From Clostridiaceae bacterium (lineage in GTDB: Bacteria; Bacillota; Clostridia; Lachnospirales; Lachnospiraceae), in the NCBI GenBank assembly GCA_910575585.1, contig CAJTGF010000057.1, positions 1-35,457 on the forward strand: DNA of 35,457 nt, written 5' to 3'. The notes below the pieces were generated by a model. It worked only from the letters and a program-made list of their open reading frames with translations, was not told the DNA's origin and did no database searches. Of the stretch, positions 1 through 35,457 are shown one piece after another. Position 1 is the first letter of the stretch. Each line of letters opens with the position of its first letter. Position numbers and translations under genes: made by a program.

Positions 1-232
<232 letters not shown>

Positions 233-585
233 AGATCTGCTGCCGGTCATCTCTGACCGGAACCTATCAATGGTTGTTCGATCCGGTATCAAGATCAACT
301 CTTGGCTAATCCTTTTACCGTTCTACTGTTGTTTGGTTCGTCTGCTTTCGCATTCGTTCTGAATTTTCTCAAATCCAAGGCTCCAAACCGAGCCTTTTTA
401 TTTGGAATTTTCAGGGTCTTACATACTGTTCAATCTTCGATTTTCAAGGTCCGTGTTGTTGCCTGGTGTTCAGCAGCAACTCATTTACTATATCATATCG
501 TTTCTGCTTTGTCAACAACTTTTTTATTTTTTTGCTTTTTCTTTTTTTCGAAGAAGCGTTTGCCGTATTTCTTACGGCGGAGTTA
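233..585 (-). other. rRNA operon leader region
   Basis: This stretch between the rRNA promoters and the 16S 5' end has no credible gene. On the minus strand it holds a small hairpin near the first start site (562-577), a boxB-like hairpin with GTTGC/GCAAC arms (458-480), a boxA-like ACCTTGAAAA element (441-450), and a 7-bp stem hairpin AAGGCTC/GAGCCTT (377-396). The order promoter - hairpin - boxA resembles the antitermination leaders of Firmicutes rRNA operons. The boxA assignment rests on resemblance to Bacillus-type leaders, not on an experiment. Confidence 0.6.
487..515 (-). promoter_or_regulatory. rRNA promoter, downstream copy (P2)
   Basis: On the minus strand there is a perfect -35 TTGACA (510-515), a 17-nt spacer and -10 TATAGT (487-492). 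It points toward the 16S gene and lies 99 bp downstream of a second promoter with identical hexamers and spacing. Confidence 0.85.
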
Positions 586-614
586 ACTATACCATTTCAT
601 TCCTAAAATGTCAA
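586..614 (-). promoter_or_regulatory. rRNA promoter, upstream copy (P1)
   Basis: On the minus strand there is -35 TTGACA (609-614), a 17-nt spacer and -10 TATAGT (586-591). An A/T-rich tract with runs of A and T lies directly upstream, as expected for an UP element of a strong rRNA promoter. Confidence 0.87.
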
Positions 615-637
615 GGGATTTGTGTCACTTTTTTAAA

Positions 638-708
638 CAATTTTTTACAACCACAAAATATGCTATTTTATTTGAATAAACCCTATATTTTGTGGTTGCA
701 AAAAATTG
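638..708. repeat. 24-bp near-perfect inverted repeat upstream of rRNA promoter
   Basis: The arms at 638-661 and 685-708 are 24 nt each and match at 23 positions, separated by 23 nt. The core is CAACCACAAAATAT. Neither strand has the T-run after the stem that an intrinsic terminator needs, and it sits about 24 bp upstream of the P1 -35 box. It could be a protein-binding site or a cruciform; the function is unknown. The rest of 615-804 is A/T-rich, shows no gene, and has no clear terminator for the upstream operon. Confidence 0.8.
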
Positions 709-804
709 CCTGTTCGCTTTGGAATATCTTTTCGCAGTTAATTTTCTTAATTTTTCATATTATTCACGCAATTCGTACTTTTTTATTTTTCAAATAGCTC
801 TCTG

Positions 805-1503
805 TTACAGTACTCCTTTTACAAACCCAAGCACCAGGCTGGACAACATATTATAATGGTATAAAAATGACAGCCATTTGCTGGACTCAATTTGAGTGAT
901 GATCTCTCCGGCCCACGCGGTTCTGGAAAACGCCATTATCATCAGAAAAAGCAGCCATATAAAAAACAGCCCCTGAATACCTCCGATGAAAGCGCCTGCA
1001 AGTTTATTTACCCCGGATACAATAGGGAGTTTTGCCATCAGATCCAGCCATCCCACAAGTACATGCATCGCCACATAAACAACCAGAAACAAGATCACAA
1101 AGCCTGCTGACCGGATGATCAGTCCGGCTACATAATCACTTACGTATTCCGCAAAGGTACTTATTCCCAGCGCTTCATAGAAACTGCTGTCCTCATATTC
1201 CATCAAAAATTCCTGGACTTCCCGCGGCAAATTCAGGTTTTCCAAAAGTTCCGTCTCATCAAAAGGCTGATCCTTGCTTTCTTCCGGCATCAAAGCGCCC
1301 ATAAGGCGCTCCTGCAATTTCCCGTAAATAGGTGTCTGGTTTTTAATAAATACCGTCACAGACGGCATTGCGAAATGAACAATAAGGAAGGTGGCAATTA
1401 ATGCCACCATGGAAACCGCCATACGTATAGCCCCCCGGTAATGACCATATAAGATCATCCCCAGCAAATATAACCCTATAACTATTTCAAACCAATTTTT
1501 CAT
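805..1503 (-). CDS. CvpA family membrane protein
   Basis: The protein has 232 residues and resembles the CvpA (colicin V production) family of small integral membrane proteins, whose biochemical role is poorly defined. Hydrophobic segments lie near the N-terminus (IVIGLYLLGMILYG, then VALIATFLIVHFAM), and two or three more lie in the second half (FVILFLVVYVAMHVLVGWL, LFFIWLLFLMIMAF) around a conserved-looking Gly-rich turn (AGAFIGGIQG). A polar stretch separates the halves. I chose the ATG at 1503 because GAGGAG lies 6 nt upstream; a longer reading frame would overlap the preceding gene. It is the last gene before the rRNA operon on this strand, and I see no terminator after it. Confidence 0.75.
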   Translation of the reverse strand: MKNWFEIVIGLYLLGMILYGHYRGAIRMAVSMVALIATFLIVHFAMPSVTVFIKNQTPIYGKLQERLMGALMPEESKDQPFDETELLENLNLPREVQEFLMEYEDSSFYEALGISTFAEYVSDYVAGLIIRSAGFVILFLVVYVAMHVLVGWLDLMAKLPIVSGVNKLAGAFIGGIQGLFFIWLLFLMIMAFSRTAWAGEIITQIESSKWLSFLYHYNMLSSLVLGFVKGVL

Positions 1504-1519
1504 AGACTCCTCATCATGA

Positions 1520-2344
1520 TCAGGACAGAACCATTTTTTCCAGCATTTGTCCCACCCCTGCGTCATCATTGCATGGTGCGATATAGTCTGCTTTATTCTT
1601 CAATGATGCCTCTCCATTTTCCATGGCTATGCCGATTCCGGCTTTCTCCATCATTGACAGATCATTTTCCCCGTCTCCAAATGCCATGGTCTCCTCCGGT
1701 TTTACGCCCAGGATCTGTGCCAGACGGAGAATCCCTTCTCCTTTTGATGCCCCCGGACCGTTGACCTCCAGGTTAAACGTAAATGAAGAGCTGACCAGTA
1801 TGTCTCCTCTCTCATCCAGACGTTTTCTGACTTGAAGCCGCTGTTTGCCGTCATCAAAAAACAGATTTAGCTTATCTACCATACAGTTGCGTTTTCTGAT
1901 GTATTCTTTCATATTGTCAATGGGGACGCGGGTTTTTCTTACCAGCTCCTGGACCAAGTCCGGGACCGCGTACTCATCCATATGCTCGAAGCAGTATCGC
2001 TCGGAAAATCCGTCCCCCTGAATATATGCGTCGCACATAACATGGTATTCCTCTAACATCTCGTAAATCTCCACAACCGTACCGGGCTCAAGCAGTTTTT
2101 CATCCAGGACCTTATTTTCCTGCATATCTACCAGCATACCGCCGTTAACGGTAATTGCGTAACGTATTCCTGGAATCTGCCTTACGGCCTCCGGAATCCC
2201 TGCTGCCGTGCGCCCGGTACAGGGAACTATATAAATCCCTCTGGAGATACACGCTTCCAAAGCCTTCCTGTTTCTCTCCGGCAGACGCTTCTGGTTGTCC
2301 AGAAGCGTGCCGTCCAAATCTAACGCGATCAACCGAGTATTCAT
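1520..2344 (-). CDS. Cof-type HAD-IIB family hydrolase
   Basis: This 274-residue protein belongs to the haloacid dehalogenase superfamily, Cof/IIB subgroup. These are cytoplasmic phosphatases of sugar phosphates and related small metabolites. Motif I is DLDGTLLDN (nucleophile Asp9, acid/base Asp11), motif II is in the TGRT region near residue 43, and motif IV is GDGENDLSMM near the C-terminus. The length fits the Cof family and the cap lies between motifs II and III. The substrate cannot be read from sequence. The start lies 15 nt after the stop of the TPR protein and 16 nt separate its stop from the CvpA start, so the three are probably cotranscribed. Confidence 0.88.
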   Translation of the reverse strand: MNTRLIALDLDGTLLDNQKRLPERNRKALEACISRGIYIVPCTGRTAAGIPEAVRQIPGIRYAITVNGGMLVDMQENKVLDEKLLEPGTVVEIYEMLEEYHVMCDAYIQGDGFSERYCFEHMDEYAVPDLVQELVRKTRVPIDNMKEYIRKRNCMVDKLNLFFDDGKQRLQVRKRLDERGDILVSSSFTFNLEVNGPGASKGEGILRLAQILGVKPEETMAFGDGENDLSMMEKAGIGIAMENGEASLKNKADYIAPCNDDAGVGQMLEKMVLS

Positions 2345-2359
2345 CCGATTCTCTCTTTC

Positions 2360-5300
2360 CTACATAAAATGCTCTTCTTTTAAGATCAACAAACCTTCTT
2401 TATCATATTTGGAAGAAAATACGCCTTTTATCAATCCGCCAAATGATGGCTTCTCCGCCTTATCCGCAGCCTCCTCGATCATATCTTCCGCATTGGCTCT
2501 GGTAAGCGGGATTCCGTTTTCCTCCATCACGTCTACCTTTTCATACAGGGCAAGCAGACTTTTCCCTGTGATGCTGCAGTCAATATCATTGGCATACTGC
2601 ACTGCATAATCCGCAAATGCTTCAATTCCCAATTCTTCATCTTCATCTATAGGTTCCGGAGCTTCATATTCCTGGTCGTCGTATCCTGGATCCTGGTATT
2701 CGTCTTCATCCGGATATTGGTCTTCTTCCGGGTAATCCTCGTCGGCATAATCCTCCGGATAATCATCTTCCAAATATTGCTCTTCCTCATAATCGTCCGG
2801 ATCCCCTGGTTTCTCTTCAGGCTCATGAACATCCTCTAAATCTTCTGATCCAAAAGACAGATCTTCCGGCTGTTCCTCTGGCTCCTCTTCTTCCTGACTG
2901 TCCACAGTCTCCTGGGAATTGTCCTCCTTTGGCAGGGCAGGGGCTGTCTCTGTCTCTATGTCCGAAACCTCTTCCGGCTGCGGCACCACCTCTTCCTCCG
3001 GCTCTTGTTCCGGCTCATCCCCGGCTTCTGCCTGGGGTTCCTGGTTGGACTGGCCTTTTGGCTCTTCCTCCGGCTGCGGATCCGGCTCTGGTTCCCGTAT
3101 CGGTTTAGAAACTGCTTCCGCCTCTTCCTCCGAAGGCTCTTGTTCCTGGGGATCATATGGCTCCGGCTCTTCCTGCTCCTGGGGCCACGTTTCTTCCGGC
3201 TGCGCCGGCTTGTCCGCCTGTTTCTCCCGACTGATGCATTTAAACAGGTTGCTAAAACCTGGATTCTGCTGATGCAGTTCTATGATCTGGTGGGGATTAT
3301 CAATTAAAACCACAATCATACCTGTTTCATCCCGCTCCAAAAGCATCTGCAGTTCTTCCAGATCCCGCTGCGTTAAATCCCCGGCTTCTTCCACGATCAG
3401 ATCTTTTCCTGAAAGTTTATCGGAAACATTGAAAATCCCTCTTCTGCTCAGCTTGCTTCCGGAAATCTTGATGACCGCATTGTCCACACCGGTTTCCTGA
3501 TGGACCTTTTTCAGTTCCTCCACAGCCATCTGAAACCCTTCCTGGGCAGTTTTGGCTTCAATTATCATGTGATGCGGTGTGTAGGAACGAGTATAGAAGG
3601 GTTTGTCCTCCTCTTCCCTTGGCCGAAGGATCCTTACATTATTCTTTCCCCGGAATACTCTTGTCTGATTGGACATTGGTTCCGGTTCCATATATTCTTC
3701 CGTTGAGATCTTGGACATTTCGGCTGCCAGTTCCTTTTCTGCTGCTGCCTGGTGCAGATTGGCCATCATCTCCTCATCTACAACATAAGGGCCTTGGGGA
3801 TAGCCTCCATGAGCATTGACATACCCATACTCTCTGGAGCCATAGCCCGCCGGTCTTTGCCTAAACCGCTCTTCCTCGGGTTCCTGCCATGGTTCCTGCC
3901 ATGGTTCCTGCCATGGTTCCTGAGCATAACCGCCGTTATCCCCATAGTCCCCTTCCTCGCCGTAGCCGTCTCTGTCTCCGTAGACTGATCCCGTATAGTA
4001 GGGATTTCCGGCCTCATTATAGGACGGCAGATACTCCCTGCCGCCGTGACCGCTCTCTGGAACATAAGCATTGCCTGCGCCCATGCCATAATCTTCATCG
4101 CTTCCATAAGATGGGTTGGACTCGTATCTGTCCCGGTCTTCGTATGCGCCGCCATAGCCTGATCCCGTTCCATAGTTTCTTCCCCGTTCGTATACTGGCC
4201 CTGTGCCATAACCATTTCCGGGATTGTATCCCTGCCCGGCTCCATAATCATTTCCGCGATCATAAACTGCCCCGGCCTGGAAATCAGTTTCATCACCATA
4301 ACCGGCTCCGGTACCATAGCCATCCGTCTGGCCGTACTCCGGCTCTGTCTCATAGTTGGACTGGGGGCCATAGCCTGGTCCTGCCTCATAACCGGTTTGG
4401 GGAACATAACCGCTTCCTGCCCCGTAACTGTTCCCGGAACCATAGGTTTTTGTCTCATAACTGTTCTGAGAACTATAGTTTCCCTCTGCTCCATAGGTGT
4501 TTTGAGGGGCATAACCAGAACCTGTCCCCGATCCATAAGCATCCTGGGAAACGTAATCGTTTTCCGTTCCATAACCATTCCGGACGCCATAGCCGCCTTC
4601 CGCTCCACGGCTGTTCTGGATCTCATAGCCGCCTTCTGTCCCATAGCTATTCTGGACACCATAGCTGCCTTCTTCTCCATAACTATTCTGGGAAACATAG
4701 CTGCCTTCTGTCCCATAATTGTTCTGGATGCCATAGCCGCTTTCTGCTTCATAACTGTTCTGAGAAACATAGCTGCCTTCTGCCCCATAACCGTTCTGGG
4801 CACCATAACCGCCTTCTGCCCCATAGCTGTTCTGAACACCATAACCGCTTTCGGTTCCGTAACTGTCCTGGGAAATATAACCATTGTCCGGGTTATAAGC
4901 ATCCGAAGGAACATAGCCGCCTGCAGAACCGGCCATAGAACTCTGGCTATAACTGCTTTCAGGGCCATAGCTCTGATCCGCCTTATAACTGCCTGCGGTT
5001 CCATAGCCTGCCCCTGTTCCGTAACCGTCTTCAGGACCATAACCTGGCCCATATCCATTATCCGCCCCATATCCCACAGGACCGGCCCCCTGATCCTGGC
5101 CGGGGTTCTGCCAGTTTCCGCTGTAAGCTGACGTTCCCGGCATCTGTATGACGTTTCCTCCATAACCGCCGCGGCCCGGCATCTGCACAGGCTGCCGCAA
5201 AGAACTGCTTGGCGGCGCGTAACGCTGCTTTAATTCCCCGGCTTTTTCCACATAAGTCCCCACGCCAAACAGCAGGATCATCTTATCGCACAGCTGGACA

Positions 5301-5782
5301 CAGGCATCGTTCCTGCCGGCTTTGGCATAAAGCTCTGCCAGCTCATACATCCACTTTTCATCCAGCTCCGCATTGATGTACCGTTCCAGGGCCTGGATCA
5401 GCTGATCCAGGGACGCGTTTTTTCCTTTCAGGATCAAATACCGCAAAATATACTGTCTTGTATCCTCCGGAGCCAGCTGACAAAATTCTTTGTAGTAGTC
5501 TTCCGCCTCCCGTAAGCTTCCTTCCTTCAAGGCCAGTTCCGTAAGTTTATAGAGAAATCTTTTTCCGATGGGAGCCCTCTCAAACGCCAGAAGCAGCACT
5601 TCCTTTGCCTCCTGGTATTCCCCGTTTTTTTCGTATACCTGGGAGATGGTTGACAAAAGATTGGCATTGCGCACCCGCCGCCAGTCAATGGTGTCGGCAA
5701 TCTTCATGGCGGTGGCGAAGTCCTCTTTGTTTACCATTTTTTTGATCTGTTCAACTTTTATGTTAAACTCATATTTATCCAT
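2360..5782 (-). CDS. TPR protein with Gly/Tyr-rich disordered repeats and AAA-like C-terminus
   Basis: I do not recognise a named family for the whole 1140-residue protein. Residues 1-185 look like TPR/helical repeats (paired helices such as YEKNGEYQEAKEVLLLAFER). Residues about 200-690 are low complexity, rich in Gly, Tyr, Ser, Asn and Gln, with about twelve tandem 12-residue units at 300-447 and three PWQE repeats. Residues about 735-855 form a folded-looking segment ending in VVLIDNPHQIIELHQQNPGF, which resembles the sensor region of CbbX/SpoVK-type AAA+ ATPases, but no Walker A is visible. Residues about 860-1050 are very acidic and Glu/Pro-rich. The last 90 residues (ALYEKV, PLTRANAEDMIEEA) look like an AAA lid. 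There is no signal peptide or membrane segment. RBS GGAGGG precedes the ATG. It lies 52 nt after recR and is likely in the same operon. Confidence 0.75.
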   Translation of the reverse strand: MDKYEFNIKVEQIKKMVNKEDFATAMKIADTIDWRRVRNANLLSTISQVYEKNGEYQEAKEVLLLAFERAPIGKRFLYKLTELALKEGSLREAEDYYKEFCQLAPEDTRQYILRYLILKGKNASLDQLIQALERYINAELDEKWMYELAELYAKAGRNDACVQLCDKMILLFGVGTYVEKAGELKQRYAPPSSSLRQPVQMPGRGGYGGNVIQMPGTSAYSGNWQNPGQDQGAGPVGYGADNGYGPGYGPEDGYGTGAGYGTAGSYKADQSYGPESSYSQSSMAGSAGGYVPSDAYNPDNGYISQDSYGTESGYGVQNSYGAEGGYGAQNGYGAEGSYVSQNSYEAESGYGIQNNYGTEGSYVSQNSYGEEGSYGVQNSYGTEGGYEIQNSRGAEGGYGVRNGYGTENDYVSQDAYGSGTGSGYAPQNTYGAEGNYSSQNSYETKTYGSGNSYGAGSGYVPQTGYEAGPGYGPQSNYETEPEYGQTDGYGTGAGYGDETDFQAGAVYDRGNDYGAGQGYNPGNGYGTGPVYERGRNYGTGSGYGGAYEDRDRYESNPSYGSDEDYGMGAGNAYVPESGHGGREYLPSYNEAGNPYYTGSVYGDRDGYGEEGDYGDNGGYAQEPWQEPWQEPWQEPEEERFRQRPAGYGSREYGYVNAHGGYPQGPYVVDEEMMANLHQAAAEKELAAEMSKISTEEYMEPEPMSNQTRVFRGKNNVRILRPREEEDKPFYTRSYTPHHMIIEAKTAQEGFQMAVEELKKVHQETGVDNAVIKISGSKLSRRGIFNVSDKLSGKDLIVEEAGDLTQRDLEELQMLLERDETGMIVVLIDNPHQIIELHQQNPGFSNLFKCISREKQADKPAQPEETWPQEQEEPEPYDPQEQEPSEEEAEAVSKPIREPEPDPQPEEEPKGQSNQEPQAEAGDEPEQEPEEEVVPQPEEVSDIETETAPALPKEDNSQETVDSQEEEEPEEQPEDLSFGSEDLEDVHEPEEKPGDPDDYEEEQYLEDDYPEDYADEDYPEEDQYPDEDEYQDPGYDDQEYEAPEPIDEDEELGIEAFADYAVQYANDIDCSITGKSLLALYEKVDVMEENGIPLTRANAEDMIEEAADKAEKPSFGGLIKGVFSSKYDKEGLLILKEEHFM
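3879..3926 (-). repeat. 12-bp tandem repeat encoding PWQE
   Basis: Three perfect copies of GGTTCCTGCCAT (plus strand) at 3879-3914 are followed by a degenerate copy at 3915-3926. They lie in frame inside the disordered region of the TPR protein and encode repeated Pro-Trp-Gln-Glu. The identity at DNA level suggests recent slippage expansion. Confidence 0.9.
4444..4886 (-). repeat. 36-bp imperfect coding repeats (Gly/Tyr/Gln/Asn-rich)
   Basis: About twelve imperfect 36-bp units encode 12-residue units of the form Y-x-x-Q-N-x-Y-G-x-E-x-x. One unit is lengthened by two codons. The same 12-residue periodicity decays on both flanks into looser YG/GYG motifs. The repeats stay in frame and there are no unrelated spacers, so they are protein repeats and not a CRISPR array. 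Confidence 0.85.
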
Positions 5783-5834
5783 CGTTCCCTCCGTCAGCGC
5801 AAAAACCGCGCCCCTTATTACAAGGCGGGTGCCG

Positions 5835-6431
5835 CTACAGCTGGACCCTTCCTTCCAGAGCCCGAAGCAGCGTCACCTCGTCTATGTACTCTAAATCTCC
5901 TCCCACCGGAACGCCGCTGGCGATCCTGCTGACAGTGATCCCTATTGGCTTTATCAGCTTGCTGATGTACATGGCGGTGGTTTCCCCCTCCAAACTGGAG
6001 TTGGTGGCAATGATGACTTCTTTCACATCGCCCTGAAGCCTTTGCATAAGTTCTTTCAGCTTGATCTCCCCCGGCCCGATCCCCAGCATGGGGGAAATGG
6101 CTCCGTGAAGCACGTGGTAAACGCCCTCGTACTTGCCTGTCTTTTCATAGGCAGCCAGGTCTCTCGGATTCTCTACCACCATAATGGTCTGATGGTCCCG
6201 CTTTTGACTGCTGCATATGGGACACAGCTCCTGGTCTGTCAGCGTAAAGCACTCTTTACAGTAACGGACCTGTTCCTTGGCATTTATCATGGTATTAGAC
6301 AGCCGCTCTACCTGCTCCTTGGGCATATTGATAATGTGGAACGCAAGTCTCTGGGCTGATTTTGCTCCAATACCCGGAAGTTTAGATAATTCTTCAATTA
6401 ATCTGGTAATCTGATTGCTGTAATAATCCAT
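5835..6431 (-). CDS. recR: recombination protein RecR
   Basis: RecR acts with RecO and RecF to load RecA at gaps in replicating DNA. The 198 residues match the family length. An N-terminal helix-hairpin-helix ([18 protein letters not shown]) is followed by a four-cysteine zinc finger (C58, C61, C70, C73), a Toprim domain beginning at [11 protein letters not shown], and the typical ending with [16 protein letters not shown]. The start is 2 nt after the ybaB stop, which indicates tight coupling. The dnaX - ybaB - recR order is conserved in Firmicutes. Confidence 0.97.
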
Positions 6432-6433
6432 AA

Positions 6434-6778
6434 TTAGAACGGGAATCCCCCGCCCAAGCCGCCGGTCAACTTGGCCATAGCGCTGCTTGATTCCTCCTCC
6501 ATCTGACGGAACGCTTCATTGACTGCCGCCATGATCAGATCCTCCAGCATCTCAACATCGTCCGGGTCCACGGCCTCCGGAGCAATCTTTACGGATGTGA
6601 CTTCCTTCTTGCCTGACACGGTAACTGTCACGGCGCCGCCGCCTGCTGACGACGAATATTCTTTGGCCTCCAATTCTTTGGTGGTTTCCTCCATCTGCCG
6701 CTGCATCTTCTGGGCCTGCTTCATCAGATTGTTCATATTGCCAGGCATTCCGCCCGGAAATCCGCCTCTCTTTGCCAT
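6434..6778 (-). CDS. YbaB/EbfC family nucleoid-associated protein
   Basis: This is a 114-residue DNA-binding protein of the YbaB/EbfC family, which forms small dimers that bind DNA and is almost always encoded between dnaX and recR. The N-terminus is Gly/Met-rich ([21 protein letters not shown]), followed by the long helix and the conserved [20 protein letters not shown] strand region and the [10 protein letters not shown] helix. AGGAG precedes the ATG. The gap to the dnaX stop is 17 nt. Confidence 0.95.
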
Positions 6779-6795
6779 AATGATCTCCTCTCACT

Positions 6796-8448
6796 TTACC
6801 CGATATTGTCTTCTATAGTAATATCCATATGGATATGGTTTTTCAAATCCTCATCACTTACGTATACCGTATCCACCCTCTCCCCGGTCCCTAAAAGCCG
6901 GGTCTTAAAATAGATCTCTTTGTTGTAAGTGTTTTTTACATACTCTTCCAGTTCCCCCATAATGGTGGGACGGCGTCCAATCTCGTAATTGTCCGTATTG
7001 GCAAACACTACGGTAAGGCAGCTGTCGCCGCTGGGTTCCACAATGGTGTCCCGAAAGCTGGAACGGATCACGCCGCCTAAATTCCGGATGATCTTGCCCC
7101 ACTCATTGCGGATCATCTGTAAGTCCTCCAGCTGGCCCTTAGGCAGTGTCACCTGGGACGGCGGTGTCGTCTCATAGGGAGATGCGCCCGGCGATGCCTG
7201 GCCTGCCGCCTCTATGGCAGGGCCGCCTCCGTTTAAAGCCTGGTTTGTCTGCGCAGGCATCATTCGGTTTTGCATGGAGGGATTTACGCAGATCCCCTCT
7301 TCCAGCTGTTCTTCAATGGTATTCAGCCGCTCTATGATGGAATCATAGGTATGTTCCATCTGCGGTTTTGTCAGTTTTATAAACGCCAGCTCTATGAGCA
7401 CTCTCTTCTGGCTGGCATAGCGGATCTGATTGGACAGTTCGGAAAATACCCGGATATAGCGCATCAGGGTCTCCTGGTCTGTCATCTTCGCGTCTTCTTC
7501 CAATGCCTTTCTGTTTTCCGCGGACATATCCAGTATGTCTTCCCCATTGTCCATGGTCTGCGTCAACAGAAGATTTCTCATATACCATATAAAATCTATG
7601 ACAAACTGCCCCAGCTCTCTTCCCTGGATCACCAGTTCTTCCAACTGGCAGATACAGCCCGTCGTATCCTTTTGTACCACAGCTCGGAACATCCTGCTGA
7701 ATATGCCTGTATCTACGGCTCCAAGGATATCCAGCACATGTTCATAAGTCAATTTCTCTCCAAAATGAAAGGCAACACACTGGTCTAACAGGCTTAAAGC
7801 GTCTCTCATGGCTCCGTCCGCCGCTCTGGCAATGTATCCCAGCGCCTTTTCCTCCACCTGGATATCTTCGGCCACGGACAATTCCGTAAGCCGGTCAATG
7901 ATGGTTGCCACGGTGATCCGTTTAAAATCATACCTCTGGCATCTGGACAGCACGGTAATGGGGATCCTGTGGACCTCCGTGGTGGCCAAAATAAAGATCA
8001 CATAGGAGGGCGGCTCCTCCAGGGTCTTTAACAGCGCGTTAAATGCCCCTGTTGACAGCATATGCACCTCGTCAATGATATAAACCCGGTATCTTCCTTC
8101 TGTGGGGGGATACTGCACCTGATCCCGAATATCCCGGATATTTTCCACGCCGTTGTTGGAAGCAGCGTCAATCTCCACCACATTCAGGGAGGAACCGGCG
8201 TTTATATTCCTGCAAATTCTGCAGCTGCCGCAGGGACTTCCATCCACCGGCTCCTCACAATTTACTGCCCGGGCAAATATTTTTGCAATACTGGTCTTAC
8301 CGGTGCCTCTGGTGCCGCAAAACAGATAGGCATGACCAATGCGCCCTGATGTTATCTGATTTTTCAAAGTCTGAACAATGTGATCCTGACCTTTTACATC
8401 CTCAAATCCGGCAGGACGCCACTTGCGGTAAAGCGCCGTATAAGACAT
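6796..8448 (-). CDS. dnaX: DNA polymerase III subunit gamma/tau
   Basis: This is the clamp-loader ATPase of the replicative polymerase, 550 residues. It starts with the family-typical MSYTALYRKWRP. It has Walker A GTRGTGKTS, a four-cysteine zinc module (CEEPVDGSPCGSCRIC), Walker B IIDEVHML, sensor 1 LATTE and the SRC arginine-finger motif. A Pro/Gln/Ala-rich linker then leads to a C-terminal domain of the tau type. I chose the ATG at 8448, preceded by AGAGGTG, rather than an upstream in-frame codon that would run into pfkA. I did not find a convincing slippery frameshift site. Confidence 0.96.
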   Translation of the reverse strand: MSYTALYRKWRPAGFEDVKGQDHIVQTLKNQITSGRIGHAYLFCGTRGTGKTSIAKIFARAVNCEEPVDGSPCGSCRICRNINAGSSLNVVEIDAASNNGVENIRDIRDQVQYPPTEGRYRVYIIDEVHMLSTGAFNALLKTLEEPPSYVIFILATTEVHRIPITVLSRCQRYDFKRITVATIIDRLTELSVAEDIQVEEKALGYIARAADGAMRDALSLLDQCVAFHFGEKLTYEHVLDILGAVDTGIFSRMFRAVVQKDTTGCICQLEELVIQGRELGQFVIDFIWYMRNLLLTQTMDNGEDILDMSAENRKALEEDAKMTDQETLMRYIRVFSELSNQIRYASQKRVLIELAFIKLTKPQMEHTYDSIIERLNTIEEQLEEGICVNPSMQNRMMPAQTNQALNGGGPAIEAAGQASPGASPYETTPPSQVTLPKGQLEDLQMIRNEWGKIIRNLGGVIRSSFRDTIVEPSGDSCLTVVFANTDNYEIGRRPTIMGELEEYVKNTYNKEIYFKTRLLGTGERVDTVYVSDEDLKNHIHMDITIEDNIG

Positions 8449-8468
8449 AGTTTCACCTCTGTATCGTT

Positions 8469-9548
8469 TTACTCGTCTCCAAAGCAGATGCCGATCAGCT
8501 TTGCTTCTTTTATCATGGAACACTTGGGGTCTACGGTCTTTAACTTGCCTGCCACTTCCTCCAGGGGAACCTTGTCAACCTCCCCGTCTTTTATGCAGAC
8601 CATATACCCGTAGGTTTTGCTCTGGATCAGTTTCGCCGCCGCCGCTCCGACTCTTGTGGAAAGGACACGGTCATAGGGACAGGGCTCTCCGCCTCTCTGC
8701 ATATGGCCCGGAACCGTAACACGGACTTCCTGGCCTGTCAGCTCCTCGATCTGAGCGCCCAGTTCATAGGCCACTGACGGATAGACAACCCCGTTTTTCC
8801 TTTTCTCTTTTAATTCTTTCTTGCTCAGCTTCGCGTCCTCCTTGGAAATGGCTCCTTCCGCCACTGCCAAGATGGAGAAGCGTTTTCCTTTTCGGTTCCT
8901 TTCCTTAAGCGCTTCCACGACTACATTGATATCGTATGGGATCTCCGGGATCAGGATGATGTCCGCCCCTCCGGCGATTCCTGCGTGTAATGTTAAAGAT
9001 CCTACTTTGTGTCCCATAACCTCCACAATGAAAACCCGTCCATGAGAAGCCGCGGTAGTGTGGATGCAGTCAATGGCATTGGTGGCCACATTGACCGCGC
9101 TCTGGAAACCGAAAGTCATCTCCGTGCCCCAAAGGTCATTGTCAATGGTCTTTGGCAGAGATACAACGTTTAAACCTTCTTCTCTTAAAAGGTTGGCGGT
9201 CTTCTGGCTGCCGTTGCCTCCCAGTACTACAAGACATTCCAGTTTCAGCTTTTTGTAAGTATGCTTCATGGCCTCAACTTTATCCAGACCGTTTTCATCA
9301 GGCACCCGCATCAGTTTAAACGGCTGTCTGGACGTACCCAGGATCGTGCCGCCTTCTGTCAGGATCCCGGAAAAATCAGACTGCTTCATCACATGGTAAT
9401 CGGCATAAATAAGTCCTCTGTAGCCGTCCTCAAAACCGATGATCTCCACGTCCTCGCCGTACATCCTGTAAAGTCCTTTTGCAACTCCCCTCATCGTGGC
9501 GTTGAGGCTCTGGCAGTCGCCTCCGCTGGTCAACATTCCTACTCTCAT
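8469..9548 (-). CDS. pfkA: 6-phosphofructokinase, atypical (ATP- or PPi-type unclear)
   Basis: This 359-residue enzyme phosphorylates fructose 6-phosphate in glycolysis. The phosphate-binding start is TSGGDCQSLNATMRG, where classical ATP enzymes have GGDAPGMNA. The donor-specificity positions are mixed: GGNGS (Asn102, Gly103) has the Gly of ATP-dependent enzymes, while PKTIDND (Lys123) has the Lys typical of PPi-dependent or long/mixed-group PFKs. The catalytic TIDND aspartates are present. The phosphoryl donor therefore cannot be settled from sequence. The ATG at 9548 was preferred over a TTG at 9572; GGAAAGG lies upstream. It has its own strong promoter and lies 20 nt before dnaX. Confidence 0.9.
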   Translation of the reverse strand: MRVGMLTSGGDCQSLNATMRGVAKGLYRMYGEDVEIIGFEDGYRGLIYADYHVMKQSDFSGILTEGGTILGTSRQPFKLMRVPDENGLDKVEAMKHTYKKLKLECLVVLGGNGSQKTANLLREEGLNVVSLPKTIDNDLWGTEMTFGFQSAVNVATNAIDCIHTTAASHGRVFIVEVMGHKVGSLTLHAGIAGGADIILIPEIPYDINVVVEALKERNRKGKRFSILAVAEGAISKEDAKLSKKELKEKRKNGVVYPSVAYELGAQIEELTGQEVRVTVPGHMQRGGEPCPYDRVLSTRVGAAAAKLIQSKTYGYMVCIKDGEVDKVPLEEVAGKLKTVDPKCSMIKEAKLIGICFGDE

Positions 9549-9609
9549 GATCTCATCATTCCTTTCCCCCAAAGATATGTTACAACAAAGTTACAAATTC
9601 CATTCTGTA

Positions 9610-9638
9610 ATTATAATACAAAGGTTTTACGGGGGCAA
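9610..9638 (-). promoter_or_regulatory. promoter of the pfkA-dnaX-ybaB-recR operon
   Basis: On the minus strand there is -35 TTGCCC (9633-9638), a 17-nt spacer and consensus -10 TATAAT (9610-9615), about 60 nt before the pfkA ATG. It starts just beyond the SRP RNA terminator. Confidence 0.8.
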
Positions 9639-9658
9639 GGGAAAAGTCTTTTCCTTAA

Positions 9659-9701
9659 CAAAAAACTTCCGGGGGACAAAATCGCTTTTATCTCCCCGGC
9701 T
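9659..9701 (-). terminator. intrinsic terminator of the SRP RNA
   Basis: On the minus strand a GC-rich stem (CCGGGGA paired with TCCCCCGG, one bulged C), extended by an AAAA/TTTT inner helix around a GCG loop, is followed by a run of six T. It lies directly downstream of the SRP RNA 3' end. Confidence 0.8.
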
Positions 9702-9723
9702 GATATGGTTTTTATAAAATTAA

Positions 9724-9990
9724 ATCCGTGCGTCTCACTTTGTACAGATACCACAGACGTTACCTGTGCAGTTAACTCAGTCCAGGCTGCCTCGCGGCAC
9801 ACAGAAGGTTCCGCTTAGTGCTGCTGCATTCCTGCCCTGACACGGTTCACAGAGTTCTGTTGCGCAAGACCCAAACGTCATCGCCACTTACACAGGGCAG
9901 CTCCACAGTAAACTGTCCGGGGTGAGACATCACCCCTGCTAGAGCGGATTGCAGGTACAGGGCACCGCTATCTCCCCGGCTGCACGGAAA
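9724..9990 (-). ncRNA. ffs: signal recognition particle RNA, large bacterial type
   Basis: The minus strand carries the hallmark 5' domain GGTGCCCTGTACCTGC with AATCCGCTCTAGCAGGG, then the apical Ffh-binding helix with GTCAGG, GGAA tetraloop and AGCAGC (about 9808-9845). The 5' CCGTGC (9982-9987) pairs with 3' GCACGG (9726-9731), giving a molecule of about 265 nt, the size of the Bacillus/Clostridium form with an Alu domain. Its position between tadA and dnaX is the conserved Firmicutes location. The ends are estimated from the closing helix. Confidence 0.95.
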
Positions 9991-10014
9991 TTTTATGACT
10001 TAGGTAGCTTGTTA

Positions 10015-10043
10015 AGTATACCCCGGACAGCGGCTTTTGTCAA
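10015..10043 (-). promoter_or_regulatory. promoter of the SRP RNA gene
   Basis: The minus strand has perfect -35 TTGACA (10038-10043), a 17-nt spacer and -10 TATACT (10015-10020). The -35 hexamer overlaps the tadA stop codon (TGA at 10040-10042). Confidence 0.87.
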
Positions 10044-10528
10044 GCTTCCCTTTCCATTTTGCGGCTTAACTCCCTGGCCTGGCGGAGGGCTTTAAAAAAG
10101 TTTTTTAGTAGTCCTGAACATTCTTCGCCCAAAAGCCCTGCCTCTGTTTCCACCTGATGATTAAAACCCGGCTGATGGAGCATATCCAGCACGGAGCCTG
10201 CGCACCCGGCTTTTGGATTCATGCACCCCATGACTACTTTGGGGATGCGGGCCTGGATTATGGCTCCCGCGCACATGGGACACGGCTCTAAAGTCACATA
10301 CATGGTACAGCCTTCCAGCCGCCAGTCGCCTATTTTTTTGCACGCTTTGCGAATGGCGGCGATCTCCGCGTGCGCCAGCACGTTTTTATCCACGATCCTC
10401 CGATTGTACCCCCTGGCAATGATCTTCTCTTCATAAACAATGACGCAGCCAATGGGGACCTCGTTGAGGGCGGCAGCTTTCTTTGCCTGCCGGATGGCTT
10501 CTTTCATATACTTTTCTTCTGTTGTCAT
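10040..10528 (-). CDS. tadA: tRNA-specific adenosine deaminase TadA
   Basis: TadA converts the wobble adenosine 34 of tRNA-Arg(ACG) to inosine in the cytoplasm. The 162-residue protein has the zinc deaminase signature: His53-Ala-Glu55 (metal ligand and proton shuttle) and Pro-Cys83-x-x-Cys86. The N-terminal MxxAIRQAKKA helix and the EVPIGCVIV strand are family typical. AGAGGG lies upstream of the ATG. A likely promoter, -35 TTTTCA (10588-10593) with -10 TATACT (10565-10570) and a 17-nt spacer, lies before it. Neighbouring the SRP RNA and dnaX is the usual Firmicutes arrangement and supports TadA over other deaminases. Confidence 0.95.
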   Translation of the reverse strand: MTTEEKYMKEAIRQAKKAAALNEVPIGCVIVYEEKIIARGYNRRIVDKNVLAHAEIAAIRKACKKIGDWRLEGCTMYVTLEPCPMCAGAIIQARIPKVVMGCMNPKAGCAGSVLDMLHQPGFNHQVETEAGLLGEECSGLLKNFFKALRQARELSRKMEREA

Positions 10529-10564
10529 ACAGGATCCCTCTTTTAGTGATAATCTGTTTCCTTA

Positions 10565-10593
10565 AGTATAACCGAAAACTTTAAAAATGAAAA
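10565..10593 (-). promoter_or_regulatory. probable promoter of tadA
   Basis: The minus strand has -35 TTTTCA (10588-10593), a 17-nt spacer and -10 TATACT (10565-10570), 37 nt before the tadA start codon. The -35 box is only a partial match. Confidence 0.55.
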
Positions 10594-10619
10594 CGGCCAG
10601 CAAACAGATCTTTTCTCTG

Positions 10620-12776
10620 TCACGATCCCAGACGGATATCCGTATACCAGTATCCGAAACGGTCGTCGCCTGTGGGCTGCGTTTTGGACAGGACAAAGTT
10701 GGGGAACCCGAACATTGCCGCCATGTACTTTTCGTTGCTGTAGTAATGGCCTGGAACTCCCAGCAGATATCTGGGACGCCCTTTTGGATTGTTCAGCCTG
10801 GCAAATATGAGATACCGGTGACTGTAGTATCCGTGGAGAAGAAAACTGTTGTTTCCATACCCCCATGTTTCCCTTGGGAGAAGGCCGATATCCTGAGGCT
10901 TAATGGTTAGGATCTCGCACCCGCCATTGTAATCAAACGCCTGTATTTTGGGGTAGATTTTATAAAACCGCTGCCATACATGATCGATCTTAGGCTCATC
11001 CTCCAAAACATTGGCTTCCGGCCCGATGGTCTCGGCGGGACGGTTCTGGCCGTTGGATGAGGCTTCGTTTTGCACAGCCGACAGCGTCTGGCCCTGGCCG
11101 GCGGCCTTGGAGGGATTCTGACCATATGCCTGCTGCGGATCCCGGTCAGAAGCCCGGGATTGGTTTTCCATGGGAGACGGCGGCGGTGTCTGGCCTGGGG
11201 CCTGGGGCTGGTTGTGTCCTTTATCCTGCTGCGGATTTTCAACGGCGGCCTGGGGCTGGTTGTGCATGGCAGTTTGCGGCGAAGTCTGGCCGACAGCCTG
11301 TGCCTGGTTCTGCGCCGAAGGCAGCGGCGGTGTCTGATTCTGCATCGAAGATGACGGCCAAGTCTGGCCAATCCCCTGTGCCTGGTTCTCCATAGAAGAC
11401 GGCTGCAGTTGATTCTGCGCCGCGGACGAACGCTGCCTCCACGCTGCAGCCCCTGGCTGGCTCTGACCTGCCGTTTGCGGCTGTCCCTGACTGCCGGCTT
11501 GGGACTGTTCCTGGCTTGCTGCCTGCGGCTCCCCCTGACCGTCTGTTTGGGGCTGGACAGGAGGTAATATCATCTCCTCCTGACTCTGCTCTGCCCCCTG
11601 CCTGGGCTGCGGCATCATCCCTGTTTCCATCTCATTGGCCGCAGGCGCCTGCCAGCCGGGATCAAAACCTCCATTACCTGGCTGCATCTGACCGGATACA
11701 TCCATCTCCTGGATCTCTGGCGGCATCCGAAAACCAGCCTGACCCATTCTTATATCATTCATCTGACGGCCCTGCCCCGAACGGTTTTGTCTATTGGGCC
11801 GGGCAAACCAGTTAGGCGGAAACAACATTCCCGTCTGTCCCCACTGATTCGGCCGCATAGGCTGGGACTGGGGCATTGACTGCATGTGTAACTGCCGTTT
11901 TTGTTCCTGCCTGTCAGAATTTTCCGGTTTCGGAATATCTCCGTCTGTTTCCGGCTCTCGCTTTGCGTCCGGCTCGGCATCCATGGATCCCGTTTCTTTT
12001 GGATCTGCGTTTTCGTCTGCGGATCCGTCAAAAGTTTCCGGCTCGCTTTCCACACCGTCCAGATGTTCCGGTGCAGCTGTGGGACTCTCCCCATTTTCCT
12101 TTTCAGGTTCCCGGTCCTCTTCCCGGTTTTCCCTGTCCGGATCCGCTGTCTTCAGCTCTTTTCCTATAGGCAGCACTTCCATGGGCCGTATCTCCATGAC
12201 TCCCATGTCAGCAGGGCGCAGTATTTCCCGTTCCGTCAGTTTTGCCGGCGGGATCACCGAAGAAAGCGACGGTATCTCTTCCTGATTCTGGCTCTCCTCT
12301 TCCATGCGGCTCTGAGCCTCGATCTCCGCCTCCACCGCCTTGGCCACCGAGCCTTCTACCGGCTCCTCCTTCTCCACCCGCTCCGAAGTAGCGCCCTCAA
12401 GCACCACCTCCGCGGCATGAGCCACCGCATCTTCCCAGATGGTCGTGTAGCACTGCCATGAATCTGACAGATTATGGACCGTAAGGCCATAGCACTGGTC
12501 AATGCCGTGACCGGAGCCGGCTACATTGGTCACACCTACCACAGCCCGAAACTCCCCTGCTCCGTTTCTGATAAAAATCCTTCCTACCAGTATCTCCTCG
12601 GACCCGGACAGGAGATAGACTCCCGTATCCTGGCTTCCGATATATACGTTTCTTACGTTGACCTGGATCTTGCACTGTCCGTTCCTCACTTCCAGCTTCG
12701 CAAAACCCACATTTTTTCCTTTTATTCCGCCCTCGTAAGCATATATGTACGAAATCAGTCTGCGATAATTAGACAT
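10620..12776 (-). CDS. DUF6128-type protein with Gln/Pro-rich linker
   Basis: This 718-residue protein of unknown function has three parts. Residues 1 to about 140 form a folded beta-rich domain (ISYIYAYEGGIKGKNVGFAK onward). Residues about 140-585 are low complexity: first acidic, then rich in Gln, Pro, Asn, Met and Ala with repeated SQ/NQ-x-QA motifs. The last 130 residues (WQRFYKIYPKIQAFD, GLLPRETWGYGNNSFLLHGY, FGYWYTDIRLG) look like the C-terminal domain I remember as DUF6128, largely confined to Lachnospiraceae. There is no signal peptide or membrane segment. The RBS is GGGGTG. It lies upstream of tadA on the same strand but 91 nt away, so it is probably its own transcription unit. The family name is from memory. 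Confidence 0.7.
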   Translation of the reverse strand: MSNYRRLISYIYAYEGGIKGKNVGFAKLEVRNGQCKIQVNVRNVYIGSQDTGVYLLSGSEEILVGRIFIRNGAGEFRAVVGVTNVAGSGHGIDQCYGLTVHNLSDSWQCYTTIWEDAVAHAAEVVLEGATSERVEKEEPVEGSVAKAVEAEIEAQSRMEEESQNQEEIPSLSSVIPPAKLTEREILRPADMGVMEIRPMEVLPIGKELKTADPDRENREEDREPEKENGESPTAAPEHLDGVESEPETFDGSADENADPKETGSMDAEPDAKREPETDGDIPKPENSDRQEQKRQLHMQSMPQSQPMRPNQWGQTGMLFPPNWFARPNRQNRSGQGRQMNDIRMGQAGFRMPPEIQEMDVSGQMQPGNGGFDPGWQAPAANEMETGMMPQPRQGAEQSQEEMILPPVQPQTDGQGEPQAASQEQSQAGSQGQPQTAGQSQPGAAAWRQRSSAAQNQLQPSSMENQAQGIGQTWPSSSMQNQTPPLPSAQNQAQAVGQTSPQTAMHNQPQAAVENPQQDKGHNQPQAPGQTPPPSPMENQSRASDRDPQQAYGQNPSKAAGQGQTLSAVQNEASSNGQNRPAETIGPEANVLEDEPKIDHVWQRFYKIYPKIQAFDYNGGCEILTIKPQDIGLLPRETWGYGNNSFLLHGYYSHRYLIFARLNNPKGRPRYLLGVPGHYYSNEKYMAAMFGFPNFVLSKTQPTGDDRFGYWYTDIRLGS

Positions 12777-12815
12777 ATGATCACCCCTTTAGTTAATATT
12801 CTATGTAAATACCCA

Positions 12816-12844
12816 TTGAAAGTATGACATAAAAATGTTATCCT
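12816..12844 (+). promoter_or_regulatory. promoter of nagB
   Basis: There is -35 TTGAAA (12816-12821), a 17-nt spacer and -10 TATCCT (12839-12844), 42 nt before the nagB ATG. It lies in the short divergent region shared with the DUF6128-type gene. Confidence 0.65.
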
Positions 12845-12886
12845 ATATCATGAAGGCATAGAAAAATTTTTATGGAGGTAATTACT

Positions 12887-13618
12887 ATGAGGGTGTACCA
12901 GGTAAAAGATTATGACGCCATGAGCAGAAAGGCCGCCAATGTTATTTCCGCCCAGGTGATCATGAAACCTGACTGTGTGCTGGGACTGGCAACCGGTTCC
13001 TCCCCGCTGGGAACCTACAAACAGCTGATCGAGTGGTGCAGCAACGGCGATCTGGATTTTTCCCAGGTAAAATCCGTGAATCTGGACGAATACAAAGGAC
13101 TTCCCAGAGACAATGACCAGAGCTACTACTACTTTATGTATAACAACCTGTTTAAACATATCAATATCGATGTTGACAATACCAATGTTCCCAATGGCAT
13201 GGAACCGGATGCGGAAAAGGAATGTCTGCGGTATGAGAACGTGATCGCCTCTTTAGGCGGCGTTGACCTGCAGCTTCTGGGCCTGGGCCGCAATGGCCAT
13301 ATCGGTTTCAACGAGCCGGACGACACCTTTGGAAACATCACCCACTGCGTAAATCTGACGGAAAGCACCATCGACGCCAACAAGAGATTTTTCGCCAGCG
13401 CCGATGATGTTCCCAGGCAGGCATACACCATGGGTATCGGCACCATCATGAAAGCAAAGAAGATCCTGCTGATCGTCAGCGGTGAGGATAAGGCGGACGC
13501 TCTGGCCAAAGCGGTGTACGGTCCTGTGACGCCCCAGCTTCCGGCTTCCATCCTTCAGCTCCACAATGATGTAGTGGTGGTGGCTGATGAGGCGGCTTGC
13601 TCTAAGATGCCCAAATAA
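12887..13618 (+). CDS. nagB: glucosamine-6-phosphate deaminase
   Basis: NagB isomerises and deaminates glucosamine 6-phosphate to fructose 6-phosphate and ammonia, feeding amino sugars into glycolysis. The 243 residues match Bacillus-type NagB. Visible motifs are GLATGSSPLGTY (phosphate binding), VNLDEY with catalytic Asp67, and GLGRNGHIGFNEP with His138 and Glu143, which form the catalytic triad known from Bacillus NagB. I chose the ATG at 12887 because GGAGGT lies 9 nt upstream; an earlier in-frame ATG at 12872 overlaps that RBS. It is a single-gene unit with its own promoter and terminator. Confidence 0.96.
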   Translation: MRVYQVKDYDAMSRKAANVISAQVIMKPDCVLGLATGSSPLGTYKQLIEWCSNGDLDFSQVKSVNLDEYKGLPRDNDQSYYYFMYNNLFKHINIDVDNTNVPNGMEPDAEKECLRYENVIASLGGVDLQLLGLGRNGHIGFNEPDDTFGNITHCVNLTESTIDANKRFFASADDVPRQAYTMGIGTIMKAKKILLIVSGEDKADALAKAVYGPVTPQLPASILQLHNDVVVVADEAACSKMPK

Positions 13619-13637
13619 ATCATTTACCAACATAAAA

Positions 13638-13679
13638 AGATGCGTATCTCCTGGCCGGCAAAGCCAGGGATACGCATCT
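13638..13679. terminator. bidirectional terminator between nagB and rsmA
   Basis: Eleven-bp outer arms (AGATGCGTATC / GATACGCATCT) and an inner CCTGGC/GCCAGG stem form a strong hairpin. T-runs follow on both strands: TTATTTTT on plus and TTTTTATG on minus. It serves both convergent genes. Confidence 0.93.
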
Positions 13680-13680
13680 C

Positions 13681-14574
13681 TTATTTTTCCTTCTTCTCAT
13701 AAGCATCAAACCAGTCAGCCAGCCGCGCAAACTGCTCCAACGTCAAAGCCTCTCCCCTGACAGACGGCCCCAGTCCCAGACTCTCTATGGCAGCTGCGAT
13801 CACTTCCCTGGAATAAGACAATTCCGGGGAATTATTTAAACCATTCTGTAAGGTCTTTCTTCTCTGATTAAAGGATGCCCGGATCAAACGAAACATAAGC
13901 GCCGGATTTTCGGTCTGCGCCGGAGGTCTGCGGTGCCTGGAAAGACGGATCACCGCGGAACCTACGCCTGGGCGCGGAATAAAACAATTAGGCGGCACAT
14001 TGGCCGCAAGATACGGCTGGGCATAATACTGCACGGCCAGGGACAAAGCTCCATAATCTTTGCTGCCCGGCCCCGCCTGCATCCGCTGGGCCACTTCCTT
14101 TTGGACCATCACCGTAAGATTGTCAATGGGTACCTGGCTTTCAAACAGTCCCATGATAATGGGTGTGGTGATATAGTAGGGAAGATTGGCCACCACCTTA
14201 ATGGGAGCGCCCTGGTTATATTCATCTACCAGCCCGGGAATGTCCATTTTCAAAATATCCTGGTTGATAACCGTGATATTGTGGTATTCTTTCAGCGTTT
14301 CTTCCAAAATAGGAATCAGATTCTTGTCAATCTCCACCGCTATCACATGGCGGGCGCTTTCGGCCAGACGCTGGGTCATGGTGCCGATCCCAGGACCTAT
14401 CTCCAGAACACAGTCCCCGTCCGTGATCTGAGCCGCGGTGATGATCTTATCCAGAACATGGGGGTCGATCAAGAAGTTCTGCCCGAATTTTTTCTGAAAC
14501 GCAAACTGATGCCTTTTTATGACTTCAATGGTATTTTGAGGGTTTCCCAAGAGACTTTTTTTCGTCTGTTCCAT
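13681..14574 (-). CDS. rsmA: 16S rRNA dimethyladenosine transferase (KsgA/RsmA)
   Basis: RsmA uses S-adenosylmethionine to dimethylate two adjacent adenosines in the 3' terminal helix of 16S rRNA. The 297-residue protein carries FGQNFLIDPHVLDKI, the SAM-binding loop LEIGPGIGTMTQ, the acidic VEIDKNL, and the adenine-binding NLPYYITTPI motif (family NLPY). The C-terminal helical domain has the RxxFNQRRKTLQN sequence. The ATG lies 3 nt after the tatD stop, with the RBS (AAAGGA) inside the tatD end, so translation is probably coupled. tatD - rsmA is a common Firmicutes pair. Confidence 0.96.
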   Translation of the reverse strand: MEQTKKSLLGNPQNTIEVIKRHQFAFQKKFGQNFLIDPHVLDKIITAAQITDGDCVLEIGPGIGTMTQRLAESARHVIAVEIDKNLIPILEETLKEYHNITVINQDILKMDIPGLVDEYNQGAPIKVVANLPYYITTPIIMGLFESQVPIDNLTVMVQKEVAQRMQAGPGSKDYGALSLAVQYYAQPYLAANVPPNCFIPRPGVGSAVIRLSRHRRPPAQTENPALMFRLIRASFNQRRKTLQNGLNNSPELSYSREVIAAAIESLGLGPSVRGEALTLEQFARLADWFDAYEKKEK

Positions 14575-14577
14575 AAA

Positions 14578-15363
14578 CTACAGAATCCTTTCCTGGTCAT
14601 GAATATGGTACATGGCTTTGGCATTGGCGCTGGTGACAGCGATCACCTCTTCCTCGGAAATGCCTTTTATCTGGCTGACCGCTTTTACTACATAGGGCAG
14701 ATTGAGGGAGGAATTTCGTTTTCCCCGAAAAGGTTCCGGCGCCAGATACGGACAGTCTGTCTCCAATACCATACGGTCCATAGGCATGTACGCCACCACC
14801 TCTTTCAGTTTTTTGCTGTTCTTAAACGTCACCACGCCTCCGATCCCCAGGTAAAACCCCATATCCAGGTATTCCCTGGCCTGTTCCGCCCCATAGGAAA
14901 AACAGTGGATAACGCCTCCTATATCCCCGGCTTTCTCGCCTTTTAAGATCTCCAGAGTATCCTTTGCCGCGTCCCGGCTGTGGATGACCGTCACCAGGCC
15001 CGTCTGCCTGGCAAGGTCCAGCTGCCGGATGAACCAGTGCTTTTGTATGTCCCGTTCAGGTTCATCCCAGTAATAATCCAGACCGATCTCACCGATAGCC
15101 ACCACTTTAGGCTGCTTTGCCGCTTCCCGAAGCCAGTCCATAAGAGGTTCTGTCATCTCTTTCGTCTCGCTGGGGTGTACGCCTACGGCTCCGTAGATAT
15201 AGGGATAGCGTTTCATCAGGTCCAGTGTGTTTTTAGTGGTCCGGATACTGGCTCCTATGTTCACGGCCAAAGCAATGCCGCAAGAAGGCAGCTGCTCCAA
15301 AAGCGTATCTCTGTCTTCGTCAAACGCTTCATCATCATAATGGGCATGGGTATCAATGATCAT
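14578..15363 (-). CDS. TatD family metal-dependent hydrolase
   Basis: This is a 261-residue TIM-barrel hydrolase of the TatD family, whose members are metal-dependent deoxyribonucleases. The N-terminal metal motif is DTHAHYDD, and EIGLDYYWD, VIHSRDAAKDTLEIL, IHCFSYGAEQA and LETDCPYLAPEPFRGKRN are all family blocks with the expected His, Glu and Asp ligands. AGAGGA precedes the ATG. It sits between metG/traX-like and rsmA; metG - tatD - rsmA is a familiar Firmicutes order. The physiological substrate is not known. Confidence 0.95.
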   Translation of the reverse strand: MIIDTHAHYDDEAFDEDRDTLLEQLPSCGIALAVNIGASIRTTKNTLDLMKRYPYIYGAVGVHPSETKEMTEPLMDWLREAAKQPKVVAIGEIGLDYYWDEPERDIQKHWFIRQLDLARQTGLVTVIHSRDAAKDTLEILKGEKAGDIGGVIHCFSYGAEQAREYLDMGFYLGIGGVVTFKNSKKLKEVVAYMPMDRMVLETDCPYLAPEPFRGKRNSSLNLPYVVKAVSQIKGISEEEVIAVTSANAKAMYHIHDQERIL

Positions 15364-15417
15364 GGAAATAATCCTCTTTTCCTTTCCTGAAAATGCGAGT
15401 CCGCCATTTATGGGACG

Positions 15418-16134
15418 CTACGGCAAAATCATCCGGATCCCTGTCAGCGCCAGCAGATGGACGGGATAAAACAGATAGAAAAACCATTTCCACCTTTTAT
15501 CTCCCCTTTTTCCGTTGTACATCCGGATCGGGATGAAGGCCAGAGGGGCAGTGACCTCCCAGGCCAAAGCTATGCTGCCTAAAATTGTCTGCTTCCGGAT
15601 ATTGCTGCGGCAGTAATACAGCAATACGATAAAAAACACCCCGAACGCGCCGTAGTCTGTTTTTAACACCTGTGCCAGGCCGCAGCACAGCACAGCCGCC
15701 CCGGCCTGTTTCCAGGGGATCGTCTCCTTCTCGTACCGACGGATCGCTCCTATGGCCCCAAGGCCCAGTAACAGGGTAAAGTATACATTTTGATACCGCG
15801 GATAAAACCAGGTGTTAAACGCGGCCATATCAAACGGCGCTTCCGACAACAGGGCGAACAAAAAAAGTCTCCAAGCGTATCGTTTCCAATCCTTTGTGTG
15901 GACAAATCCCTCCACGATCTGATAACAGAAAATAGGAAAGGCAAGCCTGCCGATCAGACGCAGCGCCACATCCACCTTCCACCACATGGCAATATATGGG
16001 GAAGTCTGGGCTGCCATCAGATGGAAAGGGCCGCCAAGGATCCTGTTTTCGATCAGCACCAACGCTCCGTGATCAATGAGCATGGCGATAATGGCGACCC
16101 ATTTTAATCCATTGCTGTTAAGACGCTTTGGCAT
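15418..16134 (-). CDS. TraX family membrane protein
   Basis: This 238-residue integral membrane protein resembles the TraX family (named after F-plasmid TraX, which acetylates pilin), common in Firmicutes chromosomes with unknown substrate. The motif ALRLIGRLAFPIFCYQIVEG followed by FVHTKDWKRYAWRLFLFALL and SEAPFDMA is characteristic. About six to seven hydrophobic segments are visible. The start is uncertain: the ATG at 16134 is 11 nt after the metG stop and lacks a clear RBS, while an in-frame TTG at 16152 overlaps the metG end. Either way translation likely depends on metG. The gene is an insertion between metG and tatD. Confidence 0.78.
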   Translation of the reverse strand: MPKRLNSNGLKWVAIIAMLIDHGALVLIENRILGGPFHLMAAQTSPYIAMWWKVDVALRLIGRLAFPIFCYQIVEGFVHTKDWKRYAWRLFLFALLSEAPFDMAAFNTWFYPRYQNVYFTLLLGLGAIGAIRRYEKETIPWKQAGAAVLCCGLAQVLKTDYGAFGVFFIVLLYYCRSNIRKQTILGSIALAWEVTAPLAFIPIRMYNGKRGDKRWKWFFYLFYPVHLLALTGIRMILP

Positions 16135-16145
16135 ACGGCTGTTGG

Positions 16146-18119
16146 TCAGCAAATCTCCGCGCCTGACGGCATAGGCTTCTCCGGCGTCATCAGCGCCAGA
16201 TTGCCCTGGGCGTCCTCAGCGCACAAAAGCATCCCTTCGGACAGAACTCCCGCTATCTTTCTTGGAGCCAGATTCACCAGCACCATGACTTTCTTGCCTA
16301 CCATCTCTTCCGGCTTATAGTAAGCTTTGATCCCGCTGACGATCTGCCGCACCTGACTGCCGATCTTCACCTGGCTGCACAGAAGTTTTTTGGACTTTTT
16401 CACTTCCTCGCAGGCAATGATCTCACCTACCTGAAACTGCATCCTGGCAAAATCGTCGTAGGCGATCTCTTCTTTTGCCTCAATGTCAATCACTTCTTCC
16501 CCGGGTTGGGAAGCGTTTTCTTCCTTTTCTTCCTCTGCTCCCAGCATGGCTTCTACTTTCTCCAAAACTTCCTTCATGTCCATTCTGGCAAAAAGGATCT
16601 CCGGTTTCTCCACGACTTTTTTGTTGTCCGGGTACAGGCCAAAGGTGTCCATCTGATCAAGTCCTCTTCTGTCTGTATTCAGCTGGCTTAAGATCTTTGC
16701 CGATGTCTCCGGCATAAAAGGCTCCAGAAGGGACGCGCCGATGGTGATGGCTTCTACCAGGTTGTAAAGGACCGCAGCCAGACGTCCCTGCTGCGCTTCG
16801 TCTTTAGCCAAAGCCCACGGCATGGTCTCGTCAATGTACTTGTTGCTCCTGCGGAAGATATTGAAGATCTCGCTGATGGCGTCAGCCACGCGAAGCTGTT
16901 CCATCTTCTCGTCCGTCTTTTTCACCGCTGCCAGAACGGTATCTTTCAAATCCTGGTCCACCGTTTCCGCCACTTTGGTGTTGGACACTACTCCGCCGAA
17001 ATACTTGTTGGACATGGAGATGGTGCGGTTTACCAGATTGCCCAGCACATTGGCCAGATCGGAATTAAGCCGCTCCACCAGCAGCTCCCAGGAGATGACC
17101 CCATCATTGTCAAAGGGCATCTCATGGAGCACAAAATACCGCACGGCGTCCACGCCGAAAAAGTCCACCAGCGTGTCGGCATAAAGCACATTTCCTTTTG
17201 ATTTGCTCATCTTGCCCTCGCCCCGCAGAAGCCACGGATGGCCAAACACCTGCTTTGGCAGGGGAAGATCCAGAGCCATAAGGAAAATAGGCCAGTAAAT
17301 GGTATGGAACCGGATGATATCTTTTCCGATCAGATGCAGATCGGCAGGCCATAGCTTTTTAAACTGGTCCGTGCCTTCCTGGCCGCAGTCATAACCAATG
17401 CCGGTAATATAGTTGGTCAAGGCGTCCAGCCACACATATGTTACATGTTTCGGATCAAAATCCACAGGTATCCCCCAGGTAAAGGAGGTCCTGGACACAC
17501 ACAGGTCCTGAAGCCCCGGGAGCAGGAAATTGTTCATCATCTCATTTTTCCGGGAGACCGGCTGGATGAACTCCGGGTGCTCGTTGATATGCTTAATGAG
17601 GCGGTCCGCGTATTTGCTCATTTTAAAGAAATAGGCTTCCTCCTTGGCAGGCTGCACCGGCCCTCCGCAGTCCGGGCATTTTCCGTCCGTCAGCTGGGAC
17701 TCCGTAAAAAAGGACTCGCAGGGCGTGCAGTATAATCCCTCATAATACCCTTTATAAATATCCCCCTGGTCGTACAGTTTCTTAAAGATCTTCTGCACCT
17801 GGGCTTCATGATCCTTGTCCGTTGTGCGGATAAACTTGTCGTAGGAGGTGTTCATCAGATCCCACACAGCCTTTACCTGTCCCGCCACTTTGTCCACATA
17901 CGCTTTCGGGGAAACGCCCTCTGCCTGGGCTTTCAGCTCAATCTTCTGGCCATGCTCGTCCGTGCCTGTCTGGAAAAACACGTCATAACCCTGAGCCCGC
18001 TTGTACCTGGCTATGCTGTCTGCCAGAACGATCTCATAGGTATTTCCGATATGGGGTTTTCCCGATGTATAGGCAATGGCTGTTGTAATATAGTAAGGTC
18101 TTTTACACTCTTTGCACAT
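16146..18119 (-). CDS. metG: methionine--tRNA ligase
   Basis: MetG charges tRNA-Met with methionine using ATP. The 657-residue protein has the class I signature His23-Ile-Gly-Asn26, a zinc-binding knuckle (CTPCESFFTE and CPDCGG), the KMSKSKGN loop, an anticodon-binding helical domain, and a C-terminal OB-fold tRNA-binding domain (residues about 555-657, beginning DFARMQFQVGEI) as in dimeric Bacillus-type enzymes. The ATG at 18119 is preceded by GGAAGGAG at 8 nt. The leader from the promoter is only about 40 nt, so there is no room for a T-box or SAM riboswitch. Confidence 0.97.
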   Translation of the reverse strand: MCKECKRPYYITTAIAYTSGKPHIGNTYEIVLADSIARYKRAQGYDVFFQTGTDEHGQKIELKAQAEGVSPKAYVDKVAGQVKAVWDLMNTSYDKFIRTTDKDHEAQVQKIFKKLYDQGDIYKGYYEGLYCTPCESFFTESQLTDGKCPDCGGPVQPAKEEAYFFKMSKYADRLIKHINEHPEFIQPVSRKNEMMNNFLLPGLQDLCVSRTSFTWGIPVDFDPKHVTYVWLDALTNYITGIGYDCGQEGTDQFKKLWPADLHLIGKDIIRFHTIYWPIFLMALDLPLPKQVFGHPWLLRGEGKMSKSKGNVLYADTLVDFFGVDAVRYFVLHEMPFDNDGVISWELLVERLNSDLANVLGNLVNRTISMSNKYFGGVVSNTKVAETVDQDLKDTVLAAVKKTDEKMEQLRVADAISEIFNIFRRSNKYIDETMPWALAKDEAQQGRLAAVLYNLVEAITIGASLLEPFMPETSAKILSQLNTDRRGLDQMDTFGLYPDNKKVVEKPEILFARMDMKEVLEKVEAMLGAEEEKEENASQPGEEVIDIEAKEEIAYDDFARMQFQVGEIIACEEVKKSKKLLCSQVKIGSQVRQIVSGIKAYYKPEEMVGKKVMVLVNLAPRKIAGVLSEGMLLCAEDAQGNLALMTPEKPMPSGAEIC

Positions 18120-18157
18120 CACTGATTCTCCTTCCAATCAAATTGTAGATGGTTCCT

Positions 18158-18186
18158 AGTGTACCTTTTAAAATACTTTTCGTCAA
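18158..18186 (-). promoter_or_regulatory. promoter of the metG operon
   Basis: The minus strand has -35 TTGACG (18181-18186), a 17-nt spacer and -10 TACACT (18158-18163), 38 nt before the metG ATG. Confidence 0.75.
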
Positions 18187-18201
18187 CATTTTTTCATTTT
18201 G

Positions 18202-18230
18202 TTGTATTATTAAGAAATATAAATTATACT
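18202..18230 (+). promoter_or_regulatory. promoter of the DUF885-type lipoprotein gene
   Basis: The plus strand has -35 TTGTAT (18202-18207), a 17-nt spacer and -10 TATACT (18225-18230). It is back-to-back with the metG promoter, with 15 bp between the two -35 boxes. Confidence 0.65.
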
Positions 18231-18286
18231 ATGAACATAAGTAATTAACAATATCCCACTCGGAAAATAAAAATGGAGAGCCTTTT

Positions 18287-20140
18287 ATGTTGAAAAATAC
18301 CTGTAAATTCCGTTACGTGTTCCTGTGCTTTCTGCTGTCTGTGTCGTTTCTGTGCTCCTGCGCCCGCAGTTCTCCCCAGCAGTCCGGAGATTATGAAACG
18401 TATACCGCGTCAAAAAGCGACAGCGCTCCATCGCCTGCGGCCCCTGCCCCTGACTCCCCCCAGGCCCAAAAGGCCCGCATGGATTTTGATACGCTCTGCG
18501 GCAAGCTGTTCCACGATCAGCTTTCGGAAAACTATCTGACCCTTCATTATACCCTGGCGGATCCTTCCGCATACGGGATAACCGACTGCGGCCTGGACTT
18601 CGGCGATTTTTCTTTGGATCTCCTGAAAGAAGCCGGAGAAAGCCAAAAGGAAGATAAAGCTACCCTGGATAAGATCCCTGTAGAACTTTTGGACCAGCAG
18701 CAGCAGCTTACCTACAAAATCCTGGAGGCCACCTATGAGGCAGAGGAAATGTTTGACGGATTGGAACTTTACTACCAGCCTTTGGCGCCTACCGTAGGCA
18801 TTCAGGCCCAGCTTCCCGTCCTCCTTGCGGAATACATTTTCTATTCCAAGCAGGATGTGGAGGATTACCTAAACCTGCTCTCCACCATTGACGGGTACTA
18901 CGGACAGATCCTGGAATTTGAAAAAGAGAAGGCCAAGGCCGGACTTTTTATGACGGACAGCTGTGTTGATACCATTGTCAGCGACTGTGGGGCATACCTT
19001 GTGGCGCCGGAGGAAAACTTTCTGACCTCCACCTTTGACGAGCGCATTGACGCCATGACGGACCTTGGGGAGGAAGAAAAAGCCGCCTACAAAGCCCGAA
19101 ACCTGGAGGTGCTGGCCAACCACTTTATCCCTGCTTATGAAACGCTTTTAAACGGGCTTAAAGAGCTGAAAGGAACCTGCACAAACGAGATGGGGCTGTG
19201 CTACCACCCCAAAGGCAAGGAGTATTATGAGTACCTGGTACACTCCTCCACAGGCACTACCTACGAGACCATTGACGACCTGAAAGATGCCGTTGAAAAA
19301 CAGCTTAATTACGACCTGATGGCCATGTCAAAACTTCTTATGGATCATGAGGAGCTGGGAGAACAGCTGGATAATTATCAATTTTCCTATACCGACCCTA
19401 ATGAGATCCTGGAACATTTAAGAACGGCTATTGCCGCTGATTTTCCGGAACTGGAACATACCAGTTACACCACCAAATATGTTCCCGCCTCTCTGGAGCA
19501 GACCTTAAGCCCCGCTTTCTTCCTTGTGCCGCCTATGGACCGCTATAAGGACTGTGTTATCTATATCAATCAGGGATCTGTCAGCACTTCCGGGGACCTT
19601 TACACCACCCTGGCCCACGAGGGCTATCCGGGCCATCTGTATCAGAATGTGTATTTTCTGGGAAACTGCGACTCACCTTTGAGAAAAATCCTCAGCTTCA
19701 GCAGCTACAGCGAAGGCTGGGCCACCTATGTGGAAAATTACGCCTACACCATGGACAACGGACTCTCCAAAGAGCTGGGCAGTCTTTTGGCCCACAACGC
19801 CTCCGCCTCCCTGGCCCTTCATGCGCTGCTGGATATCAATATCAACTATTACGGATGGGATAAGGACCAGGTGGCATCTTATCTGTCCCAGTACTATGAT
19901 GTCGGCGACCATACTGTAGTTGACCAGATTTACGGTTATATGCTTGATGCCCCGGTAAACTACCTGAATTACTATGTGGGATATCTGGAGATCCTCCGAA
20001 TGAAGGAACAGGCGGAAAAAACTCTGAAAGACCGGTTTCAGCTGAAAGAATTTAACCGGTTCCTGCTGGATATGGGGCCGGCGCCATTTACCGTTATCAA
20101 GCCTTATTTTAAAGAGTGGCTTAACGCCTCCAAAGGTTAA
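18287..20140 (+). CDS. DUF885 family zinc-peptidase-like lipoprotein
   Basis: This 617-residue protein has a lipoprotein signal (hydrophobic FRYVFLCFLLSVSF, lipobox L-C-S-Cys25), so it is probably anchored outside the membrane. A Ser/Pro/Ala-rich spacer follows. The rest matches the DUF885 family, which carries a HExxxGH-type zinc motif: His444-Glu445-G-Y-P-G-His450, with a downstream SEGWATYVE motif that supplies a likely further ligand. DUF885 proteins are presumed metallopeptidases; the substrate is unknown. The RBS GGAGAG precedes the ATG. The gene is monocistronic, flanked by its own promoter and a terminator. Confidence 0.88.
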   Translation: MLKNTCKFRYVFLCFLLSVSFLCSCARSSPQQSGDYETYTASKSDSAPSPAAPAPDSPQAQKARMDFDTLCGKLFHDQLSENYLTLHYTLADPSAYGITDCGLDFGDFSLDLLKEAGESQKEDKATLDKIPVELLDQQQQLTYKILEATYEAEEMFDGLELYYQPLAPTVGIQAQLPVLLAEYIFYSKQDVEDYLNLLSTIDGYYGQILEFEKEKAKAGLFMTDSCVDTIVSDCGAYLVAPEENFLTSTFDERIDAMTDLGEEEKAAYKARNLEVLANHFIPAYETLLNGLKELKGTCTNEMGLCYHPKGKEYYEYLVHSSTGTTYETIDDLKDAVEKQLNYDLMAMSKLLMDHEELGEQLDNYQFSYTDPNEILEHLRTAIAADFPELEHTSYTTKYVPASLEQTLSPAFFLVPPMDRYKDCVIYINQGSVSTSGDLYTTLAHEGYPGHLYQNVYFLGNCDSPLRKILSFSSYSEGWATYVENYAYTMDNGLSKELGSLLAHNASASLALHALLDININYYGWDKDQVASYLSQYYDVGDHTVVDQIYGYMLDAPVNYLNYYVGYLEILRMKEQAEKTLKDRFQLKEFNRFLLDMGPAPFTVIKPYFKEWLNASKG

Positions 20141-20146
20141 AAACAA

Positions 20147-20177
20147 CAGCAGTGCCGGGACAGTCCCGACACTGCTG
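20147..20177. terminator. terminator between DUF885 and GerMN genes
   Basis: The arms CAGCAGTG / CACTGCTG with inner CGGGAC/TCCCG pairing form a strong hairpin between convergent genes. The T-run (TTGTTTTT) is on the minus strand, so it best terminates the GerMN gene; on plus the tail (CCTTATC) is weak. Confidence 0.8.
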
Positions 20178-20190
20178 CCTTATCATTCAT

Positions 20191-20838
20191 CTATTTGGAT
20201 TCTTCGTAATCGTTGGTAAACTCCAGGTAGTCTTCATCCCCATGGACAATGTGACCGCTTTCATAGTTTTCCCCGTTGATAAGAAGTTTTAACTTGTCCA
20301 GCTCATAGTTCTCAATGAACGTGTTGGCAATGGAGTTGAGCATCACGGTCTCACCGGCTGTCCCGGACTCCGCGATCTTAGACAGATCCAGGATGCCTAT
20401 CCTTTCGCCGCTTTCCGCGTCCTCAATGTCCATACCCGGACCCACTTTCTCTCCTCCCTGAAGCTCGAAAGAGTTCACCATGGTCTCTTCTTCAAGGACA
20501 CCCTTCTCAATAAGGCAGTCTACAAGGGTCTGCTCTGTGACGCCTTCCAGATCAACCTGTACCCGCACAAGGCCGGAAGCGTCACTGTTGGGAACATAGA
20601 TAAATGCCATCTCGTAGATCGGAGCCGCCTCGTCAGCTTCTCTCTGGATAGCCGCGTTGCTCTCTGCCACCATCTCCGGAGTAATGCCCTCTGGATTGCG
20701 CTTCTCTCCCTGAGAAGTTCCGCCTTCCTGAGAGGTTCCGCCTCCTTGAGGAGTTGTCTCTGTCACCTCTGTCGGTGTACACGCCGCCAGTGAAAATGCC
20801 ATCATGGCTCCTGCCAAACACAAGATCAGTTTCTTCAT
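20191..20838 (-). CDS. GerMN domain lipoprotein
   Basis: This 215-residue secreted lipoprotein has a signal peptide ending in the lipobox L-A-A-Cys20. A Gly/Thr/Glu-rich linker (residues about 25-50) leads to a GerMN-type domain (residues about 75-205), recognisable by the IYVPNSDASGLVR start and the IANTFIENYELDKLKLLING ending. GerMN domains occur in spore germination and sporulation proteins and in cell-wall associated lipoproteins. AAAGGAGG lies upstream: 12 nt from the chosen ATG, or 6 nt from an in-frame GTG at 20844 that would add two residues. It follows the MarR regulator by 18 nt in one operon. Confidence 0.78.
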   Translation of the reverse strand: MKKLILCLAGAMMAFSLAACTPTEVTETTPQGGGTSQEGGTSQGEKRNPEGITPEMVAESNAAIQREADEAAPIYEMAFIYVPNSDASGLVRVQVDLEGVTEQTLVDCLIEKGVLEEETMVNSFELQGGEKVGPGMDIEDAESGERIGILDLSKIAESGTAGETVMLNSIANTFIENYELDKLKLLINGENYESGHIVHGDEDYLEFTNDYEESK

Positions 20839-20856
20839 AATCACAAATATCCTCCT

Positions 20857-21315
20857 TTAGTAATCTTGCCAGCTTCGAAACCACCGATTCAGCTTCGTCA
20901 AAGTCTTAACCAGCGTCTCCATCTCATCTTGACTTAATTCCCTTGAAACGCTGTCTATCATGGCTTTGTGGAATCTGGCGTGGTGCTCATATGCCCTTCT
21001 GCCCTTTTCCGATAAAGAGATATAGACTTCCCGGCGGTCCACAGTCCCCCTCTGCCGGATCACATATCCTTTCTTAACCAGGCTGTTCATGGCTATGGTA
21101 AGTGTACCTACAGTGACAGACAGAAGACGGGCGATCGTTGACATGTTTTTCGGGTCTCCGGTTCCAATGGCTTCGATTACATGCATGTCATTGTTCGTCA
21201 GATCCTTATATTCTTCCGTGATAATGGCTTTCTGCTCAATATCCATAATATCGCGGAACAGATTCACCAGTACTTCATTCAACGTTTGGTACGTGTCCAC
21301 AGTCTGTCCTCTCAT
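20857..21315 (-). CDS. MarR family regulator, FabT-like
   Basis: This is a 152-residue winged-helix transcription factor. The start region (NEVLVNLFRDIMDIEQKAI, then LTNNDMHVIEAIG) is like the FabT subgroup, which in Firmicutes controls fatty acid synthesis genes. The recognition helix region STIARLLSVTVGTLTIAMNSLVKKGY and the wing RGTVDRREVYISLSEKGR are clear. No fab genes are in the window, so its targets are unknown; it may control itself and the GerMN gene. The ATG at 21315 has a poor RBS; a TTG at 21330 is an alternative. A good promoter lies upstream. Confidence 0.87.
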   Translation of the reverse strand: MRGQTVDTYQTLNEVLVNLFRDIMDIEQKAIITEEYKDLTNNDMHVIEAIGTGDPKNMSTIARLLSVTVGTLTIAMNSLVKKGYVIRQRGTVDRREVYISLSEKGRRAYEHHARFHKAMIDSVSRELSQDEMETLVKTLTKLNRWFRSWQDY

Positions 21316-21376
21316 CTGATGGTTCTTCAAAGCTTTCTATCCATATTCATTTGCGCCGAATTTGACGCGCTTCCTA

Positions 21377-21405
21377 ATTATACATGATTTCCCCATGTAC
21401 GGCAA
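21377..21405 (-). promoter_or_regulatory. promoter of the marR-gerMN operon
   Basis: The minus strand has -35 TTGCCG (21400-21405), a 17-nt spacer with a TG just before the -10, and consensus -10 TATAAT (21377-21382), about 60 nt before the regulator start. Confidence 0.78.
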
Positions 21406-21457
21406 CCACTTATTCCTTAAAAACTCTTAACAAATTTAGGCGTTTTATGGAAAAAAA

Positions 21458-21982
21458 TTATAAATATTGTCCCAAAAACACACTCATGACAACACCGGCC
21501 AAGGTGGCTGACAGGGCTCCTGCTAAGGTATATCTCGTCTTTTTTATTTTTACGGACATAAAATAGATGCTCATAGTGTAAAATACGGTCTCCGTGCAGC
21601 TTAGCATGACGGAGGTTATCATGCCTAATTTTGAGTCCGGCCCATACTGTTTAAAAATGTCCAGAGCCAGACCGGTGGCCGCGCTGGAGGAAAACAGCTT
21701 TACCAGCGCCATGGGAAGTAATTGGGAGGGAAATCCCATGGCTTCTGTCCATTGGCCTAAGAATCCCGCCAGAGCGTCCAGAAATCCCGACGCGCGCAGT
21801 ACCCCTACGCCCACCATCAGTCCCACAAGAGTGGGCAAAATCCCTGCTACGGTTTTAGCCCCCTCTTTTGCTCCCCTGACGAAATCGTCGTATACCGGGC
21901 GTTTCATCAGAAGTCCGAATCCTACGATGTAAAAGATGGTCAGGGGGATGATGTAGTCCGATAGATATAAAATCATTTTCAT
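21458..21982 (-). CDS. spmB: spore maturation protein B
   Basis: SpmB is a membrane protein needed for spore core dehydration in Bacillus. The 174-residue protein has about five hydrophobic segments and the nucleoside-recognition (Gate) family signature: YDDFVRGAKEGAKTVAGILP, then GVGVLRASGFLDAL, LLPMALVKLFSSSAATGL and SVMLSCTETVFYTMSIYF. SpmB is normally encoded next to its partner SpmA, but no SpmA is present here. The RBS AAGGAGG is 13 nt from the chosen ATG; a TTG at 21988 is 7 nt away and may be the true start. Confidence 0.92.
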   Translation of the reverse strand: MKMILYLSDYIIPLTIFYIVGFGLLMKRPVYDDFVRGAKEGAKTVAGILPTLVGLMVGVGVLRASGFLDALAGFLGQWTEAMGFPSQLLPMALVKLFSSSAATGLALDIFKQYGPDSKLGMITSVMLSCTETVFYTMSIYFMSVKIKKTRYTLAGALSATLAGVVMSVFLGQYL

Positions 21983-22058
21983 AAACAATTAAAAACCTCC
22001 TTGCACAGCTTCCTCTCTATAGATATAAGATTTTCTTCAAATTTATTACGCTCCCCCC

Positions 22059-22087
22059 TTCCCAATCTGCCGGCTTTTATGTAAAAT
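22059..22087 (+). promoter_or_regulatory. possible promoter of the arsC-type / siroheme reductase operon
   Basis: There is -35 TTCCCA (22059-22064), a 17-nt spacer and -10 TAAAAT (22082-22087), 31 nt before the ATG. The -35 match is weak. Confidence 0.4.
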
Positions 22088-22117
22088 AAACATTGTCTAT
22101 TAAGGAGGTTGCCAAAT

Positions 22118-22477
22118 ATGAATTTATTATTTCTTGAATATCCCGCCTGTTCCACCTGCCGGAAGGCAAAGGCGTGGCTGGATAATAACAAGATCCAGTA
22201 CACAGACCGCCATATCAAGGAGCAGAATCCTACGGCCAGCGAGTTAAAGACCTGGCATAAAAAAAGCGGGCTTCCCTTAAAAAAATTTTTCAATACCAGC
22301 GGAATGGTCTACAAGGAGATGAAACTTAAGGACAAGCTGCCTGCCATGAGCGAAGAGGAACAGATACGTCTTCTGGCCGACGACGGCATGCTGGTAAAAA
22401 GACCCCTGCTGATTGGGGATGATTTTGTTCTTGTGGGATTTAAGGAGGAACCGTGGAAGGAGGCGTTAAACCTGTGA
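22118..22477 (+). CDS. ArsC/Spx family protein
   Basis: This 119-residue protein has a thioredoxin fold of the ArsC/Spx/YffB family. The N-terminus NLLFLEYPACSTCRKAKAWL has a CxxC redox pair, followed by the family's HIKEQNPTASELKTWHKKSG and the LLADDGMLVKRPLLIGDDFVLVGF block. Members are glutaredoxin-linked arsenate reductases, regulators such as Spx, or uncharacterised. Nothing nearby (no arsB, arsR) supports arsenic resistance. The ATG at 22118 follows TAAGGAGG. Its stop overlaps the start of the siroheme reductase-like gene. Confidence 0.85.
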   Translation: MNLLFLEYPACSTCRKAKAWLDNNKIQYTDRHIKEQNPTASELKTWHKKSGLPLKKFFNTSGMVYKEMKLKDKLPAMSEEEQIRLLADDGMLVKRPLLIGDDFVLVGFKEEPWKEALNL

Positions 22478-24027
22478 ATCCGTCTGTAATCGCACCAGAG
22501 ATCTGGAAGCCGGACCTGGAAGAGTTCCGGAAAAAGACAAAGGAATTTTATGCCGGGGAGATGGACAAGGGGGCTTACAAAAGCTTTTCCGGCTACTACG
22601 GAAGCTATGCCCAGAAAGGCGGCAAGGCCAACATGCTGCGGCTGCGCATGCCCGGAGGCGTGGTGACAAAGGAGCGGCTGGCCTTTACTGCCGGCGTGAT
22701 CAAAAAATACCGGATCCAGCGGGTGCATTTTACCACTTGTCAGACTATCCAGCTTCATGATCTGGGGCCTGACGCCGCAAGCGCTATCATGGAGGAGGCC
22801 CTGGAAGCGGGCATCGTGACCCTGGGCGGAGGCGGAGATTATCCCCGCAACGTGATGTGCTCCCCTCTCTCCGGCGTGGAGATGGACGAGTATTTTGACG
22901 TTCTGCCCTGGGCTTTGGCTGCCGGGGATTATCTTCTGACGTTTATCAAGGCGGAAAAAATGCCTCGTAAACTGAAAGTGGGGTTCTCCAACTCCAAGCG
23001 GAATCTTACTCATGCCACATACCGTGATCTGGGATTTGCCGCGCGGCCTGACGGAACCTTTGACGTGTACAGCGCAGGCGGTTTGGGAAGCAATCCCAAG
23101 TTCGGCGTCAAAGTGGCAGAGGCTGTGCCGCCGGAAAAGATCCTGTACTATATTAAGGCCATGTGGCTGACTTTCCGGGCTTACGGCAATTATCAGAGCC
23201 GGGCCAAGGCCCGCACCCGCTTTATGCAGGATTCCCTTGGAGGGCCGGAGAATTATAAGAAAGCCTTTGATGAAAAGCTTAGGGAAGTTCTGGACTCCAA
23301 AAAGAACCTGGATATCGCCCCCAAACGGCTTCCTGACGCAAAGATGGGGGACCAGAGTTCCATTGACCATCCAAGAGCGCTTCCCCAGAAGCAGCCGGGA
23401 CTTTACACGGTGGTGTGGCATCCCATCGGCGGCATGGCTGACCCGGATACTATGTGTGCTTTAAATGACGCGCTGGCTTCGGTGTCCCATGCCCAGCTTC
23501 GTCTTGCTCCCGATGAATCTGCTTACATCGTTAACCTGACCGGTTCTGAGGCCCAAAAGATTTTGGAACTGACAAAGGACAGCGCCGGCACTTTATTTGA
23601 AACCTCTGTCAGCTGCATCGGCGCCGGCACGTGCCAGCAGGGTCTTAGGGATTCCCAGGCCCTTCTGTCCTCCTGTGTGGAAGCGGTCCGCAAAGCAAAG
23701 ATCCCTGACGGCGCTTTGCCCCAGATCCACATTTCCGGATGTCCTTCTTCCTGCGGCACTCATCAGACCGGCTCCATCGGTTTCAGAGGCGGCGCCAAGA
23801 AGGTGGACGGCGTCATGGAACCTGCCTTCTCCTTGTTTGTCAACGGCAATGAACGGCAGGGATGTGAGGCCATGGGACGGGAAGTGGGCGTTATCCTGCA
23901 ATCGGCTATTCCTGATCTGCTTGTAAAATTGGGAAAGGTTGTGGCGGAAAGCGGAATGGATTATGAGAGATGGAATGAAAACAATCCGGAAGCCATCGAC
24001 ACCGTTGCGAAAGAATTTCTTGTGTAG
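22474..24027 (+). CDS. nitrite/sulfite reductase-like siroheme protein
   Basis: This 517-residue protein belongs to the siroheme/[4Fe-4S] nitrite and sulfite reductase family, which carries out six-electron reductions. The two-fold ferredoxin-like/hemoprotein architecture is visible: GYYGSYAQKGGKANMLRLRMPGG, then TTCQTIQLHDL (arginine/lysine anion site region) and GLGSNPKFG. The cofactor cysteines are C381-x5-C387 and C423-x3-C427 (SGCPSSCGTHQ). I chose GTG at 22474, because it overlaps the preceding stop (GTGA) and has AAGGAGG upstream; GTG at 22453 is an alternative. Whether it acts on sulfite, nitrite or another anion is not determinable, and no electron-donor subunit is adjacent. Confidence 0.9.
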   Translation: MNPSVIAPEIWKPDLEEFRKKTKEFYAGEMDKGAYKSFSGYYGSYAQKGGKANMLRLRMPGGVVTKERLAFTAGVIKKYRIQRVHFTTCQTIQLHDLGPDAASAIMEEALEAGIVTLGGGGDYPRNVMCSPLSGVEMDEYFDVLPWALAAGDYLLTFIKAEKMPRKLKVGFSNSKRNLTHATYRDLGFAARPDGTFDVYSAGGLGSNPKFGVKVAEAVPPEKILYYIKAMWLTFRAYGNYQSRAKARTRFMQDSLGGPENYKKAFDEKLREVLDSKKNLDIAPKRLPDAKMGDQSSIDHPRALPQKQPGLYTVVWHPIGGMADPDTMCALNDALASVSHAQLRLAPDESAYIVNLTGSEAQKILELTKDSAGTLFETSVSCIGAGTCQQGLRDSQALLSSCVEAVRKAKIPDGALPQIHISGCPSSCGTHQTGSIGFRGGAKKVDGVMEPAFSLFVNGNERQGCEAMGREVGVILQSAIPDLLVKLGKVVAESGMDYERWNENNPEAIDTVAKEFLV

Positions 24028-24055
24028 TTTTGACTGAAAGAAAATGATTTAGGAA

Positions 24056-24106
24056 AGCTGCTGTATGGAAGGCTTTTTGGCCATGATCCATACAGCAGCT
24101 CTTTTT
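24056..24106 (+). terminator. intrinsic terminator
   Basis: The arms AGCTGCTGTATGG / CCATACAGCAGCT (13 bp, perfect) at 24056-24068 and 24088-24100 are followed by CTTTTT on plus. It ends the siroheme reductase operon and may also help stop convergent ddl transcription, although the minus tail (TTTCC) is weak. Confidence 0.9.
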
Positions 24107-24112
24107 ACCAAT

Positions 24113-25291
24113 TTACCGTTTTACCCCCTTAGCCCCGGAAAGCGTCTGCTGGCTCAAAATATTCGTATCAAAGGTATAAGTCAGGCTCTTCTCCTCCCTT
24201 TCCCTTTTCATAGCCAGCTGGATCATCCGGTCCAGAAGCTGCGTATATTTCACGCCCACAGGCTCCCACAGATAAAAAGCCAGGGAACCGGGTATGGTAT
24301 TGATCTCATTAAGGTACAGTTTATCCGTATCCCTGTCAATCATAAAGTCAATCCTTGAAACCCCGCTGCACCCCAGACACTGGAAGGCTTTTACCGCCAT
24401 ATCGCGAACTTCTTTCCGCTTATCCTGTGACAATTCCGCTGGTATTTTTCTGGACACGCTGGCCATTCCCTTGGAACCGCCTTTGGCGTTGTTAAGATAT
24501 TTGTCTTCATAGCTTAGGATCTCATCGGAATGAAGAGGTTCTTCACATTCCGATGCCTCGGCTTCATTCTCATCCCCAAGTACGGCGCAGTTAATCTCCC
24601 GAAGGTTCATGATGGCAGGCTCCACAAGGATCCTTGTGGCGTAGGTATAAGCGTCATCAATAGACTTTTCCAGTTCCGTCTTGTTTTTCGCCACGCTGAT
24701 CCCCACGCTGGATCCAAGGTTTACCGGCTTGACGATCACCGGATACCCAAATTTTTTCTCCACCCTGTCGATCATGGCAGCCACATCCCGGTAGTCGCAA
24801 GACCGGAAAAGAATACAGTCCAGAACCGGAACACCGTTATCTTTCAGAACCGCTTTCATCAGATATTTGTCCATTCCCAGAGCCGAAGCCGTCACATCAC
24901 AGCCTACAAAGGGAAGTCCTACCGTTTTCAGATACCCCTGCAGCGTTCCGTCCTCCTCATTGGTTCCGTGGACGATGGGAAACGCCACATCTACGGCAAT
25001 GGCATTGTTTTTTCCGAATTTTTTCATGGGATAGGGCATCATGGATACCTGCCCGTTTTCATTGATAAATATGACTCTCTGAGATTTTTTCAGCAGTTCC
25101 GGGATATTTTTGTACGCCTCAATGTCCCCTGTCTTCTCCCCTGTGTACATGTCACCGTCTTTGGTGATGTATACCGGGATGATCTCATATTTTTCCCTAT
25201 CCATGCTCATTATGGCCTGGATAGCCGAGATAATGGAAACCTCATGCTCCACGCTCTTTCCGCCAAACAGCACTGCTACCTTTGTCGTCAT
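24113..25291 (-). CDS. ddl: D-alanine--D-alanine ligase
   Basis: Ddl joins two D-alanines using ATP for peptidoglycan precursors. The 392-residue ATP-grasp protein has GGKSVEHEVSIISA at the start, the FPIVHGTNEEDGTLQGYL block, the VIVKPVNLGSSVGIS ATP-binding lysine and Ser loop, YEDKY in the omega loop as in D-Ala-D-Ala enzymes, and the LNEINTIPGS metal site. A 23-residue tail (KSLTYTFDT onward) extends past the usual end. ATG 25291 follows GAGGAG; an in-frame TTG upstream was rejected. The gene starts 36 nt after murF, whose product uses the dipeptide. Confidence 0.95.
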   Translation of the reverse strand: MTTKVAVLFGGKSVEHEVSIISAIQAIMSMDREKYEIIPVYITKDGDMYTGEKTGDIEAYKNIPELLKKSQRVIFINENGQVSMMPYPMKKFGKNNAIAVDVAFPIVHGTNEEDGTLQGYLKTVGLPFVGCDVTASALGMDKYLMKAVLKDNGVPVLDCILFRSCDYRDVAAMIDRVEKKFGYPVIVKPVNLGSSVGISVAKNKTELEKSIDDAYTYATRILVEPAIMNLREINCAVLGDENEAEASECEEPLHSDEILSYEDKYLNNAKGGSKGMASVSRKIPAELSQDKRKEVRDMAVKAFQCLGCSGVSRIDFMIDRDTDKLYLNEINTIPGSLAFYLWEPVGVKYTQLLDRMIQLAMKREREEKSLTYTFDTNILSQQTLSGAKGVKR

Positions 25292-25327
25292 AGCCTTAAA
25301 TCTCCTCTCAATATCCAATAATCAGGT

Positions 25328-26893
25328 TCAATAATTATCCGGCAGATCATTTTCCAGCAAAATGTATTTGTGGCCATCTTCTTTTATGGCATAAGCCCAA
25401 GTCAGGGCTTCTTCCAGCTTCTCCACTGTCTGGCATTTGTCCATGGCAAATCCGGACTCCTGAATGCCTTTTCGGATGGGCTCTGTGTGCTTTTTGCCTA
25501 CCAGGGCAATATAGTCGCAGCAAGCGGCGGCATAGCCGCCGAACTCGTAGTTATACCGCTCTTCCTCCGCTCCCAGCTCCACCATGCCGGGAGTAATGAG
25601 GATCCGCACGCCGTCGAACATAGCCAGGGTTTCCACCGCCGCCTTGGAACCGGCGGGATTGGAATTGAAAGCGTCGTCAATGATGGTGACCGGTCCTTTA
25701 TCCAATATCTTCATGCGGTGCTCCACTGACTGAATGCGGCGCACCGGGACTTTCAAATCTTTCAGGGCAATGCCCAGCTTATGGGAAACGGCTATGGCTC
25801 CCACCACATTGACCACATTATGGCTGCCGATCAGGCGCATCTGAAACTGTTCCGTCTCACCGTCAGGGGCAGTTACCCGAAACTCCGTGCCAAGCTGGGA
25901 CAATTTGATGTCAGAAGCCTGGTAGCCTTTTGAGCCGTAAAAAATACAGCTTTCGTATTGCCGGCCTTTTTCTTTTATATGGTCATTGATATAAGAATTG
26001 TCTCCGTTTAAGAACAGCATCCCGTCTTTTGGCAGGGCATCCGCCAACTCGAATTTGGTGGATTTTATGTTGTCCATATTGAAAAAGGTCTCCAAATGCT
26101 GGGGGCCTATGGAGGTGATAATCCCATGGTCCGGATGTACGATGTCGCAGATCTCTTTTATGTCTCCTACATGGCGGGCTCCCATTTCGCAGATGAAAAT
26201 TTCGTGGGAGGGTTTTAGGGATCCTCGGATAGTTTTGACCACACCCATAGGCGTGTTATAACTGGCCGGGGTCATCAGCACGTTGAAGCGGCTCTGCAGC
26301 AGGGTATTTAAAAAGTATTTGACGCTGGTTTTTCCGTAGCTGCCTGTTATGCCGATGATGGTCAGCTGGCGGCTGTCCTGGAGACGTTTTTTCGCGTCGT
26401 TGATGTAATGCCGGTTAATGCCTTTTTCAATGGGGCTGTTGATGATATTGGAAGGCAGAAGGAAAAATTCTTGGCACAGCAGCACAAGGCCGCAGGCTGC
26501 CCAAAGACCTTTTTGGCCTCCTAAACCATACAGGACTGCCGCCATGAGCAGGCTTAAAGCCCCATTGGTAATTATAAGCCTTTTTACCCGGTTGGTGTAT
26601 ACCAGCTTTTTCTTGGTGTTATTGCGTTTCAGCAGACGGTAATACCATATGGTCACAAGCGTGCAGATAAGCAGAATAAACGCTGTGACGCCATGGGGGA
26701 ACACCGCTGCCAGAAGTCCGGCTAAAAAGCCTGCCAAAAGCAGGCCCTGCTTCCTTATATTTTTTTTCATCCAGGAAATATGCTCTGTATTTTTGTATCC
26801 GTTCAGCTGGAACATGTGCATATTGTAGCGCATAGCCAAACAGGCGGCACATAAGGCGGTTACCAATTGGATAACCAACATAATCTTCATCAT
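25328..26893 (-). CDS. murF: MurF-type Mur ligase with N-terminal membrane domain
   Basis: MurF adds D-Ala-D-Ala to the UDP-MurNAc tripeptide. The 521-residue protein begins with about 150 residues containing four or five hydrophobic helices (for example LLLAGFLAGLLAAVFPHGV), which classical cytoplasmic MurF lacks. The ligase then follows: Walker-type GITGSYGKTS (171-180), SYNTPMGVVKTIRGS, CEMGARHVGDIKEI, the carbamylated-Lys region KSTKFELADAL, and the C-terminal DDAFNSNPAGSKAAVETL block. The fusion suggests a membrane-tethered enzyme close to MraY. It lies in an operon with ddl and an alpha/beta hydrolase. Confidence 0.9.
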   Translation of the reverse strand: MMKIMLVIQLVTALCAACLAMRYNMHMFQLNGYKNTEHISWMKKNIRKQGLLLAGFLAGLLAAVFPHGVTAFILLICTLVTIWYYRLLKRNNTKKKLVYTNRVKRLIITNGALSLLMAAVLYGLGGQKGLWAACGLVLLCQEFFLLPSNIINSPIEKGINRHYINDAKKRLQDSRQLTIIGITGSYGKTSVKYFLNTLLQSRFNVLMTPASYNTPMGVVKTIRGSLKPSHEIFICEMGARHVGDIKEICDIVHPDHGIITSIGPQHLETFFNMDNIKSTKFELADALPKDGMLFLNGDNSYINDHIKEKGRQYESCIFYGSKGYQASDIKLSQLGTEFRVTAPDGETEQFQMRLIGSHNVVNVVGAIAVSHKLGIALKDLKVPVRRIQSVEHRMKILDKGPVTIIDDAFNSNPAGSKAAVETLAMFDGVRILITPGMVELGAEEERYNYEFGGYAAACCDYIALVGKKHTEPIRKGIQESGFAMDKCQTVEKLEEALTWAYAIKEDGHKYILLENDLPDNY

Positions 26894-26914
26894 TCTGCTT
26901 TACTCTCCCCACTA

Positions 26915-27688
26915 TTATCCCATTTTAAAATATGACTCCATAATCCTGCGAAATACTGCCGGCTGATCTAAAAAGCTGAAATGACCGGCGCCGTTTATGA
27001 CTGCCAGCCCTGCGCCGGGTATCAGCTGCTCCATCAATCTTCCGTCTGACAAAGGCGTCGCGGTGTCCCGATCCCCCCATATCAGCAGGGTATCCTGACG
27101 GATATCTTTCAGCAAGGGGGTCAGATCTTCGTTGACCGCTTTCACCAAGCACTGGCGCATCATCGGCGACGCATTGCGGTAATCCGCCGAACCCTGACGG
27201 CTTTTCCAGTCGTCGATCAGTTCCGGGCAAATGGCGTAAATCGGTTTTAGGGCTGTGATCTTTTTCATGACCTTGTAGGTTTTTATTTTCAGTTTTTGCT
27301 TCCATGTCTTTTTCGGCAGGATTCCGGCGCTGTCTATGAGGACAATGTTTGAAATCTCAAAGGGCAGAGACGGTCTGGCGGCCAGACGGATTATGACTCT
27401 TCCGCCGTAAGAATGGCCTATGAGAGAGGCTTTTTCAATGTGCAGCGCATCCATGAATTTCACCATGAATCGGGCATAGTCTTCTACAGCCCATGGATCG
27501 CGGGGTTCGTCGCTGTCGCCAAAGCCGGGAAAATCCAGCTGGATCACTCTGTACTTTGCGTTGACGCAGGCGGCTACAGAGTCATATGCCGCCATGTTTG
27601 TTCCCCAGCCCTGAAGGATTACGATCACATTGTCCCCGGCTCCGGATTCCTTGTAGGCAATCTTGTATCCATCTATGACAATCTCCAT
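26915..27688 (-). CDS. alpha/beta hydrolase
   Basis: This is a 257-residue alpha/beta-hydrolase fold enzyme. The nucleophile elbow is GHSYGGR with Ser93, the oxyanion region is QGWGT, the acid is in LLIWGDRDTATP, and the base is the His of GAGHFSFLDQP. There is no signal peptide. The substrate is unknown. It is the first gene of the operon with murF and ddl (21 nt gap to murF), so an esterase or amidase role in cell-wall metabolism is possible but only inferred from location. Confidence 0.9.
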   Translation of the reverse strand: MEIVIDGYKIAYKESGAGDNVIVILQGWGTNMAAYDSVAACVNAKYRVIQLDFPGFGDSDEPRDPWAVEDYARFMVKFMDALHIEKASLIGHSYGGRVIIRLAARPSLPFEISNIVLIDSAGILPKKTWKQKLKIKTYKVMKKITALKPIYAICPELIDDWKSRQGSADYRNASPMMRQCLVKAVNEDLTPLLKDIRQDTLLIWGDRDTATPLSDGRLMEQLIPGAGLAVINGAGHFSFLDQPAVFRRIMESYFKMG

Positions 27689-27786
27689 GTTTTGACCCTT
27701 TCTTTGATATTCTTATGCCGCCCCATAGTTCCCGCAATATTTGCTGGCAATACGCCTGACAGACAAAAGCACCGTGTGATATTCCT

Positions 27787-27815
27787 ATTCTAAGAGGTTA
27801 GGGGGTATCTGTCAA
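27787..27815 (-). promoter_or_regulatory. promoter of the hydrolase-murF-ddl operon
   Basis: The minus strand has perfect -35 TTGACA (27810-27815), a 17-nt spacer and -10 TAGAAT (27787-27792). The leader to the hydrolase ATG is about 95 nt. Confidence 0.8.
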
Positions 27816-27918
27816 TCCACAAATTTCTTGAGAACCTTACTTATATATATGCGTATAGGGTTGGCTGTGGAAATATCCCAATGGTTGAAATAAGGCTGCA
27901 ACATGTGCCTGAAAACGA

Positions 27919-29484
27919 TTACACCATCAGCACCTTAACCTTCTTCATACAAACCCAATAATTCCTCTCTCTTGTACTTTTTGCGTCTCTTATCCGCTCC
28001 TCCATATATTCCAGCTCTCTTCTCCAGTCTGCCCGCACGATGCCCAGCTTTAAACAACGCCTTGCCTCCTTTTCCTTCTCCGCCCCCAAACCGGCATATT
28101 CCATGTCTGTCAGCGCCTTTGTGGCGGCCTTATCGTAATCGGGATTAAAAAATCTTCGCCATACCGAATCATACTCCAGCTCAAACACCGTGTTCTCCCT
28201 GCCGTCTGGCAGAAAGCAGACGTCTTCCGATGTTTCTTCTATATGGAGATAGTATAAAGACGCCCGGTCTTTTCCCTCATTAATCCGCAGAATCCTTCCC
28301 AGCCGCTGTATCCTTTGCCGCCTGGCAGCGGTTCCTGACAGAATAATACCTATGGACGCGTCCGGCACGTCCACGCCTTCATCTATGGCTTTACAGGCGA
28401 TAAGAATCCGTATCTGACCGGTGCGAAACCTTTCCAGCGCGTTTTTGTTGGCCTGCGGACCCATCTGGGAGTGATATCGTCCCACCCTTCCGGGATACTG
28501 CCGGTGCAGAAGCTTATACAGCGTTTCCGCTTGACGGATACGTTCGCCAAAAATAAGGATCTTTTCGTGTTCATCCAGACTGCCCACCAGATCCAAAGCG
28601 CAGTCAATCCGTTCCGCGGCCAGACACACCAGGCTTTTTCTTTTGTAGGAAAGCCTCATATACCCGGCCGCGGCTTCCGCGATCTCTCTGTCTTTACTGC
28701 TGCAGAGATTTTGAAGCAGCTCAAATTGTTCTTTTATGTCCATCTTTTTCAGCGCCGGATGCGCGTTCACCAAAGCGCTGTACAGCAGTGTCATTTTATC
28801 CGTAATCTCCTCATATTCGGCCCGCTCGTCCCCCTGAAAGGATAGACGGATATGAAAAACGTCGTACTGACATACGGTTCCCAATCGGGACGCCTCCTCC
28901 ATGCCGTAGGTGTATATCCTGCGCCCTAAAACGGATGTCAGGTACTGGCGGGATTGTCCAAAGGGCAGGGTGGCGGAAAGACCCAGCGTAAAAAAATTCT
29001 CCCGATACGGTTCGATAAACGGCAGAAACTCGAAAATAAGGCGGTTCTGGCCGCTGTCATAATGATGACATTCATCGGCGATCAGGAAAACGGCTTCCCC
29101 CTGTTTCAGTTCAGTAAGGATCTGCCTGGCCAGCTGGTAGCGGGCGGAGTTGATCACATAAATCATGTATTGACAGTCCGCAGAATCTTTAAAGCCTCCG
29201 CCCCGAAGCCCTACTTTTCCCGCCCATAATCTGCCTTTTTCCTCCTCCTGACCCTGGGAATAAAACTCTTTTATAGCTTTGTTCCACTGCTGCATCAGCG
29301 CGCTTGTGGGGACCACAATCTTTACCTTCAGATTGGAGTTTTTGTGTTGTAACAGCCTGCCCGCCGCTGTCAGGGCCAGAAAAGTTTTTCCGGAACCGGT
29401 AACCGCCTGAACCATTCCGCGGCAGCCATTGGACTGCCAGCGATTTAAACATTCTTCCTGCCAGCTGTAGAGTTTTCGTTCCAT
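27919..29484 (-). CDS. SF2 DEAD/DEAH-type helicase (XPB/restriction-like)
   Basis: This is a 521-residue superfamily 2 helicase. Motif I is AVTGSGKT (27-34), motif Ia VPTSALMQQW, motif II Asp137-Glu-Cys-His140, motif III SATLPFG, motif V GVDVPDAS, and motif VI QRLQRLGR-like (RIQRLGRILR). The layout resembles XPB/Rad25-like and type I/III restriction helicases, without a nuclease or methylase domain. AGGTGG precedes the ATG. It is divergently oriented from an operon with two BREX-type ATPases, with 183 bp between the starts. Helicases of this kind accompany such ATPases in BREX and Shango systems, so a defence role is plausible but not shown. Confidence 0.88.
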   Translation of the reverse strand: MERKLYSWQEECLNRWQSNGCRGMVQAVTGSGKTFLALTAAGRLLQHKNSNLKVKIVVPTSALMQQWNKAIKEFYSQGQEEEKGRLWAGKVGLRGGGFKDSADCQYMIYVINSARYQLARQILTELKQGEAVFLIADECHHYDSGQNRLIFEFLPFIEPYRENFFTLGLSATLPFGQSRQYLTSVLGRRIYTYGMEEASRLGTVCQYDVFHIRLSFQGDERAEYEEITDKMTLLYSALVNAHPALKKMDIKEQFELLQNLCSSKDREIAEAAAGYMRLSYKRKSLVCLAAERIDCALDLVGSLDEHEKILIFGERIRQAETLYKLLHRQYPGRVGRYHSQMGPQANKNALERFRTGQIRILIACKAIDEGVDVPDASIGIILSGTAARRQRIQRLGRILRINEGKDRASLYYLHIEETSEDVCFLPDGRENTVFELEYDSVWRRFFNPDYDKAATKALTDMEYAGLGAEKEKEARRCLKLGIVRADWRRELEYMEERIRDAKSTRERNYWVCMKKVKVLMV

Positions 29485-29547
29485 TTCGCCACCTGTCTGC
29501 GTTTTCGGGATATGATTATCCTTGCAAATCGTTTTGTCTATTTTTAT

Positions 29548-29553
29548 ATTTTA
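29548..29553 (-). promoter_or_regulatory. probable -10 element of the helicase gene
   Basis: The minus strand has an extended -10 (TGGTAAAAT) with the hexamer TAAAAT at 29548-29553, about 64 nt before the helicase ATG. No good -35 box is visible; TTTCGG lies at 17 nt. Confidence 0.45.
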
Positions 29554-29583
29554 CCACATCTGCGGCATTTCCGAAAGAAATTG

Positions 29584-29612
29584 TTGAAAACTCGCCTTGT
29601 ATCGCTTATACT
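29584..29612 (+). promoter_or_regulatory. promoter of the ATPase operon
   Basis: There is -35 TTGAAA (29584-29589), a 17-nt spacer and -10 TATACT (29607-29612), 55 nt before the ATG at 29668. Confidence 0.75.
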
Positions 29613-29667
29613 TTTTGTAGTTACCATATCAATTAGAATAAACTTTAACCGCAAAGGAAAACCAATT

Positions 29668-30444
29668 ATGAACTACGAAAATCTTTATGAGTCTATGCTG
29701 CCCCACCAGAAAGCTTTAAAAGACAGCCTTGCCTCTCTTCAAAAGCTTTCCAAAATTGTCACAAAGGAGACGGACGGGGGAGATATTAAGAACCTTTTAA
29801 AAGACCTGGATTCCATGAGAGAAACCGCCGCCGTTCTATCTGCCGCGCTGGAAGCCATGAAAAACGCTGCCGGCGGATTTGACACGAAAGCGTATTTTGA
29901 AAGCGGAGACTTTGCGCAGCAGATGCTGGATGCCTGCCAGGAAAAGGGTGTGGATGTCCGGGGCGCTTCGCCGGTGTATGAGATGTTCCCATACCGGGTG
30001 AAACTGGATATGGAGAATCAGGACCTTTATCTTGACCGGAAAAAGGTGCAGTGTGTACGTCCCCAAAGCTTTGTGGATATGGTTCAGAAAAGCCAGGAAA
30101 AGCTTAACCGGGCCTCCTTTAATCCCTCTGCATTTGCCGCTGAGCTGGCAGATGCCTATGACACTGCCGTCCTGAAGCTGAAACGACGGTCTGCGGCGGA
30201 TATTTACCTTAACAGCCTGTACAAATACCTGGCTCCCATGAGCCGTTTCCGAAAAGATTATGACCAGCAGAGCTTTGCTTTTGATCTGGCCAGACTGTAT
30301 ATTTCCAGGATTGAAGAGACGAAAAACGGAAGACGGTTCCAGTTCGGCCCCAGCAGGGAAAGTAATAAATCCATCCGAATCTTGGACGAAAACGGCAAGG
30401 AATACTTCCTGTCCACCATCTGTTTCTATAATCAAGAGGTATAA
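29668..30444 (+). CDS. hypothetical protein of the ATPase/helicase locus
   Basis: I do not recognise this 258-residue protein. Residues 1-75 look helical and could form a coiled coil. Residues about 95-125 (VYEMFPYRVKLDMENQDLYL) look like beta strands, and residues 130-215 are helical. The C-terminus (RRFQFGPSRESNKSIRILDE) is beta-like. There is no membrane segment, signal peptide or catalytic motif. ATG 29668 follows AAAGGA at a usual distance; the open frame extends upstream to 29512 but that part contains the promoter. The downstream ATPase starts 2 nt after its stop, so the two are tightly coupled and it is probably a subunit or adaptor of that complex. Confidence 0.75.
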   Translation: MNYENLYESMLPHQKALKDSLASLQKLSKIVTKETDGGDIKNLLKDLDSMRETAAVLSAALEAMKNAAGGFDTKAYFESGDFAQQMLDACQEKGVDVRGASPVYEMFPYRVKLDMENQDLYLDRKKVQCVRPQSFVDMVQKSQEKLNRASFNPSAFAAELADAYDTAVLKLKRRSAADIYLNSLYKYLAPMSRFRKDYDQQSFAFDLARLYISRIEETKNGRRFQFGPSRESNKSIRILDENGKEYFLSTICFYNQEV

Positions 30445-30446
30445 GC

Positions 30447-31622
30447 ATGACATCGGATTTTAATGAAATTACGGACGCCCCTCTTTCCTGCGGCATTGAG
30501 TTTCTTACGGATTTTTGGAGAGAAAAGTATCTGCAGGAATACATTAAAAACGGCGGCAGCAAGCTTAAATTTATCACCGGACGTCCGGGCAGCGGAAAAA
30601 CCCATTTTCTGCGTCTGATGTCTTCTATTGCCGCCCAGGAACATTACAAGACCGTGTGGTTTTCCGCAAAAGATGTATGGATGCATGATTTTAAAGAGGT
30701 CTATGTGGAGATTTTTCATCAGAGCGGCCTTTTGGACTGTCTGCAGGCTCTCAGCCTGCAGGTGGTGAAAGATATGGGGTTTGATTGTCAGGAGATTCCG
30801 GAAGGGATGAAGTTTTTTGACTACCTCTCCCAGAATGGAATGGGGGATGCCATGAACAAACGGGAGATCCGCACCCTTTTAAAACAGCTGTTTCTGGATA
30901 ATCCCATGCTTGACAATAATTTTGCCCTGGCCTGCTCCATGCTTACGGGAAGTATTCTGGGATATCCTCTTTTGGAGGACCCAAGCAGGGATATGCTTCT
31001 TGCATGGCTGGAGGGTGACCGCGCGGTGAAGCTTTCCCAGCTGCGTTCCCTGGGTTTTTATCCCAGCCGTATTACCAAGTTTAATGCCAGGCATATGCTG
31101 CGCTCTTTGGCAGAAGTTGTTCGGTTAAGCGGATATTGCGGACTGTTTATTGCCGTTGACGATCTGGAGATCCTGATCAGCCGCTCCAGCTTAGAGCCGG
31201 TCCACTACACAAAGGCGAAGCGGGAAGACAGCTATGAAAGCATCCGCCAACTGATTGATGATATTGATTCCATGAAAAATATTATGTTTATCTACGGATT
31301 TGACCGGGAACTGATGGACCATGAGAACGCGGGACTAAAGGCTTACCAGGCCCTGTGGATGCGGATCCAGAATGAGATCGTAGGGGAGCGGTTTAACCGT
31401 TTTTCCGATATGGTGGATCTGGATCTGCTGGCCGCCCAGGAGTACACTCCCGATGTTATTATTTCCATGTCCGAAAGTCTTGCCCACGCCCATAAGAACG
31501 CGGCCATAACTCCTCTGGATATGGATGCGGCCCGGGAGATCGCGGCCCAGGCCCGCACGGGAGCCGTAGGAATCCCCAAACTGGTCCAGATTGCTATGGA
31601 GGAGGTGAGCAGGAATGTATGA
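30447..31622 (+). CDS. BREX BrxC/BrxD-like (DUF2791-type) P-loop ATPase, first copy
   Basis: This 391-residue ATPase has Walker A GRPGSGKT (45-52) and Walker B LFIAVDDLE with Asp238-Asp239. The block LRSLAEVVRLSGYCGLFIAV, then SYESIRQLIDDID and IMFIYGFDRELMD matches what I remember of the BREX ATP-binding (DUF2791/PF10923) family: a helix before Walker B, a LRQLID-type helix, and a sensor strand. In BREX these proteins are multimeric ATPases required for phage exclusion. Here it is coupled to a hypothetical protein upstream and overlaps a paralogous ATPase by 8 nt downstream, suggesting a hetero-oligomer. Confidence 0.82.
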   Translation: MTSDFNEITDAPLSCGIEFLTDFWREKYLQEYIKNGGSKLKFITGRPGSGKTHFLRLMSSIAAQEHYKTVWFSAKDVWMHDFKEVYVEIFHQSGLLDCLQALSLQVVKDMGFDCQEIPEGMKFFDYLSQNGMGDAMNKREIRTLLKQLFLDNPMLDNNFALACSMLTGSILGYPLLEDPSRDMLLAWLEGDRAVKLSQLRSLGFYPSRITKFNARHMLRSLAEVVRLSGYCGLFIAVDDLEILISRSSLEPVHYTKAKREDSYESIRQLIDDIDSMKNIMFIYGFDRELMDHENAGLKAYQALWMRIQNEIVGERFNRFSDMVDLDLLAAQEYTPDVIISMSESLAHAHKNAAITPLDMDAAREIAAQARTGAVGIPKLVQIAMEEVSRNV

Positions 31623-32805
31623 TATTGAAGCAAGACACATTATTGAGGCTCTGCGTTCCGGCGTTCCCTCCAGAGCGGTGGGGCAGTATTTTTCCGAAGC
31701 CCGCCCGAAGATCATGAAGGATATTTCGGGCCGTCTGGAGACGGTGCGGGAAAAAGGCCGGTCCAGCGGCATGATCATCAGCGGAAAGTACGGCGAGGGA
31801 AAGACCCATCTGCTGAACACGGTTTTTAATCTGGCTCACTCCAACAATATGGTGGTTTCCTATCTCTGTTTAAGCAAGGAAACTCCCATGGACAAGCTGC
31901 ATCTGGTGTATCAGAAGGCGCTGCAGAACCTTTATCTTCCGGGCCGCCGGCAGCCGGGTTTTATGCATGAGCTGGAGAAGATCTCTCCCAACAGCCCTCT
32001 GGCCGGTGAGATGCTTCCTTTTGCGGCCAAATATCTGGAGACTGACAAGCTGTACTATTTGTTCCGGGCTTATTTGAATACGGAGGATTCCGATGAAAAG
32101 TTTCTGCTTCTGGCAGATCTGGAAGGGGATTTTGTGGCCAACGGATCTCTGAAAAAGATTTATAAGCGGATTTTCGGACAGGTGGTAAAATACAACGAGA
32201 ATTTTACAAAGACACGGCACTGTGGAGATTATTTCTCTTTTATGAGCCATCTGTTTACGCAGATGGGATATGACGGATGGGTTATCCTCATTGACGAGAC
32301 GGAGCTTATGGGGCGGCTTAGCAAAAAGGCCCGTATTAACGCTTACCGCAATATGGCCAGGTTCCTTCTTCCGGAATTGTGTCCGGAGGCAACTTTTTCG
32401 CTGTTCGCGCTTACTTCTTCTTATGTGGAGGACGTGATTGAGGGAAAGCATGATTATGAGAATCTGGAAACGATTTACCCAATCAGCCAGGAACCGGCCA
32501 GAACGGTCCTTGATATGCTGGTCCGCGCCCCCCAGCTTATGCCTCTGACAAAGGATGAGATTGTCAATGCCCTCTGCAAGATACAGGATTTTCATGGAAG
32601 GGCTTATGAATGGACTCCCAGTGTATCCCCGGAGGCTTTATCGGAAGCTACAAAGTCGGGAGGGTATCTGCTGCGTACGAAGATTCGGGCAGCTATCGAG
32701 TTTCTGGACCAGCTTTATCAGTATGGGAAGGCAGGAAAGACTACGATAAATGAACTGGGACAGGAGACGTTTGAGGAGGATGTTCCTTCGATTGAGGAGT
32801 TTTGA
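31615..32805 (+). CDS. BREX BrxD-like (DUF2791-type) P-loop ATPase, second copy
   Basis: This is a 396-residue paralogue of the preceding ATPase. Its start IIEALRSGVPSRAVGQYF is the clearest BrxD/DUF2791 hallmark. Walker A is GKYGEGKT (57-64) and Walker B WVILIDETELM with Asp227-Glu228. ALTSSYVEDV is a sensor-like strand after it. Unlike the first copy, the Walker B is followed by the standard Glu, so this copy is more likely the active ATPase. The C-terminal end is acidic (EEDVPSIEEF). The ATG lies within the end of the preceding gene, with GGAGG upstream. An intrinsic terminator follows directly. Confidence 0.85.
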   Translation: MYDIEARHIIEALRSGVPSRAVGQYFSEARPKIMKDISGRLETVREKGRSSGMIISGKYGEGKTHLLNTVFNLAHSNNMVVSYLCLSKETPMDKLHLVYQKALQNLYLPGRRQPGFMHELEKISPNSPLAGEMLPFAAKYLETDKLYYLFRAYLNTEDSDEKFLLLADLEGDFVANGSLKKIYKRIFGQVVKYNENFTKTRHCGDYFSFMSHLFTQMGYDGWVILIDETELMGRLSKKARINAYRNMARFLLPELCPEATFSLFALTSSYVEDVIEGKHDYENLETIYPISQEPARTVLDMLVRAPQLMPLTKDEIVNALCKIQDFHGRAYEWTPSVSPEALSEATKSGGYLLRTKIRAAIEFLDQLYQYGKAGKTTINELGQETFEEDVPSIEEF

Positions 32806-32808
32806 CGG

Positions 32809-32841
32809 AAAGGGGCCGAGATGCCCCTTTCTTATTTTTTT
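32809..32841 (+). terminator. intrinsic terminator of the ATPase operon
   Basis: The arms AAAGGGG / CCCCTTT (32809-32815 and 32824-32830) are followed by CTTATTTTTTT. It begins 4 nt after the stop of the second ATPase. Confidence 0.92.
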
Positions 32842-32869
32842 ATCCAATTTTTCCTTTGTGAATTTTTTA

Positions 32870-32881
32870 TGAACACGTTCA
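32870..32881. promoter_or_regulatory. TetR operator half of a pair (upstream copy)
   Basis: The site reads TGAAC-AC-GTTCA, a dyad with a 2-nt centre, ending 7 bp before the -35 box of the tetR promoter. It matches the second site at 32923-32934 in both arms. Autoregulation by the adjacent TetR is inferred. Confidence 0.7.
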
Positions 32882-32888
32882 GAAAAGA

Positions 32889-32917
32889 TTGACAAACCAT
32901 CCATCCATGTCTATAAT
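32889..32917 (+). promoter_or_regulatory. consensus promoter of the tetR operon
   Basis: There are perfect hexamers: -35 TTGACA (32889-32894), a 17-nt spacer, -10 TATAAT (32912-32917). The transcript would start near 32924, giving a leader of about 200 nt before the TetR ATG. Confidence 0.92.
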
Positions 32918-32922
32918 ATAAA

Positions 32923-32934
32923 TGAACTTGTTCA
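32923..32934. promoter_or_regulatory. TetR operator (downstream copy at the start site)
   Basis: The site reads TGAAC-TT-GTTCA, extended by one more pair to ATGAAC/GTTCAT (32922-32935). It covers the expected transcription start, so a bound repressor would block initiation. Its centre is 53 bp from the upstream copy, about five helical turns. Confidence 0.75.
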
Positions 32935-32943
32935 TAATAAACA

Positions 32944-33106
32944 ATGTACTCTCGGAGTCTCTTTGTGCCTGATTTTGTGAGATGATTTTTTGTCAGATGT
33001 GCATAAATTTATGAGGCGTACGCGGAACGTACGTTGATTAAATTTATGTGCATATGACGGAAAATCATCCACAAAGGCAGGTGCAAGAGAGATTCCAAGA
33101 GTACAT
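32944..33106 (+). repeat. 163-nt imperfect palindrome in the tetR leader
   Basis: The arms run from ATGTACTC at 32944 inward to CGTACG at 33017-33022, and from GAGTACAT ending at 33106 inward to CGTACG at 33028-33033, with a CGGAA loop (33023-33027). The arms pair along nearly their whole length, with two single-nt bulges, three mismatches and a 3-nt internal loop. Ten further differences are all G.U wobbles when read on the plus-strand RNA. The element lies wholly in the leader; the RBS follows it at 33113-33120. It is flanked by AACA on both sides (32940-32943 and 33107-33110), which could be a target-site duplication. There is no gene in 32842-33127 apart from these elements. Confidence 0.8.
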
Positions 33107-33127
33107 AACAAAAGAGGGGAGGTATTT

Positions 33128-33676
33128 ATGAGAAAAAAGGATGATACCCTCCGCGGCACACTGCTGGATCTGTCTCGTGAGATTGCGGACACAGAGGGCA
33201 TCGACGCTGTTAACATCCGCTCCATCGCCAAACGGGCCGGGGTGGCCACAGGCACTGTATATAACTACTTTTCTAATAAGGATGAGATCCTTCTTGCCCT
33301 GACGGAGGAATACTGGAAGCAGACTTTTATAGATATGAGAAGCGCCGTCACTGCCGACTCTTTTTGCGGGCAGCTTCAGGAAATCTTTTCTTTTCTGAAA
33401 AGCAGGATAGACCAGTCAGCGGGAAAGCTGATGAACAGCCTTGGCAATGTGGAGACGGTCGGTCAGGCCCGCATGGCGTCTATGCAGGAGGCGCTGGAGA
33501 CAGCTTTCGTACAATGCATGGATCAGGATCCCAAGATTCGAAAGGACGTGTGGAGCGAGACATTTACCAAAGAACAATTCTCGCGGTTTATCATGATGAA
33601 TTTGATGGTACTGCTGAAGATGAAAGCAACGGATATTGATTTTTTTCTTACGATCATCCGGCGCGCCATCTATTAA
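33128..33676 (+). CDS. TetR/AcrR family transcriptional regulator
   Basis: This 182-residue repressor has the N-terminal TetR helix-turn-helix: AVNIRSIAKRAGVATGTVYNYFSNKDEIL (residues about 26-55) is an excellent match. The ligand-binding domain is unrecognisable as to inducer. GAGGGGAGG precedes the ATG. It heads an operon with two membrane protein genes. The two TGAACnnGTTCA palindromes around its promoter make autoregulation likely, and the membrane proteins are the probable targets. Confidence 0.93.
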   Translation: MRKKDDTLRGTLLDLSREIADTEGIDAVNIRSIAKRAGVATGTVYNYFSNKDEILLALTEEYWKQTFIDMRSAVTADSFCGQLQEIFSFLKSRIDQSAGKLMNSLGNVETVGQARMASMQEALETAFVQCMDQDPKIRKDVWSETFTKEQFSRFIMMNLMVLLKMKATDIDFFLTIIRRAIY

Positions 33677-33699
33677 TTTTTAAAGAAGGAGATTTATTT

Positions 33700-34368
33700 A
33701 TGGCCCAGGCTATTGGAGAAACGATTTTTGACATCTTGTATCTTGGTTTTTCGCTTATTGCAGGGCTTACGATGCTTACAAAGGGAAAAAGCCCCCTGGT
33801 AAAAAAAACCGGACTTATGGCGGCTTTGCTTGGGGCGGGAGATTCGTTCCATCTTGTTCCCCGCTCTTACGCCCTGTGGACCTTGGGACTGGAGGCCAAT
33901 GCCGCCGCCCTGGGTATTGGAAAATTTATCACTTCCATTACCATGACCGTTTTTTATGTAATCCTTTATTATGTGTGGCGGGAATATTTTCAGATCAAAG
34001 GACAGAAAGGGCTTACCCAGGCCATGTGGATCCTGGCTGCGCTGCGCATCGGATTCTGCCTGCTTCCCCAAAATCAGTGGCTTTCCTACCGTCAGCCCCT
34101 TTTGTTCGGGATCCTGCGCAACATACCATTTGCCGCTATCGGGATTATCATTATTGTTATTTTTGCGGAGCAGGTGCGAAAAACCAATGACCGCATCTTT
34201 CGCTTTATGCCCCTGGCGGTTGCCCTTTCATTCGGATTTTACCTTCCTGTCGTGCTGTTTAGCGGGACATTCCCCATTGTAGGTGCTCTTATGATCCCTA
34301 AAACAATGGCTTATGTCTGGATCGTGTTGATGGGATGGAAGCTTTATAAAAAGGAGGCGTTAAGATAA
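33700..34368 (+). CDS. multi-pass membrane protein of unknown function
   Basis: This is a 222-residue hydrophobic protein with about six or seven transmembrane helices (for example FDILYLGFSLIAGLTML, SITMTVFYVILYYVW, FAAIGIIIIVIFAEQ, FMPLAVALSFGFYLPVVLF). I do not recognise the family. A conserved-looking DSFHLVPR near residue 48 lies after the first helix pair. AAGGAG precedes the ATG, and its stop overlaps the next ATG (TAATG). Coupling to a DUF2871-type protein and a TetR suggests a two-component membrane complex, possibly for export or respiration; this is inference only. Confidence 0.7.
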   Translation: MAQAIGETIFDILYLGFSLIAGLTMLTKGKSPLVKKTGLMAALLGAGDSFHLVPRSYALWTLGLEANAAALGIGKFITSITMTVFYVILYYVWREYFQIKGQKGLTQAMWILAALRIGFCLLPQNQWLSYRQPLLFGILRNIPFAAIGIIIIVIFAEQVRKTNDRIFRFMPLAVALSFGFYLPVVLFSGTFPIVGALMIPKTMAYVWIVLMGWKLYKKEALR

Positions 34369-34778
34369 TGAGTAAACGTTACGCAAATCTGGCTTTGGTC
34401 TATGCCATCGCCGCAATGGTGTTTGGGGTATTTTACAGGGAATACACAAAGTTCAGCCATTTTTCCGGAAAGACAAACCTTTCGGTCATGCACACCCACT
34501 ATTTTCTGCTGGGAATGTTTTTCTTCCTTATGCTGATGGTGATTGAGAAAGTCTTCGCTTTCTCTGATAAAAGTGTGGGAAAGACGGTTTTTGTCTACCA
34601 GGTGGGACTGAATATTACGGGGATCGGCTTCCTTATCCGGGGACTGACCCAGGTGTGGGGGACACAGCTGAGCCGGGGAATGGATGCCTCTATATCCGGA
34701 ATTGCCGGGATTGGACATATTCTGACCGGTGTGTCTATGGCTCTGATCCTGCTAAAGATCAAAAAACAGGCAGAGTAG
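34368..34778 (+). CDS. DUF2871 family membrane protein
   Basis: This is a 136-residue protein with four predicted transmembrane helices. The sequence VFGVFYREYTKF, the motif MHTHYFLLGMFFFL (His42 and His44) and GIGHILTGVSMALIL match what I remember of the DUF2871 family in Firmicutes. The intramembrane histidines could bind metal or haem, as in related four-helix proteins, but this is unproven. Its start codon overlaps the stop of the upstream membrane protein gene, so both are translated together. Its function is unknown. Confidence 0.78.
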   Translation: MSKRYANLALVYAIAAMVFGVFYREYTKFSHFSGKTNLSVMHTHYFLLGMFFFLMLMVIEKVFAFSDKSVGKTVFVYQVGLNITGIGFLIRGLTQVWGTQLSRGMDASISGIAGIGHILTGVSMALILLKIKKQAE

Positions 34779-34806
34779 CAACGCAATATCAGAATCAATG
34801 CGGTCT

Positions 34807-35337
34807 TCAGCTATTTAGCTCCCGATACATCTGAGGGGTCATTTTATAAGTCTTCTCAAATTTTTTATAAAAGAATCCCAGATTGTCATATCCAATCCGG
34901 TCAGCAACCTCATAAACCGGCATATTTGTATTAGTCAGGTAGAAACACGCTTGGTACATTCTCTGTGCGATGACCAGTTCTTTAAACGGTTGTCCCGTGT
35001 TTTTCTTTATGTATGCACTGAGATAGTTGGGATGGAAACCAAAATAATCCGCTGCGCTTTTCAGCGTCACACTCAGACAGTTTTTTTCTATGTATGCCAG
35101 AATTTCCATAATCTGCCTCATATCTTTCGGCCCGGAATAAATCTGCTGGTCCTTGTACTGGCGCATGATTTCACAAAAAAGCAGTATCATATAAGCATCA
35201 ATCATCTTCTCACTGCAGATCGCAGGTTCATAATATTCACATAAGATGTGCTGTACGATGGAATGGATTTCATTCTGTTCCTGTTTTTTGAACAGCAGAT
35301 ACTGGTTATGGGAAGCATTTATGGACAGGGTATTAAC
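34807..35337 (-). pseudogene. AraC family regulator, 5'-truncated
   Basis: The C-terminal AraC/XylS DNA-binding domain is complete: IEKNCLSVTLKSAADYFGFH with the second helix-turn-helix VADRIGYDNLGFFYKKFEKT and the ending PQMYRELN. A first usable ATG is at 35205 (132 residues, as a possible shortened protein). The reading frame stays open and regulator-like upstream to 35337 (a helical linker) and then meets a stop at 35338-35340, with no ATG, GTG or TTG in between. The N-terminal sensing domain is therefore missing from the window, most simply because of an insertion or deletion at about 35338. It converges on the tetR operon. Confidence 0.65.
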
Positions 35338-35457
35338 TCAAACTTCGCACTTTAATAAGTGCCTATGCATCTTGAAAATACAATAAAAACTGGCAATTAA
35401 ATAGCATGAAACCGTCTGGTTTGGTATAATTGAGTTGTCGAAAAACAATTAAAACCG
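35338..35457 (+). mobile_element. possible edge of an insertion sequence (partial)
   Basis: From the break in the AraC frame onward the sequence changes to A/T-rich non-coding DNA. It holds a perfect hairpin GCACTT-TAAT-AAGTGC (35347-35362) and an outward extended -10 promoter (TGGTATAAT, hexamer at 35425-35430) reading toward the window edge. This is the layout of an IS end before its transposase gene. The family is not identifiable from this fragment and no transposase is visible in the window. Confidence 0.35.

What the first reader, a model, noticed from the sequence alone, without database searches (positions are those of the whole stretch)
27919..32805. Candidate defence system: divergent SF2 helicase with an orphan protein and two tandem BREX-type ATPases
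The sequence shows a minus-strand helicase facing an operon of an unrecognised 258-residue protein and two ATPases with Walker A and B motifs that resemble BrxC/BrxD (DUF2791). BrxD with a helicase is known from BREX subtypes, and an ATPase with a helicase and TerB from Shango. Here there is no methylase, PglZ, PglX, TerB or nuclease, but there are two ATPase paralogues that may form a heteromer (overlapping by 8 nt). This gene set does not match a system I know.
Basis: partly seen in the sequence, partly recalled or inferred. Interest (0 to 1): 0.78.

Follow-up and report, generated by a model that had tools for sequence, protein, structure and literature searches.

The report
Helicase plus swappable ATPase-pair defence cassette
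Four neighbouring bacterial genes encode a DNA motor and a three-protein helper set; relatives of the helper set sit beside quite different DNA motors, many belonging to known anti-virus systems, so it may be a portable part that loads or switches on such motors.

Summary
The four genes are real and form a unit: an XPB-like SF2 helicase (-) facing an operon of a 258-aa protein without known relatives and two BrxC/BrxD-family ATPases (8-nt overlap). The helicase is present in 36 of 37 distinct relatives with room for it, while flanking genes mostly differ; at one chromosomal site the four genes are present or absent as a block.

Going outside the coordinates, the core is the trio (orphan, ATP1, ATP2). 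It is complete in 95 of 97 loci with room, and the three proteins diverge in step (r 0.92-0.955). In other lineages of the phylum the same trio sits with other motors: BrxL, Shango SngB-SngC, a UPF1/Mokosh-like SF1 helicase, or type I-A, I-B and I-D CRISPR-Cas genes. A motor or cas genes were assigned in 46 of 60 loci after near-duplicates were dropped. ATP2 keeps its catalytic residues in 44 of 44; ATP1 lacks the catalytic glutamate in 44 of 45, and all eight CRISPR-clade ATP1s read have lost Walker A.

Best reading: an asymmetric ORC/Cdc6-like pair plus adaptor that loads or activates a partner DNA motor, probably in defence. Against: the window's own clade shows no defence-island setting. 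It is not BREX, Shango or Pbe.

The parts
27919..29484 (-). SF2 helicase (HEL), 521 aa, XPB/RAD25-like core without XPB's N-terminal region; Walker A TGSGKT at 29383-29400, motif II DECH at 29065-29076
   Evidence: Pfam ResIII/Helicase_C; profile A4 matches archaeal XPB structures at 7e-38, our residue 4 aligning at XPB residue 92; D137 E138 C139 H140 and Q390 R391 Q393 R394 L395 G396 R397 invariant in 21 sequences
29485..29667 (.). divergent intergenic region with a promoter-like site for the trio (TTGAAA-17-TATACT, 29584-29612, +)
   Evidence: (consensus match only, not evidence of function)
29668..30444 (+). orphan protein (ORPH), 258 aa: predicted long helical hairpin (residues 3-69) then an alpha/beta region
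   Evidence: start set by relatives; AlphaFold2 mean pLDDT 87.9; no Pfam, PADLOC or NCBIfam hit at E up to 1; Foldseek PDB best E 0.28
30447..31622 (+). ATP1, 391 aa, BrxC/BrxD-family ATPase; Walker A GRPGSGKTH (30579-30605), Walker B FIAVDDLEIL without catalytic Glu (31146-31175)
   Evidence: Pfam PF10923 1.4e-28; motif table
31615..32805 (+). ATP2, 396 aa, BrxC/BrxD-family ATPase with intact Walker A GKYGEGKTH (31783-31809) and Walker B ILIDETEL (32284-32307)
   Evidence: Pfam PF10923 4.9e-27; motif table
31615..31622 (+). 8-nt overlap of ATP1 and ATP2, suggesting translational coupling
32807..32832 (+). terminator-like hairpin (10-bp stem) followed by a T-rich tail, directly after the ATP2 stop codon
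   Evidence: consensus match only

Best explanation
The locus is an accessory module made of a three-protein core (ORPH + ATP1 + ATP2) and a DNA motor (here an XPB-like helicase). ATP1 and ATP2 are ancient paralogues of the ORC/Cdc6-like BrxD kind. They most likely assemble as an asymmetric complex in which ATP2 hydrolyses ATP and ATP1 mainly binds it or only holds structure, with ORPH as the coiled-coil adaptor. The complex is proposed to bind a DNA state typical of invading or damaged DNA and to load or activate the partner motor there; the helicase then moves along or unwinds that DNA. In other lineages the same core would serve BrxL, SngC, a UPF1-like SF1 helicase or the Cas3/Cascade machinery. 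Shown: gene order, co-occurrence, co-divergence, motif asymmetry, change of partner. Inferred: complex formation, loading or activation, and the defence role.
For: Trio complete in 95 of 97 distinct ATP2 loci with at least 2.3 kb upstream (96 of 98 with one contig twice); pairwise-distance correlations 0.92-0.955 against a shuffled maximum of 0.16 (61 trios). A motor or cas genes assigned in 46 of 60 loci: BrxL 17, XPB-like 8, SF1 8, cas 6, SngC 5, SNF2 2, none 14 (BrxL, SngC and XPB-like by profile, SF1, cas and SNF2 by hand from the family scans). Among 99 trio-adjacent proteins Pfam finds BrxL_ATPase 15, DEAD 14, Helicase_C 13, AAA_11 9; among 90 control proteins over 4 kb away none of these is in the eight families matched by two or more members. 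Partner type follows the trio tree: 10 changes versus a shuffled mean of 36.8. ATP2 keeps the Walker A lysine and Walker B DE in 44 of 44; ATP1 lacks the E in 44 of 45. ATP1 and ATP2 are homologous (hhalign 99.1%). For BrxD, an ORC-Cdc6 AAA+ class and a possible helicase-loading role are proposed in PMC12839542 (passages).
Against: The window's own clade shows no defence-island setting. 14 of 60 loci show no motor with the trio, three of them (L169, L208, L212) at contig ends or in broken frames, and one relative (L097) has no helicase although there is room. The best solved-structure matches of ATP2 are helicase loader DnaI and DnaA, but only at E 0.03-0.07 around Walker A. Nothing shows that the proteins touch each other. 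ORPH has no detectable relative of known function. Adjacent and control genes were called by a simple longest-ORF rule. Only genomes of the window's phylum were sampled.
Confidence: 0.5

Rival explanations
1. The trio is a DNA sensor and switch, not a loader: it holds a partner motor or nuclease inactive and releases it when it meets invader DNA, in the way HamB is reported to restrain HamA in Hachiman.
For: It fits the same motif asymmetry and change of partner. In four CRISPR loci the trio lies between effector genes and cas1, where regulation of Cas3 or of adaptation is as plausible as loading. The Hachiman model is from the start of the abstract of PMC12278908 (listing).
Against: No partner carries an obvious separate toxin to restrain; the window helicase shows no nuclease domain in Pfam.
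Confidence: 0.25
2. The module is a DNA-repair or replication-restart accessory that reloads motors at blocked forks, and its presence near defence genes is incidental.
For: The window's clade sits mostly among ordinary genes; the helicase core is closest to XPB repair helicases among solved structures; the weak structure matches of the ATPases include a helicase loader, DnaA and RecA.
Against: Patchy presence: 8 of 299 family genomes, the window's included, carry a full-length match of at least 56% identity. Present or absent as a block at one site. Direct linkage to BrxL, Shango and cas genes in other clades.
Confidence: 0.2
3. It is a degraded or derived BREX or Shango system that lost the methylase, PglZ or TerB genes.
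For: ATPases are PF10923 members and match PADLOC BrxD/SngB weakly; a Shango-linked trio clade exists.
Against: In the Shango loci the trio coexists with a separate, closer SngB (SngB 5e-118 in L157), so there it is additional to Shango rather than its remnant. ORPH accompanies the ATPases in 95 of 97 loci. BrxD equivalog scores are 70 and 48 bits against a cut-off of 350.
Confidence: 0.05

Closest known systems
BrxD-BrxHI dyad of type 2 BREX
   Same: A PF10923 ATPase coded with an SF2 helicase; helicase loading or activation has been proposed for BrxD (PMC12839542, passages read).
   Different: Two ATPases instead of one, an extra orphan protein, an XPB-like rather than Ski2-like helicase, no PglX, PglZ, BrxC or PglW in the four-gene unit; BrxD equivalog cut-off not reached.
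Shango (SngA TerB, SngB ATPase, SngC helicase)
   Same: PF10923-family ATPase plus helicase; five trio loci lie directly downstream of SngB-SngC.
   Different: No TerB match in the window's genome; its helicase is not SngC-like; the trio's ATPases differ from the SngB in the same loci.
PbeABCD and TIGR04095 phosphorothioation-linked restriction helicases
   Same: PbeA and TIGR04095 are the best PADLOC and NCBIfam hits of the window's helicase (2e-65 and 2e-45).
   Different: 156 bits against a TIGR04095 cut-off of 600; the match starts at PbeA profile position 251; no DndC over its cut-off in the window's genome.
Archaeal XPB/RAD25 helicases
   Same: Helicase core aligned over residues 4-415 at 7e-38.
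   Different: XPB's N-terminal ~90 residues have no counterpart; NCBIfam XPB equivalog 69 bits against 610.
BrxL and type I CRISPR-Cas (Cas3)
   Same: Partners of the same trio in other clades.
   Different: Neither is present in the window's four-gene unit.

Membership tests
BREX (types 1-4) | PglZ in the locus | tested here: not met
   PglZ search of the genome finds one copy, on another contig (C79), none on C57 = the window
BREX type 2 | BrxD equivalog | tested here: not met
   70.4 and 47.5 bits against a cut-off of 350
BREX | PglX/BrxX methylase and BrxC-sized ATPase next to it | tested here: inconclusive
   None among the four genes; I did not scan every window ORF against these families
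Shango | SngA with TerB domain | tested here: not met
   PF05099: 0 of 6 module genomes, window's genome included
Shango | SngB ATPase | tested here: inconclusive
   PADLOC SngB only 2.5e-15 and 6.3e-15; the SngB of a Shango locus scores 5e-118
Shango | SngC helicase | tested here: not met
   SngC is not among the 25 of 58 PADLOC families shown for the window helicase, so weaker than about 1e-5 if matched at all; the SngC of L157 scores 2.7e-166
Pbe/Dnd restriction | DndC-type modification genes in the genome | tested here: not met
   TIGR03183: no match over cut-off in 6 module genomes
Pbe/Dnd restriction | TIGR04095 equivalog helicase | tested here: not met
   155.8 bits against 600
Anti-phage defence system (any) | reduces phage or plasmid propagation | not testable with these tools
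   needs plaque and plasmid assays
Anti-phage defence system (any) | genomic linkage to known defence genes | tested here: inconclusive
   not in the window's clade; yes in the BrxL, Shango and CRISPR clades of the same trio
BrxC/BrxD (PF10923) ATPases | Pfam gathering score | tested here: met
   100.4 and 95.3 bits against 22.2

The most novel reading that the evidence does not exclude
The trio is a general plug-in of bacterial immunity: an asymmetric ATPase pair with a dedicated adaptor that loads or switches on whatever DNA motor a lineage uses (XPB-like helicase, Cas3/Cascade, BrxL, SngC, UPF1-like helicase). It would be a helicase-loader equivalent shared by CRISPR, BREX-related and Shango immunity, not described in the papers I could search.
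Probability: 0.4. Interest if true: 0.87.

Novelty: new variant of a known kind. Interest (0 to 1): 0.72.

Why it matters
Many defence systems contain helicases whose recruitment to foreign DNA is unexplained. A conserved three-protein set that keeps its own composition while its motor changes, even across three type I CRISPR subtypes, would give one handle on how those motors are loaded or controlled. It also makes a proposal in print directly testable: that BrxD-like ATPases load helicases. The catalytic asymmetry predicts which subunit's catalytic site can be mutated without effect.

Tried and rejected
Rejected: BREX or Shango membership (PglZ only on another contig, no TerB). Rejected: a phosphorothioate-linked restriction helicase (no DndC over cut-off). 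Rejected: chance adjacency.

Led nowhere: sequence search of solved structures with ATP1/ATP2 (nothing at 0.01 with A2/A3; with the broader profiles DnaI/DnaA at 0.03-0.07 for ATP2 and RecA fusions at 3e-7 and DnaA at 0.002 for ATP1, all around Walker A). The ORPH profile hits mostly coiled coils and designed helices, none better than 0.0036. Foldseek of ORPH against PDB has no match below E 0.28. tblastn of ATP2 against plasmids and phages: no match (window ATP2; L138 ATP2; L171 ATP2 against plasmids only). One search repeated, since both centres lie in one class. Phyla other than the window's were not sampled.

Literature: full-text searches listed no paper whose title or abstract start describes the trio (one search was on Pbe only). 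Most listed papers were not opened. The library lacks most subscription papers and preprints, and supplements could not be read, so absence from print is not shown. Seen: PMC12839542 (abstract, section list and passages); PMC11096173, PMC10910872 and PMC10952713 (passages); PMC12278908 (listing only). That PglX, PglZ and TerB define BREX and Shango is partly recalled, partly from those passages; names read from sequence starts without a scan (Hsp70-like, ComEC, P-type ATPase, the Cas1 of L084) are recalled resemblances.

Rows dropped before counts. tree: L144 and L170 out (incomplete trio). tree: L205 out (no ORPH/ATP1), L144 and L170 not entered, most Lachnospiraceae copies not entered; near-duplicates L158, L161, L150, L153, L214, L216, L217 out; eight loci with contig ends or broken frames carried as unknown; from the 117 adjacent and 104 control proteins I gave 99 and 90, leaving out L150, L153, L161, L162, L211, L214, L216, L217, one of the two adjacent L212 entries and the doubled L200 entries, to stay under the residue cap; 76 of the 141 neighbours listed, chosen by hand, mostly the nearest on each side. 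each counted one contig twice (L062 = L092); one search recounts.
Full report
WHAT IS THERE. The nearest named relative (L031, trio 89% identical over 1033 columns of the tree alignment) is an uncultured Hungatella sp., so the host is probably of that genus in Lachnospiraceae (inference). The four genes lie as reported: helicase 27919-29484 on the minus strand, and ORPH 29668-30444, ATP1 30447-31622, ATP2 31615-32805 on the plus strand. The true start of ORPH is taken as 29668 (258 aa), because most relatives begin at or near there and several have in-frame stops further upstream. A promoter-like site precedes ORPH and a terminator-like hairpin starts two bases after the ATP2 stop codon, so the trio is probably one operon (consensus matches only). 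ATP1 and ATP2 overlap by 8 nt, exactly so in 30 of 38 relatives (a few of the 38 are one contig fetched twice).

IT IS A UNIT. One pattern-based scan of 84,980 species genomes, which finds close relatives only, returned 34 related loci; 8 of 299 genomes of the same family, the window's included, have a full-length match of at least 56% identity. In 36 of 37 distinct loci that hold ORPH and either the helicase or at least 1.8 kb upstream of ORPH, the helicase is there. It lies divergently upstream in all of them but L096, where it is downstream on the plus strand; in L063 three genes are inserted between it and ORPH. The exception is L097, whose upstream gene carries a fucose isomerase C-terminal domain. 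Apart from the module no gene cluster was found in more than 11 of the 42 loci compared. At the abh-tetR site a relative of the same genus (L232) has the same neighbours as L031 but no module, L031 has the module between them, and the window has the module without the extra neighbours and in the opposite orientation. So the four genes come and go as a block. Broken copies exist (L048, L064, L083); I only note them.

THE HELICASE. Its profile matches archaeal XPB/RAD25 structures over residues 4-415 (7e-38); XPB's first 90 or so residues have no counterpart. The best PADLOC and NCBIfam hits are PbeA and TIGR04095, the latter far below its curated cut-off. No nuclease domain was found in Pfam.

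THE ORPHAN. No hit in Pfam, PADLOC or NCBIfam at E up to 1. AlphaFold2 with 23 sequences gives mean pLDDT 87.9: a helical hairpin (residues 3-69) and an alpha/beta part. Foldseek against PDB: no match below E 0.28.

THE ATPASE PAIR. ATP1 and ATP2 are homologous (hhalign 99.1%, 293 aligned columns, 15% identity) and both are PF10923 (BrxC/BrxD) members. They are asymmetric. In 44 ATP2 sequences across the clades the Walker A lysine and Walker B Asp-Glu are kept in 44 of 44. In 45 ATP1 sequences the residue after the Walker B Asp position is not Glu in 44 of 45 (L080 is the exception), and Walker A is lost in the six CRISPR-clade members of that set and intact in the other 39; two further CRISPR-clade members read (L201, L203) have lost it too. 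This suggests one hydrolysing and one non-hydrolysing subunit (inference).

THE CORE IS THE TRIO. With diverse profiles, ATP2 was found in many other lineages of the phylum: 14 of 398 genomes sampled across it (E up to 1e-20), and in three classes 4 of 20, 41 of 154 (E up to 1e-15) and 27 of 113 (E up to 1e-30). Other phyla were not sampled. Of 97 distinct ATP2 loci with at least 2.3 kb upstream, 95 have ORPH and ATP1 on the same strand nearby; the exceptions are L083 (decayed) and L205 (lone ATP2). Distances between the three proteins correlate at 0.92-0.955 over 61 trios, with a shuffled maximum of 0.16.

THE PARTNER CHANGES. Right after ATP2 lies BrxL in 18 loci plus L219; a representative scores PADLOC BrxL 6e-103 and Pfam BrxL_ATPase 8e-90, and in L159, L162 and L165 a RecQ-like helicase follows. 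In five loci (L145, L155, L157, L158, L164) SngB and SngC of Shango lie upstream of ORPH (representatives 5e-118 and 3e-166); the gene in the SngA position, scanned in L145 only, showed no TerB or other hit. In ten loci (L206, L207, L209, L210, L213-L218) a UPF1/Mokosh-like SF1 helicase follows ATP2 (L209, L213 and L218 scanned, the rest by similar N-termini), and L134 has a related one upstream. In six loci the trio is in a type I CRISPR-Cas context: L084 (I-B), L085 (Cas8a, I-A), L087 (I-D), L202 (I-D), L204 (Cas3b, so I-B-like), L086 (only cas6 seen, contig end). In L084, L087, L202 and L204 it lies between effector genes and a cas1 gene (L202's Cas1 scanned; three Cas1 among the adjacent proteins; L084's read from its sequence start). 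CRISPR arrays are seen in L087 (71 repeats) and L204 (46). L085 and L202, from one genus, are alike at DNA level over the flank (91% over 6.9 kb) and over the trio (87% over 3.4 kb); likeness stops just upstream of ORPH, where one has type I-A and the other type I-D effector genes, and only a 200-base stretch of L202's cas1 is left in L085. The effector set changed while the trio stayed.

CONTROLS. Pfam on 99 trio-adjacent proteins: BrxL_ATPase 15, DEAD 14, Helicase_C 13, AAA_11 9, Cas1 3. The same on 90 proteins of the same loci more than 4 kb away: no helicase or BrxL family among the eight families matched by two or more members; of families with one member only 17 are listed, so single helicases are not excluded. 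By locus, a motor or cas genes were assigned in 46 of 60: BrxL 17, XPB-like 8, SF1 8, cas 6, SngC 5, SNF2 2, none 14 (presence anywhere in the fetched stretch, adjacent in most). On a tree of 69 trios the partner label needs 10 changes, against a shuffled mean of 36.8 (short search, many rows of unusual composition, eight rows of unknown partner not counted). Against the defence reading: in the window's own clade 76 neighbouring proteins gave few PADLOC matches at 1e-20 (type III restriction-modification, one GajB-like, one reverse-transcriptase-linked helicase model, mad3 in three; 25 of 44 families shown).

MECHANISM. BrxD has been classed as an ORC-Cdc6 AAA+ ATPase and proposed to load or activate the BrxHI helicase (PMC12839542, passages). 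The trio fits a loader or activator of that kind: two paralogous subunits, one of them non-hydrolysing, an adaptor, and a motor that differs between clades. Complex formation, loading and defence are inferred, not shown. A sensor-switch reading and a repair reading remain open.

KNOWN SYSTEMS. Not BREX: PglZ of this genome is on another contig, and the BrxD equivalog cut-off is missed. Not Shango: no TerB match in six module genomes. Not Pbe/Dnd: no DndC over the cut-off. I did not scan every ORF of the window against defence families, and PADLOC dates from 2023. My paper searches found no description of the trio, within the limits stated under Tried and rejected.

VERDICT. The larger finding is a conserved trio whose DNA motor changes between clades, several of these motors being parts of known immune systems. 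Parts are known families; the combination and the change of partner appear new.

Noticed in passing
L085 and L202: Two genomes of one genus carry close trios at the same chromosomal site (91% DNA identity over a 6.9-kb flank, 87% over the trio), but with type I-A effector genes in one and type I-D in the other; L085 keeps only a 200-base stretch of L202's cas1.
   Followed up: partly
L145, L155, L157, L158, L164 (gene next to SngB): These Shango-like loci have a 250-570 aa gene in the SngA position; the one scanned (L145) shows no TerB or other family hit.
   Followed up: no
L089:624-10509: A deep-branching trio is followed by a co-directional run of genes including an Hsp70-like protein (read from its sequence start) and a metallo-beta-lactamase/beta-CASP protein, with no obvious motor.
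   Followed up: no
L091, L171, L172: A deep trio clade has a 346-418 aa helix-turn-helix protein directly upstream of ORPH (L091 and L171 scanned; L172 by cluster with L171).
   Followed up: no
L205:9390-10628: A lone ATP2-like gene without ORPH or ATP1, near genes that by their sequence starts look like ComEC and DNA polymerase III delta (names recalled).
   Followed up: no
L063:2238-5439: Three extra genes (about 387, 312 and 363 aa) sit between helicase and ORPH in this relative.
   Followed up: no
L031:11296-15296 and L232:8659-12659: Genes of about 600 and 731 aa that look like a type III modification and restriction pair lie at the module site in the nearest relatives but are absent there in the window (type III models among the neighbour hits).
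   Followed up: partly
G000 contig C79:11036-11566: The window's genome has a PglZ-domain protein (852-aa frame, 1.2e-54) on another contig, so a separate BREX-type locus probably exists.
   Followed up: no
L048, L064, L083: Broken copies of module genes (split ORPH or helicase frames, truncated trio), suggesting loss in some lineages or assembly errors.
   Followed up: no
L168:9643-10277: A BrxL-type trio locus has a short CRISPR array (11 repeats) about 4 kb upstream of ORPH.
   Followed up: no
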